From contig CAIOAN010000008.1 in assembly GCA_903855995.1 (NCBI GenBank), positions 248,001 through 312,000 on the forward strand: a DNA stretch of 64,000 bases, in the 5' to 3' direction. The DNA is from an uncultured Opitutia bacterium (lineage in GTDB: Bacteria > Verrucomicrobiota > Verrucomicrobiia > Opitutales > UBA953). Under the pieces are notes generated by a model, which saw only the letters and a program-made list of their open reading frames with translations, was not told the DNA's origin and made no database searches. Made by a program: the position numbers and the translations under genes. This document shows, piece by piece, positions 1-64,000 of this stretch (positions are counted from its first letter, which is position 1; every line of letters begins with the position of its first letter).

Positions 1-61
1 GACCCGAAGAAGCCCTGCCTGGTGCGTTGACCCGGCGTAGCTCACCCCGCCGCCTGGACAT
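1..61 (-). CDS. Possible N-terminus of the next Bat-operon gene (partial)
   Basis: An open frame starts with ATG three bases past the stop of the VWA gene at 65-997 and stays open to the window edge. It encodes about 20 residues beginning MSRRRGEL. The tight spacing matches the rest of the operon, and Bat loci often carry a second VWA gene here. A GTG in another frame at 45-43 is also open to the edge, so the frame is not settled. Only position and openness support this call. Confidence 0.22.
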   Translation of the reverse strand, partial: MSRRRGELRRVNAPGRASSG

Positions 62-64
62 CGT

Positions 65-997
65 CTACCATGGATTGAAGCGGATGCCGAAGAGCGCCAG
101 CAAGGCGGCCAGCAACAAGGTCAAAGCCGGAAGGAAGAAGGGGTCGTAGTAATCAGCCGCGCGCGGCTTCTTCTCAAGCACGACGACCTTCTTCATCTCA
201 TCAATGTGCCGGAACACCGCATTCAGCGCCTCGGGTGTGACCGCGTTAAAGGCCTCGCCGCCCGAGGCCCGGCAGATGCCGATCAGCGAAGCGTCCACGG
301 CGTCGGTGGTCAGGAAGACCGCGTAAACGGTGATCCCCTTGGCGGTCAGATCAGCGATGATCGGCGCATCCTTGGGCGACTTGATATCGGAGCTCTCACC
401 ATCGGTGAGGAGGATGATCATCCGGTCTCCGACGGGTCGCTCTGCCAGCAGATCCGCGGCGCCATACAAGGCCTTGCCAATGAAAGTACCGCCCCACAGT
501 TCGTCGGGCAGGACATTGGGGGCGATGAACGGCCGGGCCAGCACGATGGCCTCGGTGTCGAGCGTCAACGGGACCCAGTGGATATAGTTGCGAGAGAAAA
601 TAGTGAGCCCGAAAGCATCCCCCTTACGGTGATGGAGAAAAGTCTCTACGGACTCCATGGCGGAATCGAAGCGGTTATGTTTCCCTTTCGACTGATCACC
701 ATGCGGTGTCCGCATGCTGCCAGAAGTATCCAAGACGATTTGAATATTGGTAAGTTTACGCTCCACTTCAGGCGGCTGGAAAGTGATGGGGTGGGCGAGG
801 AAGATGATCGCGATCGCCAGTAATCCCGCGGGGAGACAGTTGAAGACCAGGACCAACTGGCGCATGAGGCGACCCCGGCCGCCGGTGCCATGATCGTAAG
901 GCAGGGCCAGCGGCTGCCCCGGGCGTACCCATTCCCAGAAGGCGAGGATCACAGGGATGGCCAGCAGGGCCAGCCATTGGGGATGCAGGAAACTCAT
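65..997 (-). CDS. VWA-domain membrane protein, BatA-like
   Basis: A 310-residue membrane protein with a von Willebrand factor A domain. Hydrophobic segments lie at about residues 7-22 and 50-68, and a last one at about 285-303. The VWA domain follows the second segment, with the metal-binding MIDAS motif DTSGSM at 90-95 and a later TDGESS loop. This is the arrangement of BatA/BatB proteins, which work with MoxR ATPases in envelope stress or complex assembly. The start overlaps the stop of the gene at 994-1830 by four bases (ATGA), pointing to translational coupling. The family is clear. The cellular role is inferred from Bat loci elsewhere. Confidence 0.85.
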   Translation of the reverse strand: MSFLHPQWLALLAIPVILAFWEWVRPGQPLALPYDHGTGGRGRLMRQLVLVFNCLPAGLLAIAIIFLAHPITFQPPEVERKLTNIQIVLDTSGSMRTPHGDQSKGKHNRFDSAMESVETFLHHRKGDAFGLTIFSRNYIHWVPLTLDTEAIVLARPFIAPNVLPDELWGGTFIGKALYGAADLLAERPVGDRMIILLTDGESSDIKSPKDAPIIADLTAKGITVYAVFLTTDAVDASLIGICRASGGEAFNAVTPEALNAVFRHIDEMKKVVVLEKKPRAADYYDPFFLPALTLLLAALLALFGIRFNPW

Positions 998-1830
998 GGG
1001 CGGGCGGCGGCGGGCGGCGGGGAGGCCTGGGCACGGATCAGGGCGGTGATTTCATCCTTCGCGACGCCGGAGGCCGGGCGGTGCAACCAATGCTGCAGAC
1101 GGTCCAAAGCCTCGCGGGTCCGATCGCCGCGAGCGATCGCCGCGAGAACCTTCCCCATCGGGGCGTCTTCTGCGACGAGACCTTCGCGCCAGCAGCGCAG
1201 CAGCAACATCTCGAGGCGAGCTTTCTCTTTGGCGGTAAGCTCACCCGCCTCCAATTGCGTTAATAAACCGCGGAGCTGTTCGACAACCGTCGGGGCAGGA
1301 ATTTCGGCGCGAGTCGCCAGCTTCCTGGGGCGGCCATAAAAAATCAGCAGGAACAACCAGCCGATCCAGCCGATGAACAAAGCGGCCAGCGTGGCACGAT
1401 AGTGTCCGCGCACTTCGATCCCTACATCCTCGGTTTCCTTCACGCGTGCCTCCAGCTCCTTGGAAAGCTTGGGATCGCCGTGCACCTTGAACGAAGGAAG
1501 CCCACTGAGGCTGCTGCCATTGTCGGTCATGAGATACTCGATGAGATCGTGGTCGCCTTCGCGGTTCACGAGGTAACGCACGTCATAGACCCGGGATGCG
1601 CCGTGGTCCGTGACCTGAGCGATGCGCACATTGACCGCGACGCCCCAGCGATAAGGTTTCACGACCAAGCCGGGGCCGCTATAGGTGATGATCGCGGCCT
1701 GCTCGACACCCAGCGGGACATTGAGATTATCTTCCTGTCCGAGCCACCAGACCAAGCAGGCGACCAAGCCGAGGCCGCCCAAGCTCCCGAGGAGCCAGCG
1801 ACGGCGAAGTTGAGCGAGGAACGCGGCCAT
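994..1830 (-). CDS. Two-TM Bat-operon protein, DUF4381-like
   Basis: A 278-residue protein with a hydrophobic segment at about 12-30, an extracytoplasmic stretch of roughly 115 residues, a second segment at about 148-167, and a charged cytoplasmic tail. The tail is helical and rich in Leu, Glu and Arg, with signs of a small helical bundle (VVEQLRGLLTQLEAGEL and on). MoxR-DUF58-VWA operons often carry a DUF4381-type membrane protein at this position. The extracytoplasmic part is not recognised. The gene lies 3 bases downstream of the DUF58 gene and overlaps the VWA gene by four. It probably links periplasmic partners to the ATPase side, which is inference. Confidence 0.7.
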   Translation of the reverse strand: MAAFLAQLRRRWLLGSLGGLGLVACLVWWLGQEDNLNVPLGVEQAAIITYSGPGLVVKPYRWGVAVNVRIAQVTDHGASRVYDVRYLVNREGDHDLIEYLMTDNGSSLSGLPSFKVHGDPKLSKELEARVKETEDVGIEVRGHYRATLAALFIGWIGWLFLLIFYGRPRKLATRAEIPAPTVVEQLRGLLTQLEAGELTAKEKARLEMLLLRCWREGLVAEDAPMGKVLAAIARGDRTREALDRLQHWLHRPASGVAKDEITALIRAQASPPPAAARP

Positions 1831-1833
1831 GAG

Positions 1834-2697
1834 TCAGCGGACGGAACGCGTGCCGAAACCGCGGTTTTTAAGGAAATGCGTGAGACGTCCGATAATCGGC
1901 TGATCCGTCGGAAGGTGCAGGTAATCGATGCCGAAGCGGCTGAGTTCGGATTTCCACTGCGTGCTATCGATCCGACGCTTGCCACCGAAGCCGACGAAGC
2001 CGCTACCAGATTCCGCTTCGACGCCGCGAATAATACCCGCGCCGGCCACACCCTGCTCGGCCGGATCCTCGAAATGAAGCACGATGCAGTCGTTGCGCTG
2101 CGCGAGCACTTGCAGGGCCGCGATGGCGCCGGCGTCGTGCAGATCGCTCAGGATGATAACGGTCGTCCGGCGAGTCAACGCCGGGGCGAGTTCGCGCGCC
2201 CGGGTCGCCAGTGAGGTGACCTCATGGAAGTCATGCTGCCGAAGCTGGTGCGACCATTCCATGACGACGTTACGCGACAAGGTCGGACGAATGTGCAGCT
2301 CACGGGCGCCGCAGCCCAGCAGCCCGACTGGCGTCACCGAGGACTGGGCGGCCAGGCCGATGCCCGTCGCAACTCGCACCGCCCAGGCATACTTACTCAG
2401 CGGCTGCGACGAGACGCACATTGAAGCTGAGGTATCAATCAAGAGATACAACGGGATCTGTTTGGTCTCGCGGAACTCCTTCACGTATAATTTCTGGAGC
2501 CGCGCCGAGACCCGCCAGTCGATAAACTTCACCGGATCGCCGGCGACGTACGGTCGGGATTGTGAAAACTCCAGGCCGGAACCATGGAACACGGCATCCC
2601 GTTGCCCGAAATCCAGGCTGTTCGCGAGTCGCTTGACGGCGACTTCAAACTGCCGGCTGTCAACCGGGTCATGGACTAGGGTGTTCGGGCGGCGCAC
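1834..2697 (-). CDS. DUF58 domain protein of the MoxR operon
   Basis: A DUF58 protein of about 287 residues. The family hallmark is present: a Gly/Asp stretch followed by IDWRVSARLQ, a basic segment, and a VWA-like strand ending in LLIDTSASM. DUF58 proteins are encoded next to MoxR ATPases and are thought to be adaptors or substrates of them. The frame stays open upstream into the MoxR gene, but residues there look like antisense noise. A GTG at 2697, eight bases past the MoxR stop, fits the domain boundary, so I use it. No Shine-Dalgarno is visible. The family call is firm and the start is moderate. Confidence 0.85.
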   Translation of the reverse strand: MRRPNTLVHDPVDSRQFEVAVKRLANSLDFGQRDAVFHGSGLEFSQSRPYVAGDPVKFIDWRVSARLQKLYVKEFRETKQIPLYLLIDTSASMCVSSQPLSKYAWAVRVATGIGLAAQSSVTPVGLLGCGARELHIRPTLSRNVVMEWSHQLRQHDFHEVTSLATRARELAPALTRRTTVIILSDLHDAGAIAALQVLAQRNDCIVLHFEDPAEQGVAGAGIIRGVEAESGSGFVGFGGKRRIDSTQWKSELSRFGIDYLHLPTDQPIIGRLTHFLKNRGFGTRSVR

Positions 2698-2704
2698 AGA
2701 AAGA

Positions 2705-3700
2705 TCAGCCGAGACCGGCGAGGATGGAATGAAGCACCTTGGCGCTCGTCTGGCCGGCCGCGGAGGCTTCGTAGCTGACACGGATACGGTGCAGCACGAC
2801 GTCTTCCGCGAGATCAAACAAGTCCTCCGGGGTGACGAAATCACGCCCCCGGATGACCGCACGGGCGCGAGCGGCGTTGACTAACGCCAGGCCGGCGCGC
2901 GGACTGCAGCCGAAGTCGAGATCCTTGGATTCACGGGTGCGACGTACGAGTTCGACCGAGTGACGCAGGAAGACCTCGCTGACATGGACGCCTTGGACGG
3001 CATCCATTGCGGACACCAAATCCGCCGACGTACCCACCGGGCGATCGTCGATCATATCAAAGGCCGTGCGCGGCACCGCCCCGCCGTCTTCTTTACGCAG
3101 GCCCATGCCCAGCTGACGTTGCAGGATGTCCTGTTCTTCATCGCGACCGGGATAGCCCAGTCGGTGCAGCAGCATGAAACGGTCGAGCTGCGCCTCGGGG
3201 AGCTCGAAGGTACCGGATTGCTCGACGGGGTTCTGCGTGGCGATCACGAGGAACGGCGTCGGCAGGCGCATCGTCTGGCCGCCGAGCGTCACCTTGCGTT
3301 CCTGCATGGCCTCGAGCATGGCACCCTGGACCTTGGGGGCGGCGCGGTTAATTTCATCGGCCAACAGCAGGTTCGTGAACACCGGACCGCGATGGATCCG
3401 GAAGTCGCCCGTCTTCTGATCGATGACCTCGGAGCCCACGATATCGGAGGGCAGCATGTCGACGGTGAATTGGATGCGGCGGAAATCCAGATGGATCGCC
3501 TTGGCCACGGTATTCACGAGCAATGTCTTCGCGAGACCAGGCATGCCCTGCAAAAGCAGGTGTCCCCCGGTGAGCAAAGCAATCATGACGCGCTCGACGA
3601 CGATGTCCTGGCCGACGACGACCTGGCCGACACGTGCGCGGACATCGCCGACGAACTGTTGGGCGGCCTTAACGGCCGCTGGATTAGGATGGGATGACAT
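2705..3700 (-). CDS. MoxR-family AAA+ ATPase
   Basis: A 331-residue AAA+ ATPase of the MoxR group. Walker A is GMPGLAKT at 52-59 and Walker B LLLADEINR at 111-119, followed by the family segment PFLVIATQNPVEQ and a sensor region. MoxR proteins act as chaperones that remodel or insert metal into partners, often VWA proteins, and four genes here encode VWA, DUF58 or anchored partners. It lies between the 1179-residue protein upstream and DUF58 downstream. The ATG follows a CCCCC tract rather than a Shine-Dalgarno. Length and motifs are complete, so it is probably active. Confidence 0.93.
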   Translation of the reverse strand: MSSHPNPAAVKAAQQFVGDVRARVGQVVVGQDIVVERVMIALLTGGHLLLQGMPGLAKTLLVNTVAKAIHLDFRRIQFTVDMLPSDIVGSEVIDQKTGDFRIHRGPVFTNLLLADEINRAAPKVQGAMLEAMQERKVTLGGQTMRLPTPFLVIATQNPVEQSGTFELPEAQLDRFMLLHRLGYPGRDEEQDILQRQLGMGLRKEDGGAVPRTAFDMIDDRPVGTSADLVSAMDAVQGVHVSEVFLRHSVELVRRTRESKDLDFGCSPRAGLALVNAARARAVIRGRDFVTPEDLFDLAEDVVLHRIRVSYEASAAGQTSAKVLHSILAGLG

Positions 3701-3735
3701 AAGGGGGAATATATTTGGAATTAAGCGGAGTGGGG

Positions 3736-6700
3736 TTAGCGCAGATTACGAAGCCATTTCTCGGCGATGGATTTGAGGTCGGCCGGGCCGAGGGTCATCG
3801 CTTCGCCGAAACAGCCTTGCTCGATCTTAGCGATATCCTGCTGCAAATCGCGGCGCTGATCCGTATTCAAGTTCGCCAACGGGCTGGCGGCGAGTTTACG
3901 CAGCAAGGCCACGACGGAGAAGCCATCGACGGCGGCCGGCATCTTGAAGACATCGCGGGCGCGCAACGGACGGGGTCCGTGATTCTTCTTACGCAGGAGC
4001 AACCAGGAGAGCAATGCCACCGCGCAGCCGATGCCCCCCAGCAGGAACCATGTATTCTGATACCACGGGCCCTCCATCTTGTTGGGCGGCACATAACCGG
4101 CGCCGGCGGCGACTTTGACCCGATCCAGCAGGACCGAAGCCTTGGGCAGGATCACCGGATCCATATCCTGATAGGTGCGCCAGACGGTCGTCGTGTGGGC
4201 AGCCTTGATGGTCGGGAACGGCACATCTGTGGCCTTGTCAGCGGCACGAATCGGATCACCGTCGAGCGTCACCGCCCAGCGGCGTTCCGTGCGCGGAGCG
4301 ACGTTATCGGCCCAGGTAATCAGCTCCTTGACCATCAGCGGGTCAATCGTGGTCACTTGACGGATTTTCACGACATTACTCAAGGGGGCGAGGTCGAGCA
4401 ATTCGTCGAGCTCGGGAATCAACCCCGTGGCCGTCGCGGAGACCTCCAAGGTCAGCGAGCCATTGATGGCGAACTGACGGGTGTCGAGCGTCTGGATTAC
4501 TTCAATCTTCTCGGCTGGGCGCGGAGCGACGGTCGTGGTCGCAACCTTCAATAGCGTCTCCGCCGAGGTGGCGGGAATCGTAACCGGCCCGCTGAGATCA
4601 ATGAAGCGCAGCTCCATTTGCACCGGGGGAATCTTGTCGATGCTGGCGTCCTTGGCCCGGACCAGGACATACGCCAGAACCGTCTCCTCCCAGCCTGCCC
4701 GGTTCGTGGGACGCGGCTTCACATCAGGGGTCGCGAACGTCATCGAGCGGATATTAAAGAACGGAGACAGCGTATCGGTCAGGCTCTGTTCGAATTCATC
4801 GCGCGGACCTTTCACGTCGGCGCTCTTGCGCGCCTGGTTGCCGCGGCGCTTCGTGCTGGCGGCGACGGCGCCGGTATCGTTGCTCAGGTATTGGCCGAAA
4901 CGGGCCACGCGACCCATGGCTTCCGTATGGAGTACGCTGATGACGATGCCGAACTCCTGGCTCGCGCCCACGGTGTTCGGGCCGTCGACGCGGGTCTGCA
5001 CGCGGATCTCACTCAGCAGCTCATCGAGATAATCCGAACGCTTCTTCAGCCCCAGCGTAAAGGGGTCATCCTTGGTGACCACCAGGGCGCTGGCGAGATA
5101 GCGGTACTTGATATCCTCATGCAAGGGATTGTTCGTATCGGTCAGGCGGGCGTTGAGCGTCTTGGCGACCTGGCCCATGTGGATGCCGGCCGACTTGCCT
5201 GGCAGGGCCAGGATGGCGGCGCGGATGCGACCGAGGGCGGCGCGGTTCATCGGCTTGGAGAGATTGACCTGACCATTCGCGCCCACGCCGACGACGGCGT
5301 GGAACCAGCTCAGGTAGCCGTCGATGGTGTATTCGGAGGGCTGCAGTCGGACCACTGATTTTCCGTAGGAATCGGCGGCGCGCTGGAAATAATCCTGCGA
5401 CTGGAGCATGCGTTCTTTCGCGGCGACGAGCCGTTTGGCCGGTTCCGCCACGGAGAGATCCTGAAAGCTTTCGAAGTCAGCCCAATCATTGAGCACGACT
5501 CCGCCGAGTGTCAGGGCCTTGTAGGCCTGGGGACGCCCCGCTGACCAATCATCAATCATCTTGAGTACCGAGGCATAGCCGGCCTCGACCATGGCGTAGG
5601 TCTGCGCCTCATTCCGGCGCGTAAGGCTGCTGCGCTGGAGATCCACCCGGCGCCAGCGGTCGACGAGGTTCGCGTGCATCTTCTGCGTCAGCAGGAAAAA
5701 CAGCTGCTCATCCATGTTGGCCGTCGGGCCGAAGACTTTTTCCAAATGTGAATCGCGGTAAGCCTCGGCGTTGCTGTAGGCCAGGTCGAAGGCCGTGACG
5801 ACCTTGCTCTGATCCCGCGGGGCCACCCCGGCCTTCCGGAAGACTTCCATCATCCTGGCCAGGCTTTCGATATTACGCTCCATCATCACCGGCGTGATCG
5901 GAATGCGGGCGTCCTCAGGTAGGCCGTATCGACGGCGGAGATCTTCTGGCAACTGAGGGTTATGGGCCTGCCCCCAGGCCTGCAGGAAATCTTCGGCTAG
6001 GGCCAGACCGGCCTCCGGATGGCGGCGGCTGATGTCCACGATATGATCGGCCGCGAGTTCGAAATTCGCGCTCGCGATGATCGCCCGCGAGAGGCTTGCA
6101 TCGAAACGGTTACGGAGACTGGCCGGCAGTGCGGCGAGCCATTTGCCAGCCGGAGCCAGGTTCAATAATTCCTCGGGGTCGACTTCGTTGCCCGTGGAGC
6201 GTATCCGCTGGCGCCCGCCGCCGGCATGCTGACTGAATGAGGCCTCCGCCTCGCTCATCCAAGATTCGGCCATGAGCGTGAGCACCTGCGCCCAGTTACC
6301 CGTGGCGCCATCGGGATGATTGGCGATCAGACCCGCGAGCACCGTCTGAGCACGCAGGTTTTCGATTCGTAACACCGGGTCGTTGCGCGATTCGCTCTGG
6401 AGTTTGCGCGACAGACCCGCGACCAGTTTCATCGCCGCATCGGGCTGAGTGCGGAGCAGGTCTTCAAAACTCGCCGCCAAGGCGGTGCTCGGTACCTGCG
6501 TGAGCACGCGGATGAGGGCGGTCGCCGCCTTGCTCTTCTCCCAATCGTTCACGCGATCCTGCCGCAGGATCTTGAGATTATCATCCCAGATGCGGGTGAT
6601 CTGATCGCGCTGGGCGAGTTCCGTCGCCTGTTCCCCCGCCAGGAAAGCCGCGACCTCGGCCCGCAGGCCTTCGTCGGCGATTTTCTCCAGATTCGCCTCG

Positions 6701-7275
6701 TCGGGGAGATATGTCCGCGCGAGCTCCTTAAACCCTCCCGAAAGAAGCACGCGACCAGCGGCGAGACGATGGGCCGGGTCCTTCCCACCCAGATGTTCGG
6801 TGCCGTGCTTCAGACGCTCCGCGACCCAGAAACTCTCGGAAGGCGGGACGACCTGACCCAGCATCTGGCCGAACTTGCGCAGTTCGAGGTCCGTCAATTC
6901 ACCCGGGGCGGCGTCGGATAAGGCAAAGACATCCTCCAAGCGCAGGCCGCTCTTCGGACGTTCGGCGAGATCACTGACCATTTTATCGTAGATACCACGG
7001 CCGAGATCCGGCGGGAGCTTCGCGAGCTCTGCACGCACCGTCGCCCAGTCACCCAGACGAAAAGCATACAGGAAGCGGACGTCGGCCGACGCACTATCCT
7101 GCAGGCGGGCGGACTTCTCCATGGCCGCAAAGACTTCGGAGAGGTCGCGCGAATATTTATGGCGCAGCAGGCGCTCGTACTGCTGCTGGGTCTTGGCATC
7201 GAGCGCTTGCTGGGCCGAGAGCTCGGCGGCGAACACCGCAGCGGCGCAGAACAGGAGGGGGCGAATCAGTCTCAT
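3736..7275 (-). CDS. Giant exported, C-terminally anchored Bat-operon protein
   Basis: A 1179-residue protein with a signal peptide at 1-22 ending near LSAQQ. A long, mainly helical, Arg/Glu/Ala-rich region follows, with a more beta-like part after about residue 850. A single membrane segment lies near 1085-1103 (WFLLGGIGCAVALL), followed by a basic cytoplasmic tail of about 75 residues. Topology and gene position match BatD (signal peptide, beta domains, C-terminal TM), but it is roughly twice the usual size and I see no direct motif. The tail resembles that of the 278-residue protein in character. A C8 tract lies about 20 bases before the ATG. It is probably the periplasmic scaffold of the complex (inference). 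Confidence 0.75.
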   Translation of the reverse strand: MRLIRPLLFCAAAVFAAELSAQQALDAKTQQQYERLLRHKYSRDLSEVFAAMEKSARLQDSASADVRFLYAFRLGDWATVRAELAKLPPDLGRGIYDKMVSDLAERPKSGLRLEDVFALSDAAPGELTDLELRKFGQMLGQVVPPSESFWVAERLKHGTEHLGGKDPAHRLAAGRVLLSGGFKELARTYLPDEANLEKIADEGLRAEVAAFLAGEQATELAQRDQITRIWDDNLKILRQDRVNDWEKSKAATALIRVLTQVPSTALAASFEDLLRTQPDAAMKLVAGLSRKLQSESRNDPVLRIENLRAQTVLAGLIANHPDGATGNWAQVLTLMAESWMSEAEASFSQHAGGGRQRIRSTGNEVDPEELLNLAPAGKWLAALPASLRNRFDASLSRAIIASANFELAADHIVDISRRHPEAGLALAEDFLQAWGQAHNPQLPEDLRRRYGLPEDARIPITPVMMERNIESLARMMEVFRKAGVAPRDQSKVVTAFDLAYSNAEAYRDSHLEKVFGPTANMDEQLFFLLTQKMHANLVDRWRRVDLQRSSLTRRNEAQTYAMVEAGYASVLKMIDDWSAGRPQAYKALTLGGVVLNDWADFESFQDLSVAEPAKRLVAAKERMLQSQDYFQRAADSYGKSVVRLQPSEYTIDGYLSWFHAVVGVGANGQVNLSKPMNRAALGRIRAAILALPGKSAGIHMGQVAKTLNARLTDTNNPLHEDIKYRYLASALVVTKDDPFTLGLKKRSDYLDELLSEIRVQTRVDGPNTVGASQEFGIVISVLHTEAMGRVARFGQYLSNDTGAVAASTKRRGNQARKSADVKGPRDEFEQSLTDTLSPFFNIRSMTFATPDVKPRPTNRAGWEETVLAYVLVRAKDASIDKIPPVQMELRFIDLSGPVTIPATSAETLLKVATTTVAPRPAEKIEVIQTLDTRQFAINGSLTLEVSATATGLIPELDELLDLAPLSNVVKIRQVTTIDPLMVKELITWADNVAPRTERRWAVTLDGDPIRAADKATDVPFPTIKAAHTTTVWRTYQDMDPVILPKASVLLDRVKVAAGAGYVPPNKMEGPWYQNTWFLLGGIGCAVALLSWLLLRKKNHGPRPLRARDVFKMPAAVDGFSVVALLRKLAASPLANLNTDQRRDLQQDIAKIEQGCFGEAMTLGPADLKSIAEKWLRNLR

Positions 7276-7305
7276 GATATTTTATTTTGTTTAGAAGGGG
7301 GGGGA

Positions 7306-8055
7306 TTACGAACCGTTGTCGGGGATCTTCTTGACCTCTTCGAAGGTCGTGCGGGCGTCATTCTTATCCGGGCCCTTGGGCTTCGGGGCCGGACCGCCGA
7401 GCAGCGCCGCGGCGGCGTGGGCTTTCTTCGGGTCGGGCTTCTCCGCGGGCTTCACCTGGAGCGCGGCCTCAAGATTGCGCTGCTTCGCGGCACCGATGCC
7501 GCTGACTCCCTCGACCGGCTTGATACCGCCGGCGGCAGGCTTCACCGCTTCGGGCGGATGGACGCCCCCGACTTTCTCGATACCCTTCGGGGCAGGCGGC
7601 GGCGGGGTTCCTTTGGTCACCGGAGGCGGCGGAGTCGCCTTGGTGCCGGCTCCCTTGACGGCCTCAGGGGGATGGACTCCGTCAATCTTCTCCACCCCCT
7701 TGGCGGCGGGAGGAGGAGGCGTGCCCTTGGCATGAGGCGGCTCGACGGCAGTAGCAGTCTGGGGTACTCCGGTCACGGCTTTCTGAACGGGCGGCGGCAC
7801 CGCGGCGGGCGGGGGCGTTTCCTTAATCATCTTGGCCCCGTCCGGAGTTTTCACCCCGTCCACTTTCTCGACGCCCTGCACGGTGGTCGGTGCCACGTTC
7901 TTCGTAGCGGGCTCGACTTCACGCACCTTGCCGGAACCTTCCTGCCGGACACCTTGCACCCCTTCGACGCCGGCGGGCGCAGGATTATTCTGGGCTAAAG
8001 CAGTCAGACAGAGCACCAGGGGCCAGCATGGATGAAACAGGGGGTGATTTTTCAT
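7306..8055 (-). CDS. Exported proline-rich repeat protein
   Basis: A 249-residue protein with a short hydrophobic N-terminus (about 10-21), then low-complexity sequence built from a 15-residue repeat. Copies begin at 29, 61, 120, 158 and 177, with a consensus close to GVEKVDGVHPPEAVK. Proline tracts (TPPPP three times, PPP elsewhere) separate them. The C-terminus is Lys/Ala-rich. It looks extended and unstructured, perhaps a periplasmic spacer or cell-wall-spanning linker. The start overlaps the upstream stop (ATGA), so it belongs to the Bat-like operon. No family recognised. The gene is supported by context and coherent composition. Confidence 0.65.
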   Translation of the reverse strand: MKNHPLFHPCWPLVLCLTALAQNNPAPAGVEGVQGVRQEGSGKVREVEPATKNVAPTTVQGVEKVDGVKTPDGAKMIKETPPPAAVPPPVQKAVTGVPQTATAVEPPHAKGTPPPPAAKGVEKIDGVHPPEAVKGAGTKATPPPPVTKGTPPPPAPKGIEKVGGVHPPEAVKPAAGGIKPVEGVSGIGAAKQRNLEAALQVKPAEKPDPKKAHAAAALLGGPAPKPKGPDKNDARTTFEEVKKIPDNGS

Positions 8056-8615
8056 AAATTATTCAGGCGGGCCGAGCGATGAAACTCCGCCTCCACACGA
8101 CGTTCATAATCGGCGAGCGCCGCCGGATCCTGGTGCTCCGCGAGGTAGCGGAAGACCTGGCGGGTGCGTTCGGCGTAGGGACGCCATTCATCCTCCGTGG
8201 CCCCGTTCGCTTTGAGCAGCGAAGTCGCGTAGAAGTAGGCCTTGCCGAGCGTCTCGCGGATGGCACGCGTCGTCGAGCCGTCCTCGCCGTCGATGGCGGC
8301 GGATTCACCCAGCAGCTGCACCAGATCGGTGATGGCGCCGGACACATCGAGCATCTCAATGCGGGCCTTGGCTTTCGCGAGGCGGATCTGATGACGGACC
8401 GAGGACCGCTCATCCGTCGGCAATTCGGCCGCCAACTTGTCATACTCCTCGACGATGGTCACCCAGTCCGGCTCCTTGGCATGCTCCAGCAGGCGGATTT
8501 GCACCAGGTGATCATGCGCTTTCTCGCGCGCCAACTGGGACTGCCCGGCGTTGAAATGATAATACACCACGCCGACGGGGAAGAGCAGCCAAAGCAACGT
8601 CATGAATTTACGCAT
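8052..8615 (-). CDS. Anchored helical (TPR-like) Bat-operon protein
   Basis: A 187-residue protein with an N-terminal membrane anchor at about 5-20, then amphipathic helices rich in Ala, Leu, Glu and Arg that look like tetratricopeptide-type pairs (for example IVEEYDKLAAEL and IRETLGKAYFYATSLL). Bat loci usually include a TPR protein, BatC, so this is its likely counterpart. It overlaps the VWA gene upstream by one base and the repeat protein downstream by four, so translation is probably coupled. The TPR assignment rests on helix pattern, not on a detected consensus. Confidence 0.65.
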   Translation of the reverse strand: MRKFMTLLWLLFPVGVVYYHFNAGQSQLAREKAHDHLVQIRLLEHAKEPDWVTIVEEYDKLAAELPTDERSSVRHQIRLAKAKARIEMLDVSGAITDLVQLLGESAAIDGEDGSTTRAIRETLGKAYFYATSLLKANGATEDEWRPYAERTRQVFRYLAEHQDPAALADYERRVEAEFHRSARLNNL

Positions 8616-9595
8616 CAGAGCACGGCACCCTCCCCTGCGTCGGCGTCCGGATGGACGACCTTCCAGCGTGCGCCGAAGTACTGCAGTGCGACCGGCACGC
8701 CGGCCAGGAACACGGCGCTCGCCACCATCGCCAATAAGGCGAACTGTGCGAGATCGAGGCCGGTTTTCGGCAGCGCCGTGCGTACGACCAGATCCCCCAG
8801 GGCGGCGGTCGGCAGATGCTTCTCGTTCACATCATAATAGGAACCCTTCAAGGAACGCGCGACCGTGGAGAGCACCTCGGCGTCCTGACGGGACTGATGG
8901 CCGGCGATGAAGGTGCCCTTGCGCGGATTGCCGATGCCGAGCACCAGGACTTCCTTGACAGATTTTGGCCGAGGCAGGATTGGTTGCAGCGGAATCGTAT
9001 CACCGTCGGTAAAGATGAGCAGCCGCACCGAGTCCTCGGGCATGTCCTGCACGATCTTGACCGCGGAGTTCACCGCGGTACCCAGATCCGTGTCGCCGCT
9101 CTTCATGATGTATTGGATTGGCAGGCCGTTGAAAACATTCCGGACGAGCTCCGGGTCGCGGGCGTCCATCACCACTGACTTGGCATCGGAATAAAACCCG
9201 ATGACGCCGAAACGCACATCGCCACCCACCCGCATAAGGACCGCCTCCACCTCTTCGCGCATCCTTTCCTGGCGGGTCATCTTCCCCTCCGGACCGGCGT
9301 CCTTGAGATACATACTCGGGGAGAGATCGGAGACGAATATCAGGTGCACCGACTGCTTCGACTCCTGCGGCTTGCCCTCCTTGGCGGCCTGATGGAGCTC
9401 GAACATGACTGCGAGCCCCCAGGCGAAAGCCGCGAAAGCCAGACAGCGCAGATAAGGGACGAAGGCGACCCAAGCGCGGGGACGGTTGTCCGGGCCGAAA
9501 GCGAGACGGGCAACCTTCCTCACACGACGGCCATGGAGCCACTCTGCCATCGCAGAAAGCGTCAGCACCAGCAGTGCGGCTTCAAAGGGGGTCAT
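8615..9595 (-). CDS. VWA-domain membrane protein, BatB-like, first gene of the operon
   Basis: A protein of about 326 residues. An N-terminal membrane segment (TPFEAALLVLTLSAMAEW) and a second near 48-65 precede a VWA domain with the MIDAS-type motif DLSPS at 90-94 and a FTDGDT loop further on. A C-terminal TM lies near 280-300. DLSPS replaces the classical DxSxS spelling but keeps Asp and both Ser. The ATG at 9595 is chosen because residues upstream of it are non-hydrophobic noise. It is preceded by CTTCTCCC, not a Shine-Dalgarno. It appears to head the operon that runs to position 65 and beyond. Confidence 0.85.
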   Translation of the reverse strand: MTPFEAALLVLTLSAMAEWLHGRRVRKVARLAFGPDNRPRAWVAFVPYLRCLAFAAFAWGLAVMFELHQAAKEGKPQESKQSVHLIFVSDLSPSMYLKDAGPEGKMTRQERMREEVEAVLMRVGGDVRFGVIGFYSDAKSVVMDARDPELVRNVFNGLPIQYIMKSGDTDLGTAVNSAVKIVQDMPEDSVRLLIFTDGDTIPLQPILPRPKSVKEVLVLGIGNPRKGTFIAGHQSRQDAEVLSTVARSLKGSYYDVNEKHLPTAALGDLVVRTALPKTGLDLAQFALLAMVASAVFLAGVPVALQYFGARWKVVHPDADAGEGAVL

Positions 9596-9733
9596 GGGAG
9601 AAGTCGCCGGGGTAGCGACTGAGGTGAAATCTCTAGGGGGCTGCCCCAGCCAAGGCAAGGGGGATGCCTCAAGCAGCCCGGCAGAAGCACGTCCGGAAGA
9701 AATTCGCCCAAAGAAATGTCGTTTGGAGACAAA

Positions 9734-9757
9734 GCCCCGGGGGAGCCCCGCCGGGGC
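9734..9757 (-). terminator. Probable terminator of the 315-residue gene
   Basis: A 7-bp GCCCCGG/CCGGGGC stem with a 10-base loop lies 26 bases past the stop of the gene at 9783-10730. On the minus strand it is followed by TTTGTCTCC, a short, imperfect T tract. It separates that gene from the Bat-like operon. Confidence 0.45.
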
Positions 9758-9782
9758 GGGCCCCTTCCCTGTTTGCCTCGCG

Positions 9783-10730
9783 TCACCTGACCCAGAGTCG
9801 GGCGATTTGCTTGGACTGCAATCCAGCCACGTCCTGCTCCAGCTCCACCGAAACCTTGCAGAGATTACCCTGAAACTTGGCGGACTTGACTTTGCCCATC
9901 AGCGCATCGCCGACGGCCTTGCGATCGGCCCCGGCACCCATCAGCCGAACCTTCGAGCCCTCGCGGAGGAGATGGCTGACCTCGCCCGCTTCTTGAAAGA
10001 GCGTCAGCTCCACCTGCTGGCCGGTCGCCAGGTCGACGTAGCCAGGCGCACCCTCTTCAATCATGCGCTTGGCATGGACGGCGCGTTGGGCGTTCTGAAA
10101 TTTTGCTAGGCTGGCTTCATCGAGAAACACCTCCCAGCACATGCGCACCTTGCCCTTGCCGACGCCATGCGTCTGGGTGCGCAGCTTATCGCCTACCTTA
10201 ATGTCTGCGAACCGCACCGGCTGGCCCTCTTTCCAATAGTGCGTGGCCGCCTCTGTCTCGATTACGATACCCTTCTCACGCACGAAACTCTTGTCGGCAT
10301 TCGCCTGGGTGCACGTAATTTTACCGGCGGACGCGTCGATGGCGTCGACATAGAAGAACTCCTTGTGGCCGTTCATCATGTTCATTTCGTCCTGAATATA
10401 AGTGAGCCACGTCCAGGTACCCTGAGCATCCTCATGCAGACGGAAGATGGCGCGTTCGCCGGTGCGGAAATCCTGCAGATCGCCGAAGGCCGCATGGTGG
10501 AGCAACTCAGCATACGGCAGGACCTTGAATGACATCAACTCGTCGGTACCTTCCTTGCGAAAGACCCCAGTGCGGCTGGCCAAATCGATGCTCACCAACT
10601 CACCCCAGATACGACGCATCGCCTCCGTCGGCACGATGACCTCGCCAGGATTGATCTTGCGGATCGGCTTCACGGCATCGGCCGCGAAGGCGGCCAGCGG
10701 ACAGAGCAGCAAAAGAAGGAGTTTTTTCAT
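9783..10730 (-). CDS. Secreted protein of unknown function
   Basis: A 315-residue protein with a clear signal peptide (MKKLLLLLLC to FAADA, about 17 residues). The mature part looks like several small beta domains, each with short strands and phrases such as GKITCTQ, FADIKVGDKLRTQ and GSKVRLMGAG that recall OB-fold or SH3-like barrels. A helix-rich linker near 205-230 separates them. I do not recognise the family. It sits alone on the minus strand with a candidate terminator after it, and its ATG follows the tract CCCACCCC. Confidence 0.7.
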   Translation of the reverse strand: MKKLLLLLLCPLAAFAADAVKPIRKINPGEVIVPTEAMRRIWGELVSIDLASRTGVFRKEGTDELMSFKVLPYAELLHHAAFGDLQDFRTGERAIFRLHEDAQGTWTWLTYIQDEMNMMNGHKEFFYVDAIDASAGKITCTQANADKSFVREKGIVIETEAATHYWKEGQPVRFADIKVGDKLRTQTHGVGKGKVRMCWEVFLDEASLAKFQNAQRAVHAKRMIEEGAPGYVDLATGQQVELTLFQEAGEVSHLLREGSKVRLMGAGADRKAVGDALMGKVKSAKFQGNLCKVSVELEQDVAGLQSKQIARLWVR

Positions 10731-10800
10731 GGGGTGGGAATTAGGACAGCGGTGCTGACCTTAAGTTGCAAGGAGGCTTAAGCACGGAGCCCGTCCGGCT

Positions 10801-11253
10801 TCAGCTCAGCCTGAACTCCCCCAGAGCCTTTTCAATCTGCTCCATAGATTCATTGATTGCCTGGGGCACCAGCTCCGAGTGCGGCAGGCAACGGCCGGCC
10901 GCCAGGACGGAGCTGCAACGGGCGATGATCCGCACCGGCTGCTGGCCGCTCGCGGTAAACTTCACCCCGATAAACCGACCATTCAACTCATTGAGTTTCC
11001 GTAAAAGACGCGGGGAATCCGCATACTCATCGGCCAACTCGCGCGTCTGGCTCACGGAGAGCATATTGGGATGCTGCAGGGCGTGGAAGGAAATCGACCA
11101 GGATGATCGGTCGACCGTGAAATCTAGGTGTGTCCAATCAAAATGCGGACTGCGGCGAATCTCCGGAGGCTGCCCGAACATCCGCTCGACGGCCCGACCA
11201 TAAAGCACTTCCAACTCCTGCTGAGGGATAAGCATGACATGGGGTTTACCCAT
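10801..11253 (-). CDS. Small cytoplasmic protein of unknown function
   Basis: A 150-residue protein without signal peptide or membrane segment. An alpha/beta pattern is visible: N-terminal helix, strands around HLDFTVDRSSWSISFH, a helix with SPRLLRKLNELN, strands GRFIGVKFTA and PVRIIARC, and a C-terminal helix INESMEQIEKALGEF. The order resembles small YbjN or type-III-chaperone-like folds, but this is only a resemblance. An internal Met at residue 7 is an alternative start. It is divergent from the glycosidase gene at 11317. Confidence 0.6.
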   Translation of the reverse strand: MGKPHVMLIPQQELEVLYGRAVERMFGQPPEIRRSPHFDWTHLDFTVDRSSWSISFHALQHPNMLSVSQTRELADEYADSPRLLRKLNELNGRFIGVKFTASGQQPVRIIARCSSVLAAGRCLPHSELVPQAINESMEQIEKALGEFRLS

Positions 11254-11316
11254 GTCTGGCTCATTGGCAAGCGACCGGGGATTGCTCTGCGTCGATTTTG
11301 CACCTAACCCTCTTCC

Positions 11317-12723
11317 ATGCTTCCCCTGCTCTTCCTCGCGGCCGTAACCGCCGCTCCCACGGCGGCCTCAATCACGATTCACGCCGATCAACCCGGCCTC
11401 GAAATCCCGGCTGATTTTGTCGGCCTGAGCTGTGAGAAGAAAATCCTCTCCCACGACTGCTTCGCCCCCAAGAACACCTCCCTGCTCAATTTGTGCCGCA
11501 ACCTCAGCCCGGCGGTGCTGCGCATCGGCGGCAACGAGGTCGAATCGACGTTCTGGTCTCTCTCCGAAGCGACGCCCCTGGAGAGCATGCAGAAGAATAA
11601 ATATACCCTCGAAGCCAAGACCATCGGGCCGGCCTCCGTCGACGCGGTGTTTGCGTTCGCCAAGGCCAGCCAATGGCGCGTCATCTATGGCTTGAATCTC
11701 GGCACCTACAACCCCGCCATGGCGGCCGACGAAGCCGACTATGCGCTCAAAGTCGGTGGCCCGCAGTTGCTCGCCCTCGAGATCGGTAATGAACCGAATC
11801 TCTACCCCAAAGGGCCGAATCGTCCCGGCATCCGCCCGTCCAGCTACGGCTATCCACAATATAAAGAGCAGTTCGGCGGCACCCTGGACGCGATTCTCGC
11901 CAAGCACCCCCAAGCCCCCATCACCGGACCAGCCATCACCAAGAGCACCAAGTGGATGCCGCTGTTCATGGCCGACTTCCATGACCGGATCATGCTGGCT
12001 ACTTCGCATGTCTACCCGCTTTCCGCGAAGGAAGCCGACCCCAAGGCCCCGCGCTTCACGTCGGTCGAAAAACTTCTTGGCGAAAAATACCCGGACGACT
12101 GGCAGATCAAGCTCGCTGACGCGAAAGCCCGCGGCGTGCCCTATCGGATCGGCGAATGCAACACCGCCTCCAGCGGCGGCAAGCACGGGGTCAGCGACTC
12201 CTTCGCATCGACGCTCTGGTCAATCGACTTCATGTTCGACGTCGCCGAACTCGGCGGGGCGGGCATCAATCTCCACGGCGGATTCAACCCCGGGAACTAC
12301 TCGCCGATCATCTTTAATAAGAAAACCTCCGGCTTCGAACCTGCCGCGATCTACTACGGTCTTCTGTTCTTTCGACACGCCGGCCAAGGACGGCTCGTGC
12401 CGGTCGAATGCAAGAGCACGGCCAACCTCATCGCCCACGCCACCCGCGGCGCCGACCAGAAACTACGTGTGACCATCGTGAACAAAGACCTCACCCAGAC
12501 CGTAAGTATCGACCTGAGCGCGGGCGTCACCTACGCCAAGGCCACCATCCAGCGCCTCACCGCCCCTTCCGCCACGGCCACCACCGATATCACCTTCGCC
12601 GGGGCCGCCGTAGGCGCGGACGGATCCTGGACGGCCAGGACCTCAGAGCTACTAACCGTCGCCGCTGGTAAAGCCACGCTGACCCTGCCCGCCGCCAGCG
12701 CCGCCCTCGTCATTCTCGAGTAA
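11317..12723 (+). CDS. Secreted glycoside hydrolase, GH79-like (heparanase/beta-glucuronidase type)
   Basis: A 468-residue protein with a signal peptide (MLPLLFLAAVTAAPTAA). The body is a TIM barrel: strand VLRIGGNEVEST, strand VIYGLNLG, then LEIGNEPN with the probable acid/base Glu159, and YRIGECNTA with the probable nucleophile Glu280. A C-terminal beta sandwich follows from about 370. This is the clan GH-A order of GH79 enzymes, which cleave glucuronides in glycosaminoglycans or plant polymers. The substrate cannot be read from sequence. The gene stands alone, with the exonuclease-like gene convergent 22 bases downstream. Confidence 0.82.
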   Translation: MLPLLFLAAVTAAPTAASITIHADQPGLEIPADFVGLSCEKKILSHDCFAPKNTSLLNLCRNLSPAVLRIGGNEVESTFWSLSEATPLESMQKNKYTLEAKTIGPASVDAVFAFAKASQWRVIYGLNLGTYNPAMAADEADYALKVGGPQLLALEIGNEPNLYPKGPNRPGIRPSSYGYPQYKEQFGGTLDAILAKHPQAPITGPAITKSTKWMPLFMADFHDRIMLATSHVYPLSAKEADPKAPRFTSVEKLLGEKYPDDWQIKLADAKARGVPYRIGECNTASSGGKHGVSDSFASTLWSIDFMFDVAELGGAGINLHGGFNPGNYSPIIFNKKTSGFEPAAIYYGLLFFRHAGQGRLVPVECKSTANLIAHATRGADQKLRVTIVNKDLTQTVSIDLSAGVTYAKATIQRLTAPSATATTDITFAGAAVGADGSWTARTSELLTVAAGKATLTLPAASAALVILE

Positions 12724-12745
12724 GCCATGCGAGAGGGCGGGCGGC

Positions 12746-13399
12746 TTAGCTGCGTTTCACGAATTCGACGAGATGCATCATTCCCCGGACGTCTTCGCGG
12801 TTATACTCAATCAGGTAAGCCCAATCCCGCTTAGCTTCGTTCGTCAGCTCCCGATGTGTTCCGTCGCGCTTCGCCAGGAACCTCCGCAGGCGGCTCAGGA
12901 TTGACCCGGGCTCCACCTTGAGCAGATGTTTTTTATAAGGATAGCCTAGGGCCGACTGCACCAGGAAGTTCTTGAGCCCCGGCCGGCGCCGATCACCCGC
13001 CAATCGGCAGGCCTCCGCATAGAGTTCCGGGTGGCGATTCTTAAACCACTTCGCCGCATTGGCGTTGAGATAGTTCTCCCTGATCCATTCGGCGTGCTCC
13101 GGACAGGCCGTCATGAGCAGATCTCGCTCTGGGATGCTGTAGCCAGCGAGGAGACTGTTCGTCGACTGCGCCTGGCCGACCAATTCGACCGCAAGTTCAT
13201 GCCAAGGCTTGAACACCAACCGGCGCGCCGCCGCTGACTCCGCCAGAATCGAATCATGGGCATAGGTCAGCAATCCCTCCGCCCCCGCGACGGAAGTCAG
13301 GGCCGGGGTGATATCGGCCTTTCGACGTTCCACATCCAACCAGATGACCGGACGGGTGTTCTGTTTGAAGGCACGGGACTGGAGGGTGAATCGGGGCAT
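12746..13399 (-). CDS. RNase H-fold (DEDD-type) exonuclease-like protein
   Basis: A protein of about 217 residues. Three spaced motifs fit a DEDDy exonuclease: IWLDVE near residue 20 (D and E), LLAGYSIPERDLL near 80 (Asp), and YNREDVRGMMHL near the C-terminus (Tyr-x3-Asp). A basic central region (KWFKNRHPE, GDRRRPG) could bind nucleic acid. YprB-like RNase_H_2 proteins share this order, though spacing here is unusual. I start at the ATG at 13399, because upstream residues look non-coding. That ATG follows CCCCCCTC. Activity is uncertain. Confidence 0.6.
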   Translation of the reverse strand: MPRFTLQSRAFKQNTRPVIWLDVERRKADITPALTSVAGAEGLLTYAHDSILAESAAARRLVFKPWHELAVELVGQAQSTNSLLAGYSIPERDLLMTACPEHAEWIRENYLNANAAKWFKNRHPELYAEACRLAGDRRRPGLKNFLVQSALGYPYKKHLLKVEPGSILSRLRRFLAKRDGTHRELTNEAKRDWAYLIEYNREDVRGMMHLVEFVKRS

Positions 13400-13589
13400 G
13401 AGGGGGGCAGTATACACGAGGTTCCGGAAAACCACGGCCGCCGGCCGGCGGGGCGAGATTTCCCCTACGGGGAGAATATTTAAAATAAAACTCGACGGGT
13501 TTCGGGCGGCGGCGAGCAGACCTCCCGCTGTCTCCTTTATTGCCAATAAGACAAACCTGGCCCACCTTCTGGCCGCACCCCACCCCGCC

Positions 13590-13976
13590 ATGACCCTTTA
13601 TGGAACCGCCCTACTGGCCGTCTGTCATCTGCTCGGCATCCTGCTCGGCGAACTGCTTGGTCGCGCCCTGGGCGTACCGGCGAACGTCGGCGGCGTCGGC
13701 ATCGCGATGCTGCTCCTAATCAGCGCCCGGCTCTACGGCCACCACCGCGGCTGGCTTGATGTGAAATCCGAGGAAGGCGTGAACTATTGGGGTGCGCTCT
13801 ACATCCCCGTCGTCGTCGCCATGGCCATGACCCAGAATGTCGTCGCGGCGCTCCGGGGCGGACCGATGGCCGTCACCGCCGCCGTCCTGACCGTCGCCCT
13901 CTGCGCCTGCTGCATCGCCTTCATCAATCGGCTGGAACCCGCCGCGGGCGACGCGCCTAGCCCGGCCCAAGAATAA
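13590..13976 (+). CDS. madL: Malonate transporter, MadL subunit
   Basis: A 128-residue membrane protein with four hydrophobic segments and the MadL pattern: a first helix ending in LGELLGRALGVPANVGGVGIAMLLL, then a loop RGWLDVKSEEGVNYWGALYIPVVVAMA. MadL and MadM form a sodium-dependent malonate carrier in the inner membrane. MadM follows six bases later and malonyl-CoA synthetase after that, which supports the substrate. The frame is open upstream, but ATG at 13590 gives the usual length and lies just after a CCCCACCCCGCC tract. Confidence 0.9.
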   Translation: MTLYGTALLAVCHLLGILLGELLGRALGVPANVGGVGIAMLLLISARLYGHHRGWLDVKSEEGVNYWGALYIPVVVAMAMTQNVVAALRGGPMAVTAAVLTVALCACCIAFINRLEPAAGDAPSPAQE

Positions 13977-13982
13977 CCACCC

Positions 13983-14744
13983 ATGGGCAACGTTATCGAA
14001 AAACTGGCCAAAGACAATGGCCTGATCATCGCCTTCGCCGTCATCGGTCTGGTCGTGCTCGCCTCGGGTTTCATTTCCCGAAAACTCACGTTCGGCCGCA
14101 TCCAAGGCTCAGCCATCGCCATCCTCATCGGCCTCGCCCTCGCCTATGTCGGCGGGCAGATGACGGGCGGCAGCAAGGGCCTCGCTGACCTGACCTTCTT
14201 CAGTGGACTGGCGCTCATGGGCGGCAACATGCTACGGGACTTCGCGATTGTCGCCACGGCGTTCGAAGTACAACCCACGGAAGCCAGACGCGCGGGCTGG
14301 ATCGGTGCTCTCGCGCTGTGCATCGGCACGGTGCTCCCCTTCTTCATCGGAGTAGTCGTGGCTTACGCCTTCGGTTACCGCGACGCCGTCAGCCTCACGA
14401 CAATCGGCGCAGGCGCCGTGACTTACATCGTGGGACCCGTGACCGGGGCGGCCATCGGAGCCAGTTCCGACGTCATGGCGCTCAGCATCGCAATCGGGGT
14501 CATCAAGGCCATCCTGGTAATGGTGAGCACGCCGGCGCTCGCGGGCTTCATGCGACTCCGCACCCCGCGCTCGGCCATGGTCTTCGGCGGACTCGCCGGC
14601 ACTGTTAGCGGCGTATCAGCCGGACTGGCGGCCACCGACCGCACCCTCGTGCCCTACGGCGCACTCGTCGCCACCTTCCACACCGGCCTCGGCTGCCTGC
14701 TCGGCCCATCCTTACTTTACTTCATCGTCCGCGCCATCGTCTAA
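13983..14744 (+). CDS. madM: Malonate transporter, MadM subunit
   Basis: A 253-residue membrane protein with about eight hydrophobic segments. Family features include the N-terminal GLIIAFAVIGLVVLASGFIS helix, LAYVGGQMTGG, and the glycine-rich ITYIVGPVTGAAIGASSD type segment near 140-160. MadM is the larger subunit of the MadLM malonate:sodium symporter. It lies between madL (6-base gap) and the synthetase gene (4-base gap), so all three are probably one transcript. No Shine-Dalgarno is seen before the ATG. Confidence 0.9.
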   Translation: MGNVIEKLAKDNGLIIAFAVIGLVVLASGFISRKLTFGRIQGSAIAILIGLALAYVGGQMTGGSKGLADLTFFSGLALMGGNMLRDFAIVATAFEVQPTEARRAGWIGALALCIGTVLPFFIGVVVAYAFGYRDAVSLTTIGAGAVTYIVGPVTGAAIGASSDVMALSIAIGVIKAILVMVSTPALAGFMRLRTPRSAMVFGGLAGTVSGVSAGLAATDRTLVPYGALVATFHTGLGCLLGPSLLYFIVRAIV

Positions 14745-14748
14745 CAAT

Positions 14749-16236
14749 ATGCCCGACCTCCCCATCATCGCCCGGGCGCAGGCCCACGCCCATTCAGCGG
14801 CGTTCCGCTCGCCGCACAGCACGACCACCTATCAGGCGTTGCTGGACCGCTCGGCGGCCCTCGCCACCGTGCTCCTCGCCGGCCAGCCCGACCTGCAGGA
14901 AGCTCGCGTCGCGCTCCTTGCTCCGGCAGGCCCGTCCTATGTGGCGGCGCAATGGGGGCTATGGCGCGCCGGTGCGGTCAAAGTCCCGATTTGCCTGACC
15001 GCGACCGAGCCGGAATGGGAATACGCGCTGACGGATTCCGGCGCCAGCGTCGTCATGGCCGACGCCGCCAGCATCCCTAAGATCAGCCCGCTTTGCGCCC
15101 GACTCGGCCTGCGCCTGATCGACATCGACGCGGCGGCGGGTCCAGCGGGAGCGCTCCCCGCCCTCACCAGCTCCCGCCGAGCGATGATCCTCTACACTAG
15201 TGGAACGACCAGCAAACCCAAGGGCGTCGTCACGACCCATGCGCACATCACCGCGCAGCTCACCAGCCTCATTGAGGCCTGGCAATGGACCGCCGCGGAC
15301 CGCATCCCGCTGTTCCTACCGATGCATCATATTCACGGCATTATCAACGTGACATGTTGCGCACTCTGGGCCGGGGCAACCATTGAGGCATTCACGAAAT
15401 TCGATCAGCCCGCGATCCTGGAGCGAGTCAAGGCCGACGCCTATACGCTATTCATGGCCGTGCCCACGATTTACGTGAAACTCATCCAAGCCCTCGAAGT
15501 CGCCGAGCCCTCGGAGAGATCGCTCATTGTCGGAGGATTCGCGCGCATGCGCCTGATGGTATCCGGTTCCGCCGCCCTCCCCGCCAGCGTCCACGAAAAA
15601 TGGACCGCCCTCACCGGTCAGAAACTGCTTGAACGCTACGGCATGACCGAAATCGGCATGGCCATCTCGAACCCCCTGCACGGCGAACGCCGTCCCGGTG
15701 CCGTCGGCCAGGCTCTGCCGGGCGTCGAGATTCGTCTCCGAAGTGAATCCGGCGACGTCATCACGGACGAAGACACCCCCGGGGAGATTCAAGTTCGCGG
15801 CCCCAACGTCTTCAGCGAATACTGGGGGAAACCGGCGGCCACCGCCGAATCCTTCGAGAGCGACGGCTGGTATCGCACCGGTGACATGGCCGTCAGGGAA
15901 ACCGGCTACTACCGCATCATGGGACGCCTCTCGGTCGACATCATCAAGAGCGGCGGCTACAAACTTTCGGCGCTGGAGATCGAAGCCGCGCTTCTTGAGC
16001 ACCCTCACATTGCCGAATGCGCCGTGATCGGCCTGCCAGACGACACGTGGGGCGAAGCCGTGAGCGCCGCCGTCGTCACGAAAGGCGGCCTCCCGCTGGC
16101 CCTTCCCGAATTACGCGACTGGTGCAAATCACGCCTATCGGTCTACAAGGTGCCGCAACGTCTCAGCGTCGTGAAGGATCTCCCTCGCAACGCCATGGGC
16201 AAGGTGATGAAGCCCGCGGTCCGCGGTTTATTCTGA
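14749..16236 (+). CDS. matB: Malonyl-CoA synthetase (acyl-CoA synthetase family)
   Basis: A 495-residue ANL-superfamily enzyme. The P-loop is YTSGTTSKPKG at 149-159. It also has the adenylation motif ERYGMTEIGMAISNPL, followed by RRPGAVGQALPGV as in MatB and ACSF3 enzymes, GWYRTGDMA, and a C-terminal lysine in PRNAMGKVMK. It should activate malonate with ATP and CoA to malonyl-CoA in the cytoplasm. Position after madLM makes malonate the likely substrate rather than another short acid. No malonyl-CoA decarboxylase (MatA) or Mdc genes are visible, so the product may go to fatty-acid synthesis. Confidence 0.88.
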   Translation: MPDLPIIARAQAHAHSAAFRSPHSTTTYQALLDRSAALATVLLAGQPDLQEARVALLAPAGPSYVAAQWGLWRAGAVKVPICLTATEPEWEYALTDSGASVVMADAASIPKISPLCARLGLRLIDIDAAAGPAGALPALTSSRRAMILYTSGTTSKPKGVVTTHAHITAQLTSLIEAWQWTAADRIPLFLPMHHIHGIINVTCCALWAGATIEAFTKFDQPAILERVKADAYTLFMAVPTIYVKLIQALEVAEPSERSLIVGGFARMRLMVSGSAALPASVHEKWTALTGQKLLERYGMTEIGMAISNPLHGERRPGAVGQALPGVEIRLRSESGDVITDEDTPGEIQVRGPNVFSEYWGKPAATAESFESDGWYRTGDMAVRETGYYRIMGRLSVDIIKSGGYKLSALEIEAALLEHPHIAECAVIGLPDDTWGEAVSAAVVTKGGLPLALPELRDWCKSRLSVYKVPQRLSVVKDLPRNAMGKVMKPAVRGLF

Positions 16237-16304
16237 ACCAGCGCACCCCGGCGACAGCTCCACTGGCCCCTTGCGGAAAGCGAGCCTTGCGGCATACCGA
16301 AAAA

Positions 16305-16793
16305 ATGCCTGAAGAAAAGAACCCCCGGAAGAAGCGCGTCCGCAGTCCGCTGCAAAAGGCTTCGGAGGCCAACGAAGAACGTCTCGCCGAGCTCATCAAG
16401 AGCCTAATGGACTGGCATCTCGGGAAAATCAACGGCGACCCGGAAACGGAGAGCTTTGACATCTTACTGCAGACCAAGGGTACCCACGGCGGGGTCGGCT
16501 GCAAATACATGCTCGGCGACCACGATGCATCCAAGGCCCAGCTCAAGGCCCAGCTCGAAAGCCAGCTGGATGAGACGGATATGTACGCCTATTCATTCAA
16601 CGGCCACTGGAAGAACCCGGCCGGAGATAATTTCGACGGCGTCATCGTCATCCTGGAGACCATGGCCGTGCCGCCGAACGTCATCGCATATGAGATTGCC
16701 CCCGACGCCGACGACCGTCTCGCCATCAAAGGTGAGATGCACCACCTCGGCCTCGCCGACTGGTCGCTCTTCCACCGCAGCCCGCAGTTCTAA
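16305..16793 (+). CDS. Small cytoplasmic protein of unknown function
   Basis: A 162-residue protein. The N-terminal 25 residues are Lys/Arg-rich (EEKNPRKKRVRSP). Then comes a helix, strands with FDILLQTKG and YAYSFNGHW, and a longer stretch of alternating hydrophobics DGVIVILETMAV. No catalytic motif or known family seen. The frame is open further upstream through the matB 3-prime end, but ATG at 16305 comes after matB and begins the coherent part. It could share the malonate transcript (68 bases from matB), which says little about function. Confidence 0.55.
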   Translation: MPEEKNPRKKRVRSPLQKASEANEERLAELIKSLMDWHLGKINGDPETESFDILLQTKGTHGGVGCKYMLGDHDASKAQLKAQLESQLDETDMYAYSFNGHWKNPAGDNFDGVIVILETMAVPPNVIAYEIAPDADDRLAIKGEMHHLGLADWSLFHRSPQF

Positions 16794-16799
16794 GGGCAA

Positions 16800-16815
16800 C
16801 CGCGCCGCGGCGCGG
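16800..16815. repeat. Perfect 16-bp GC palindrome between convergent genes
   Basis: CCGCGCCG followed directly by CGGCGCGG, placed 7 bases past one stop (16793) and 4 bases before the opposing stop (16819). There is no T tract on either side, so it is at best a weak bidirectional terminator or a protein site. Confidence 0.4.
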
Positions 16816-16818
16816 CGG

Positions 16819-19800
16819 TCACTTCGAAATCGGCTGGGAGATGCGAAGGTAGGCGAAGAGATTGCGAAGCTGCTGGTCGGAAAGATTATCCAGCAGGCCC
16901 TCGGGCATGAGGCTGCGGCCCATCGGCGTGAGCAGACGGACGTCGGCCTGACGCAAGGTGATATCCTCCCCTTCCAATCCGCGCAGGACGAGAATCTGGG
17001 CGTCGCGCTCAACCAGGAAGCCGCTCAGGGAACGGCCGTCGTTGGTGCTGACTGAATAATATTGAAAGCCCTCGCGGATTTCGGCGCTGGGGTTGACGAT
17101 GCTGATGAGCATCGTGCCGAGATTGTCGCGCTGATAAGCGGTGAGTTCGGGGCCGATCTTGCCCCCCTTAAAGAAGAGCTTATGACAAGGGGCGCACTTC
17201 TCCATGAAGATAGGTTCGCCCTCATAAGGATTGCCCGTGCCGGCCTTGAGCTTGGCTTCGACATCAGCGATCTTGCCGATGAAATCCGTCACCCCGGCGA
17301 CGGTCTGCTTAGGATAGAGCTCGGCGAGGAGTGCCTGGACCTGTTTAGGCTCATGTCCACGCATTCGGTCGACCATGTCGCGCGGCACGGTATTCGCCGC
17401 GACCTCCCCGGCCTTGATGGCCTTCAAGAGTTCGAGACTCCAATCCGACCGACTTGCCAGAAGCGCCAGCGCCGCGAGACGGACCTCGCCGGCTGACTTG
17501 GCAAGCAAGGCCACGGTGCGGGGACCCACCAACGGCTTTTCGTAGGACATCAAAGATATCAGGGCCGCTTTCCGCAGAGCGACCGGTTCAGACGAATCGG
17601 CGAGCTCGAGCAGGACGTCCAAGGCTTCTGCTTGGCGGACTTCACCGAAGACGCGCACGTAATTGAGCCGCTCGGTGAGATCAGCTTTCTTCTGAGCGAT
17701 GACGGCAAGCGCTTCCTTGATGGCGACGGCATCGCCCTGGCGCACGCGCAGGATGACCGGGGCTTTCCCGGAAGCGGCCATCGCCTGGAGCAGTTCATCG
17801 GGCAGACCGGCGAGTTCCCGGCCACGATAGGCTTCCTCAAAGCCCTTCATCAGGAAGACCGTGTGGGCGGGCGTCGGGGCGAGACGCAGCAACTGAGCGC
17901 AGACGAGTAAATCCGTGCGCCGACCTTCGGTGGCGAAGCGACGCATCAGACGCGGCAACAGCTGCTGCTGGACGAGCGGGCGATCCCACAGTGCCGACTC
18001 CTTGACGAAATTCACGACTGCCGTCCGATCGAGAGCCACATGGGATTCGAGCGCGAACCAGAGCAACAACGGGATATAAGCATCATGAGCATCCTCATCC
18101 CTCGAGGCCAGGGCGCCGACCAGGCTCAGCATCTGCGCCGTGGGCAGACGGCGGGCGGTGGAAGCGAGCTGTGCCCGCACCTCGGCATCGGGCTCGGTCC
18201 GGGCAAGTTGCATGACCGAAGCGAAGCTCGCGGACGGCAGTTCTCGGGCCGGCTTGGCATCGAGCCCAGGCACACCCAGGCCGCGGTTGACGCCATACTT
18301 ATCCCCAAGGAAACGCGCAGCCCAGAGACGAACCGGAGCAAAGGAATGCCGGAGAGCATTGACGGCACGATCATCGGTCAGCGCATCCATCTGATAAAGC
18401 GCCCACAGAGCGCCGAGAGCCCCGCGGCCCTTATCGGCGGCCAGCAAAGCGTCGAGACGAGGCAACGCCGCTGGGTCCTTGCGCTCCGAGAGGAGCTGCA
18501 GCGAAGCCGTACGATGGAATTTATTAGGATGGCCGAGCAGGGCGACCAGTTGCGCGGTGTTCTTCGGCTCAAGATTCGTATCCGTCTCCAGCTTGGCGTC
18601 TTTGCTGCGAAGTCGATAGAGTCGGCCGGTCGTGGGATCGATCTGGTTCTGGTAATGCTGGCCGTGGGCGATATAGAATTCGTACATGTCGGACACGAAC
18701 AGCGAGCCATCGGGCGCGTTGGCGATGTAGAGCGGCCGGAAACAGACGTCCTCGGACCACATCGGGATGCCCTTATCAGCCGTCACGTAGGTCGCGCCTT
18801 GCGGGATGCGTTCGGAATCCGTGACGGTATTATGGAGCGGATCGAGGGAGAACAGATGCTCCTGGTATTGCGGTGCCAGGGCCGTCGCCTCGACGAACGT
18901 CCCGAAGTGGGAGAAGCGCGGCACGGGATTCTTCGTGGCTAGGATCGGCAACTGACCGAAAGAATAGGGACTGCGGGCTGGGCCGAACTTACCCGGGTCG
19001 ACGCCCTGCTTCAGATAGATGCCGCCCTGGACGTAATGCCATCCGCGGGTGTTGCCGCCGTTGTGGCCGGAGTACATGCGGCCATCGCCGTCGAAATCCA
19101 GGCCAAAGGGATTCCCCGACCCCTCGCAGAAGATATCGTATTCGCGGGTCTTCGGGTGATAGCGCCAGACCATGCAGCCTTCGAAATGGACCGCCGGAGC
19201 GTCGGGTGCATCGAAGCCCGGACGCGTCACGCGAGAGGACGAAGTGCTGCCGTGCACGCCGTAGATCCAACCATCAGGACCGAGGACGATGCCGTTGCCG
19301 ACGGAGTGCGTGTCCTCGAGACCAAACCCGGCGAGATGGACGACCGGAGGGCCATCGGGTTTATCGGCGCCATTGACGTCGGGATAGAACAGCAAGTAGG
19401 GCGGGTTCATCACCCAGACGCCGCCGTAGGCCCGCAACGCGGAATTCGCCATATTGAGGCCGTCCTGGAAGACCGTGTGCTTATCGTAGACCCCGTCGTG
19501 CTTGGTCGATTCGTGGATGGAGACGATGTCGGCGCCGCGATCGTGATTGGGCGGGGCCGGCGGGATCCGATCGTAATGGGAACGATAATATTTATCGCGG
19601 CTGATCATGCTCACGCCGGCCGGGTAAGGATACTGGCGATACTGCGTGACCCAGAGCCGACCCCGCGTGTCGAAGCTAAAATGCGTGGGCTGGGCGATTA
19701 AAGGCTCCGACAGCAGCAGATCGATGGTCAGGTCATGCGTGGCGCGCATCTTCGCATAGGCGTCGGCCGGAGAGAGAGACTGTCCGTGGAACTGTTCGGC

Positions 19801-20388
19801 CCGGCCCAATACGCGATTGGATTCACGGAATTTCGAGAACGAGGAAGACGTCGGCTGAACCTTGAGCGACGGACCTGGCGTGAAAGGCGAGGTCGAAAAC
19901 TCCCACGGACCTTCCAGCACGCATTCCATGAAGTAGTTCATAATGAACGGGGCCTCACCAAGGAAACCACCCTTCCCGGCTTCATGATGGACATGAAAGA
20001 CCACCTCATTCCATTCGCCCTTCTTCAGCGTGCCGACGGGAACCTTGTGACGGAAGACCTCAGCCCGGGCGCTCTTATAGGGAGCAAAACTCCCGCCCGT
20101 GCCGATTTTCAGGCCGTTGATGAAAAGTTCGTGAGCGCCTTCGAGGTCACGGAAGTGCACCCCGACGGATTCCTCAAAAAGATTACGCTCATGTTTGATG
20201 AAAAAGGAGTCATCCACCCGCACCCAGGTGCGAAGCCAAGCGTCATGCGAGATCAAGGCGCCCGGGACGGCGGTCGCGGTGACAGCGGTGGACTGCGCTG
20301 GGGCAATGGACACAAGCATCAGCGTACCCATGAGGAGCGCCGCGACGGTGCGAAGTTTGCGAATGAAGAGGCAACGATACGGGCTCAT
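16819..20388 (-). CDS. PVC-type heme-binding CxxCH protein (membrane-bound dehydrogenase family)
   Basis: A secreted protein of about 1189 residues. A signal peptide (TVAALLMGTLMLVSIAPAQS) comes first. Then a beta-sandwich-like region near 45-170 (VGVHFRDLEGAHELFINGLKI), and a beta-propeller dehydrogenase-like domain starting near LLLSEPLIAQPTHFSFD. It continues through an alpha-helical repeat region of HEAT type (about 620-1000) to a C-terminal cytochrome c domain with CAPCH at 1065-1069 and a distal Met in GRSLMPEGLL. This architecture is characteristic of Planctomycetes, Verrucomicrobia and relatives, where such proteins are thought to oxidise sugars or other extracellular substrates. ATG at 20388 chosen for the signal peptide. 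Confidence 0.88.
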   Translation of the reverse strand: MSPYRCLFIRKLRTVAALLMGTLMLVSIAPAQSTAVTATAVPGALISHDAWLRTWVRVDDSFFIKHERNLFEESVGVHFRDLEGAHELFINGLKIGTGGSFAPYKSARAEVFRHKVPVGTLKKGEWNEVVFHVHHEAGKGGFLGEAPFIMNYFMECVLEGPWEFSTSPFTPGPSLKVQPTSSSFSKFRESNRVLGRAEQFHGQSLSPADAYAKMRATHDLTIDLLLSEPLIAQPTHFSFDTRGRLWVTQYRQYPYPAGVSMISRDKYYRSHYDRIPPAPPNHDRGADIVSIHESTKHDGVYDKHTVFQDGLNMANSALRAYGGVWVMNPPYLLFYPDVNGADKPDGPPVVHLAGFGLEDTHSVGNGIVLGPDGWIYGVHGSTSSSRVTRPGFDAPDAPAVHFEGCMVWRYHPKTREYDIFCEGSGNPFGLDFDGDGRMYSGHNGGNTRGWHYVQGGIYLKQGVDPGKFGPARSPYSFGQLPILATKNPVPRFSHFGTFVEATALAPQYQEHLFSLDPLHNTVTDSERIPQGATYVTADKGIPMWSEDVCFRPLYIANAPDGSLFVSDMYEFYIAHGQHYQNQIDPTTGRLYRLRSKDAKLETDTNLEPKNTAQLVALLGHPNKFHRTASLQLLSERKDPAALPRLDALLAADKGRGALGALWALYQMDALTDDRAVNALRHSFAPVRLWAARFLGDKYGVNRGLGVPGLDAKPARELPSASFASVMQLARTEPDAEVRAQLASTARRLPTAQMLSLVGALASRDEDAHDAYIPLLLWFALESHVALDRTAVVNFVKESALWDRPLVQQQLLPRLMRRFATEGRRTDLLVCAQLLRLAPTPAHTVFLMKGFEEAYRGRELAGLPDELLQAMAASGKAPVILRVRQGDAVAIKEALAVIAQKKADLTERLNYVRVFGEVRQAEALDVLLELADSSEPVALRKAALISLMSYEKPLVGPRTVALLAKSAGEVRLAALALLASRSDWSLELLKAIKAGEVAANTVPRDMVDRMRGHEPKQVQALLAELYPKQTVAGVTDFIGKIADVEAKLKAGTGNPYEGEPIFMEKCAPCHKLFFKGGKIGPELTAYQRDNLGTMLISIVNPSAEIREGFQYYSVSTNDGRSLSGFLVERDAQILVLRGLEGEDITLRQADVRLLTPMGRSLMPEGLLDNLSDQQLRNLFAYLRISQPISK

Positions 20389-20555
20389 GGGTAGAATGAA
20401 AATCAAAAGGCGGGGACAGGTGATAGGATGCACGTGTTTGAATAAGAGCGAGAGGTGTATTTGACCGATGTCGGTCGGGAGCAAAATGCCGCCAGCGGAT
20501 GTAAATGACAGAATGAAAGATGGAACCTTCGGACCAGACAGGAATAGTGGTGGTC

Positions 20556-21350
20556 ATGCTTGGCGCCATTACGGGAGATATCATCGGGTCGATTCACGAG
20601 TTTAGTGCGAACGAAGATTCCACGTTCCCACTGTTCGCGAAACGATCGTGCCCGACGGATGATTCGCTCCTGACCTGGGCGGTGGCCCAAGCTTTGCTCA
20701 AGGGCGACGCCGATTATAAGCCTTATCTCGTCGGTATGGTCGGCTATTATGAAATGAACAGCCACCGGGCGCCGCTATCGGCCGCTTTCGGTTCAGGCTT
20801 CAGCGGATGGGTTCACGACGGAGCCCCCGGCGAACGAGATTCCTACGGCAACGGCTCGGCGATGCGCGTATCCCCCATCGCCTGGGCTTTCACTGACCTA
20901 GCTGACGTGCTCGAACATGCCCGCTTGAGCGCGAAGCCCTCCCACGGACACCTGGAGGGCATCAAGGGAGCGCAATGTACCGCCGAGTGTATCTGGACGG
21001 CCCGGCAATCCCGGGATACCCAGTCCGTCCGGGCCGTGGCCGAAAGATATTACGGCCCCCTCCCCTCGCTCCCAGAAATCCGGGCCACCCATCGCTACAA
21101 CGAAACCTGCCAAGGCTGCGTGCCGGAATGCATGGCCATCGCGGCGGGCACAACGAGCTTCGAGGAAGCGGTACGCTTTGCCTGCTCCATTCGGGGTGAT
21201 GCGGATACCTTAGCTGCGATTACCGGTTCGGTCAGCGAAGCCCTCTGGGGTATCCCCGCGGATATCCGACAGCGATCGCTGGCGATCGCCGGGCAGTGCT
21301 ATCCTGGATTGGAAGCCTGCGTGGGCACGTTTGAAAAGAAATGGAAATGA
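20556..21350 (+). CDS. ADP-ribosylglycohydrolase family protein
   Basis: A protein of about 264 residues. It begins MLGAITGDIIGS with a following Glu, has CPTDDSLLT (the family TDDT-like metal motif), YGNGSAMRVSPI, and a C-terminal GDADTLAAITGSVSEA that supplies further metal-binding Asp residues. Members remove ADP-ribose from proteins or, as DraG, reverse dinitrogenase reductase modification. Some act on other ADP-ribosyl compounds. The target here is unknown and no ADP-ribosyltransferase lies nearby. ATG at 20556 is preferred over one 12 codons upstream because it starts the conserved strand. Confidence 0.87.
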   Translation: MLGAITGDIIGSIHEFSANEDSTFPLFAKRSCPTDDSLLTWAVAQALLKGDADYKPYLVGMVGYYEMNSHRAPLSAAFGSGFSGWVHDGAPGERDSYGNGSAMRVSPIAWAFTDLADVLEHARLSAKPSHGHLEGIKGAQCTAECIWTARQSRDTQSVRAVAERYYGPLPSLPEIRATHRYNETCQGCVPECMAIAAGTTSFEEAVRFACSIRGDADTLAAITGSVSEALWGIPADIRQRSLAIAGQCYPGLEACVGTFEKKWK

Positions 21351-21359
21351 CGGCACAAA

Positions 21360-21387
21360 AAAGCCGCCGAACTCAATCGGCGGCTTT
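21360..21387. terminator. Bidirectional rho-independent terminator
   Basis: An 11-bp stem, AAAGCCGCCGA and TCGGCGGCTTT, with a 6-base loop. It lies between the ADP-ribosylglycohydrolase stop (21350) and the convergent outer-membrane-type gene stop (21427). An A tract on one side and TTT on the other serve both strands. Confidence 0.8.
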
Positions 21388-21426
21388 GAGCATGACGAGC
21401 GGACCGCCCGTCATCGTCGATCTGAC

Positions 21427-21963
21427 TTAGAACTTACGGCGAACGCCGAGGGCCCAGATGTCGGAATTGACATTGGCGACTTCGGAGCGGGTGAAGCTGA
21501 GATCGAGCGAGTAGTCATGGGTCAGCATCTTGCTGATCGTCAGACCATACTGGTCGTCGTTATGCTGACGCACGTAGGTGATCCAGGCGCCGAAACCAGC
21601 GCCGAGGGCGCGGTGGAGGCTGAGCGTGTAGCGTTCGTCGGAACCAATCGCGAGAGCGGCGTCGGCGATGCCGGCGACATTCTTGAAGCGATAGCCGAGC
21701 TGGACGAGGTCCTGACCGTTGGAGAGATCACCACCGACCGTGGTGGCACCCTCGATGAAGAGATCGGAAGAACCGAGATAGGCGGTAGCGCTGACTGACC
21801 ATTCATTCTGGTGACCAGAAACGCCGGAGGTGCTCTCCTGCGAATAGGTCAGGGAGACATTGTTCGCGAACTGCGTCGACGGGGCGATGGCGAGCGGGGC
21901 AACGCTTGCAAAAGTCGAGGCGGCCAGGAGGGTCAGAAATCCAACGGAGTAGGTATGCTTCAT
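21427..21963 (-). CDS. Small outer-membrane beta-barrel-like protein
   Basis: A 178-residue protein with a signal peptide (about 1-20, THAYS-like basic start then FLTLLAASTFASVAP). The mature part has alternating hydrophobic/polar residues in 10-12 residue runs (VSLTYSQES, WSVSATAYLG, RYTLSLHRALG, YSLDLSFTRSE) and ends in a basic segment with terminal Phe (GVRRKF), the usual outer-membrane barrel signature. About eight strands would fit. Specific function unknown. It has its own promoter-like TATAAT just upstream and a strong terminator downstream, so it is monocistronic. Confidence 0.7.
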   Translation of the reverse strand: MKHTYSVGFLTLLAASTFASVAPLAIAPSTQFANNVSLTYSQESTSGVSGHQNEWSVSATAYLGSSDLFIEGATTVGGDLSNGQDLVQLGYRFKNVAGIADAALAIGSDERYTLSLHRALGAGFGAWITYVRQHNDDQYGLTISKMLTHDYSLDLSFTRSEVANVNSDIWALGVRRKF

Positions 21964-21978
21964 ATATTAGGGTAGGGT

Positions 21979-21984
21979 ATTATA
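21979..21984 (-). promoter_or_regulatory. Probable -10 box of the outer-membrane-type gene
   Basis: On the minus strand this reads TATAAT, 15 bases before the ATG at 21963. Transcription starting about 7 bases downstream would leave a leader of only about 8 bases. No good -35 box is seen at 16-18 bases. Confidence 0.45.
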
Positions 21985-22118
21985 ACGGACACCCGCCCCA
22001 CCCCGGGGTTCCGAGAAATCTGCCGCAGCCACCGCCGCGGCCGGGTTGACCTCCTCCCGGCCATGGGCCTGGAAAAAACCTCATATATTAAGAATATAAG
22101 GGGTTTAAGGGCCAAGGC

Positions 22119-22156
22119 TTGACAGTGAACAAGTTTTCATAGAACATGCGTTCACT
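22119..22156 (+). promoter_or_regulatory. lexA promoter with two overlapping LexA operators
   Basis: A perfect -35 TTGACA lies at 22119-22124. Seventeen bases later GAACAT can act as a weak -10. The GAAC-ATGC-GTTC palindrome at 22142-22153 is an exact match to the GAACN4GTTC core of Bacillus-type LexA boxes, and GAAC-AAGT-TTTC at 22127-22138 differs at one position. They are centred 15 bases apart. The second box ends 3 bases before the lexA ATG, so LexA would cover promoter and start site. Autoregulation follows from family knowledge. Confidence 0.75.
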
Positions 22157-22819
22157 ATGGAAGAACTCACCAAGAAGCAGGCCGCCATCCTTGAATATAT
22201 GAAGGCCCACGTGGCCGAGCACTCCTACTGGCCCTCCATCCGGGACATTCAGGCCAAGTTCCGGTTCGCCTCGACCAACGCCGTCTTCGGTCACCTGCAG
22301 GCCCTGGAACGTAAAGGCGTCCTCCAACGCATCCCCGGCGCCGCCCGCGCCTACAAGGTCGCCCCCGCCGCCCTCGTCGAAGACCTCTCTGACGTCGTGA
22401 TCCGCTACGAAGGGCCCGATGAAAACGTGCTCCAGCTCGAATCCCTCAACTACCTTGGAGCTATTCCAGCCGGCCTCCCCGATTACACCGAGTCCTCCGG
22501 AGTGCTGGATACCGTGCAGGCACCTATGTCAGCGAGTGCCCGGCGCCGCCCGCCCCAGTCATTCGCGCTCCGCGTCCGCGGTGACTCGATGATTGATGCC
22601 GGCATCGACAGCGGCGACACGGTTATCATCGAGCCCGGCCACCCAAAGAACGGCGACATCGTCGCCGCGCTGATCGACGGCGAAACCACCCTCAAGCGCC
22701 TGATCAAACAGGGCAACAAAGTCTTCCTAAAGGCCGAGAACAAGAATTACCCTGAGCTGCACCCGGTGAATGACCTCGTCATTCAGGGCATCGCCAAGTC
22801 GGTGATGAAATCAATTTAA
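22157..22819 (+). CDS. lexA: LexA repressor, SOS response regulator
   Basis: A 220-residue LexA. The N-terminal winged helix-turn-helix spans about 1-68 (TKKQAAILEYMKAH, YWPSIRDIQAKF, NAVFGHLQALERKGVL). The autocleavage site is Ala105-Gly106 in GAIPAGLP. The peptidase S24 domain has catalytic Ser144 in RGDSMIDAG and Lys180 in GETTLKRL. RecA-stimulated self-cleavage should relieve repression of DNA-repair genes, including lexA itself through the operators directly upstream. There is no Shine-Dalgarno, and the promoter lies so close that the mRNA may be leaderless. No other SOS gene is adjacent. Confidence 0.94.
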   Translation: MEELTKKQAAILEYMKAHVAEHSYWPSIRDIQAKFRFASTNAVFGHLQALERKGVLQRIPGAARAYKVAPAALVEDLSDVVIRYEGPDENVLQLESLNYLGAIPAGLPDYTESSGVLDTVQAPMSASARRRPPQSFALRVRGDSMIDAGIDSGDTVIIEPGHPKNGDIVAALIDGETTLKRLIKQGNKVFLKAENKNYPELHPVNDLVIQGIAKSVMKSI

Positions 22820-22862
22820 TCAATCGCACTTAATCCGTAGGCAGGCCAGAGAGGCTGCGTCT

Positions 22863-23846
22863 TCAAAGACCCCAGGACTTCAACTGGGCATCGATGGCGG
22901 CACCCATGATTTCGTAGCCCTTATCCGTAGGGTGCAGGAAATCCCCCATGATATCTTTCGTGATACGACCATCCGGGGCGAGGTACTTGACCGTCAGATC
23001 AATATAGGCGTCGGAAAACTTCGCGGCGCGGTCCTTGAGGATCTTATTGGCATCTGCCACCTTATTACGGGTGGCGTCAGGACGCTCCTGGCGAGGCAGG
23101 ATGCCGAGTAGTAAAATCTTGGCACCAGGGGCGCGCTTGCGAAGTTCGAGACACACCGCCTCGATGCCTTCAACCGTCTCCGGGACGGTCTGAATCTGAC
23201 CGACACCCGATGAAAGGTTGTTCGTCCCGATGAGCACAACGAAGGCTTTGGGCTTGAGTCCGGCAATCTCCCCATGCTGCAGGCGCCAGAGCACGTTTTC
23301 AGTCCTATCCCAACCAAACCCGAGATTGAGCGGATGATGCGGGGCAATGTACTTAGCCCAGGATTCCCGGCCGTTGAGACGTGAGGCCTTCGGTTCCCCA
23401 CCCCAGAAATGCGTGATGGAATCGCCGACCAGGATGACATCGGCCTGAATGGCACCGGGCTTATTCAACGCGAGGATTTCCTGATGGCGAGTCACCCAGT
23501 CGTAGGTCTTCCAATCGCGGTTCTGGGTCAGCGGAATTTCTGCGGTATTGACCGGAACATTCGAAGGTGCGGCAACGGTCTTAGTGATCACCGCCCCCAC
23601 CACCTTGCGGTCGTCGAAGAGCGCGGCCTTCAGCGTGCCTCCCTGGGCTAGTGAGACCGGCGCCAGATAAACCCCTGAGCTGAAATCAGGATCCTTCCCG
23701 TTGAGCGTGTAGCGGATGACATCCGTCGGTTTGTCGGGATAAATCACGGCCGACTTCGTAGCCGCATCATAAATCAGATCAAAGGCCGAGGCGGAAGCCG
23801 CGAGACAAGAGACCACAACGTAGGCCAACAGATGCTTAGAAGACAT
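22863..23846 (-). CDS. Secreted SGNH/GDSL hydrolase with N-terminal beta domain
   Basis: A protein of about 327 residues. Signal peptide SSKHLLAYVVVSCLAASASA, then a beta domain (about 22-95) like the chitobiase C-terminal or FN3-associated fold (VIRYTLNGKDPDFSSGVYL). An SGNH hydrolase domain follows with Ser143 in VGDSITHFW, the Asn-containing VVLIGTNNLS block, and Asp302/His305 in DFLHPTDKG. Such enzymes deacetylate sugars or hydrolyse esters outside the cell. Closest in style to PAF-acetylhydrolase-like GDSL proteins. The ATG at 23846 gives the signal peptide and follows a C-rich tract. Confidence 0.88.
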   Translation of the reverse strand: MSSKHLLAYVVVSCLAASASAFDLIYDAATKSAVIYPDKPTDVIRYTLNGKDPDFSSGVYLAPVSLAQGGTLKAALFDDRKVVGAVITKTVAAPSNVPVNTAEIPLTQNRDWKTYDWVTRHQEILALNKPGAIQADVILVGDSITHFWGGEPKASRLNGRESWAKYIAPHHPLNLGFGWDRTENVLWRLQHGEIAGLKPKAFVVLIGTNNLSSGVGQIQTVPETVEGIEAVCLELRKRAPGAKILLLGILPRQERPDATRNKVADANKILKDRAAKFSDAYIDLTVKYLAPDGRITKDIMGDFLHPTDKGYEIMGAAIDAQLKSWGL

Positions 23847-23932
23847 GAGCGGAGGGGGTTGCCCACAAGATGGGGCTCGTCCCCGAAGAGGCAAGCGGGC
23901 AAAAACCCCGCCGACGCCCGCCCCCCAGATTA

Positions 23933-24733
23933 TCAGCGACGGCGCAGGACGATAATCACATCCGTGTACTCGAGATCCAGCGCACGGGTCGACTTCAAGT
24001 CGTAGTGGAAATCATGGCACACCACCAACTCCAGCGACGGGACGCGACGCAGGAGCGCTCGGACCTCATTCGGCGAATAGGTCCGAAAATCCCAAAGAGT
24101 CTCTTCGAGGCGGGTCTCCCCCTTCTCGGTGATGCGCATGCGCGTACGCATGGCCTCCGTGCGGGACTTGCGATTGGCAGGAGCGGACCAAGTATCGCTG
24201 ACCACCCGGATGCCCGGCTTGCGACCGATCCAGCGCTCATGGTCGGGCGGGCTGTTCTTATAATCGGTGAGGTGGAGCCCCAGGAGGAGCAGGCCATCCG
24301 GACGTAATGCCGCCGCCATGCGACGCAACGAACTGACCGCACCGGCTTCAGTGTCGATATACTTGAAAGTGCTGACGAAGCAGTGGGCGATGTCGTAACG
24401 GGCGGCCTTCGGCACGCTGAAATCCTGCAGGCGATCGCGCCACACCCTGCCCTGCAATCCTTTGACCTTGAGCCGATTCTTAGCGAAGGCGACCTGATGC
24501 TTGTTGAGGTCGAAGCCATGGACGGAATGCCCGCGGGCCGCGAGCGACTCGAGCAGACGACCCGAACCGCAAGCCGGCTCAAAGACGCGCATCGGGCCAT
24601 CCAGCTTAGGCCCATGCTTCTTCATGATACCCTCGATGAAACGCGTCTCCTTCTTTGTATAGTCCGCGTACACCATATCATAGTACAACGGTGAGTCATA
24701 CCATGCGGTAGCGGATTGTTCAGAAGAAGACAA
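23933..24733 (-). CDS. Class I SAM-dependent methyltransferase
   Basis: A 266-residue protein with SAM-binding motif I VFEPACGSGRL at about 50-60, motif II acidic GFDLN near 74, and later YDIAHCFVSTFKY and a GLLLLGLHL strand. The substrate is not evident. The N-terminal phrase AWYDSPLYYDMVY is typical of a methyltransferase group found in Bacteroidetes and Verrucomicrobia. Its start appears to be TTG at 24733, since no ATG precedes the conserved segment. It lies 163 bases from thiC on the same strand. Confidence 0.85.
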   Translation of the reverse strand: MSSSEQSATAWYDSPLYYDMVYADYTKKETRFIEGIMKKHGPKLDGPMRVFEPACGSGRLLESLAARGHSVHGFDLNKHQVAFAKNRLKVKGLQGRVWRDRLQDFSVPKAARYDIAHCFVSTFKYIDTEAGAVSSLRRMAAALRPDGLLLLGLHLTDYKNSPPDHERWIGRKPGIRVVSDTWSAPANRKSRTEAMRTRMRITEKGETRLEETLWDFRTYSPNEVRALLRRVPSLELVVCHDFHYDLKSTRALDLEYTDVIIVLRRR

Positions 24734-24896
24734 AGCGGTTAGCGATTGGCGGTGGACGGGCAGAGACGGTGCTGGTGGTGTGGATTTACCCGAACAGAGA
24801 TGCCGATGAAGCAGGACATGGGAGCCTTCGAAGGCGGATTCGGATGCTGTGTTTCACCCTAACCGCCAACCGCAAACCACCACCACCTGTCACCTT

Positions 24897-26967
<2,071 letters not shown>

Positions 26968-27052
26968 GGGAAAGACTAGGAAGGAACGCCCTTATGAAGG
27001 CCACCCCAGCCAGAGTGGCAAGAGGCAACACGACCCATCGGCCCCGAAGTCG

Positions 27053-27085
27053 CCCAAAAGGAAGGGCCCGACACACGTCGGGCCC
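27053..27085 (-). terminator. dnaA terminator
   Basis: A 9-bp GGGCCCGAC/GTCGGGCCC stem with ACAC loop, 26 bases past the dnaA stop. On the minus strand it is followed by TTCCTTTTGG. The rest of the 327-base gene-free stretch 26784-27110 holds the thiC promoter region, riboswitch and terminator. Confidence 0.7.
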
Positions 27086-27110
27086 CGGTTGCATCATTGA
27101 TAACCGAAAA

Positions 27111-28472
27111 TTAACGATTCATCGACAGTTGGGCACGGAGATACTCAACCGTGCGGCGAACGTTGGCATCTACTTCCATCTGATTCACGACCGTCTTGCG
27201 GGCGTGGATGACCGTACCGTGGTCGCGACCACCGAAAGCCTGGCCGATCGATACGAGGGACATGCCGGTGAGCTGGGTGGCGAGGTACATGGCGACCTGA
27301 CGGGGGAAAGCGATATTCTGCATGCGACGCTTAGACGTCATGTCCGACATCTGGATGCGGTAGTGCTCGGCGACTTTGCGCTGGATGACTTCAGCCGTGA
27401 GCGTGTGGCTGGCCTCCTCGACGAGGATGTCATGGAGCAGCTTCTCGACTTGAGCCAGTTCAAGGGGTTTGCGGGTCATGCCGGTCAGACCGACGATACG
27501 GGTGACGGCGCCTTCAAGGTTGCGGACGTTACGGGCAATCCGGGAGGCAATGAATTCGGCAATCTCTGGCTGGAGGTCAAGACCACGGGCGGCGGCCTTC
27601 TTACGCAGGATTGCGATGCGGGTCTCGAGGCCAGGGGCCTGGATGGAGGCGACCATACCCCACTGGAAACGGGAAACCAGGCGTTCCTGAAGTTTGGCGA
27701 TCTCCGAAGCCGGGCGGTCGCTCGTGAGGACCACCTGCTTGTGGTTATTATGCAGCTCGTTGAAGGTGTGAAAGAACTCGTCCTGCGTGGATTCTTTGCC
27801 GGCGAGGAAATGAATGTCGTCGATCAGCAGCAGGTCCAGCTCGCGGTAGCGACGACGGAAGGAAGCCACGCTACCGGTTTGCAGGGCCTGGATGAAATCG
27901 TTGGTAAAAGTCTCGGAGGAAATATATGCGATGCGCGCCTGGGGATTCACGGCGTAGACCGAGTGGGCGATGGCGTGCATCAGATGGGTCTTACCCAGAC
28001 CGGTCGGACCATGGATGAAGAGCGGATTGTAATAATGACCTGGCTCCTTGGCGACGGCGAGAGAGGCACCGTGGGCCATCTCGTTTTCCGGACCGACGAT
28101 GAAGTTGTCGAAAGTGTTATTGGCCTTGATCGCCGGAGCCGGCGAAGCCGCTGCCGTCTGGCGCGCGGCACGGGCGATCGGAGCCGGGGCCGGGGTGGCT
28201 TCACGCGAAGTGTCGACCGAAGCCGTCAGGCGGTAATCCATGTTGCGACCGGCGACGAGCGTGAGCTGGCGACGAAGCACATCACCGTAGTTGCTGTTGA
28301 CCCAGGCTTCGGTGAGCACCGAAGGCGCTTCCAGAAGCAACACCTTGCCCTCGACGATGCTCAGTGGCTGGAGCGAAGAGATCCAGGTTTCAAAATCGGC
28401 GCGAGGCAGAGTGTTACGAAGTTCGCTTTTGGCGGTCTCCCAAAGGGAAAGGTGGCTGACGGAAGGGGACAT
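27111..28472 (-). CDS. dnaA: Chromosomal replication initiator DnaA
   Basis: A 453-residue DnaA. Domain I at about 1-85 (LWETAKSELRNTL), an Ala/Pro-rich linker, AAA+ domain III with Walker A GPTGLGKT at 155-162 and Walker B LLLIDDIHFL around 215-222, and domain IV with the DnaA-box-binding signature GRDHGTVIHARKTV near 415-428. It opens oriC and loads DnaB. The frame stays open upstream for 32 codons, but ATG at 28472 begins the conserved domain I. It is not next to dnaN, recF or rpmH, which is unusual compared with many bacteria but seen in several phyla. Confidence 0.96.
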   Translation of the reverse strand: MSPSVSHLSLWETAKSELRNTLPRADFETWISSLQPLSIVEGKVLLLEAPSVLTEAWVNSNYGDVLRRQLTLVAGRNMDYRLTASVDTSREATPAPAPIARAARQTAAASPAPAIKANNTFDNFIVGPENEMAHGASLAVAKEPGHYYNPLFIHGPTGLGKTHLMHAIAHSVYAVNPQARIAYISSETFTNDFIQALQTGSVASFRRRYRELDLLLIDDIHFLAGKESTQDEFFHTFNELHNNHKQVVLTSDRPASEIAKLQERLVSRFQWGMVASIQAPGLETRIAILRKKAAARGLDLQPEIAEFIASRIARNVRNLEGAVTRIVGLTGMTRKPLELAQVEKLLHDILVEEASHTLTAEVIQRKVAEHYRIQMSDMTSKRRMQNIAFPRQVAMYLATQLTGMSLVSIGQAFGGRDHGTVIHARKTVVNQMEVDANVRRTVEYLRAQLSMNR

Positions 28473-28861
28473 GGGAAAGGGGGAAGGTTGAGAAAGGTTG
28501 TTCACAGGCTCTTTGGAAGCCCGAAAGTGAGGTATTTTTTGAAAAAGGGGTGTGAAGCGGAATGACATCAGACTTTAACGATTAAAAGGCCGGGGAGATG
28601 AGCCGGTGAAGATGTCGTGTAAGTCGTTGAAGGTTTGATGCTTGGGTTGTTTAAATATGATTTCCCTCGTTTAGCCTCCGGCGAAGGGCGCCGCAAGTGA
28701 TCCGAAGGGTTGAATCGAGTGCCATTTCTGAACCCATGCCAGAGAGGGACAAGAGCAAGCCCTGCACAGGTTATTAACAGGAGGCCTGTAGATAAGAAAG
28801 TGAGGTTTCTGTTGCACAACCGACACACGCTCACCGCACCCTATTGAATAGGGAGTTTAAT
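28473..28861. other. dnaA upstream region with DnaA-box-like cluster (possible oriC)
   Basis: This 389-base gene-free stretch has AT-rich patches near 28571-28585 and 28655-28675. On the minus strand at 28795-28787 TTATCTACA differs by one base from the DnaA box TTATCCACA. CCTGTTAATAAC and CCTGTGCAGG follow at about 28782-28761 as further degenerate copies. TGTGAACAA at 28506-28498 is another one-mismatch box near the dnaA start. The perfect dyad CCCTATT-G-AATAGGG sits at 28839-28853 beside the dus stop. This could be oriC or dnaA autoregulation. No convincing protein gene is seen. Confidence 0.42.
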
Positions 28862-29866
28862 TCATACCGTCGCCTCGGCGAGATGCGCGTCCCGAAGACG
28901 CCGTAAGTCGTCAAGCGTTAAACAGTACCTCAGACGATCCCGTAATTTGCGTCCACCGGGCAGTCCATGCGTGAGCGGATGAAGGCGATCGAGCATCCAT
29001 CGCACATCACGTGAACCGAGACGTGAAGCATGCACTTCGATGGTTAGCTCAGCGAGTCGCAGCATACAATCCCACCGCTGTTGCGTGCTAATAATCAAGG
29101 CCTCCCCTGCCCGCCCCTCTAAAGCGGCCTTGATCTGAGCGAAAATCCACGGATTGCCCAGGGCCGCGCGACCAATCATCAACCCGGAGACGCCCGATTC
29201 GCTCTGTCGACGCAACGCCGAAGGGCCGTCCTTCACGTCCCCATTGCCAATTACTGGAATATTTACGGCGGCCGCGACCTGGGCGATCCAACCCCAATGG
29301 GCCTCCCCGGAGTATCCCTGCTCTTTGGTCCGGCCGTGCACGGCGATGGCCTCCACCCCGAGCTGCTCGAGCCGACCGGCAACTTCGACGGCCACGATCG
29401 TCGAATGATCCCAGCCCAGGCGCATCTTGGCTGTCAGGGGGACATCAGGAATCGCATCCTTCACCGCCTTGACGAGGTCATAGAGCAAAGGCGTGCAGCG
29501 CAGCAGGCCGGAGCCGGCGTTCTGCTCGATGACCTTATGAGCTGGGCAGCCGAAATTAAGGTCGAGGAAATCCGGCCGCATGCGATCGCATACCAAGCGA
29601 GCCGCCTTGGCCATCGAGGCCGGCGTCGCTCCGAAGATCTGAACCCCCATGGGTCGCTGGACTTCGGTGAAATCGACCATTTCCCAGGCCTTGGCGTTAT
29701 CGCGGATGAGGGCCTCCGATTGCACGAACTCGGTTACCATCACGTCAGCGCCTTGCTCTTTGCAAAGCTGGCGAAAAGCCACGTCCGTGTGGCGGGCCAT
29801 CGGTGCGAGATAAAGCGGGAATTTACCAGGCCCGAACCACGGCAGACGTGGTGCGACCTTGCTCAC
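28862..29866 (-). CDS. tRNA-dihydrouridine synthase (DusB-like)
   Basis: A 334-residue FMN-dependent enzyme that reduces uridines in tRNA. The start PLYLAPMARHTDVAFRQLC holds the FMN-binding strand. Catalytic Cys107 lies in NFGCPAHKV, and GRTKEQGYSG, NIPVIGNGDV and GLMIGRAALGNPW complete the Dus barrel before a helical C-terminal domain. Sequence style fits DusB/NifR3. It starts with GTG, overlapping the rarA stop (GTGA), so it is translated with rarA. DusB also precedes fis in enterobacteria, but no fis is here. Confidence 0.92.
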   Translation of the reverse strand: MSKVAPRLPWFGPGKFPLYLAPMARHTDVAFRQLCKEQGADVMVTEFVQSEALIRDNAKAWEMVDFTEVQRPMGVQIFGATPASMAKAARLVCDRMRPDFLDLNFGCPAHKVIEQNAGSGLLRCTPLLYDLVKAVKDAIPDVPLTAKMRLGWDHSTIVAVEVAGRLEQLGVEAIAVHGRTKEQGYSGEAHWGWIAQVAAAVNIPVIGNGDVKDGPSALRRQSESGVSGLMIGRAALGNPWIFAQIKAALEGRAGEALIISTQQRWDCMLRLAELTIEVHASRLGSRDVRWMLDRLHPLTHGLPGGRKLRDRLRYCLTLDDLRRLRDAHLAEATV

Positions 29867-31221
29867 GGACGGCCATCCTTCTTCTTCATGACAGCCTTCA
29901 TTTCGCGCCAGCGCACCAAGCGCTCGGCGAACTGGGCCTCGGCGCCGGCCTCGCCGGGTTGATAAAGTGAAAGCGGCCTCGAAAGATAATCCTGACCGCT
30001 GACCGCCTCAGGATAGTCATGGCTATAACGATAGCTGCCGCCATTCCCCAACCGCTTGTTGGTGGAGTTATGGGCGTCCTTGAGATGAAGCGGCACCTCT
30101 TGACGCGGCTGAGTGCGCACGGCGTCCTTGGCCGCGGAAATCGCCAAGGTCGTGCTATTGCTTTTCGGCGAAAGCGCCAAGAACAGGGTTGCGTGGGCCA
30201 AGGCATATTCGCACTCAGGCATGCCGACCATCTCGCAGGCCTGAAAGGCCGCCGTGGCCACACCCAGGGCCCGGGAATCGGCGAGACCGATATCCTCGGA
30301 AGCGCAGATGACGAGGCGCCGGGCGATGAAGCGGGGTTCCTCCCCTCCCTCAAGCATCAGAAACAGCCAATATAGCGCGGCATCGGGATCACCTCCGCGG
30401 ACGGATTTAATAAAAGCTGAGGCGGTGTCGTAATGGTCGTCGCCGCCGTCATCGTAACGGATGCGACGCTCCCGCGCAAAAGAAGCCACCGCGTCGTCGG
30501 TGACGGTGCCCAGCACCGGAGCGGAGAGCACCAGGGTCTCGAGACAATTTAAGGCGCGACGCAGATCACCTGAAGCCATCTCCGCGACCTGCAGCAAGAC
30601 CTTGGCAGATGCCTTGATTCCGAGTGCCCCGAGGCCCCGTTCCGCATCGGCGAGGGCGCTACCAAGGAAAGTGGCGATTTCAGCGACCGAAAGCGGATCA
30701 AGACGAAAGAGGTGACTGCGACTCAACAACGCCGGCACCACATAGAGTCCAGGATTATGCGTGGTGCACCCGATCAAGCGCACCACGCCCGCCTCGACGT
30801 CGGGCAGCAACAGGTCCTGCTGGGCCTTGTTAAAGCGGTGAATCTCATCAACCACCAGGACGGTCTTGCGGGAGGGGTGACGACGGGCCTCGGCGAGGAC
30901 CTCGCGGAGTTCGGCAGCCCCAGATAGCACGGCGTTGACTCGGACGACATGGGAATCCGTCTCCGCGGCGATGACTTCGGCGAGCGTCGTCTTGCCGCAC
31001 CCCGGTGGACCATAGAAAAGGAGCGAACCGAAATTATCCGCCTTGATCAGGCGGGGCAGCAACGCCTCCGGCCCCAGCAAGCCGGCATGGCCCACGACCT
31101 CCGTGAGGTTGCGCGGACGCATACGCGAGGCCAGCGGACGACGGCGAGCCGGAATGGCATCGGGGACCCCCTGGCCCAGGCCAGGAAGCGCGTCATCCGA
31201 GCCGGTGCGCCGTTCAGCCAC
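29863..31221 (-). CDS. rarA: Replication-associated recombination protein RarA (MgsA)
   Basis: A protein of about 452 residues, AAA+ clamp-loader-like. Walker A GPPGCGKT at 71-78, Walker B VVDEIHRFNKAQQD near 124, sensor 1 GCTTHNP, then the RarA C-terminal domain (GGDPDAALYWLFLMLEGGEEPRFIARRL and HLKDAH). It acts at stalled replication forks. A GTG at 31221, two bases past the msrA stop, is chosen since upstream residues match nothing. Order msrA-rarA-dus on one strand with tiny gaps suggests one transcript. Confidence 0.93.
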   Translation of the reverse strand: MAERRTGSDDALPGLGQGVPDAIPARRRPLASRMRPRNLTEVVGHAGLLGPEALLPRLIKADNFGSLLFYGPPGCGKTTLAEVIAAETDSHVVRVNAVLSGAAELREVLAEARRHPSRKTVLVVDEIHRFNKAQQDLLLPDVEAGVVRLIGCTTHNPGLYVVPALLSRSHLFRLDPLSVAEIATFLGSALADAERGLGALGIKASAKVLLQVAEMASGDLRRALNCLETLVLSAPVLGTVTDDAVASFARERRIRYDDGGDDHYDTASAFIKSVRGGDPDAALYWLFLMLEGGEEPRFIARRLVICASEDIGLADSRALGVATAAFQACEMVGMPECEYALAHATLFLALSPKSNSTTLAISAAKDAVRTQPRQEVPLHLKDAHNSTNKRLGNGGSYRYSHDYPEAVSGQDYLSRPLSLYQPGEAGAEAQFAERLVRWREMKAVMKKKDGRP

Positions 31222-31226
31222 GAGGC

Positions 31227-31829
31227 TTACTTCTCCTCGGCAAACGGCACCAGGTGGCAATACGGCTTCGTACCCCGGAGCTGGTAATGATGCTGATGAT
31301 ATTGTTCGGCGGCCCAGAAACGCGGGGCGGATTCAATCTGCGTGGCGATGGGTTGGCCGTAGACCTTGGCGGCGGTCAACGCGGCCTTCACCGCCTCGGC
31401 GACTTTCTGCTGTTCGGGTGAATGGGTGAAGATTACCGAACGGTATTGGTCGCCGACATCCGGCCCCTGGCGGTTGACCTGGGTCGGATTATGCATGCGG
31501 AAGAAATATTCCGTGAGCGTCTTATATGTGACCTTGGCCGGATCAAACGTCACCTCGATGACCTCGGCATGTCCCGAGGTATGAGAGCAGACGTCCTCAT
31601 AAGTAGGATTGTCGATCTTGCCGCCGGCATAACCGCAGACCGCGGAGAGGACGCCGGGGATCTTGGCGTATTGATATTCAACGCCCCAGAAACAGCCGGC
31701 CCCGAAGGTGGCTTTCTCGAGTTTAGGTGGAGTGGACATGGACTTGGAAGGCACGGGGGCATTCTCGGCGGCCGCGAGGGGGGCGCAGGAGAAAAGAATG
31801 GGCGTTAGAAGGGAGAGCAGCTTGGTCAT
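31227..31829 (-). CDS. msrA: Peptide-methionine (S)-S-oxide reductase, exported
   Basis: A protein of about 200 residues. A signal-peptide-like start (TKLLSLLTPILFSCAPLAAAE) precedes the MsrA core: GAGCFWGVEYQYAKIPGV with catalytic Cys46, GYAGG, GHAEVIEVTFDP, DVGDQYRSVIF and a YHQHHY block. It reduces oxidised methionine in proteins. The signal peptide places it in the periplasm, where it would protect envelope proteins. A Met three residues upstream (31838) is an alternative start. First of the msrA-rarA-dus group. Confidence 0.92.
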   Translation of the reverse strand: MTKLLSLLTPILFSCAPLAAAENAPVPSKSMSTPPKLEKATFGAGCFWGVEYQYAKIPGVLSAVCGYAGGKIDNPTYEDVCSHTSGHAEVIEVTFDPAKVTYKTLTEYFFRMHNPTQVNRQGPDVGDQYRSVIFTHSPEQQKVAEAVKAALTAAKVYGQPIATQIESAPRFWAAEQYHQHHYQLRGTKPYCHLVPFAEEK

Positions 31830-31884
31830 GGCGGGCACCCCCTTACTTTGGTCGATTTCCGGGGCGAAGCAAGGGGGGAGGCGT

Positions 31885-34566
31885 TCAGGACACCACCCCG
31901 CCCAAGGACGCCGCCAGGACTTCGGGCGTATGCGGCGCGGTCGTCAACCCACGTTCAGGCACTAGGTAGAAAGTATCTAAGGCAAAGCCCTGTTCGGTGG
32001 CGATATTGGCGAAGGTGATGGCGTAGCCGGCCTCGCGGATGGTGCGACCAAGATGGAAGAGCAGTCCCAGCCGGTCATTGCACTGGATCTCCGCCACGGT
32101 GCGATGAAGGTCCTCGTCATAATAGACCTCCACTCGGGCGGCGAGCGGCACGTGCGCCTTACGCCGAGGCGCGGTGAGCAGCGCATGCGCCTCCTCGGCG
32201 GTGACATCATCCAGCAGGTCCGTGCCCTCGAGCAGCGACTTACCAAGCGCGCCCGTGAAACGTGCCTTGGAGGCCTCCTCCTTACCGAGCGGCAACACCA
32301 CCTTGAAGAAGTCGATGGCGACGTCGTCCTCGCGCGAGAAAGCACGACACGAGGCGATATTAATCCCTGCGACGGCGAAAGCGCCGGCCATGCGGCTGAA
32401 AAGACCGGCCCGATCCCAGGTGACGACCGTGACCAACGACTGTCCTGAGCCCGCGTCATCGTGCCATTCCACGATGGGGCGCAATGAGACTTCCGCATCA
32501 GCCTCCGAGACCGAAGCGATGAGCTGGTGAATCATCAATAGGTGATGAGCTGCATCCTCTGCCGCCGCATGTTGATAATAGCCGGGCGGCATGGTGCGAA
32601 AGTGTGCGTCCAACTCATCGGCCGGCACGCGTCCGGCGATGATCGTTGTCGTCTGCTCGCGGAGCGCCGCCACCACTGCGCCCGCATCCCGATCCGCCTC
32701 ACCTGCGAGTTTCGCCGAGGTGCGCCGGTAGAGCCCCCAGTGCTGGCCGTCCTTGAAATTAGTCCAGAGATCGGGCGAGGTCGCCCGCGCGTCGCAACGC
32801 GTATGCACGAACAGACTGCGCAGGACCTGTTCATCGCCGACCAGCCGAGCAAAGCGCTCAATGTTGGCAGGGTCGTCGATATCATGACGTTGCCAATATA
32901 GGCCCATCACCAAGTGATGCCGAATCACTCCCGCGGCGATCGCCCGCTCGCGGGCGTCAAATCCCAGCCGGCTGAGCACCGCATCCGCGATGGGCACCCC
33001 GCGTTCAGCATGACCTTCGATGCCGCCCGACTTGGCGATATCGTGCAGGAAGAGAATCGCGTAAAGGAGCGACGGAGCTTCGGAGCCCAGCACAACTTCG
33101 CGGTAGGATTGGTCCACCGGAGTCTCGCCGGCGTAAATCGTGTCCAGCTCCATTAGGCAGCGGAGGGTGTGCACATCGGCCGTCCACCGGTGATAGAACT
33201 CGAACTGCACCAGGCAGTGCAAGCCGGCGAATTCCGGCACGAGTCGGTAAAGCAAGCCGTGCTCGCGCAGGGAATTCAAAGTCCCATAAACACGGCCGCC
33301 CTCGGTCAGCATCGCACGCAAAGCGCTGCTCGCCTCTTCGGAGGCGGCCAGTGTCGGGGTCAATAAATGCGCACGCTCACGCACCATCAAGGAAAGGGAT
33401 CGGTCGGGCCGCGCTTCATGGATCTGACAGATGCGGAAGAGCCGGATGAGGCGGCCGGCGTCTTCTTCAAAAACAAGGCGGTGCTGAGCGGTGACCGTCC
33501 CGCCCGGAACCACGCGAAAACCATCCATGACGAAAGGTGCGCCCCACCCTTCGGGCTCGGGCTCGCCCATCACCGCCCCCTCGACGATTTCGGCGCAACG
33601 GCGCACATGGTCGGCGGCGTCGAAATATTCGCGCATCATCGCACCAATGCGCTCGGTGAGCGTGCCACGGTAACCGAGCGCCTCGGACATCAAGTCCTGG
33701 CGCTCCAGCGAAAGTTGCTCCGTCGGGCGGGTCACCTGGAAATGCAGTTCACAACGCAGACGGAGCAAGACGGCCTTGGCTTCCTCGAACTTGAGTAGAT
33801 CGACCGAGGGTAGGAAACCCGAAGAAGCCAGGCCGGCGTTGCCGACGCCGTTACGGGCGGTGCGAGCGATCCAGATGCAGCCCTGCACGTCGCGCAAGGC
33901 GCCGACGCCGTTCTTCAGATCGGGCTCTTGAAGGTAGGCACTGCCGCCGGCCTTATCGCGGCGCTTACGCTGCGACTCGACGATAGCCCGGGCGAACGGA
34001 CGCCAGGCTTGACCCGCGAGGAGTGCGGCGGTTTTCAACTCCAGTTGGTTGAAAAGCTCGACCGAGCCGCAAAGATGACGCGTCTCCAGCAGGGCGACGT
34101 GCAGGTGCAAATCGTCTTTGGCATAGTTCGAGGCCTCCGTGACCGTTCGGACAGATTGGCCGACCTTGAGCCCCAGGTCCCACATTGGATAGAGGATCGA
34201 CTCGACCAGCGCCTTGTTCGCCGCGGAGTGACGCGGCACCAGAACGAGCAAGTCAATATCACTCAGCGGGCAGAGCTCCGCCCGGCCGTACCCACCCGTC
34301 GCCACCAGGCTCAGCGCCGCGGCAGCGGGACCAGCTCGCACGAAGAGCGCCTCGATGATAATATCCATCGCATCCGAACGGAGCTTGGCGACCTCTCCGC
34401 CGGGCATGCCCGCGCGATGCGCGGCCAACTGGATCTGGCGAGACTCGGAAAGAAAGGCCTTCGCCCGGGGCAGGAATTCGCCATCTAGGGCGGCTTCGCC
34501 CGCCAATCCGTGCTGTAAAGCGGAACGGCGAAGGTTGACGGCGGCGGATTCGGATTCTGGCGACAT
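31885..34566 (-). CDS. glnD: PII uridylyltransferase/uridylyl-removing enzyme GlnD
   Basis: An 893-residue bifunctional nitrogen sensor. The nucleotidyltransferase motif GGYGRAELCPLSDIDLLVL lies at about 91-109 with metal-binding Asp103 and Asp105. A central HD domain contains LFLHDIAKSGGIEGHAERG, and two C-terminal ACT domains begin near SLVTVVTWDRAGLFSRMAGAF and AEIQCNDRLGLLFHLGRTI. Length matches the family (about 890). It modifies PII according to glutamine level. No glnB, amtB or glnA is in the window. ATG at 34566 is chosen over a TTG eight codons upstream. Confidence 0.95.
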   Translation of the reverse strand: MSPESESAAVNLRRSALQHGLAGEAALDGEFLPRAKAFLSESRQIQLAAHRAGMPGGEVAKLRSDAMDIIIEALFVRAGPAAAALSLVATGGYGRAELCPLSDIDLLVLVPRHSAANKALVESILYPMWDLGLKVGQSVRTVTEASNYAKDDLHLHVALLETRHLCGSVELFNQLELKTAALLAGQAWRPFARAIVESQRKRRDKAGGSAYLQEPDLKNGVGALRDVQGCIWIARTARNGVGNAGLASSGFLPSVDLLKFEEAKAVLLRLRCELHFQVTRPTEQLSLERQDLMSEALGYRGTLTERIGAMMREYFDAADHVRRCAEIVEGAVMGEPEPEGWGAPFVMDGFRVVPGGTVTAQHRLVFEEDAGRLIRLFRICQIHEARPDRSLSLMVRERAHLLTPTLAASEEASSALRAMLTEGGRVYGTLNSLREHGLLYRLVPEFAGLHCLVQFEFYHRWTADVHTLRCLMELDTIYAGETPVDQSYREVVLGSEAPSLLYAILFLHDIAKSGGIEGHAERGVPIADAVLSRLGFDARERAIAAGVIRHHLVMGLYWQRHDIDDPANIERFARLVGDEQVLRSLFVHTRCDARATSPDLWTNFKDGQHWGLYRRTSAKLAGEADRDAGAVVAALREQTTTIIAGRVPADELDAHFRTMPPGYYQHAAAEDAAHHLLMIHQLIASVSEADAEVSLRPIVEWHDDAGSGQSLVTVVTWDRAGLFSRMAGAFAVAGINIASCRAFSREDDVAIDFFKVVLPLGKEEASKARFTGALGKSLLEGTDLLDDVTAEEAHALLTAPRRKAHVPLAARVEVYYDEDLHRTVAEIQCNDRLGLLFHLGRTIREAGYAITFANIATEQGFALDTFYLVPERGLTTAPHTPEVLAASLGGVVS

Positions 34567-34645
34567 GCGACAGACCCACCCTGCAGACAAATCGACCGGC
34601 GTTCAAGGTCATTGCCATTACCCTCGCAAGAGACTCTACTGGCGC

Positions 34646-35305
34646 ATGGATACTTGGCTCGGACAACTCACGGAAGCGCTGCGGTCGATGTCTGACGTGG
34701 AAGCGATGATCAAACTCGGCGGTCTGGCCGTCATGACCTTGATCGTCTTCGCCGAGACCGGACTACTCTTCGGTTTCTTTCTACCCGGCGACTCGATGAT
34801 CGTCGTGGCCGGCGTGCTCACCACCGCCAACGGCGACCGCCCCGCCCTGCTTAATCCTTGGTCGCTCTGCCTGTGCCTCATCGCCGCTGCCATCATCGGT
34901 AACCAATTCGGGCGCTGGCTTGGTCTCAAATTCGGTGAACGTGTCGAAAAATGGTCGGATGGTTGGCTTTATAAACGTCGCTACCTCGAAGCCGCCCGCG
35001 ACTACTACGCCAACAAGGGGGCGGCGTCGTTGGTCATGGCACGCTTCATCCCGATCATCCGCACTTTCGTGCCTTTTGTCGCCGGAATGGGCAAGATGCC
35101 CGCCGGCCGCTTCCTCTATTGGAATGTCCTCGGGGCCTTGCTGTGGATCACCTCGCTCGTCGGCATCGGCCATGCGATCGGCGGGACGAAATTGGCCAAG
35201 AATCTCGGCGTCGTGACGGGCACAGTCATCGCCGTCTCGTTCATACCCGTCCTCTGGAAAATAGTCCAGAAGTGGCTTACTTCGCGACAGGAATCCAGAA
35301 CTTGA
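34646..35305 (+). CDS. DedA-family membrane protein
   Basis: A 219-residue polytopic membrane protein. The DedA motifs ETGLLFGFFLPGDSMIVVAGVL and ARFIPIIRTFVPFVAGMGKM (with the conserved Arg and Pro residues) are intact, then a GALLWITSLVGIGHAIG helix. DedA proteins act as lipid scramblase or flippase-like factors, for example undecaprenyl phosphate or phospholipid recycling. The start ATG at 34646 lies 79 bases from glnD on the opposite strand. The 3-prime end overlaps the histidine kinase gene on the other strand by 29 bases. Confidence 0.9.
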   Translation: MDTWLGQLTEALRSMSDVEAMIKLGGLAVMTLIVFAETGLLFGFFLPGDSMIVVAGVLTTANGDRPALLNPWSLCLCLIAAAIIGNQFGRWLGLKFGERVEKWSDGWLYKRRYLEAARDYYANKGAASLVMARFIPIIRTFVPFVAGMGKMPAGRFLYWNVLGALLWITSLVGIGHAIGGTKLAKNLGVVTGTVIAVSFIPVLWKIVQKWLTSRQESRT

Positions 35306-36995
35306 ACGTCGTGCCGCCGGGGCCGGAAGATTCCACGACAATATCCCCGCGGTGATCGCGCAGGATGCGCTTCACGATGGCGAGACCAAGGCCGGTACCA
35401 TCCTCGCGACTCGTGAAGAATGAATCGAAAATCTTCGGCAGAATCTCGACGGGGATACCCGCTCCGGTGTCCGAGATGCGCACCACAACGACTTCTCCCT
35501 GCGGCCCGGGCTCAACGCCCAACCGCAGTAAAAGCGAACCACCGCCGACCATCGCCTGCACGGCGTTCATCATCAGATTCAGGAAGACCTGCTGAATTTG
35601 GCCAGGATGCCCCTGCACCATCGGCAGACCTTCCGGCGACTCCACCGCGACCTTGACGCCTAACTGGAGCAGTTTGAGTCGCAGGAGCAGCACCGAGTTA
35701 TCCGTGGCCTGCTTGAGATCTACCGATCGAAATGCGCCGGACTGAGCCTTACTCATCCCGAGCACACGCGAGACCACGCCTTCCATGTGCGCGATCTTCT
35801 CCCGCATCACGCCGATATCCTCCATCCGAGGGTCCTCAGCCGAAAGCCCCTGCGACAGGGTGTCCGAAAGAAGTTTCATGACCGTGAGCGGATTACGGAT
35901 CTCGTGCGCGACCTCGGCAGAAAGCAGGCCAAGGGCCGTCAGGCGCTCGCTGCGTCGCAAACCCTCTTCCACCGAGAAAACCTTGGCGTAAAGTCGGGCA
36001 TTCTGGATGGAGGAGGCGCCGAACGACGAAAGCGCCGTCACAAGATGCTTATCATCATCCGAGAAGCGGTAGGCGCCCATCGAAACGCAAAGCACGACAC
36101 CAAAGGTCTCATCCTCATAGCGGACCGGCACAGCCAGCAAGGACGAGGAAGCGATGGGTTCGCCGAGTTTCTCGAAAAGATGCTCCTCGGTCTTGCCGGC
36201 AAGCGGAACCACGACCGGCCGACCGCGACTGACGACCGTACCGAGCGAAGTCTGATTGAGACCGACGCTTGCCGCCAAGATGCTGTCGGCGCAATCGCCA
36301 ACCAGACTCTTCAGTAGCAGCACATCATCGACCAACTTGTAATAAGCACAGGCGCGGGCCCCGAGTAGCCCACGGGTATGACGGGCGAGATCCTGCGAGA
36401 TGCCTGGCTCATCGCGTTCCCGGGCGAGCCCTTGGGCGGCACGCACGAGAGCTTCCAACTGGGCGGCCTTGGAACGCAGCTGACGGAGGAGCCAGATACG
36501 GCCGACAGCCTTCGACGCCTCATTGGTAAGCAAGGAGAGGAAGGCCACGTCTTGCTCCGTGAAAGCATCGAGCCGGTCGGAGTCGCAGTTCACCACCCCG
36601 ATCACATTCCCCATGAGCTCCATCGGCACCGCGAGCTCGGAGCGAATGCCTTTGCGCAGCTCGACATAACGAGGATCACGCGAGACATCGGGGACGCGCT
36701 GCGGCTTGGCATAAAGCGCCACCCAACCGGTGATCCCCTGCCCCTGCCCAATCACCCGTTGCGTGGATTCCACCTCCAAGCCGTTGCTCACCTCGATGCG
36801 TAAAGCCCCCGTGGCCGGCTCAACGAGTGCGATCGAGGCACTCGAAGCCCCCAGCGTGCGCACGATCTCGGCAAGAATGAAATCGAGGGCTTCCCGCGGA
36901 TCTTCCGTCGCATTGACGAACGCACCGACGCGGTAAAGACAGTCCAGAACGCGGGCGTCTCCGGGACGTTCCTGCGCTGGGTGCGAGTTAGGCAT
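35277..36995 (-). CDS. Cytosolic GAF-domain sensor histidine kinase
   Basis: A 572-residue kinase without membrane segments. Two GAF domains at about 15-170 and 190-335 ([34 protein letters not shown]). The dimerisation box has phospho-acceptor His364 in [12 protein letters not shown]. The ATPase domain has the N box [11 protein letters not shown]1 ISDTGAGIP and the [18 protein letters not shown] lid. It probably senses a small ligand or redox state in the cytoplasm. No response regulator is adjacent. It starts 3 bases after the cysE stop, so both are probably co-transcribed, linking it to cysteine metabolism by context only. Confidence 0.93.
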
Positions 36996-36998
36996 AGG

Positions 36999-37805
36999 TC
37001 AGAGCGAATGATCCATATCGAGCGCTGGTGCGTCGACGGAAGTCTGGCCGATCACTACCGCCGGCACACCGGCCACGCTCGTATGCGGGGCGACATCCTT
37101 CAAGACCACTGAGCCGGCCCCGATTTTGGCGCCCTCACCGATGGTGATATTCCCGAGAATCTTCGCGCCGGCGCCGACGAGCACGCCCGAGCGGATCTTC
37201 GGGTGGCGATCCCCGCGCGCCTTACCCGTACCACCCAACGTGACCTCATGCAGGAACGAGACGTTGTCGGCGACGACACTGGTCTCACCCGCCACGAAAC
37301 CGGTGGCATGATCAAGCAGGATACCGACGCCGAAGCGCGCAGCCGGGTGGATATCCACCGCAAGGTGTTCCGAAGCAAGCGATTGCAGATGAATGGCGAG
37401 CTCCTTACGGCCCGCTGTCCAGAGTACATGTGCCAGACGATGGGTCGAGATCGCATGGAAACCTTTGAACCAAAGGAAAGGAATCAAGGCGTGTTCGGTC
37501 GCCGGATCGCGCTCGAGCGTGGCGCGAATGTCCGCCCGCATCTGCGAGAGGACCTCAGGGTCGGCGGCCACGGCCTCACCGAGCACGCGCAGGATGAGGC
37601 TGAGATCCTGGCCCGAAGGCGCGAGACGCTCCGCCAGGCGCTGCACCATGCCGGCACCGAAGTTCTCACGCTCCAGAACGAAGCGTTGTAGCATGGGAGC
37701 CAGGGCCGGTTCGGACTTCGACACGGCCGTGGCGCGCGTGCGCAGCTCCTTCCAAAGCGAAGCTTCAGTGGCGCAGACCAGTGCAATGGAACGAGCATCA
37801 GCCAT
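36999..37805 (-). CDS. cysE: Serine O-acetyltransferase CysE
   Basis: A 268-residue enzyme that transfers acetyl from acetyl-CoA to serine, the first step of cysteine synthesis. The helical N-terminal domain contains DIRATLERDPATEHALIPFLWFKGFHAI. The left-handed beta-helix contains LLDHATGFVAGET, VTLGGTGKARGDRHPKI and VLVGAGAKILGNI. The C-terminus is a typical CysE tail (VAGVPAVVIGQ), where cysteine feedback binds. O-acetylserine and homoserine chemistry continues in metY further on. It is divergent from the thioredoxin-like gene across 164 bases with a repeated motif. Confidence 0.94.
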   Translation of the reverse strand: MADARSIALVCATEASLWKELRTRATAVSKSEPALAPMLQRFVLERENFGAGMVQRLAERLAPSGQDLSLILRVLGEAVAADPEVLSQMRADIRATLERDPATEHALIPFLWFKGFHAISTHRLAHVLWTAGRKELAIHLQSLASEHLAVDIHPAARFGVGILLDHATGFVAGETSVVADNVSFLHEVTLGGTGKARGDRHPKIRSGVLVGAGAKILGNITIGEGAKIGAGSVVLKDVAPHTSVAGVPAVVIGQTSVDAPALDMDHSL

Positions 37806-37834
37806 AGGACAGGGTGTTTAATTCGGGCTTTTCC

Positions 37835-37866
37835 GCCAATTTGGCAACCCATGAGTCAATTTGGCA
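37835..37866. promoter_or_regulatory. Paired CAATTTGGCA motif, probable operator
   Basis: CAATTTGGCA occurs at 37837-37846 and again at 37857-37866, 20 bases apart, about two helical turns. The first copy extends to a perfect 11-base dyad GCCAA-T-TTGGC (37835-37845). It lies between the divergent cysE and thioredoxin-like genes, so one regulator could control both. The regulator is unknown. Confidence 0.5.
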
Positions 37867-37969
37867 TGAAAATAAGCCGTTTACCGTGAAACGGGAAAGT
37901 TAACCGCACCGAAGGGGTTGAAATCTGCAAGCCGCCCCATACATACACCTACCTATCCCCATCACCCAC

Positions 37970-38539
37970 ATGCGTATCCTATCCTCACTCCTCGCGTGCT
38001 TCGTCGCCGTCGCGGCCTTCGCGACCGCCGAAGTCGGCAAGCCGGCTCCTGATTTCAGCGGCAAGACCCTCGACGGCAAGACCGTCAGCCTCGCTGACTT
38101 TAAGGGCAAGGTCGTCGTGCTCGAATGGTACAACCCCGGCTGCCCCGTCGTCAAAAAGTTCTATGACGCAGGCAAGATGCAGGAATTCCAGAAACAGGTC
38201 ATCGCCCAGGGCGGCGCTTGGCTGATTATCAACACCGGTGGTGCGGAAATCAAAGAAAGCAGCTCCTACTACCCCGGCACGCTGGTGCAGGACACGAACC
38301 AGAGCATCGGCCGCGCCTTCGAAGCCAAGGTCACCCCTCACTGCTACGTGATCGATGAAAAGGGTATCCTCGCCTACAAGGGCGCGATCGACAGCGGCAG
38401 CGTCTCCACCAAGGCCTCTGAAATCGACAAGTCTACCAACTACGTCCTCGCCGCCGTCAAGGCCGTGAAGGAAGGCAAGACCCCGGAAGTCGCAAACAGC
38501 AAGCCCTACGGCTGCGGCGTGAAGTACAACAAGCCGTAA
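37970..38539 (+). CDS. Exported thioredoxin-fold protein with a single active-site cysteine
   Basis: A 189-residue protein with a signal peptide (RILSSLLACFVAVAAFATA). An AhpC/TlpA-type thioredoxin fold follows: GKPAPDFSGKTLDGKTVSLADFKGKVVVLEWY. The active site reads NPGCPVVKK, so only Cys58 is present instead of CxxC. A second Cys182 lies in the C-terminal KPYGCGVKY, a motif seen in a widespread redoxin-like family. Cis-Pro is in VTPHCYVID, next to Cys. It may reduce peroxides or form mixed disulfides in the periplasm. The start follows a C-rich leader. Confidence 0.85.
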   Translation: MRILSSLLACFVAVAAFATAEVGKPAPDFSGKTLDGKTVSLADFKGKVVVLEWYNPGCPVVKKFYDAGKMQEFQKQVIAQGGAWLIINTGGAEIKESSSYYPGTLVQDTNQSIGRAFEAKVTPHCYVIDEKGILAYKGAIDSGSVSTKASEIDKSTNYVLAAVKAVKEGKTPEVANSKPYGCGVKYNKP

Positions 38540-38561
38540 TCGGCTTCCAGCTCCGGAAAAC

Positions 38562-38590
38562 AAAAGGCGTCCGCGAGGACGCCTTTTTTA
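38562..38590 (+). terminator. Rho-independent terminator of the thioredoxin-like gene
   Basis: An 11-bp stem, AAAAGGCGTCC and GGACGCCTTTT with GCGA loop, followed by further Ts, 22 bases past the stop. The A tract before the stem could also serve the convergent phosphatase gene. Confidence 0.88.
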
Positions 38591-38609
38591 TTGCCCTTAT
38601 TTCGCGCGT

Positions 38610-39992
38610 TCAGGCCACGCCCGTCGCCTGCAACAGCTTGGCGTGCACCTGGTCATTACGCAGGTGGGGCGTGAAGAGCTGAGAGCCGGGCCCGGAAGTA
38701 CAGAATTCAACCATCTCTCCCGTGTGATTATTGCTGGTCCAGCCGATGGAAGTGTAGCGCATCAGCACCTCGGAAAGAGTCTTGGTCGAAACGACCTTCG
38801 CACGATCATCCGGCTTGAACTTTAGGCCGGTGACCTGCTCTGCCTTGGCCACGAAATCCTTGGGCGAGAAACCCTTCGTCTCGGCCTTGAGCACCTCGAG
38901 CGACATCTTGAATCCGGCCATCCGGTCGAAGGCAGGCGAAGACTCCGCATAAGAAGGCGCCGAAGTATCGAAGTCCTCATTGCCAAGTCCGTTGACGTTA
39001 AAGCCGCCCGTGCCGTGGTCGGTCGTGATGACGAGCAAAGTGTCGGGATTCTTATCAATGAAGGCCAGCACGGTGGCGATGGCCTCATCAAACGCAACCT
39101 GGTCGCGGATGGCGGCAGCCCCGTCATTGCCGTGAGCGGCGTGGTCGATGCGACCTCCTTCGACGAGCAGGAAGAAACCTTCTGAAGCCGAACTGAGACG
39201 ATGGAGCGCCACCTTCGTCATCTCGGACAGTGTCGGGGTCGAGGCCTGGAGTTCGGTCGACTGCAGGCGGTCAATTTCAAAGGGGATATGGCTTTTGCTG
39301 AAAAGCCCCAGCAAGGGCGCCTGGCCCGTGTCGGCGAGCAACTGAGTACGATTCAGCGCTACGCCGTAGCCGGCCTTACGGTAGGCGGCCACAAGGTCGT
39401 CGCTGAAATACATCGTGCCTCCGCCCAGAACGACGTCGACGCCGCGCTCGAGATACTGGGCGGCGATGGTCTTCTGGTCGGAGCGCTTGGCGACGGTGGC
39501 GGCGAAGCCCGCCGGCGTGGCGTGCGTCGCGGTGGCGGTGGTGACAAGTCCGCAGCGCTTGCGGGCCGCATTCATCTTCTGGACGAGCGTGACGGGCTTG
39601 CGGCCGTCGGTCGTGATATTCAAGACGCCGTTGTTGATACGTTCACCGATGCCCCAGCAGCTGGCGGCGGCGGCGGAGTCGGTCACGATGCCGCTGGCGG
39701 AATCCGTTTCGCAAAGCGATCGGACGACGGGACGTTCACCGTACATCTTCATCCAGTGCGAGGAACGTTTCTCGGTACGGGTCAGGTAAGTCTGCGCGGC
39801 GGTGAGCACCGAGAAACACATCCCGTCGGACACCATGAAGATTACATTCTTGGCCTGACGCTTGGCCGAATTAGCCGAAGCCTCGCGACCATCGACGCCG
39901 AGCGCCCGGGCGGAGCCGGCGCCGAAGGCAAGGCTGCCGAGGCCGGCGAATTTCAGGAAATCACGACGCGACGAGGAACGGGGCTGGTTCAT
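38610..39992 (-). CDS. Tat-exported alkaline phosphatase
   Basis: A protein of about 460 residues. A Tat signal (SSRRDFLKFAGLGSLAFG) is followed by the PhoA-type core: metal Asp56 in MVSDGMCF, nucleophile Ser106 in VTDSAAAASCW, EGGRIDHAAHGND and LVITTDHGTGGFNVNG, with a last His near SNNHTGE. It should cleave phosphomonoesters in the periplasm or outside using two zinc ions and magnesium. The Tat route suggests folding before export. ATG at 39992 gives the twin-arginine signal. No PhoB box recognised. Confidence 0.92.
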   Translation of the reverse strand: MNQPRSSSRRDFLKFAGLGSLAFGAGSARALGVDGREASANSAKRQAKNVIFMVSDGMCFSVLTAAQTYLTRTEKRSSHWMKMYGERPVVRSLCETDSASGIVTDSAAAASCWGIGERINNGVLNITTDGRKPVTLVQKMNAARKRCGLVTTATATHATPAGFAATVAKRSDQKTIAAQYLERGVDVVLGGGTMYFSDDLVAAYRKAGYGVALNRTQLLADTGQAPLLGLFSKSHIPFEIDRLQSTELQASTPTLSEMTKVALHRLSSASEGFFLLVEGGRIDHAAHGNDGAAAIRDQVAFDEAIATVLAFIDKNPDTLLVITTDHGTGGFNVNGLGNEDFDTSAPSYAESSPAFDRMAGFKMSLEVLKAETKGFSPKDFVAKAEQVTGLKFKPDDRAKVVSTKTLSEVLMRYTSIGWTSNNHTGEMVEFCTSGPGSQLFTPHLRNDQVHAKLLQATGVA

Positions 39993-40066
39993 ATTCTTGG
40001 TATTGGGCCGAAAGGGCCTGCCGGGCAACAGTAGTTCCCCGGGAAGTCCGTTTAAAGCGCCGACGA

Positions 40067-41953
40067 TCAGGCCTGCGGAGCGGCGGGGGGGGCGGGCGGA
40101 ACAGGCGCGGCCGGGACGTGCGCCTTGAGGCGACGTTCGGTCACCTCAGCCGACACAAGCGCGACGAAATCAGCCAGAGTTCGGTTGCCTTCGAAAGACT
40201 TGTCGGCACGAGAGCGAACATTGACCAAGCCGGCTTCCTTTTCCTTGGCGCCCACCACGAGCATATGCGGGACCTTGGACATCTCGGCACGGCGGATCTT
40301 AGCGCCAAGTTTATCGGATGAACCGTCGACGCTGCAGCGGATCTTGGCAACCTTCAGAACCTCGGCCATCGCTTCGCAGTCGGCATTGAGGTCGTCATTG
40401 AGAGGGATGATACGGACCTGTTCGGGCGAGAGCCAGGTCGGGAAGTCGCCGGCGAAGTGCTCGATCAGGATGCCGACGAAGCGTTCCATGGAACCGAACG
40501 GTGCACGGTGGATCATCACCGGGCGGTGCGGCTTGTTGTCGGCTCCGTTATAGGTGAGTTCGAAACGCTCGGGGAGGTTGAAGTCGACCTGCACGGTACC
40601 CAGCTGCCACTCGCGGCCGATGACATCGCGGACAACGAAGTCGATCTTCGGGCCATAGAACGCGGCTTCGCCAGGCTCTTCAGAGAAGGCGACGCCGAGG
40701 GTGGCCGCGGCGGCACGGCAGGCGGCTTCGGCCTTATCCCAGTTCTCAGTGGTACCGGTGTACTTGGCCGAGTCAGGATTACGCAGGCCGACGCGGACGC
40801 GATAGTCGTTCAGGCCGAGCGTCTTGAGGACGATCTTCACGAGCTCAAGGCAACCGAGGACTTCGGGGAGGACTTGGTCTTCGGTGCAAAAAAGGTGGGC
40901 GTCATCCTGGGTGAAACCGCGGACGCGGGTCATCCCGCTTAGCTCACCAGACTGTTCCCAGCGGTAGACCGTGCCGAATTCGGCGAGGCGCACCGGCAGA
41001 TCGCGATAGGAATGCGGCTGGGAAGCGTAGATGCGGATGTGGTGCGGGCAGTTCATTGGCTTCAGCAGGAAGCCCTGCACCGTTCCGTCCGCCAGACGGT
41101 TGGTAAGTTCGCCGCAACCGCAGCCCTCCTTGGCAAGCATCTCCATGGCCTCGCGCTCGACGAGCGGAGGAAACTGGGCATCCTTGTAATAAGGAAAGTG
41201 GCCCGAGGTGCGGTAGAGATCGAGGTTGCCGATGTGCGGCGTGAAAACCTGCTTGTAGCCGGTCTGGAAGAGGCGTTCGGAGATGAAGTTCTGGAGTTCC
41301 TGGCGGACGACCGCGCCGTTGGGCGTCCAGAGGATGAGGCCCTGCCCCACCTTCTCATCGATATGGAAGAGCTTCAGCTCCTTGCCCAACTTGCGGTGGT
41401 CGCGCTTCTTAGCCTCCTCGGCACGGACCATGGCCTGTTCGAGTTCATCCTTGGTCGCGAAGGCAGTGCCGTAGATACGCTGGAGCTGCTTGTTCTTCTC
41501 GTCTCCGCGATGGTAGGCGCCGGCGATGTGCAGGAGTTTGAACGCCTTGACCTGCGAGCTGTAGCGGACGTGGGTGCCGGCGCAAAGGTCGACGAACTCT
41601 CCATTCTTATAAAACGAAATCGTCTCCCCGGCCGGGATGTCACCGAGTCGACCGACCTTGTAGGCATTCTGTCCACGCTCGCGGATAAGCTTCTCGGCCT
41701 CTTCGCGGGTGCATTCAAAACGCTCGAACTTCTGGTTCTCTTTGGAGATACGGCGCATCTCTTCCTCGATCTTCACCAAGTCCTCGGCCGTGAAGGTGTG
41801 GTCGAGGTCGAAGTCGTAGTAGAAGCCGCTGTCGGTGGGCGGACCGATATCAAGCTGCGCCTGGGGGAAGAGGCGGAGTACCGCGGCACCCAGCATATGG
41901 GCGGCGGAGTGGCGAATCTCCTCGAGGGGAGTCATCTGCGGGCGGGAGGACAT
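40067..41953 (-). CDS. thrS: Threonyl-tRNA synthetase
   Basis: A protein of about 628 residues. It starts directly with the editing domain (IRHSAAHMLGAAVL, and DLCAGTHV with the editing Cys), so the N-terminal TGS domain of usual ThrS is missing. Catalytic core: motif 2 region RVRGFTQDDAHLF, zinc ligand in KPMNCPHH, motif 3 HRAPFGSMERFVG. The anticodon domain runs from about 490 (RIIPLNDDL). About 25 residues are inserted before the zinc Cys, with CGCG. The C-terminal tail is Pro/Ala-rich. ATG at 41953 chosen. It lies 78 bases after cysS. Confidence 0.94.
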   Translation of the reverse strand: MSSRPQMTPLEEIRHSAAHMLGAAVLRLFPQAQLDIGPPTDSGFYYDFDLDHTFTAEDLVKIEEEMRRISKENQKFERFECTREEAEKLIRERGQNAYKVGRLGDIPAGETISFYKNGEFVDLCAGTHVRYSSQVKAFKLLHIAGAYHRGDEKNKQLQRIYGTAFATKDELEQAMVRAEEAKKRDHRKLGKELKLFHIDEKVGQGLILWTPNGAVVRQELQNFISERLFQTGYKQVFTPHIGNLDLYRTSGHFPYYKDAQFPPLVEREAMEMLAKEGCGCGELTNRLADGTVQGFLLKPMNCPHHIRIYASQPHSYRDLPVRLAEFGTVYRWEQSGELSGMTRVRGFTQDDAHLFCTEDQVLPEVLGCLELVKIVLKTLGLNDYRVRVGLRNPDSAKYTGTTENWDKAEAACRAAAATLGVAFSEEPGEAAFYGPKIDFVVRDVIGREWQLGTVQVDFNLPERFELTYNGADNKPHRPVMIHRAPFGSMERFVGILIEHFAGDFPTWLSPEQVRIIPLNDDLNADCEAMAEVLKVAKIRCSVDGSSDKLGAKIRRAEMSKVPHMLVVGAKEKEAGLVNVRSRADKSFEGNRTLADFVALVSAEVTERRLKAHVPAAPVPPAPPAAPQA

Positions 41954-42031
41954 GTCGTAAAAAGCTGTCCTTTCGCTAGGGACTCCCGAGGCCGAGGGCA
42001 AGGACGGAGGCGAGCCCCCTGCCCCGCCTGA

Positions 42032-43462
42032 TTACGACTTCTTCAAATCGTAGCCGTCCTTGCGGTCCAGCATCGTCCAGCCCAAGGCGGCGAGGTCCTT
42101 GCGATACTGATCCGCGGCGGCAAAGTCCTTGGACTGCTTGGCAGCCCAGCGGCGGGCGCCGAGATCGGCGACGGCGACCGGAACGGCAACCTCTGCCTTG
42201 ACGGCGAAGAGCTGGAGTCCGAGCGCGAAAAGGATCTTGGCGAGGCCGGAGACATCCTGTCGGGCCTGATCGGCGGAAGGCTCATCCTTCTCGGCGAGCA
42301 CGGTGAAGACCTGTCCGAGGCAGCCGGGGATATTGAGATCGTCCTGCAGGACTTCCCACGCCTTGGCGAACCGACCCCAGGAGGTCTGGACTTCCTGGGC
42401 GACCGGCGCGGCAAATTCGGCTCGGGTGAAACCGGCGACGGCGAGCAGGCGGTCGGCACCCCGCTCGAGTTTGGCGAGGGCGGATCGCGAATCATCGACG
42501 CCCTTCATGGTGAAATTAAGCGAGCCGCGATAATGTCCGGCGATGAGCGTATAGCGCACCTCCATCGGCGAGAAGCCCTTGGCGACGAGTTCGTCGAGCG
42601 TATAGAGGTTGCCCTTGCTCTTGGACATCTTCTCGCCCTCGACCATGAGGTGGGCGCTATGGAACCAATGGGCGGCGAAGCCTTTCACGCCGGTGGCGCA
42701 CTCGCTTTGAGCGATCTCGTTCTCGTGATGCGGGAAGCAGAGATCGATGCCGCCGCCATGCAGGTCGAAGGTCGCTCCGAGATGGGCCAAGGACATCGCC
42801 GAGCATTCGATATGCCAGCCGGGCCGACCTTCACCCCAAGGAGAAGGCCAGAAGTTGGCGCCATCCTCGGGCTTGCGGGACTTCCAGAGCGCGAAGTCGG
42901 AGGCGGATTCACGCTCATATTCGTCGGCGTCGTTGGCTTCGCCGGCGGAATTCTCATGCTGTGTCTCGAGTTTTGAAAAATCAATATGGTTGAGTTTTCC
43001 GTAATCGGCGCAGGTGCAGACCTTAAAATAGACCGACCCATCCTTGGCGACATACGCATGGCCGCGGTCCACGAGGGCCTTGATCATTGCGATTTGCTGT
43101 GGGATGTGCGCGACCGCACTGGGCTCGACCTGTGGAGGCAGAAGGCCGAGGGCCTTGCAATCGGCATGAAACTTATCCGTCCAAGTCTTGGTGAAGGCCC
43201 CGAGCGTCTGACCGGCCGCTTGCGCGCCCCGGATCGTCTTGTCGTCGACGTCGGTGATGTTGCGCACGTGTTTCACGTTCAATCCGGCCACCTCGAGGGT
43301 GCGGCGAAGGACGTCCTGCACCGTGAACGTCCGGAAATTGCCGATGTGGGCTGGGCCGTAGACCGTCGGCCCGCAGCAGTACATGCCGAAGACATCATGA
43401 CCCGGCTTGGTCAGCAGCGGCCGCTTCTCGCGGGACATCGTATCGTGCAGAAACACGGGCAT
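42032..43462 (-). CDS. cysS: Cysteinyl-tRNA synthetase
   Basis: A protein of about 476 residues. CysS hallmarks: zinc Cys in YCCGPTVYG, HIGH-like AHIGN at about 38-42, zinc residues in IECSAMS and HHENEIAQSE, and KMSKSKGN. The C-terminal anticodon domain ends with DYRKDLAALGWTMLDRKDG-type segment. It charges tRNA-Cys. The ATG at 43462 (MPVFLHD) gives the standard start. A terminator-like hairpin lies between it and the GH16 gene upstream. Confidence 0.95.
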   Translation of the reverse strand: MPVFLHDTMSREKRPLLTKPGHDVFGMYCCGPTVYGPAHIGNFRTFTVQDVLRRTLEVAGLNVKHVRNITDVDDKTIRGAQAAGQTLGAFTKTWTDKFHADCKALGLLPPQVEPSAVAHIPQQIAMIKALVDRGHAYVAKDGSVYFKVCTCADYGKLNHIDFSKLETQHENSAGEANDADEYERESASDFALWKSRKPEDGANFWPSPWGEGRPGWHIECSAMSLAHLGATFDLHGGGIDLCFPHHENEIAQSECATGVKGFAAHWFHSAHLMVEGEKMSKSKGNLYTLDELVAKGFSPMEVRYTLIAGHYRGSLNFTMKGVDDSRSALAKLERGADRLLAVAGFTRAEFAAPVAQEVQTSWGRFAKAWEVLQDDLNIPGCLGQVFTVLAEKDEPSADQARQDVSGLAKILFALGLQLFAVKAEVAVPVAVADLGARRWAAKQSKDFAAADQYRKDLAALGWTMLDRKDGYDLKKS

Positions 43463-43478
43463 AGGTGAGCCAGTTAGC

Positions 43479-43498
43479 AAACAAGCCCCGCCTGGGGC
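43479..43498 (-). terminator. Terminator-like hairpin after the GH16 gene
   Basis: A GCCCC/GGGGC stem with a 4-base loop at 43485-43498, followed on the minus strand by TTGTTT. It lies between the GH16 stop and the cysS start and would separate the two. Confidence 0.55.
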
Positions 43499-43515
43499 GA
43501 GACGGAACTGCGGGC

Positions 43516-44298
43516 TCAGCGCTGAAGCACCCGGACATAATCCACCACGAATTGCGCCGGAAAAACCGTCTCCGGGCCGACCGGGCCACCGAAGCCGCCG
43601 CCCACCGCGAGATTCAACACCAGGTGGAACTTCTGGTCAAACGGAGCGGGGAAAGGCACCCCTGCGGCAGACCACTGTTTCTGCTCCTGATATCGGACGC
43701 CATCAACGAACCAGCGCATCACGCCCGCCTCCCACTCTACAGCGAACAAATGGAAACCTTCGGTGAAGTCACCTTTGGTCAAGCGATAGGACTGCCCCTT
43801 GAAAAGATTCTTCGGCCAAGGTGCGCCGAAGTGGAGCGTGCCATGAACCTGGTCCGGCTCATGTCCCTTGAATTCCATGATGTCGATCTCGCCGCTGGCC
43901 GCCCAGCCGCCGTACTTCTCATCAGAGGGCAACATCCAGAAGGCAGGCCAGAGCCCCTTCCCCGCAGGCAGTTTTGCCGACATCTCAAAACGACCATAGA
44001 GCCAGTCCGCACGGCGCTTCGTGCGAATACGTGCGGAGGAATAATCCTTCAGCACCCCCGCCATGTTCAACTTCTCGCGACGGGCTTCGATGATTAGATG
44101 GCCGTTCTCGACGCGCAGGTTATTCGGGCGATCGAGGTAATATTGCAATTCGCCGTTGCCGCCGCCGTGACCATTCTCCTCCACCGCCCACTTCGTCCAG
44201 TCGAGTTCGTTGCCATTGAAATCATCCCGCCAGACCTCACGCCACTCCGCGGAGACGAGAGCCAGGGGTAGCAAAAGGAGGGGCAAACCTAAGCGCAT
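43516..44298 (-). CDS. Secreted GH16 endo-beta-glucanase-like enzyme
   Basis: A protein of about 260 residues. Signal peptide (RLGLPLLLLPLALVSA), then a GH16 jelly-roll: WREVWRDDFNGNELDWTKW start, WPAFWMLPSD, and catalytic GEIDIMEF with Glu137, Asp139 and Glu142. The final strand is FVVDYVRVLQR. It should cleave beta-1,3 or mixed-linkage glucans such as laminarin. The ATG at 44298 is used. Upstream on the minus strand is AAAAGGGGAAG, one of few Shine-Dalgarno-like sites here. Together with the GH79-like gene it points to polysaccharide use. Confidence 0.9.
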   Translation of the reverse strand: MRLGLPLLLLPLALVSAEWREVWRDDFNGNELDWTKWAVEENGHGGGNGELQYYLDRPNNLRVENGHLIIEARREKLNMAGVLKDYSSARIRTKRRADWLYGRFEMSAKLPAGKGLWPAFWMLPSDEKYGGWAASGEIDIMEFKGHEPDQVHGTLHFGAPWPKNLFKGQSYRLTKGDFTEGFHLFAVEWEAGVMRWFVDGVRYQEQKQWSAAGVPFPAPFDQKFHLVLNLAVGGGFGGPVGPETVFPAQFVVDYVRVLQR

Positions 44299-44382
44299 GA
44301 GCCATCTTCCCCTTTTCAAGGCATTCGGGACAAGGTCATAAAAGGGATTCCGGCTTGTTTCAGGGTGTTCAAAAAGAGATAA

Positions 44383-45714
<1,332 letters not shown>

Positions 45715-45736
45715 GAGAGACTTGAAGTCGAAGATC

Positions 45737-45764
45737 AGGGCGGGCCGCAAGGCCTGCCCTTTTT
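45737..45764 (+). terminator. Rho-independent terminator of metY
   Basis: AGGGCGGGCC pairs with GGCCTGCCCT (one G-T pair) around a GCAA tetraloop, followed by five Ts. It lies 22 bases past the metY stop, and its T tract ends at the stop codon of the convergent acyltransferase gene. Confidence 0.88.
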
Positions 45765-47563
45765 CATGCCCGGACCGGAGTCGCTTCGAAATCGTGATAC
45801 TCTAGGAACTGACGGGCACCTTCGTCCCCCATGTAGGCCGCCAGCAGTTTCGGGTCAGTCTGGGTCAGGTCCACGACGATCAGGCCGTCCAGACAGCCTC
45901 CGAAGCCTTCGTCGACATTGAAGGCGATCAGCCGACCGTTGAGCTTGAGGTAATGCTTCAACAAGACCGGCACCGTCTTGGCGTCGGCTTCAAGGTCGCT
46001 GACCAGACTGGACACATGTTCAAGGTCGAAAGCACAACGCTGCAGGACATCCAAATCCGCATCGCGCAGGCTCATGGAACGGGGCGGATTCTTAGCCCGC
46101 ACGAACGGCAGGAGGTCATCGGCCGAACGGTTATTCTTCAGATAGGAGAGGATCAATTCCTTGGAAGCTTGGCCGTATTCCGGATTGATGCTCACGGGAC
46201 CGAAAAGCAGATGATATTTGGGGAAGCGCACCACATAACGTCCAATCCCACGCCAGAGCAGCGGCAGGCTCGTCGGCTTGCGTTGGTACTCCTGACGGAT
46301 GAACGAACGTCCCATCTCGAGCGCCGGATCCATGCGGCGAAAGAAGTCGCCCTTGAAATCGAACAGCGTCGAAGTGTACAAGCCATGCTTACCCTGGAGC
46401 GGCAGAATCCGGTCAGTGGGACCGAGTCGATAGCCGCCGACCACCTGCGAAGCTTTGTCATCCCAAAGGATGATTTGATCATACCAGGCATCGAAGGCAT
46501 CGAGATCGCAATCTAGCCCGGTGCCTTCAGACACCGAACGGAAAGTCGTCTCACGAAGTCGCCCGATCTCACGCAGGGTGTGCGGCAGGTCCCTGCCGAG
46601 AAAGCGGTACACCTTACAATCCCCACTCGTCAACAACAGGTCCTCCGTCGGCAGGCTCTGCAGTTCGGCACGAATCAGCAATGGATTAATAGGCGCGATA
46701 ATGGGAGCCTGCTCGGGCACTGGAACCGCAGGATTGGGCTTCCCCCCGCCCGCCCGCGCCGACAGCAACTCGCAACGCAGGCGAAGAAAACTCGTCGCCT
46801 CCTCGTCATCCGGATGATCCGTCAATTGCGCCGGAGTGACAGGATTCGCCGTCCGCAAGCGGATGACCTTCCCCCGATGATACATGAATTCCCGTAACAG
46901 GAGCATCGTCCGCACCCGGGGATGCGCCAGCCCGAGTGCTTGGAAGAGATTAGAGTTCCGGCCTTCGATGCGCAAAGGTAGCAACGATGCGCCGACCTTG
47001 CGCGCCATGCGGATCATTAGGGGCGACCAGACGGAGTCCGCCACGCGTCGCTCCCGCAGCTTCAAACTGGAAACCTCACCGGCCGGGAAAGTCATGATAC
47101 ATCCACCCGCCCGGAGGTGAGCCAGAATCCGACGGGTGCCGCCGATATTTACCGGGTCGGCGGATTTAGGGTCAAATGGATTGACCTCGATCAACCAAGG
47201 CCGGATTCCGGGAATCTGCTGAAGCCAACGGTTACCGACAATCAAAGTATCCGGTCGAACGCGTAGGAGGAAATCCATGGCAACCAAACCGTCCGCCAGT
47301 CCATGCGGGTGATTAGCCGTGACGATCAACGGTCCCGACCGGGGAATACGGGCGAGGCATTGGTCCGCCCATGAGGCCGTGATACCCGCCTGTTCGAGCG
47401 CCGAGGTGAAAAAATCAGGTCGTCCTGCCGAAAGAATGCGCTTCAGGAAGTCATCAAAAGCCCGCACCTTGAAAAAGCCGTCCAACACCGGCTCAGCCCA
47501 ACCCAGCGGACCGAGTTTAGCCCGAAGTTCACTGGAGTTACTGATGGTCGTCTTCTGTGACAT
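45764..47563 (-). CDS. Two-domain lipid acyltransferase, OlsF-like
   Basis: A protein of about 599 residues. The N-terminal PlsC-like O-acyltransferase domain (about 30-280) has ANHPHGLADG (His85, Asp91), FPAGEVSS and a later PLRIEGRNS block. After a Pro/Ala linker, the C-terminal domain from about 300 resembles OlsB/hemolysin-type N-acyltransferases (GNAT-like): VGGYRLGPTD, ALEMGRSFIRQEYQ and LLWRGIGRYV. OlsF of Serratia joins the same two activities to make ornithine lipids in one protein. Amino acid substrate (ornithine, glycine or other) cannot be told. Confidence 0.78.
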   Translation of the reverse strand: MSQKTTISNSSELRAKLGPLGWAEPVLDGFFKVRAFDDFLKRILSAGRPDFFTSALEQAGITASWADQCLARIPRSGPLIVTANHPHGLADGLVAMDFLLRVRPDTLIVGNRWLQQIPGIRPWLIEVNPFDPKSADPVNIGGTRRILAHLRAGGCIMTFPAGEVSSLKLRERRVADSVWSPLMIRMARKVGASLLPLRIEGRNSNLFQALGLAHPRVRTMLLLREFMYHRGKVIRLRTANPVTPAQLTDHPDDEEATSFLRLRCELLSARAGGGKPNPAVPVPEQAPIIAPINPLLIRAELQSLPTEDLLLTSGDCKVYRFLGRDLPHTLREIGRLRETTFRSVSEGTGLDCDLDAFDAWYDQIILWDDKASQVVGGYRLGPTDRILPLQGKHGLYTSTLFDFKGDFFRRMDPALEMGRSFIRQEYQRKPTSLPLLWRGIGRYVVRFPKYHLLFGPVSINPEYGQASKELILSYLKNNRSADDLLPFVRAKNPPRSMSLRDADLDVLQRCAFDLEHVSSLVSDLEADAKTVPVLLKHYLKLNGRLIAFNVDEGFGGCLDGLIVVDLTQTDPKLLAAYMGDEGARQFLEYHDFEATPVRA

Positions 47564-47623
47564 CTGTGGCAAGTATGCCACGGACGTGTGCGGAAGCGGG
47601 GGCGACGGGGTGACATTATGGTG

Positions 47624-48427
47624 TCAACCGCCCGCGAAGCCGAAGAACTCCCGAGCGTTACGCGTAGCGACCTCGGCGACTTCATCCGACGGCAACCCAA
47701 GTAGTTCGGCAGCCTTGGCACAAATCTCGGGCAAGTAGGCCGGCGTATTTTCCTTACCCCGGACCGATTGTGGCGCGAGGTAGGGCGAATCGGTCTCAAG
47801 CATCAGCCGGGCGAGACCCTGGGCCTTCAGCGCTTGGCGAATGTCCTCGGACTTGGCATAGGTGATGATGCCCGTGAAAGAGGCGCGGCCACCGCGTTGG
47901 TTGACCTGGCGCACCTGCTCCGGCCCTTCAACGAAGCAGTGGAACACCACCTTGCGCCAATCGACCCCGCTGGCGTCGATCATCCGCACGCAATCGTCAA
48001 ACGCATGCCGTGAATGGATTACCACCGGGCAACCGAACTGATAGGCTAACGAAAGCTGACGACGGAAGGCTTCCTGCTGCCAGCCCTTGATGCACGCCGC
48101 CTCTTCTTCATTCGCCGGTAGACGGAAATAGTCTAAACCGATTTCGCCGAGGGCGGCGGGCGCCGTGGCGTCCGTGAAATAAGGTGAAATCGCGGCGACG
48201 GCCTCCTCCCATCCTTCTTCGACATGACACGGATGCAGCCCCACCGTGTGCCGGAAGAAATCTGGCTGGCGGCAAGCGAGGTCACGGTAATCGGACCAAT
48301 CCTTCAAGTCGGTGCCGATGGCTACGGCGCCTTCGACGCCCGCGGCACGGCATTCCGCCACCCAAGCGGCGAGACGGCCAGCCTTGAGGGCGTATTCCGG
48401 ATGACAATGGGAGTCCAGCAGGCGCAC
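47624..48427 (-). CDS. TatD-family metal-dependent hydrolase
   Basis: A protein of about 267 residues. The TatD pattern is complete: RLLDSHCHPEY with metal-binding His residues, HTVGLHPCHVE, LGEIGLDYFR, VVIHSRHAFDD, VFHCFVEG and LETDSPYLAPQ. Members are Mg-dependent 3-prime exonucleases or DNases in repair and DNA turnover. I start at GTG 48427, immediately before the conserved strand, because upstream residues are Arg/Cys-rich noise and reach into the divergent EVE gene. No Shine-Dalgarno is seen. Confidence 0.88.
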   Translation of the reverse strand: MRLLDSHCHPEYALKAGRLAAWVAECRAAGVEGAVAIGTDLKDWSDYRDLACRQPDFFRHTVGLHPCHVEEGWEEAVAAISPYFTDATAPAALGEIGLDYFRLPANEEEAACIKGWQQEAFRRQLSLAYQFGCPVVIHSRHAFDDCVRMIDASGVDWRKVVFHCFVEGPEQVRQVNQRGGRASFTGIITYAKSEDIRQALKAQGLARLMLETDSPYLAPQSVRGKENTPAYLPEICAKAAELLGLPSDEVAEVATRNAREFFGFAGG

Positions 48428-48510
48428 GCAGTGATTAGGCTCCCCGGCGATGAAAGCGCAAGACCACAGCCCTGCCTTGAAAAAGCCGCCCCGCCCTGCA
48501 CGTTGACCGC

Positions 48511-48972
48511 ATGCACCATTGGCTGATGAAATCCGAACCCGATGAGTTCTCCTTCCAGGAACTCGAACGCAAGGGCAAGGAACCGTGGACCGGCGTGCGC
48601 AATTACCAAGCACGCAATTTCATGCGCTCGGCCAAGGCCGACGACCTCGTACTCTTCTATCATTCCAACTGCAACGAGCCGGGCATCGTCGGCGTGGCCA
48701 AGGTCTCCAAGGAAGCCTTCGACGACCCGACGCAATTCGAACCCAAGTCGGATTACTACGACGCGAAGTCGACCAAGGAAAATCCCCACTGGAGCTGCAT
48801 CGAGGTCTCCTTCCACCAAGGCTTCAAGCGTCTCGTCGGCCTACCGGATCTCCGCGACAGTGCGGCGCTCAAGGACATGCTCATCCTGCGCCCCGGCAAC
48901 CGTCTTTCCGTCACGCCCGTGACCGCCGCTGAATTCAAGGCGATCGTCGCGCTCGGCGGGCTCAAGAAATAG
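48511..48972 (+). CDS. EVE-domain protein
   Basis: A 153-residue protein covering an entire EVE domain: HHWLMKSEPDEFSFQELERKG, then WTGVRNYQARNFMRS, DDLVLFYHSNC, GIVGVAKVSKEAF and a C-terminal SVTPVTAAEFKAI. EVE/PUA-like domains bind modified bases in DNA or RNA. Stand-alone copies of this type are widespread housekeeping genes of unclear role. The last 11 bases overlap the convergent MFS gene. Confidence 0.92.
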   Translation: MHHWLMKSEPDEFSFQELERKGKEPWTGVRNYQARNFMRSAKADDLVLFYHSNCNEPGIVGVAKVSKEAFDDPTQFEPKSDYYDAKSTKENPHWSCIEVSFHQGFKRLVGLPDLRDSAALKDMLILRPGNRLSVTPVTAAEFKAIVALGGLKK

Positions 48973-50221
48973 CGTCTTCGGTCGGCAGCCACATCGCGAG
49001 GATTGCGGCCGGGAAGAAAAGGAAGGAAGCGTAGAGCAGCACCGCGCTGAAATCAGAAGGCTTGGCAAAGATGCCGAAGAAGACCGTGCCCGCGGCGGCG
49101 AAGACGCGCCCAATATTATAACTGAAGCCGGCCCCCGTCGTGCGGAGCAAGGTCGGGAACAGCGGCGGCAAGGCCATGGTGAAGAGGCCGAAGACCCCCT
49201 GGCAGAAACCGATGCCCGCGTAGAGCACATAGGTCGCGGACAAGCTCCACGGCAGAGCAAACGTGAGTGCCATTAATATGAAGTAAGCGCCGAAGAAGGC
49301 GGCCAGGGCGCGACGGTAGCCGAAACGTTGCGCGGCCCAACCCGAGGCAAAGTTGCCGACGACCGAAGCGGAAATCACCCAGAAGAGCGCCACCGAGACG
49401 ACCTTGGCCTTATCGAGGGAGCCAGCGAGCACTTCGGGATGGGAGCGGATGAAAGCCTGCTGCCAGAACATGAAGCACCAGTGACCGGTGAGGGAAATGG
49501 CGCAGAGCAAAGAGGCGACGAGGGTCGTGCGGCGGATACCCACCCGGAAAAGATCACTCATCGGCGGCGCGGCGTGCTTCCCCTGTTCGGCAGACCATTC
49601 GGCTGTCTCAGGTACCTCTTTACGAATCCAGAGCGTCACGAAGGCCGGCAGGACACCGATCAAGAAGACCCAGCGCGGAGCGTATCCCGGCACCTGCTGA
49701 AGGAGGAAAACCGAAGCGATCGCGGCGAGGATGCCGAAATTGACCGCGCATTGCAGCACGGCGGCGATCCACGGACGCCACTTCTTCGGCCACGTCTCGG
49801 AGAGCAGCGATGCGCCCACCGCCCATTCGCCGCCGATGCCGAGTGCGGCGAGGAAGCGGAAGATCATCAGCTGCCACCATGTGTGCGCGAAGAACGACAG
49901 CCCGGTGAAGAGCGCGTACGTGAGGATTGTCAGGACGAGCGTGCGACTGCGGCCCAGACGGTCCCCAATGACACCGAAGAACGCGCCACCGAGCGCCCAG
50001 CCCAGCAGGAACGCCGCCTGCACATAGGAGCCATAAAGACCGACATCAGGATTGGTCTCGTCCGTGCGCAGCAACTCGGCGACGAAGACCGTCGCGACGA
50101 GCGTATAGAGGTGCAGATCCAGTCCATCAAAGAACCAACCGAGCCAGGCGGCGAAGCCTGACTTCTTCTGATGGGTGGAAAGCTCGCTCCACTTCGTAGC
50201 CTCGGCGGGGGTCTCGCTCAT
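48962..50221 (-). CDS. MFS transporter (sugar-acid/sialate-type)
   Basis: A 419-residue carrier with twelve hydrophobic segments. Motif A GDRLGRSRT lies at 86-94, then LAALGIGGEWAVGASLLSETWPKKWRP in TM4-5, typical of the sialate/aromatic-acid symporter branch. It has a central cytoplasmic loop at about 200-220. Substrate unknown. It is close to the sugar-acid cluster but separated by a hairpin at 50255-50275, so it may be its own unit. ATG follows TCCCTCC. Confidence 0.87.
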   Translation of the reverse strand: MSETPAEATKWSELSTHQKKSGFAAWLGWFFDGLDLHLYTLVATVFVAELLRTDETNPDVGLYGSYVQAAFLLGWALGGAFFGVIGDRLGRSRTLVLTILTYALFTGLSFFAHTWWQLMIFRFLAALGIGGEWAVGASLLSETWPKKWRPWIAAVLQCAVNFGILAAIASVFLLQQVPGYAPRWVFLIGVLPAFVTLWIRKEVPETAEWSAEQGKHAAPPMSDLFRVGIRRTTLVASLLCAISLTGHWCFMFWQQAFIRSHPEVLAGSLDKAKVVSVALFWVISASVVGNFASGWAAQRFGYRRALAAFFGAYFILMALTFALPWSLSATYVLYAGIGFCQGVFGLFTMALPPLFPTLLRTTGAGFSYNIGRVFAAAGTVFFGIFAKPSDFSAVLLYASFLFFPAAILAMWLPTEDAIS

Positions 50222-50254
50222 GGAGGGACAGTTGAAACCGCCTAGAAATTAGCA

Positions 50255-50275
50255 AGGCGGGCTTTACGGCCCGCC
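50255..50275 (-). terminator. Hairpin after the ThuA gene
   Basis: GGCGGGC/GCCCGCC stem with a six-base loop, 13 bases past the ThuA-gene stop on the minus strand. It is followed by TTGCTAATTT, an imperfect T tract. Confidence 0.5.
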
Positions 50276-50287
50276 CTGCGTGAGGAC

Positions 50288-51229
50288 TTACTTCTTGGCT
50301 TCAGCCTTCTTGGCCGGCGCCTTGGCCTTGGGGGCCGGCGTCGCCGTGTAAGGCTGATTCGTCATGGCGCCCGGGGCGACCATGAGGAGGTTAGGAGACA
50401 TGTCCGGGGCCTTGGCATCGCCGTTGGCCCACTTGAGGCCGCCGATTAGGATCTGCTGGAAGGTCGGGTTGGTCCAGACGTCTTCGCGGTGTCCCATGGC
50501 GGTGTAAAAGACGCGTCCCTTACCTTCGTTGCGAGCCCAGGTGTTCGGGTAGGCCGGTCGCTTGTAGTCGTCGCCTTCGAGGGCGGGGTCATTAAAGACG
50601 GAGAGGACGTGGATCTCGGGACGGAAGTCCTTGAGGGTATACCATTCTTCCTGGAAGGAGAAAGAGTCGCCGACCTTCTCGAAACCCGGGAAGGTCTTGT
50701 CGATGACCTTATTCGTGCCGACCTGCTGTTTACCGTGGCGGATGAATTCGGCGCCGAGGAAGCAGACGTAGGCGTCGGCCTTGTCGCCGTGGTTGGCGAA
50801 ACGCTCCGGACCCTTCACGGCCTCGTTGTCGGTATGAAAGGTGTCAGCGGCGGAGTGCGTGCCGACGAAGCCCTTGCCTGACTTCACGAAGTCGAAGAGG
50901 GCCTGCTTGCCGGCCATGGACATCGGAGGGTTCTTATCGGTGCCTTCGGAGCAGAGATCGCCGGTGGTGTAGAACATCACCGTGTCGAATTGGGCGAGGT
51001 AAGCGGGCGAGAACTTCGAGCCGTCCTTGGAGAAGGTGAACTCGATGTTATTGGCGGCGCCGATCTCAAGGAGCTGCTTCTCGGCGAAGCTGGGCTGGCC
51101 TTTCTTATAAGAGATCACGTCGTGCTCGTAGCCCGAGGACTTGGTAAAGAAGAGGACCTTGCGCTTAGGGGCGTCGGCGGCGAACGCACAGAGCGACAGC
51201 AGGCAGAGGAGTAACGAGCGGAGCTTCAT
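50288..51229 (-). CDS. Secreted ThuA-domain protein
   Basis: A protein of about 313 residues. Signal peptide (KLRSLLLCLLSLCAFA), then a ThuA (trehalose utilisation) fold resembling class I glutamine amidotransferases: KVLFFTKSSGYEHDVI, FDTVMFYTTGD, GKGFVGTHSAADTFH, and near the end GRVFYTAMGHRED followed by GGLKWANG. It ends with a Lys/Ala/Pro-rich tail. ThuA proteins are abundant in Verrucomicrobia and Planctomycetes near sugar oxidation genes. The reaction is not settled. ATG at 51229 follows TACCCACCCCC. Confidence 0.87.
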   Translation of the reverse strand: MKLRSLLLCLLSLCAFAADAPKRKVLFFTKSSGYEHDVISYKKGQPSFAEKQLLEIGAANNIEFTFSKDGSKFSPAYLAQFDTVMFYTTGDLCSEGTDKNPPMSMAGKQALFDFVKSGKGFVGTHSAADTFHTDNEAVKGPERFANHGDKADAYVCFLGAEFIRHGKQQVGTNKVIDKTFPGFEKVGDSFSFQEEWYTLKDFRPEIHVLSVFNDPALEGDDYKRPAYPNTWARNEGKGRVFYTAMGHREDVWTNPTFQQILIGGLKWANGDAKAPDMSPNLLMVAPGAMTNQPYTATPAPKAKAPAKKAEAKK

Positions 51230-51287
51230 GGGGGTGGGTATGACTTGAACAAACCCTCCCCGCCCCGGCAGGCAAGCCGATTGGGGT

Positions 51288-52694
51288 TTAGCGGCCCGCC
51301 GAACAGCGGACCGGGGGCAATTCACGGCCGATTTCGGCGAGACGATAGCCGAAGCCGGGGCCGCGCAGGCTCGAACCGTCGACCTGGCCGTCGCGACGCA
51401 AATAGAGCAACGGGTGGACCTTGGCCTCAGCCGCGGAAGCCGCGGGGTAGAACTGCATGCCATTAGTCTCCACGCCTGCAATCGTCGGAGCATGGGCGGC
51501 GAGCAAGACGTGCGTCATCTGCGCCATCATGGGATTGGTGAGGTCCTGCACCATGAGCTGCATACCATGGGCGCGAGCCCAGCAGAGACTGAGAATCGCA
51601 CCCGTCTGCGTCTTGCAGGTCTTGAGGGCCACGCCGGTCCAGCCGAGTGCGCGACCGAGACGGACGATACGCCAGTCGTGCGCACTTTCGTCAAGGAACA
51701 GCGGCATACGTGCGCTCACGGAATGGACGTCGATGGGATGCTCCTCGAGCTCATACGGGAAAGGCTGTTCGACGTAACTGAGGCGCTTCCACAGTTCAGG
51801 CAGCTCGGCCTTCACGCGATCGAGCACGCCGTTCACGTAGGCCGGATCCATGACGGTGCAATTGAAGTCGGCGGTGAAGAGTTCGACGCCGAGCGGCAGG
51901 CCGATCTCAGCGATGCGCTTCAGGCGCTCGAAATCCCAGGGCGCGTCGTTACCGCGCAACTTGACCTTCAAAGCTTTGAGGCCGTCGGTCTTGATCCATT
52001 CGTCGAGCGAGGAAGGATAGCCGTCAGCGACCTTATTGGCGCCAGCTTCCGCAAGCGTGAGGTAGTCGAGACCGCCGACGAGGTGCCAGGCGAGCAGCTT
52101 GGGCGTAACCGGTGAGCGGAAGTATTCGACGGGGTAACGGCCGGCGAAGGACACATCCTTGGCGTCGGCCGCGGGAGCGACGAACGATGAGAGGTCACGA
52201 TTCATCCACGGGGCGCAGTAGGTCGAATAGGTCGGCACGCCATGGGCCACGCCATAGGCGTCGTGCAAGGCGAGGTCGAAAGGCGAACAGCAGACCAACG
52301 CGGCGAGCGTCGGGACAGCGACGCCTTCCGGCAAGCCGGCGTTGAATTTCTTCAGGATACCCGGCATCGCTTCCTCGAGGAAATCATGACCAATCTCCAT
52401 CGGATGGCCGCGCGCACCGAAGGTCGCATACGCCTTGGTCAGCGTATCGCAGAAATCATGCAACGCCTTCGAGCGGACGTCGTAGGGTACCGGCGAAGGC
52501 CAGACCCACTGCACGCTGAGCGGAGTCTCGCCCCACCCTTCGGCCTGCGTGCCATCAGCCCTCTCGATCGTGACGCAGACGCGGGCACAGACGACGCTCG
52601 TAACCGTCTCATGGCCAAACTTAAGAGGGAGTCGCAGCGTGACCGGCAAGGCATGCCAGCGCACCGCACGGATCTGGACGTCGCGGGGATTCAT
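51288..52694 (-). CDS. Enolase-superfamily enzyme (mandelate racemase/dehydratase type)
   Basis: A 468-residue protein. The capping domain lies at 1-140. The barrel has KVKLRG (Lys243/Lys245), metal ligands Asp276 in TADFN, Glu309 in YVEQP and Asp335 in FLDES, and Lys358/Lys361 in LKTCKTQTG at the far side. This set fits the muconate-lactonising or dipeptide-epimerase-like subgroup, with lysines on both sides. It may dehydrate or epimerise an acid sugar. The MFS carrier gene ends 6 bases upstream of its start, so they share a transcript. It is longer than typical (about 370) owing to N-terminal and barrel insertions. Confidence 0.85.
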   Translation of the reverse strand: MNPRDVQIRAVRWHALPVTLRLPLKFGHETVTSVVCARVCVTIERADGTQAEGWGETPLSVQWVWPSPVPYDVRSKALHDFCDTLTKAYATFGARGHPMEIGHDFLEEAMPGILKKFNAGLPEGVAVPTLAALVCCSPFDLALHDAYGVAHGVPTYSTYCAPWMNRDLSSFVAPAADAKDVSFAGRYPVEYFRSPVTPKLLAWHLVGGLDYLTLAEAGANKVADGYPSSLDEWIKTDGLKALKVKLRGNDAPWDFERLKRIAEIGLPLGVELFTADFNCTVMDPAYVNGVLDRVKAELPELWKRLSYVEQPFPYELEEHPIDVHSVSARMPLFLDESAHDWRIVRLGRALGWTGVALKTCKTQTGAILSLCWARAHGMQLMVQDLTNPMMAQMTHVLLAAHAPTIAGVETNGMQFYPAASAAEAKVHPLLYLRRDGQVDGSSLRGPGFGYRLAEIGRELPPVRCSAGR

Positions 52695-52700
52695 TGGAAA

Positions 52701-54017
52701 TTAGTCCTGCAGGGCCTGGCCGGAGGTTTCCTTACCGAGGAACGCGACAAACAGTCCGATGCCGTAGACGAGCGTGATCGCCGCCGCCGCCTGCTGATAA
52801 CCTCCAAGGGTCGTCACCAACTTGCCGCCGAGAAGCACGAACGGCACTGCCACCAGGCGGCCAGTGTTATAGCAGATCCCCTGGCCGGTCGCACGGACAC
52901 GGGTCGGGAAGAGTTCCGGAAGGTAAAGGGGGAAGAAGCCAAAGAAGGCCGTCGCCGCCATACCAAGGGTGAAGACTTTAAGCGCCATCACCCAAGGAAA
53001 GATATTGAAGAGCTTCGGACCGCTCCAGTCGGCGGGCGTGCGGTAGATCCAGACGGTCGCAGCCAAGGCGAAGAGGCAGAGCAACTGATAGCCGCGGCGA
53101 CGCGGAAGCTTCGCCAGCAGCAAAGGCGCGACAAACGTGCTCGCGCAGGCGCCAACGGAGACGATGACCATCGCAAGGGCCTTGGCTCGAGGATTATCCG
53201 GGCCGGCGAGATCGCCGATCCAGAGCGGAATCCACTGCACTGCGCCCCAGGTGCCGACGAAAACCACGGAGACCATCAGGATGCCGGCGATGGTCGTGCC
53301 GCGAAGTTCGCCACTAAACAACTCACCGATCTTGGAACGAGCCGGTGTAAACGACGCGGCCTCCTTGGCGGCGGACCGTTCCCACTTCTCGGACTCCGGG
53401 ACAAACAGACGGATGAGCAAGGTCAGGATCGCCGGCGAGGCGCCAATCAGGAAGTGGATTCGCCAAGAATTGCCGTCAGCGGGATAAGCCAGCGCCATGC
53501 AGCCCACGAGCACCATGCCGAGATTGGCGGCCATGCCGATGGCGCCCGCCATCTTAGAACGATGACGTTCCGGCCAGGCTTCCATCACGAGCGCCACGCC
53601 GAGGGCCCATTCGCCGCCCATGCCGAGCGCCGCCATGAAGCGGGCAGCGGCGAGGTGCGTGGGGTCCTGCGCGAAATAACAGACACCGCTGAAGATTGAA
53701 TAAAATAGGATACTAAAAGACATCGCCTTGACGCGGCCGATGCGGTCTCCCAGCCAGCCGAAAGCCGCCCCACCCAGAGCGGCGCCGACCAGGAAAGCGG
53801 AAGTGATGACCCCCATCCATCCGCTCACCCAGCCATTGATTGCCTTGGCACCGAGAGCGGCAATATCTGCCGGCACCATGCTCTTCAAAGCTGGACCTGC
53901 CAACGTCGGGAAGAGCGCCTGCTCATAGCCATCCATCATCCAGCCAAGGAAACCGGCGAGCAGGGTCATCTGCATGCCCTTGGTAATCGCGTCTTTGGTG
54001 CCGTCGGATGTGGTCAT
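52701..54017 (-). CDS. MFS transporter of the sugar-acid cluster
   Basis: A protein of about 438 residues with twelve hydrophobic segments. Motif A GDRIGR lies at about 90-95, then GMGGEWALGVALVMEAWPERHR in the fourth and fifth helices. It belongs to the same branch as the transporter at 48962-50221 (sialate/aromatic acid type). Co-transcription with the enolase-like gene 6 bases downstream suggests it imports that enzyme's substrate. Starts at 54017 and 54032 are both ATG. I prefer 54017, with GGGGG eight bases upstream. Confidence 0.87.
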   Translation of the reverse strand: MTTSDGTKDAITKGMQMTLLAGFLGWMMDGYEQALFPTLAGPALKSMVPADIAALGAKAINGWVSGWMGVITSAFLVGAALGGAAFGWLGDRIGRVKAMSFSILFYSIFSGVCYFAQDPTHLAAARFMAALGMGGEWALGVALVMEAWPERHRSKMAGAIGMAANLGMVLVGCMALAYPADGNSWRIHFLIGASPAILTLLIRLFVPESEKWERSAAKEAASFTPARSKIGELFSGELRGTTIAGILMVSVVFVGTWGAVQWIPLWIGDLAGPDNPRAKALAMVIVSVGACASTFVAPLLLAKLPRRRGYQLLCLFALAATVWIYRTPADWSGPKLFNIFPWVMALKVFTLGMAATAFFGFFPLYLPELFPTRVRATGQGICYNTGRLVAVPFVLLGGKLVTTLGGYQQAAAAITLVYGIGLFVAFLGKETSGQALQD

Positions 54018-54134
54018 AAAGGATGCCCCCATCAGAAGGACTTATCCCGGGCCTTCAAGGGGCGATTTCTACCTGAGGGACTCGTCGCAACTAATGTTTT
54101 CAAGAATCCATTAACCTGCTAAGGTGTCTACCTC

Positions 54135-55253
54135 ATGAAGCCGCTGATCGATCGCCCCGAGGACCTGACGCCGTCGACCCCTTGGTCTGCGACGAAATGG
54201 GCCTGGACGGCCGAGGAAGCGCTCGTCGACCACCGCACAAAGGCCCGCCTGTGCTCCGCCGTGCTGCTGCCCTTTCAATGCGGCCAGCCGGACTGGAAGA
54301 GCTTCGTCTCCGAGATCCGCTGGCAGAAGGCCGCGGCCGATCATTACGGCATTGATCTCGTACCGGTGCTCAACGCCGACACGGGCTACATTTTTGACCT
54401 CGACGATAAGATGTATGCCGAGGTGCTCCGTCAGTTTCGGACGGCCTTTCCGGACATGCGCTTCATCGCAGGTATCACCGCCCGCGGTGCGCAGGACGAC
54501 ACCTCCTTCCAGGCCGAGCGCTACCGTCCGTTGCTGGACCTCGTCCAGGCACACGACAACTGCGAGGTGATGATCATGACGTCGAAGGGACTCAACTCGC
54601 TCGACCCGGAACGTCGCCGTGACGGCTACTACCAGATTGCCGAATGGCTCATCCGCCCCGGCATCGTGCACGCGCTCGAGCCTTCTTTCGTCTCCTGGGC
54701 CACGCCCTATGAGCCGTGGCTCCTGCACCAGCTCGCCATCCATCCGAAATTCGTGGGCGGTAAAGTGAGCACGCTCGACGAGCCACATTTCCTCTACTGG
54801 GCCGCGATGTGCAAGGACCTGAAGCTCGATTTCGCCCCGCACAGCGGCGACGACTACGGCATCGCCACCGCAATCAAGACCGGCCTGCCCCTTCTTATCG
54901 GAGCCGCCAGCAGCGCGGCCCCGCAGATTTGCGCCGCAAAGGACATGTGGCTCGACGACGGTGCCCCGGGCAAGAAGTTCCCCACGGGGACGGGTCGCTT
55001 CGACACCCGCGTCTACAAGCTCTTCGAGGCCTTCCAGTCGCTGGAAGATCAAGTCTTCCGCCTCGACGCCAAGGGCAGCGCCGCCGCCTACAAGCATAGC
55101 ACCGCGCACCTACTCCACCAGATGGACGTTATCGCCTCACCCGAACCACACCCAGCCTGCAAGGATGTCCGCGGGCCGGACGAAGCCGCCCGCATGAAAG
55201 AGGCGATGCTCCGCACCCGGCGTATCTCCGAACGCCTCCAAATCCCTCGCTAA
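54135..55253 (+). CDS. DHDPS/N-acetylneuraminate-lyase superfamily protein
   Basis: A 372-residue TIM-barrel protein. The order of segments SAVLLPFQCGQPDW, YGIDLVPVLNADTGY, MRFIAGITARGAQ and FVGGKVSTLDEP, with a candidate Schiff-base lysine 210, fits class I aldolases such as KDG aldolase or neuraminate lyase. It is longer than standard DapA (about 300). It is divergent from the MFS-enolase pair and followed in 9 bases by a flavin oxidoreductase. In this context a 2-keto-3-deoxy sugar-acid aldolase role is plausible but not proven. Confidence 0.72.
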   Translation: MKPLIDRPEDLTPSTPWSATKWAWTAEEALVDHRTKARLCSAVLLPFQCGQPDWKSFVSEIRWQKAAADHYGIDLVPVLNADTGYIFDLDDKMYAEVLRQFRTAFPDMRFIAGITARGAQDDTSFQAERYRPLLDLVQAHDNCEVMIMTSKGLNSLDPERRRDGYYQIAEWLIRPGIVHALEPSFVSWATPYEPWLLHQLAIHPKFVGGKVSTLDEPHFLYWAAMCKDLKLDFAPHSGDDYGIATAIKTGLPLLIGAASSAAPQICAAKDMWLDDGAPGKKFPTGTGRFDTRVYKLFEAFQSLEDQVFRLDAKGSAAAYKHSTAHLLHQMDVIASPEPHPACKDVRGPDEAARMKEAMLRTRRISERLQIPR

Positions 55254-55261
55254 AACGCCCG

Positions 55262-56749
55262 ATGACCACGCCTTTCAAACTCACCCGCGTCGCGACGCTT
55301 AAGACCGTCGCCGATTTTCGCGTCCATTGCGCCAGTATCGGCGCCGATCTGCCGCTCGAGGACACCATCGAAGCCGGTGCGAGCAATCCCCTCTCGCAGC
55401 CAATCACACGCACGAAGATCAACGGCAAGACTATCGGCAACCGCATCGCCATCCATCCGATGGAAGGCTGGGACGGCACCACCACGGGCGGCATTTCAGA
55501 GGAGATGAAACGCCGCTGGCAGCGTTTCGGCGCGAGCGGAGCGAAATTAATCTGTGGAGCAGAGGCCATGGCCGTCCGGGCCGATGGACGAGCTAACACG
55601 AATCAGTTGATCATCAACCAGGAGAACCAAGCCGGCATCACGGAACTCATCGGTATCCTCAAAGCCGAGCACCTCGCCCACTGGGGCTCGGTCGACGACT
55701 TGGTCATCGGCTTCCAACTCACCCACTCCGGCCGCTTCTGCCGGCCGCATGACAAGAAACGCTGGGAATCCCGCGTAGCCTACCGCCACCCGATCTTGGA
55801 CAGGAAGTTCAACGTGACCTCGGACGACCAGGTACTGACCGACGCCGACGTCGAGGAACTGATCCGCTGCTACGTGCAAGCCGCTCGCGTGGCCCGCGAC
55901 TGCGGCGCCGACTTCGTGGACATCAAACATTGCCACGGTTACCTGCTGCACGAATTCCTCGGCGCCTTCACACGTCCGGGCAAGTTCGGCGGCTCCTTCG
56001 AAAACCGCACCCGCATCCTGCGCGACATCATCGCCGGCATCCGCGCCGACAGTAACGCCATCGATATCGGCGTGCGCCTAAGCCTCTTCGACATGGTGCC
56101 GTTCCGACCTGACCCCGCCTTGAGCGTTCCAGGCAAACTCGGGCCGGGTATCCCGGAAGAGCACGCGCATCTTCTCCCCTACCGCTACGCTTTCGGCGTC
56201 CTTCAGGCGCAGCCCACTGAGATCGACCTCACCGAGACCTTCGCCTTCGTGAAGCTGCTCGGCGAACTCGGGGTCAAGATCCTCAACACCACCGCCGGAT
56301 CCCCCTATTATAACCCACACCTGCAGCGTCCAGCGGCCTACCCGCCCAGCGACGGCTACCAGCCCGCCCATGACCCGCTCATCGACGTCGCCCGACAGGT
56401 CCGCGTCGTCCGCGAAGTCCGGGCGCAGGCTCCCGCCGACATGATCGTCGTCAGCTCGGGCCTGAGCTATGTCCAGGAATACCTGCCGCAACTCGCACAA
56501 CACATCCTCCGCTCCGGCGGCAGCGACGCCATCGGCGTAGGCCGAGCGGTGCTCAGCTATCCCGCCATGCTCGCCGATGCCGCGAAGCACGGGGCGCTTG
56601 AGGCCAAGTTCATCTGCCGCACTTTTAGTGACTGCACCACTGCACCGCGCAACGGACTCATCTCCGGCTGCTACCCGCTCGACAAATATTATACCGCCAA
56701 GCCGGAGTTTCAGCAGCTCAAGGACATCAAGAAGCGTGTCGGGGCCTGA
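55262..56749 (+). CDS. NADH:flavin oxidoreductase (old yellow enzyme family)
   Basis: A 495-residue protein with an FMN barrel. Recognisable blocks: IGNRIAIHPMEGWDG at the start, GFQLTHSGRFCRP, the DIKHCHGYLLHEFLGAFTRPGKFGGSFENRTR segment in OYE order (His, Tyr active-site region) and VVSSGLSYVQ near the end. There is no C-terminal FAD/FeS domain of the 2,4-dienoyl-CoA reductase type. It may reduce an unsaturated acid produced by the enolase-like enzyme, which is speculation. It ends in a palindrome shared with the convergent methyltransferase. Confidence 0.87.
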   Translation: MTTPFKLTRVATLKTVADFRVHCASIGADLPLEDTIEAGASNPLSQPITRTKINGKTIGNRIAIHPMEGWDGTTTGGISEEMKRRWQRFGASGAKLICGAEAMAVRADGRANTNQLIINQENQAGITELIGILKAEHLAHWGSVDDLVIGFQLTHSGRFCRPHDKKRWESRVAYRHPILDRKFNVTSDDQVLTDADVEELIRCYVQAARVARDCGADFVDIKHCHGYLLHEFLGAFTRPGKFGGSFENRTRILRDIIAGIRADSNAIDIGVRLSLFDMVPFRPDPALSVPGKLGPGIPEEHAHLLPYRYAFGVLQAQPTEIDLTETFAFVKLLGELGVKILNTTAGSPYYNPHLQRPAAYPPSDGYQPAHDPLIDVARQVRVVREVRAQAPADMIVVSSGLSYVQEYLPQLAQHILRSGGSDAIGVGRAVLSYPAMLADAAKHGALEAKFICRTFSDCTTAPRNGLISGCYPLDKYYTAKPEFQQLKDIKKRVGA

Positions 56750-56760
56750 GCGCGCTCAGG
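56745..56760. repeat. Perfect 16-bp palindrome holding both convergent stop codons
   Basis: CCTGAGCG joined to CGCTCAGG. The TGA of the oxidoreductase (56747-56749) and the opposing stop (56756-56758) sit symmetrically in the arms. A compact hairpin here could mark both transcripts' ends. No T tract. Confidence 0.5.
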
Positions 56761-57496
56761 GCTTCTCGAAGATCAGCAGGTGCTGCCACGGCAGGTCCGG
56801 CTTGTTCATTACGAACCGGAACCCTGCGGCTTCAAACTCCTTCCGGGCCTGGGCCTCCGTCATCTTGTGGTGCGTCTTGATGGGCACGTTATCGTCCTCC
56901 GCGCGATATTCCAAAAGGTAGATGCGACCCTTGGATTTCAAGGCGATGCGCAGCGACGCCAGCATTTCCACCGGATGGTCGAACTCGTGGTACGCATCGA
57001 CCATCAAGGCCGCGTCAATGGATGCGGGCGGCAGCTGTACAGACTCGATCGTGCCCAGATGCGGCTGCACGTTCGTGATGCCCAGCTTGGCGGATTCCGC
57101 TTTTAGGAAATCCAACATCTCCGGCTGAATATCGACGGCGACGACCTTGCCCCGGGGTAGCTTGCGGGCGATGCGGAAGGAATAATAACCGGAGCCGGCG
57201 CCGATATCGGCGAGCACCGCGTCGGGCGCGAGTTCCAGCAAGGCGATGGCCTTTGAAGGTGCTTCTTCTTTCTCACGATCGCTGCGCTCCAGCCAGCCGA
57301 TGCCCGGATGCCCCATCACCTGGGCAATCTCCCGGCCCATATAAACCTTGCCGATGCCATCCGCGGAGCGAGCGCAGGTCGCATAAGCAACCGCCGGTGC
57401 GATCTCTGCGGCGGGCGCTGGGCGCGACCAGATGAACAAGCCGACCGTGAGCGCCAGAAGCAAGACAGCCGACGAGAGCGGATAACGACGAGGCAT
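56756..57496 (-). CDS. Exported or anchored class I SAM methyltransferase
   Basis: A protein of about 246 residues. The N-terminus has a hydrophobic stretch (SSAVLLLALTVGLFIW) acting as signal or anchor. After about 45 residues comes a methyltransferase domain with motif I LADIGAGSGYYSF at about 96-107, acidic VAVDIQPE, and LEYRAEDDNVP later. Periplasmic methyltransferase-like proteins of this type occur widely, though SAM is cytoplasmic, so function is puzzling. ATG at 57496 is chosen because the terminator of the upstream small gene lies before it. ATG at 57553 is possible. Confidence 0.78.
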   Translation of the reverse strand: MPRRYPLSSAVLLLALTVGLFIWSRPAPAAEIAPAVAYATCARSADGIGKVYMGREIAQVMGHPGIGWLERSDREKEEAPSKAIALLELAPDAVLADIGAGSGYYSFRIARKLPRGKVVAVDIQPEMLDFLKAESAKLGITNVQPHLGTIESVQLPPASIDAALMVDAYHEFDHPVEMLASLRIALKSKGRIYLLEYRAEDDNVPIKTHHKMTEAQARKEFEAAGFRFVMNKPDLPWQHLLIFEKP

Positions 57497-57553
57497 GCGC
57501 AGACGCTTGCCGCATTCCGAGCGGGCGCAACCTCCGTCAGAATCGGCGCCCAT

Positions 57554-57583
57554 AAAAAGGGCCAGCGCTCCGGCTGGCCCTTT
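57554..57583 (-). terminator. Strong terminator of the small secreted protein gene
   Basis: An 11-bp stem, AAAGGGCCAGC with GCTGGCCCTTT, loop of six. On the minus strand it is followed by TTTTTA. It lies 21 bases past the stop of the gene at 57604-57864. Confidence 0.88.
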
Positions 57584-57603
57584 CGGAAAAATATCGGTGG
57601 AGA

Positions 57604-57864
57604 TTATTTCTTGAACGGCGACGTGCACTTCTTGTCGTCGTCCTTCTTGGCACCGGTGGTGGGCGCCGACTTCTTCGGCTCGGAGGTCTTCGGGGTCGAC
57701 GGCTTTTTGTCGTCATCGTCATGCTTGGTGCAAGGAGGATGGACAACCGGAGGAGGCGTAGAGGTGCCGCCACCCGTGGTGCTGGTCGTGCCGGAAGAAG
57801 CGGCGAAAGAAGCGAGGGGGAGCACCAGGATTGCGAGCAGAAGACTCAATGCGGGGGTTTTCAT
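57604..57864 (-). CDS. Small Asp/Lys-rich secreted protein
   Basis: An 86-residue protein. A signal peptide (TPALSLLLAILVLPLASFAA) precedes a short Ser/Thr/Gly stretch, PPPVVHPPCTKH, then charged repeats (DDDDKK and KKDDDKK) and a last Cys (KKCTSPFKK). The two cysteines may pair. No family recognised. A signal peptide, dedicated terminator and coherent composition support a real, perhaps abundant product. Acid-base blocks may bind metal or matrix (inference). Divergent from the cassette-A gene. Confidence 0.65.
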   Translation of the reverse strand: MKTPALSLLLAILVLPLASFAASSGTTSTTGGGTSTPPPVVHPPCTKHDDDDKKPSTPKTSEPKKSAPTTGAKKDDDKKCTSPFKK

Positions 57865-57986
57865 TGTTTCATCATCTTGGACGCCCCAGCCCGCCCTGCA
57901 AACTATAATAACAGTATAAACGGCCCCTAACAGGGGTTCATGACCATAAAAACCGGATTTAGCCCGTCATTTACGAGGATATTAAC

Positions 57987-58025
57987 ATGAGGACTTGCCC
58001 CCATGCCTCTGATGGGCAATATTAG
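57987..58025 (+). CDS. Possible 12-residue leader peptide before the cassette-A gene
   Basis: ATG to TAG encodes MRTCPHASDGQY. A Shine-Dalgarno-like GAGGAT lies 6 bases before the ATG, unusual in this window. The frame spans a hairpin with TTGCCC (57995-58000) pairing GGGCAA (58014-58019), and it ends 25 bases before the giant gene's ATG. It may regulate translation of that gene. Chance is possible for such a short frame. Confidence 0.25.
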   Translation: MRTCPHASDGQY

Positions 58026-58050
58026 TTATCCTACTCTGGAAGAGTTGGCC

Positions 58051-61000
58051 ATGCAGAAAAAGCCCAACAGTAGCCGCGGGTTCAGCCTGATCCTCTCGCT
58101 GACAATCATGGCCTTCATGACCATGCTCCTGCTGAGTCTGTCTGCGTTCACGATGATCGAGTCGCGGACTGCCATGAATCAGCAACTGGCGGTGCGTGCC
58201 CGACTCAACGGAATTGCCTCGATGCGCCTGGCCTTAGCGCACCTGCAACAGACCGCCGGCCCCGACCGCCGCTCCACCGCCCGCGCCGACATCACCCAGC
58301 CGGGCACACCCATCGCGGCGTTGACGAACCCGATGTGGACCGGCGTATGGCGCACCGATCTGCCGGATCTCCCGCCCGCCTGGCTCGTGTCTGGCCGCGC
58401 CGACCAACCGGCCGGAGCCCAGAGCATCTGCCTCTACCAATACCCCGACTACCCTGATTCCTATTGGGTTCCCTGGAAGACCGACCCCGCGCAAACGGCG
58501 GCCAAGAATGTGATCCTAGTAGGCACTGGGTCGGCTGCCATCAGTGACGGCATTAAGCCCAGCGGCCTCATCTCGCTCCCCGCCGTCGCCCTGCCCGATA
58601 CGAACGTCAACGGCTCCTTCGCCTACTGGATTGGCGACGAAGGCATCAAAGCACGCGTCAATCTCACCGACAACCAGCCCCGCCCGCTTCCGAGCAGCGC
58701 GGCGCTCGACGCCCGCGCAGGGCTATCCAACACCGCTAATAATGCGCTGGCCCTGCGCAGTCCGGTGGCCACGGGGTTCTCGGTAATCCCTGGTCTGAGC
58801 ATCTTAAATCTGACCAGCGGCACACAGGTCGAGCAGCTCGCAAACACCGACACCATCCGCAACATCACCTCACTGGATGGATTCCCGACCGGCCCCACGG
58901 GCGCCACCCTCGCCAAGGGACTCTTCCATGACATCAGCTTCGTGTCGGCAGGCGTCATCGCCGACTCCCTCAACGGCGGCTTGAAGCGAGATCTCTCCCT
59001 CGCGTTTGAACTTCCTGATAATCTCTTCGCCGCGACCGAATTCGGCGAAGGTGCGACCGGCGCCGCCGCCACCGGCACCGAGAACGGCGTCGAAGCCAAG
59101 GCCATGCCAGTATTATTGAGCGGCAGCAAGACCATCAACGCCGCGCCCGTCTTCAGCCGCATCACCGCCGACGGCAATCTGCGCGGACCGACCTGGTGGG
59201 CGCTGCGCGATTACCATCGCCTCTACAAACAACTCGGCTGGTCGAGCACCGGCGGGACGGGCCGTGCGCTCGGCACCCCGAGCCTCAACGCCCGCACCCT
59301 CTGGCCTAACGTCTCCGCGGCCCACCCCAACGGCACGCCGGCCAACACCGGCCTGCCCAACAACAGCATCCGCGACCGGCTCTACGGCTACTCCGACATC
59401 TACAACGGAGACCTGCCCGCCCCGATCAACCCAAACACCTCCGACTTCCTCAGCGGCGACACCGGCAAGATCATCACGCGACCCCTGAACGTAGCCGCCA
59501 GCCCCTACCTGCAGAAACTCTCCCTGGCTTTCAGCGTCAACAAGATGCAGTGGTTCGAAACCACGAGTTTCCGCATCGGACGCACACTCTACACCATGAC
59601 GACCGAGACGATCGATATCCGTCTCAACGTGACCCCGATCGTCGTCGTCCATAATCCTTATAATGTGGCGATGACGTGGTCCCCCGCGAACGGCGGAACC
59701 AATAATTACGGAGCCTGCGTCTCCGTCTCCGACATGTCCGGCTGGCTCTTCCGCTTCAAACAATACCCGTTCGGCAGTAATTTAACTCCCGATTTCGTAC
59801 TCGAAACGAAACTCAGCGAATTTTTCCGCCTGCAAGACCCCGTCAACTCCAACAACGACGACTCCTTCCGCATCTACCTCACGAAGAACGGTTCGCCCAC
59901 CATCACCCTACAGCCTGGAGAGTTCCGCGTATTCTCCTGCCCGCCCATCTACAAGGATTGGACCCAGTCGGCGGTCCTCGACAACACCTACGACACCCGC
60001 GGCGGCTTCAACGACAACCTTCCCGACTGGGGCGGCGGCCAGGCCTTCACCGATGCGAGCACCAACGGCGTGCTCGATATCACCGCCCCAATCGCCTTCG
60101 AGATCATCCCGGGCGGAAACTTCCGCGTCCGCCACGCCCTCGCCTGCTGGCCGGGCGATCAGATTACCTCGGCCGATAACACTGAGAATTTCTTCCGCAA
60201 CAGCAGCGAACAATCCGAATTGGTCGTCAGCAATATCAACCCGAGCCAATACCCTTCGCTGGCCCAGAAATACTTCCCGAGTTGGCGGGCCGTTGTGAAC
60301 AAATTCGTTGACGGACAGAAAGTCAGCACCGGCCCTACGAACCAACCCGACTTGGTCGCGACGATCGATGTCTTCGCCAAGTCCGCCGACACCAACACCG
60401 CCCCCTTCCCCACCCTGACGCACTCCAACCCCATGGCCGCCACCCGCCGTGCCAGCGGCTCAGGTCGCGCCAACGCCGGACCCTACGGCGGATACACCGG
60501 CGTGTCGCCGAGCTTCCAGTTCTCCCTGCGTAACGACCCCTGGGAAAACGTACTGCAGTTCCCCTCAGCCCCGACGGTGGCCACCAGTGACGTCGGGAAA
60601 CTCGCCTATGGCGGCTACTCCATGGCATCGGCCGCGGGCAAAGTTAGCGTAATCCAAACCGAGATTCCCCTCGTCCAGCCTACCTCGCTCGCCCAATACG
60701 CCCACGCCAACTTCGGGGTGCGCGACCAGCAGCCTTTGCTGAGTATCGGCAACAGCTTCGCCAGCCCGCTGGTCTCCGCGCAGAAGGTCATGCAAGACAA
60801 TGGTTCGAACTGGACCGAATACGACCAATCCTACCTGCTGAACGCGAGCCTCTGGGATTCATTCTTCCTTTCCGGTGCCGCTCCACAGATGGCCACCTCC
60901 AACGTGAGTGCGGCCAGCCCGTCACCGACCAACCCCAGCGCATCGAATGCGGCGAGCAACCCGCATACGAATGAAACCAAGTGGCTCTACGCGACCGCCA

Positions 61001-62121
61001 GCGAAGATCCGTCAGGCACCAAGACCACCGTCATCAAAGATTTCGTCTACAACGGCATCCCGCTCGACAACCCGCGCTTCACCCTTACGCGCTCGTCCCG
61101 GACGGGGCCAGATATGGAAAAAGCCCTGACGAATCATCGCACGTCGGCGGCGGTGCTGCTCAATCAGGGCGCCTTCAACGTCAACTCGACCTCCATCACC
61201 GCCTGGCAAGCCTTCCTCGGCTCGACGAAGAACTTCACCGCCGGCGGGCTCACGGCCAGCAGCCCTTCAGCCTCGGCCAACGCCCGCTTCGTCCGCGCCT
61301 TGAGCGGCAACATCGGCAACGTGGCCGCCCAAGGCATGACCGACCCCACCAACTGGACGGGGATGATGAATCTCAGCGACACGCAGATCACCAATCTGGC
61401 CAAAGCGATTGTCGACGAGAACCGCGCCCGCTTCTCCGTCCTCAAGCGAACTGAGCGCGAATTGAAGACCGCGCCTACGGCGCGCCTGTTCAGCGGACTC
61501 GGCAAGGCCGCCACGCCCTACATGGGCCTCTCCGAGTTCATCAATCGCTTTCTTGCCCCCGACACCTGGGCCAGCCGCTGCGGAGCTTTGCAAGCCGCCA
61601 TCCTACGTGCCGACCAATCCTATAACACCGCCTTCGACGGCAAACTCAGCATCAAGCCCAACTCACCCTCGGTCTCCTCAAGCTCCCTGAGCACCGCGAC
61701 AGCGGGCTGGTTCTCCAATCCCGAAAACATCGAAGTCGTCACCCAGCCAAACGCAGCCTCGGCCACCCACACCGCCTACGGGGCGCCGGGTAACCTGCTC
61801 CAATCGGACCTGCTGGCTGCCTTCGGCTCCGCCCTCGCGACCCGTTCAGACACTTTCACGATGCGCTGCTATGGCGACGCCGCCAACGCCGCCGGGGAGA
61901 AAGGCGCTGCCTGGATGGAAGTCGTCGTACAACGCTATCCTGATTTCATTGATCCGACCAACGTCGCCGAAACCGGCTCCGCCGCGCCCCGCCCCCTCAA
62001 GGTCAGCGGCAGCGCCGCGGCCGATCCGACACTCAGCACCGTGCTCACACCCTTGAATAACGTTCTCGGCCGTCGGTTCAAAGTCATCTCCATGCGCTGG
62101 CTCAACCCTGATGAAATCTAA
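58051..62121 (+). CDS. Verru_Chthon cassette A-type giant pseudopilin-like protein
   Basis: A protein of about 1356 residues. A basic start (MQKKPNSSRG) and hydrophobic helix at 11-35 give a pilin-like signal with likely cleavage after Gly10 (G-FSLILSL). The usual Glu at position 5 after cleavage is absent. There follow ARLNGIASMRLALAHLQQ, GPDRRSTARAD, NPMWTGVWR and YWIGDEGIKARVNLTD, shared with the second copy at 62992. The rest is Asn/Ser/Thr-rich beta structure. Such proteins define a Verrucomicrobia-specific cassette of prepilin-like genes. GGAAGAG six bases before the ATG is the best Shine-Dalgarno here. An in-frame ATG at 58003 is less likely. Confidence 0.85.
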   Translation: MQKKPNSSRGFSLILSLTIMAFMTMLLLSLSAFTMIESRTAMNQQLAVRARLNGIASMRLALAHLQQTAGPDRRSTARADITQPGTPIAALTNPMWTGVWRTDLPDLPPAWLVSGRADQPAGAQSICLYQYPDYPDSYWVPWKTDPAQTAAKNVILVGTGSAAISDGIKPSGLISLPAVALPDTNVNGSFAYWIGDEGIKARVNLTDNQPRPLPSSAALDARAGLSNTANNALALRSPVATGFSVIPGLSILNLTSGTQVEQLANTDTIRNITSLDGFPTGPTGATLAKGLFHDISFVSAGVIADSLNGGLKRDLSLAFELPDNLFAATEFGEGATGAAATGTENGVEAKAMPVLLSGSKTINAAPVFSRITADGNLRGPTWWALRDYHRLYKQLGWSSTGGTGRALGTPSLNARTLWPNVSAAHPNGTPANTGLPNNSIRDRLYGYSDIYNGDLPAPINPNTSDFLSGDTGKIITRPLNVAASPYLQKLSLAFSVNKMQWFETTSFRIGRTLYTMTTETIDIRLNVTPIVVVHNPYNVAMTWSPANGGTNNYGACVSVSDMSGWLFRFKQYPFGSNLTPDFVLETKLSEFFRLQDPVNSNNDDSFRIYLTKNGSPTITLQPGEFRVFSCPPIYKDWTQSAVLDNTYDTRGGFNDNLPDWGGGQAFTDASTNGVLDITAPIAFEIIPGGNFRVRHALACWPGDQITSADNTENFFRNSSEQSELVVSNINPSQYPSLAQKYFPSWRAVVNKFVDGQKVSTGPTNQPDLVATIDVFAKSADTNTAPFPTLTHSNPMAATRRASGSGRANAGPYGGYTGVSPSFQFSLRNDPWENVLQFPSAPTVATSDVGKLAYGGYSMASAAGKVSVIQTEIPLVQPTSLAQYAHANFGVRDQQPLLSIGNSFASPLVSAQKVMQDNGSNWTEYDQSYLLNASLWDSFFLSGAAPQMATSNVSAASPSPTNPSASNAASNPHTNETKWLYATASEDPSGTKTTVIKDFVYNGIPLDNPRFTLTRSSRTGPDMEKALTNHRTSAAVLLNQGAFNVNSTSITAWQAFLGSTKNFTAGGLTASSPSASANARFVRALSGNIGNVAAQGMTDPTNWTGMMNLSDTQITNLAKAIVDENRARFSVLKRTERELKTAPTARLFSGLGKAATPYMGLSEFINRFLAPDTWASRCGALQAAILRADQSYNTAFDGKLSIKPNSPSVSSSSLSTATAGWFSNPENIEVVTQPNAASATHTAYGAPGNLLQSDLLAAFGSALATRSDTFTMRCYGDAANAAGEKGAAWMEVVVQRYPDFIDPTNVAETGSAAPRPLKVSGSAAADPTLSTVLTPLNNVLGRRFKVISMRWLNPDEI

Positions 62122-62917
62122 GCTAACTGCCGCGCTCGCACTCTGCATCGGCAGTTTGCTCGCGAAAGGCGCCGACCAGCCTCCCACGACGGTCGAGGCC
62201 CATCTGAAGCTCATATCCCTTGCCGACCCTTTGCTCGGCTATGGCTTCATGCAGGGCAAGAAGGCGACGGGCATCGTCATTGTCACCGACATGTTCACGG
62301 AGGAGTTCATCTATCGTGGCTCCTCGCATTTCGAACTCATCCCCGTCAACGGCGCCGCCAAAGTGACCAAGGGCGATGCCCCGCCCAACTCGGTGGAAAA
62401 AGCCAAACGTGCCGCGGAAGCGCGGGCCACCGCCCGTGAATTCGAAAGCGCCGGCAAGCCGCCCCTCGCCTGGCTAGATCTGCCGGTGAAGCAGGGGCCG
62501 CTCCACCTGCTCCTCATGGTCAACCCTGGCAAAGAGAACGGCATCCTCGCCATCCAGGACCCGCCCGGAGCCTTCCCCGCCGGCACCAACCGCTACTTCA
62601 ACCTCTGCCCCTTCAGGCTGGCGATCCGCACCCCCTCAGGCACGCAATTCGTCGAACCAAATAACTCCAAAGTCATCCGGCCCGGCAGCAAACCCTTCGA
62701 GTATTACAGCCTCGAAATCCTAAACGCCACCGCGCCCGACGAGCAGCCCGCCTTTTCCGGCCGGGTCTTTCACACCGAGAACATCCGGAAACTCTATCTG
62801 ATCAGCCCTGGCCTCGCGGGGACCGGCGGCGTGACCCTCAAGGTCGTCGAGGACCGGATGCTGGCGCCGAATAAACCCGCCGTGCAGCTCGTGGAGAACG
62901 GGCCGGGGAAGAAGTAG
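62111..62917 (+). CDS. Exported protein between the two cassette-A genes
   Basis: A 268-residue protein with a signal peptide (MKSKLTAALALCIGSLLAKG). The mature part is beta-rich: AHLKLISLADPLLGYGFMQ, GIVIVTDMFTEEFIYRGSSHFELIPV, a charged helix near 97-112, LHLLLMVNPG and VTLKVVEDRM. No family recognised. Its ATG overlaps the end of the giant gene by 11 bases, so the two are probably translated together and may act in the same envelope structure. A minor pseudopilin signal is not seen. Confidence 0.75.
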   Translation: MKSKLTAALALCIGSLLAKGADQPPTTVEAHLKLISLADPLLGYGFMQGKKATGIVIVTDMFTEEFIYRGSSHFELIPVNGAAKVTKGDAPPNSVEKAKRAAEARATAREFESAGKPPLAWLDLPVKQGPLHLLLMVNPGKENGILAIQDPPGAFPAGTNRYFNLCPFRLAIRTPSGTQFVEPNNSKVIRPGSKPFEYYSLEILNATAPDEQPAFSGRVFHTENIRKLYLISPGLAGTGGVTLKVVEDRMLAPNKPAVQLVENGPGKK

Positions 62918-62991
62918 CCAGTGCTTATATTTAAGCTATAAACCGACCCTGCGGGCTTGTGCGGCCCGGCCCGGCAAATATCGTCCCGAAA

Positions 62992-64000
62992 GTGCTTCGC
63001 GCCCTTCGCAGCCCATCCGCCCAGCCGCGCCGCCAGCCCGGCTTCAGCCTCGTGCTGTCGCTCGTCGTGATGGCGGCGATGGTGATGCTCATCCTCTCCA
63101 TCGCCGGATTCCTCACGGTAGAATCGCGGCTCGTGGGCCAGCAGCAGTTGCGTCTCCGTGCACGATTGAACGCGGCCGTCTCGCTGCGCCTCGCCCTCGC
63201 CCACCTGCAGCAGGAAGCCGGGCCCGACCGGCGCATGACCGCCCGCGCCGACATCCTCGCCAATACCACGCAGGCCGGCTGGACCTGGAACACGATCCGA
63301 AATCCGCTCTGGACCGGCGTCTGGCGCAGCGACCAGCAGTTGCAGCCGCCGTCGTGGCTCGTGAGCGGCAGGCCCGACATGACCCCGGGTGCGCAGTCCG
63401 CCAACCTCTACGGAGAAGCCGATTTCTACCTCGACCAATGGGTGCCATGGCAGAACGACTTCACCCTCCCGGCCAACCTGCTGGTACCGCTGGTCGGCGA
63501 CACCTGCGCGAGCGGCCCCGAACTCGCGACCGCCACCAGCCCCGGCAAACCTGACGGCCGGATCACCCTGCCCCGCGTCCCCCTCCCCGACGCCGGCAGC
63601 AAAGGCTCCTACTGCTACTGGATCGGCGATGAAGGCGTGAAGGCCCGCATCAACCTCACCGACCCGCGGCTCACGCCGGTGAGCGGCACGACCACCGCAC
63701 AGCTGCAGCAGGAAGCCCTGCGCGGGACGGTGCGATCGGGCACCGACCTGCTCGCCGGACTGGAGACGATGCCCCTAAGCGGCATCGACCCGCGCATCAC
63801 CCAGATGCGCGAGCTGCCCTTCCTGACGAATTCCGGACTCGGCCTGATCGAGACCACGCCGCCGACCCGGGCCAAGCGGCTTTTCTCCGAGACCACGCTC
63901 TGGTCGCGCGGCGTGAACTGCGACTCGCTGTGGGGCGGCCTGAAGATCGACCTCTCGCTCGCCTTCGAGAAGACGGACGCCGAATGGAAGCTCTCTGAGT
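62992..64000 (+). CDS. Second Verru_Chthon cassette A-type protein (partial)
   Basis: An open frame running to the window edge, at least 336 residues. The basic N-terminus (VLRALRSPSAQPRRQPG) ends in a prepilin-like G-FSLVLSL site followed by a hydrophobic helix at about 18-42. It then has RARLNAAVSLRLALAHLQQ, GPDRRMTARADI, NPLWTGVWR and YWIGDEGVKARINLTD, nearly the same blocks in the same order as the first copy. Between blocks the sequences diverge. GTG at 62992 is used. A GTG at 62959 is an alternative. No ATG precedes the conserved helix in frame. Confidence 0.8.
   Translation, partial: MLRALRSPSAQPRRQPGFSLVLSLVVMAAMVMLILSIAGFLTVESRLVGQQQLRLRARLNAAVSLRLALAHLQQEAGPDRRMTARADILANTTQAGWTWNTIRNPLWTGVWRSDQQLQPPSWLVSGRPDMTPGAQSANLYGEADFYLDQWVPWQNDFTLPANLLVPLVGDTCASGPELATATSPGKPDGRITLPRVPLPDAGSKGSYCYWIGDEGVKARINLTDPRLTPVSGTTTAQLQQEALRGTVRSGTDLLAGLETMPLSGIDPRITQMRELPFLTNSGLGLIETTPPTRAKRLFSETTLWSRGVNCDSLWGGLKIDLSLAFEKTDAEWKLSE

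Follow-up and report, generated by a model that had tools for sequence, protein, structure and literature searches.

The lexA gene and the elements before it

The window, the whole 64 kb stretch of DNA that was analysed, belongs to a genome of 2.66 Mb that is 97% complete. On its plus strand, positions 22157-22819 hold an open reading frame of 220 aa that matches PF01726 (N-terminal helix-turn-helix, 76.6 bits) and PF00717 (S24 peptidase, 82.5 bits), both over their cut-offs. The recognition helix reads ASTNAVFGHL, an Ala-Gly pair lies in GAIPAGLP (from residue 101), and RGDSM and TLKRL start at residues 141 and 178. The latter three motifs align with LexA proteins of solved structure, so that the Ala-Gly bond and the Ser/Lys pair are in place. 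By its domains and these residues the frame is a genuine lexA, and its product is predicted to be cleaved. Its nearest named relative comes from an Opitutae metagenome bin (96% identity). The ATG at 22157-22159 is the earliest ATG, GTG or TTG in the frame. A divergent ORF of 178 aa with no Pfam match lies upstream (21427-21963, minus strand), about 160 bp from the elements described below.

Directly before the gene, a -35 hexamer TTGACA (22119-22124, plus strand) can be read from the sequence, followed on the same strand by two putative LexA operators of 16 bp each, arms included, that abut. Operator 1, GTGAACAAGTTTTCAT (22125-22140), falls within the promoter spacer, and its core GAACAAGTTTTC (22127-22138) is one mismatch away from GAACN4GTTC. 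Operator 2, TAGAACATGCGTTCAC (22140-22155), lies over the putative -10, and its core GAACATGCGTTC (22142-22153), 15 bases downstream of the first, is an exact GAACN4GTTC. An inverted repeat is formed by the outermost half-site of each operator, AGTGAAC (22124-22130) and GTTCACT (22150-22156). Between the exact core and the ATG there are three nucleotides (ACT-ATG), and the outer arm GTTCACT reaches the start codon. The exact box, its one-mismatch copy 15 bases upstream and the preceding TTGACA are all where the initial annotation had placed them, and its claim that the boxes sit on the lexA promoter and touch the start codon is supported; the arrangement is conserved in the genus.

Conservation of the box at lexA, recA and umuDC

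The bare motif is no commoner than chance would have it. GAACN4GTTC occurs exactly once in the window and at 54 places in the genome, versus 60 for the reversed control; allowing up to one mismatch, the window holds 34 matches (expected 25 ± 5), and 7 of 100 shuffles gave at least as many. Its placement and its conservation do go beyond chance. From 37 sampled genomes of the genus we used 29 lexA loci, the other eight having given a fragment or no lexA match. The mean majority-base frequency was 0.88 in the 40 nt adjoining the ATG, 0.46 from -120 to -41 and 0.87 over the first 60 coding nucleotides; over the last 38 nt the 29 loci have 14 different sequences. TTGACA begins at -38 in all 29. 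Operator 1 shows small changes and is otherwise conserved; in the second box, 24 loci have the exact core and the remaining five AAAC-N4-GTTC. These five members have gained a base ahead of box 1 and make up for it in the stretch separating the two boxes, and the distance from TTGACA to the ATG stays the same (-38).

The same box is found at other damage-response genes. An exact copy, GTGAACATTTGTTCAT, lies 56 nt ahead of the recA ATG (recA at C11:34604), and an exact box in a like place was present in 30/30 recA loci of the genus (30 read from the 37 sampled genomes). UmuC is the only Y-family polymerase found in the genome (one IMS match); a UmuD-like S24 peptidase is encoded ahead of it, and the umuD box, AGTGAACATCCGTTCACT, finishes just before the umuD ATG. 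We fetched 28 umuD loci and kept the 26 with a start (24 from the genus and two from its sister genus g5), leaving out a locus with a split frame and another from g3. The box is exact in 23 of these 26 promoters and has one mismatch in the other three, the gap from the 12-mer to the ATG is 2, 4 or 5 nt, and TTG[ACG] stands 29-33 nt ahead of the ATG in every one. Mean pairwise identity was 0.43 over the last 35 nt (25 promoters) and 0.28 further up. As judged from their sequences, lexA and umuD have a common promoter-to-ATG geometry and contact between box and start codon, which recA, with its box 56 nt away, does not.

In this genome boxes precede lexA, recA and the operon of a translesion polymerase, with GAAC-N4-GTTC exact at lexA site 2, recA and umuD, and since it precedes recA and the umuDC operon the motif behaves as an SOS motif. 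The initial annotation had offered the Bacillus-type box as a search motif for the SOS regulon, to be looked for before recA, dnaE2 and imuB. This holds for recA, and umuDC carries the same box; the scan does not apply to dnaE2 or imuB, neither of which was found in the genome (97% complete, a single DnaE match, and UmuC beside UmuD as the sole Y-family polymerase), so that no second DnaE and no ImuB, the marks of an imuA-imuB-dnaE2 cassette, were found in it. Nor can the bare motif be used genome-wide (54 versus 60 places).

A longer, 16-bp pattern, GTGAACATNNGTTCAC, performs better: at up to three mismatches it has 48 and 56 matches on the two strands, versus 13 and 12 in the reversed control. 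The lexA boxes depart from the 16-bp consensus by 2 and 3 mismatches, the umuD box by 0 and the recA box by 1. At up to one mismatch the pattern occurs at four places in the genome, namely at umuD, at recA, within an RNase Y-like gene, and upstream of a short ORF that has rmuC behind it. The third of these, GTGAACAAAGGTTCAC at C6:113246, falls within the 3' end of its gene and was judged a chance match. The fourth is an asymmetric box, GTGAACATTATTTCAC (L212 1573-1588; G000 C12:410372-410387), before a short ORF with no Pfam family and then rmuC (PF02646); from its layout, this unit is a candidate for a further SOS unit. We also applied a crude ORF call to a set of 55 sites, made up of the listed GAACN4GTTC places, to which some inexact patterns and the boxes of lexA, recA and umuD were added. 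Among the matches listed, 49 fell inside reading frames and six between them, counts that are rough because the call misplaced the umuD box owing to overlapping spurious ORFs.

Six genomes of the genus (G006, G026, G035, G053, G054 and G060) have the recA box and no lexA match, which may reflect assembly gaps. In g2, a sister genus within the family of the window genome, eight genomes that are 90-98% complete and contain recA (G002, G007, G011, G015, G019, G023, G027 and G030) gave no lexA or umuD match, and the recA promoters of the two genomes read had no box; by gene content, g2 looks like a genus that has lost its SOS system.

Promoter-to-start geometry and proposed lexA autoregulation

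With a 17-nt spacer, TTGACA puts the -10 at GAACAT (22142-22147, plus strand), inside operator 2, and transcription would start 6-8 nt downstream, a few bases short of the ATG. The predicted start zone is 22154-22157 (plus strand), which would leave a leader of a few nucleotides or none. Because GAACAT matches TATAAT at only three of six places, a strict sigma-70 scan of 21900-22900 returned no promoter. In several sister families, TATACA or TAAACA is found at or adjoining the -10 place. Outside the families f3, f7 and f11 we examined 70 lexA loci, four of them from the genus: TTGAC is in range in 60 and absent from that range in 10, and 52 of the 60 leave 29-34 nt to the ATG. Leaving the genus aside, the geometry is kept in 48 of 66 loci. 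In g5, the lexA loci read have the GTTC arm in direct contact with the ATG. Longer gaps occur in seven f5 loci (46 nt) and one f68 locus (51 nt), and the near-leaderless geometry is therefore not universal.

We had also considered the missing Shine-Dalgarno sequences (0/29 lexA and 1/26 umuD loci) as a sign of leaderlessness. This argument was dropped, as the genome at large is poor in such sequences: Shine-Dalgarno 4-mers precede 8 of 40 window genes (taking the first ATG as start), compared with 20% of all plus-strand ATGs. The counts suggest mostly Shine-Dalgarno-independent initiation in the lineage.

Taking together the gene, its conserved boxes, the boxes before recA and umuDC and the near-constant distance from promoter to ATG, we infer with good confidence that LexA binds the two operators and represses its own gene, that RecA-triggered cleavage relieves lexA, recA and umuDC, and that the lexA and umuD messages start 0-5 nt before the ATG. 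Two LexA dimers would occupy the two abutting 16-bp operators, the first filling the spacer of the TTGACA-N17 promoter and the second covering the -10 and ending at the start codon. Bound LexA would keep RNA polymerase off; upon DNA damage, self-cleavage at the Ala-Gly bond, stimulated by RecA, would relieve the three units together. The closeness of promoter and start codon is the reason why both messages probably begin so near the ATG, and a leaderless or near-leaderless lexA message, as the initial annotation suggested, is supported by this geometry. Speaking against the overall picture are the poor -10, the lexA boxes' weaker fit to the 16-bp consensus than those of umuD and recA, the low identity among umuD promoters, the longer gaps in f5 and f68, the ten loci with no TTGAC in range and the genomes of the genus that have the recA box and no lexA match.

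The main competitor keeps the boxes as LexA operators and has the lexA transcript begin further upstream, with an ordinary 5' leader, the boxes then acting as a roadblock. The empty strict scan, the weak -10 candidate and the seven f5 loci with 46 nt after a similar promoter all speak for such a start. However, all 29 loci of the genus have TTGACA at one fixed distance from the ATG, sequence upstream of -40 is unconserved, and the TATACA or TAAACA of several sister families falls at or adjoining the -10 place, so that we regard an upstream start as improbable.

Near-leaderless starts of this kind have a precedent. The lexA of Mycobacterium tuberculosis is leaderless, the translation start having been found by experiment to be the transcript start (excerpt of PMC2897130), while here a near-leaderless start is predicted from promoter geometry. 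The excerpts of two further papers (PMC8072749 and PMC5243855) contain nothing on leaderless lexA.

Two LexA motifs within Opitutales

GAAC-N4-GTTC is the Gram-positive SOS box of Bacillus subtilis and Mycobacterium (excerpts of PMC3323433 and PMC9578287). As far as these excerpts go, the core palindrome and its spacing are the same here, as are its occurrence before lexA, recA and an operon for a Y-family polymerase and the Ala-Gly and Ser/Lys residues of LexA, but the host is a member of the Opitutae (Verrucomicrobiota), the arms are RTGAACA...TGTTCAY and helix 3 is STNAVFGHL. In the literature searched, whose coverage was partial, we found no publication on an Opitutae LexA box.

For Verrucomicrobia, the LexA motif reported by Erill et al. 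in 2016 is said to be TGTTC-N4-GAACA. The phylum is the same, as is the 14-bp register, TGTTC and TGAAC lying equally far from the dyad; the inner dinucleotide of the half-site, AA instead of TT here, and the LexA recognition helix are different. When extended, both motifs, TGTTC-N4-GAACA and TGAACANNTGTTCA, share one register, the difference lying in the inner dinucleotide of either half. Within the order, TGTTC-N4-GAACA is exact at recA in 6/6 genomes of f7 and f11, and of the 24 lexA promoters of f3, f7 and f11 (paralogues included), 15 have it exactly and 18 with at most one mismatch. The f3 recA promoters hold no exact copy and one with a single mismatch among six. We take the form seen in these three families to be the known Verrucomicrobia one. 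Their LexA helix is [AS]SQTAAMSHL in f7 and f11 and varied in f3, where ASPFAATRHL is commonest. The other LexA loci read STN[AGS]VxGH in 68 of 70 cases, the exceptions being f75 (SINAAVRHV) and one f80 member (STNAVARHL).

A second LexA match (E 1e-20 or better) was found in 3 of 197 genomes, all from f3 (G151, G159 and G328); a double match in G003 is one protein in two pieces. The second LexA-like proteins of these three f3 genomes (L375, L376, L377 and L378) differ in their recognition helices and in the palindromes upstream of their genes, such as GTGTCCGAATGGACAC before the second G328 copy.

In the LexA group outside f3, f7 and f11, the operators are graded. One perfect half-site in the pattern TGAACA-six bases-CA occurs at recA in 47 of its 56 genomes, genus aside, where shuffles give an expectation of 0.2; the partner half is often imperfect. 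Among order genomes without a lexA match, some of which are incomplete bins, it occurs in 1/20 (Fisher p 3e-10, a value that is too small, because the pattern was picked after part of the data had been seen and the genomes are related). Of the 47 matches, 38 have G at position 1 and 44 have C or T at position 16. The full palindrome is constant at recA in the window's genus (30/30) and in g5 (2/2) and rare elsewhere: outside the genus, 3 of 56 recA promoters have it exactly (the two g5 genomes and the f69 genome G364) and 17 of 56 within one mismatch. The f69 copy led us to drop the idea that the recA palindrome is strictly confined to g1 and g5. The lexA promoters of the group are less lopsided than its recA promoters, 35 of 66 outside the genus having GAAC-N4-GTTC within one mismatch in their last 100 nt (one exactly), compared with 3 of 24 in f3, f7 and f11.

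A pure direct repeat was also considered for the sister families. GAAC-N4-GAAC is found at 9 of 56 recA genes, the other partner halves ending in TATCAT, TTTCAT or TTGCAT, and the g3 umuD box, GTGAACATAAAATCAC, is asymmetric; a direct-repeat motif for these families is thereby weakened. Direct-repeat LexA motifs are described in excerpts on Alphaproteobacteria (GTTC-N7-GTTC; PMC3323433, PMC8565304) and Balneolaeota (TTACACATATTTTWTACATA; PMC7739468). Compared with what these sources describe, the GAAC-N4-GAAC of some sister families is alike, but its half-sites are 8 and not 11 bases apart, its second half is variable and the direct repeat is one variant (9/56).

One could argue that the true site here is still the Verrucomicrobia-type TGTTC-N4-GAACA, with GAAC-N4-GTTC a by-product of tandem sites. 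Besides the sites in f3, f7 and f11 (exact at lexA in 15/24, and in 6/6 at recA of f7 and f11), six f2 lexA promoters have TGTTCACCTAAACA, one mismatch away, and tandem LexA sites reportedly create other motifs, according to the same work of 2016. Yet the recA and umuD boxes of the genus are single and are GAAC-N4-GTTC, the inner pair at the window's lexA (TTTTC-N3-GAACA) has the wrong spacing, and TGTTC-N4-GAACA is absent from lexA and recA of the window genome. Outside f3, f7 and f11 it is exact in 0/56 recA and 0/66 non-genus lexA promoters, and within one mismatch in 1/56 and 6/66. We consider this explanation very unlikely. That the boxes are chance matches to a short palindrome, with no regulatory meaning, is scarcely credible: the motif is indeed unenriched in genome and window, but it is conserved in 29 lexA, 30 recA and 26 umuD loci.

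Phylogenies of both proteins bear on how the two motifs are related. In a quick, midpoint-rooted RecA tree of 33 rows (families f1, f2, f4, f5 and f6 plus f3, f7 and f11), f7 and f11 lie outside, f3 comes next, and f1, f2, f4, f5 and f6 group together (SH-aLRT 97); g1 and g5 are sisters (85), beside g3 and g4. The same two types separate in a LexA tree of 61 rows (88 and 96). In that tree the window LexA joins other Opitutales LexA and not the single Bacilli bin row; that row, on a long branch, is unsafely placed, as are all three rows from outside the phylum. This topology favours one change of half-site from TGTTC to TGAAC within Opitutales, after which recA symmetry became fixed in g1 and g5.

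We tentatively propose, somewhat short of even confidence, that a single switch from TGTTC-N4-GAACA to GAAC-N4-GTTC took place in the order, with no second lexA now beside the new type. It would have passed through partly asymmetric operators, with a fixed RTGAACA and a relaxed partner, and the palindrome at recA would have become constant on the branch of the genus and g5. On this view the Gram-positive-type motif would have arisen by convergence, with a change of helix 3 to STNAVxGHL as the cause. This single-switch proposal is weakened because 17/56 recA and 35/66 lexA promoters lie within one mismatch of the palindrome and one f69 recA has it exactly. A published model of LexA motif change has the gene duplicated and the original copy later lost (excerpt of PMC8565304), and a past duplication of lexA may have occurred here as well.

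At its core, the finding is ordinary biology: a probably autoregulated lexA. Two points go beyond it: the conserved near-leaderless geometry common to lexA and umuD, and the graded operators that may link two known LexA motifs in one order. On the matter of how a LexA motif can change while the SOS network stays intact, the order offers relatives with the old motif, with imperfect operators of the new type and with the full new palindrome, as well as relatives without a lexA match, in which the recA box is nearly always absent (1/20). With such graded relatives in a single order, the motif change lends itself to tests on a small number of purified proteins and pieces of DNA.
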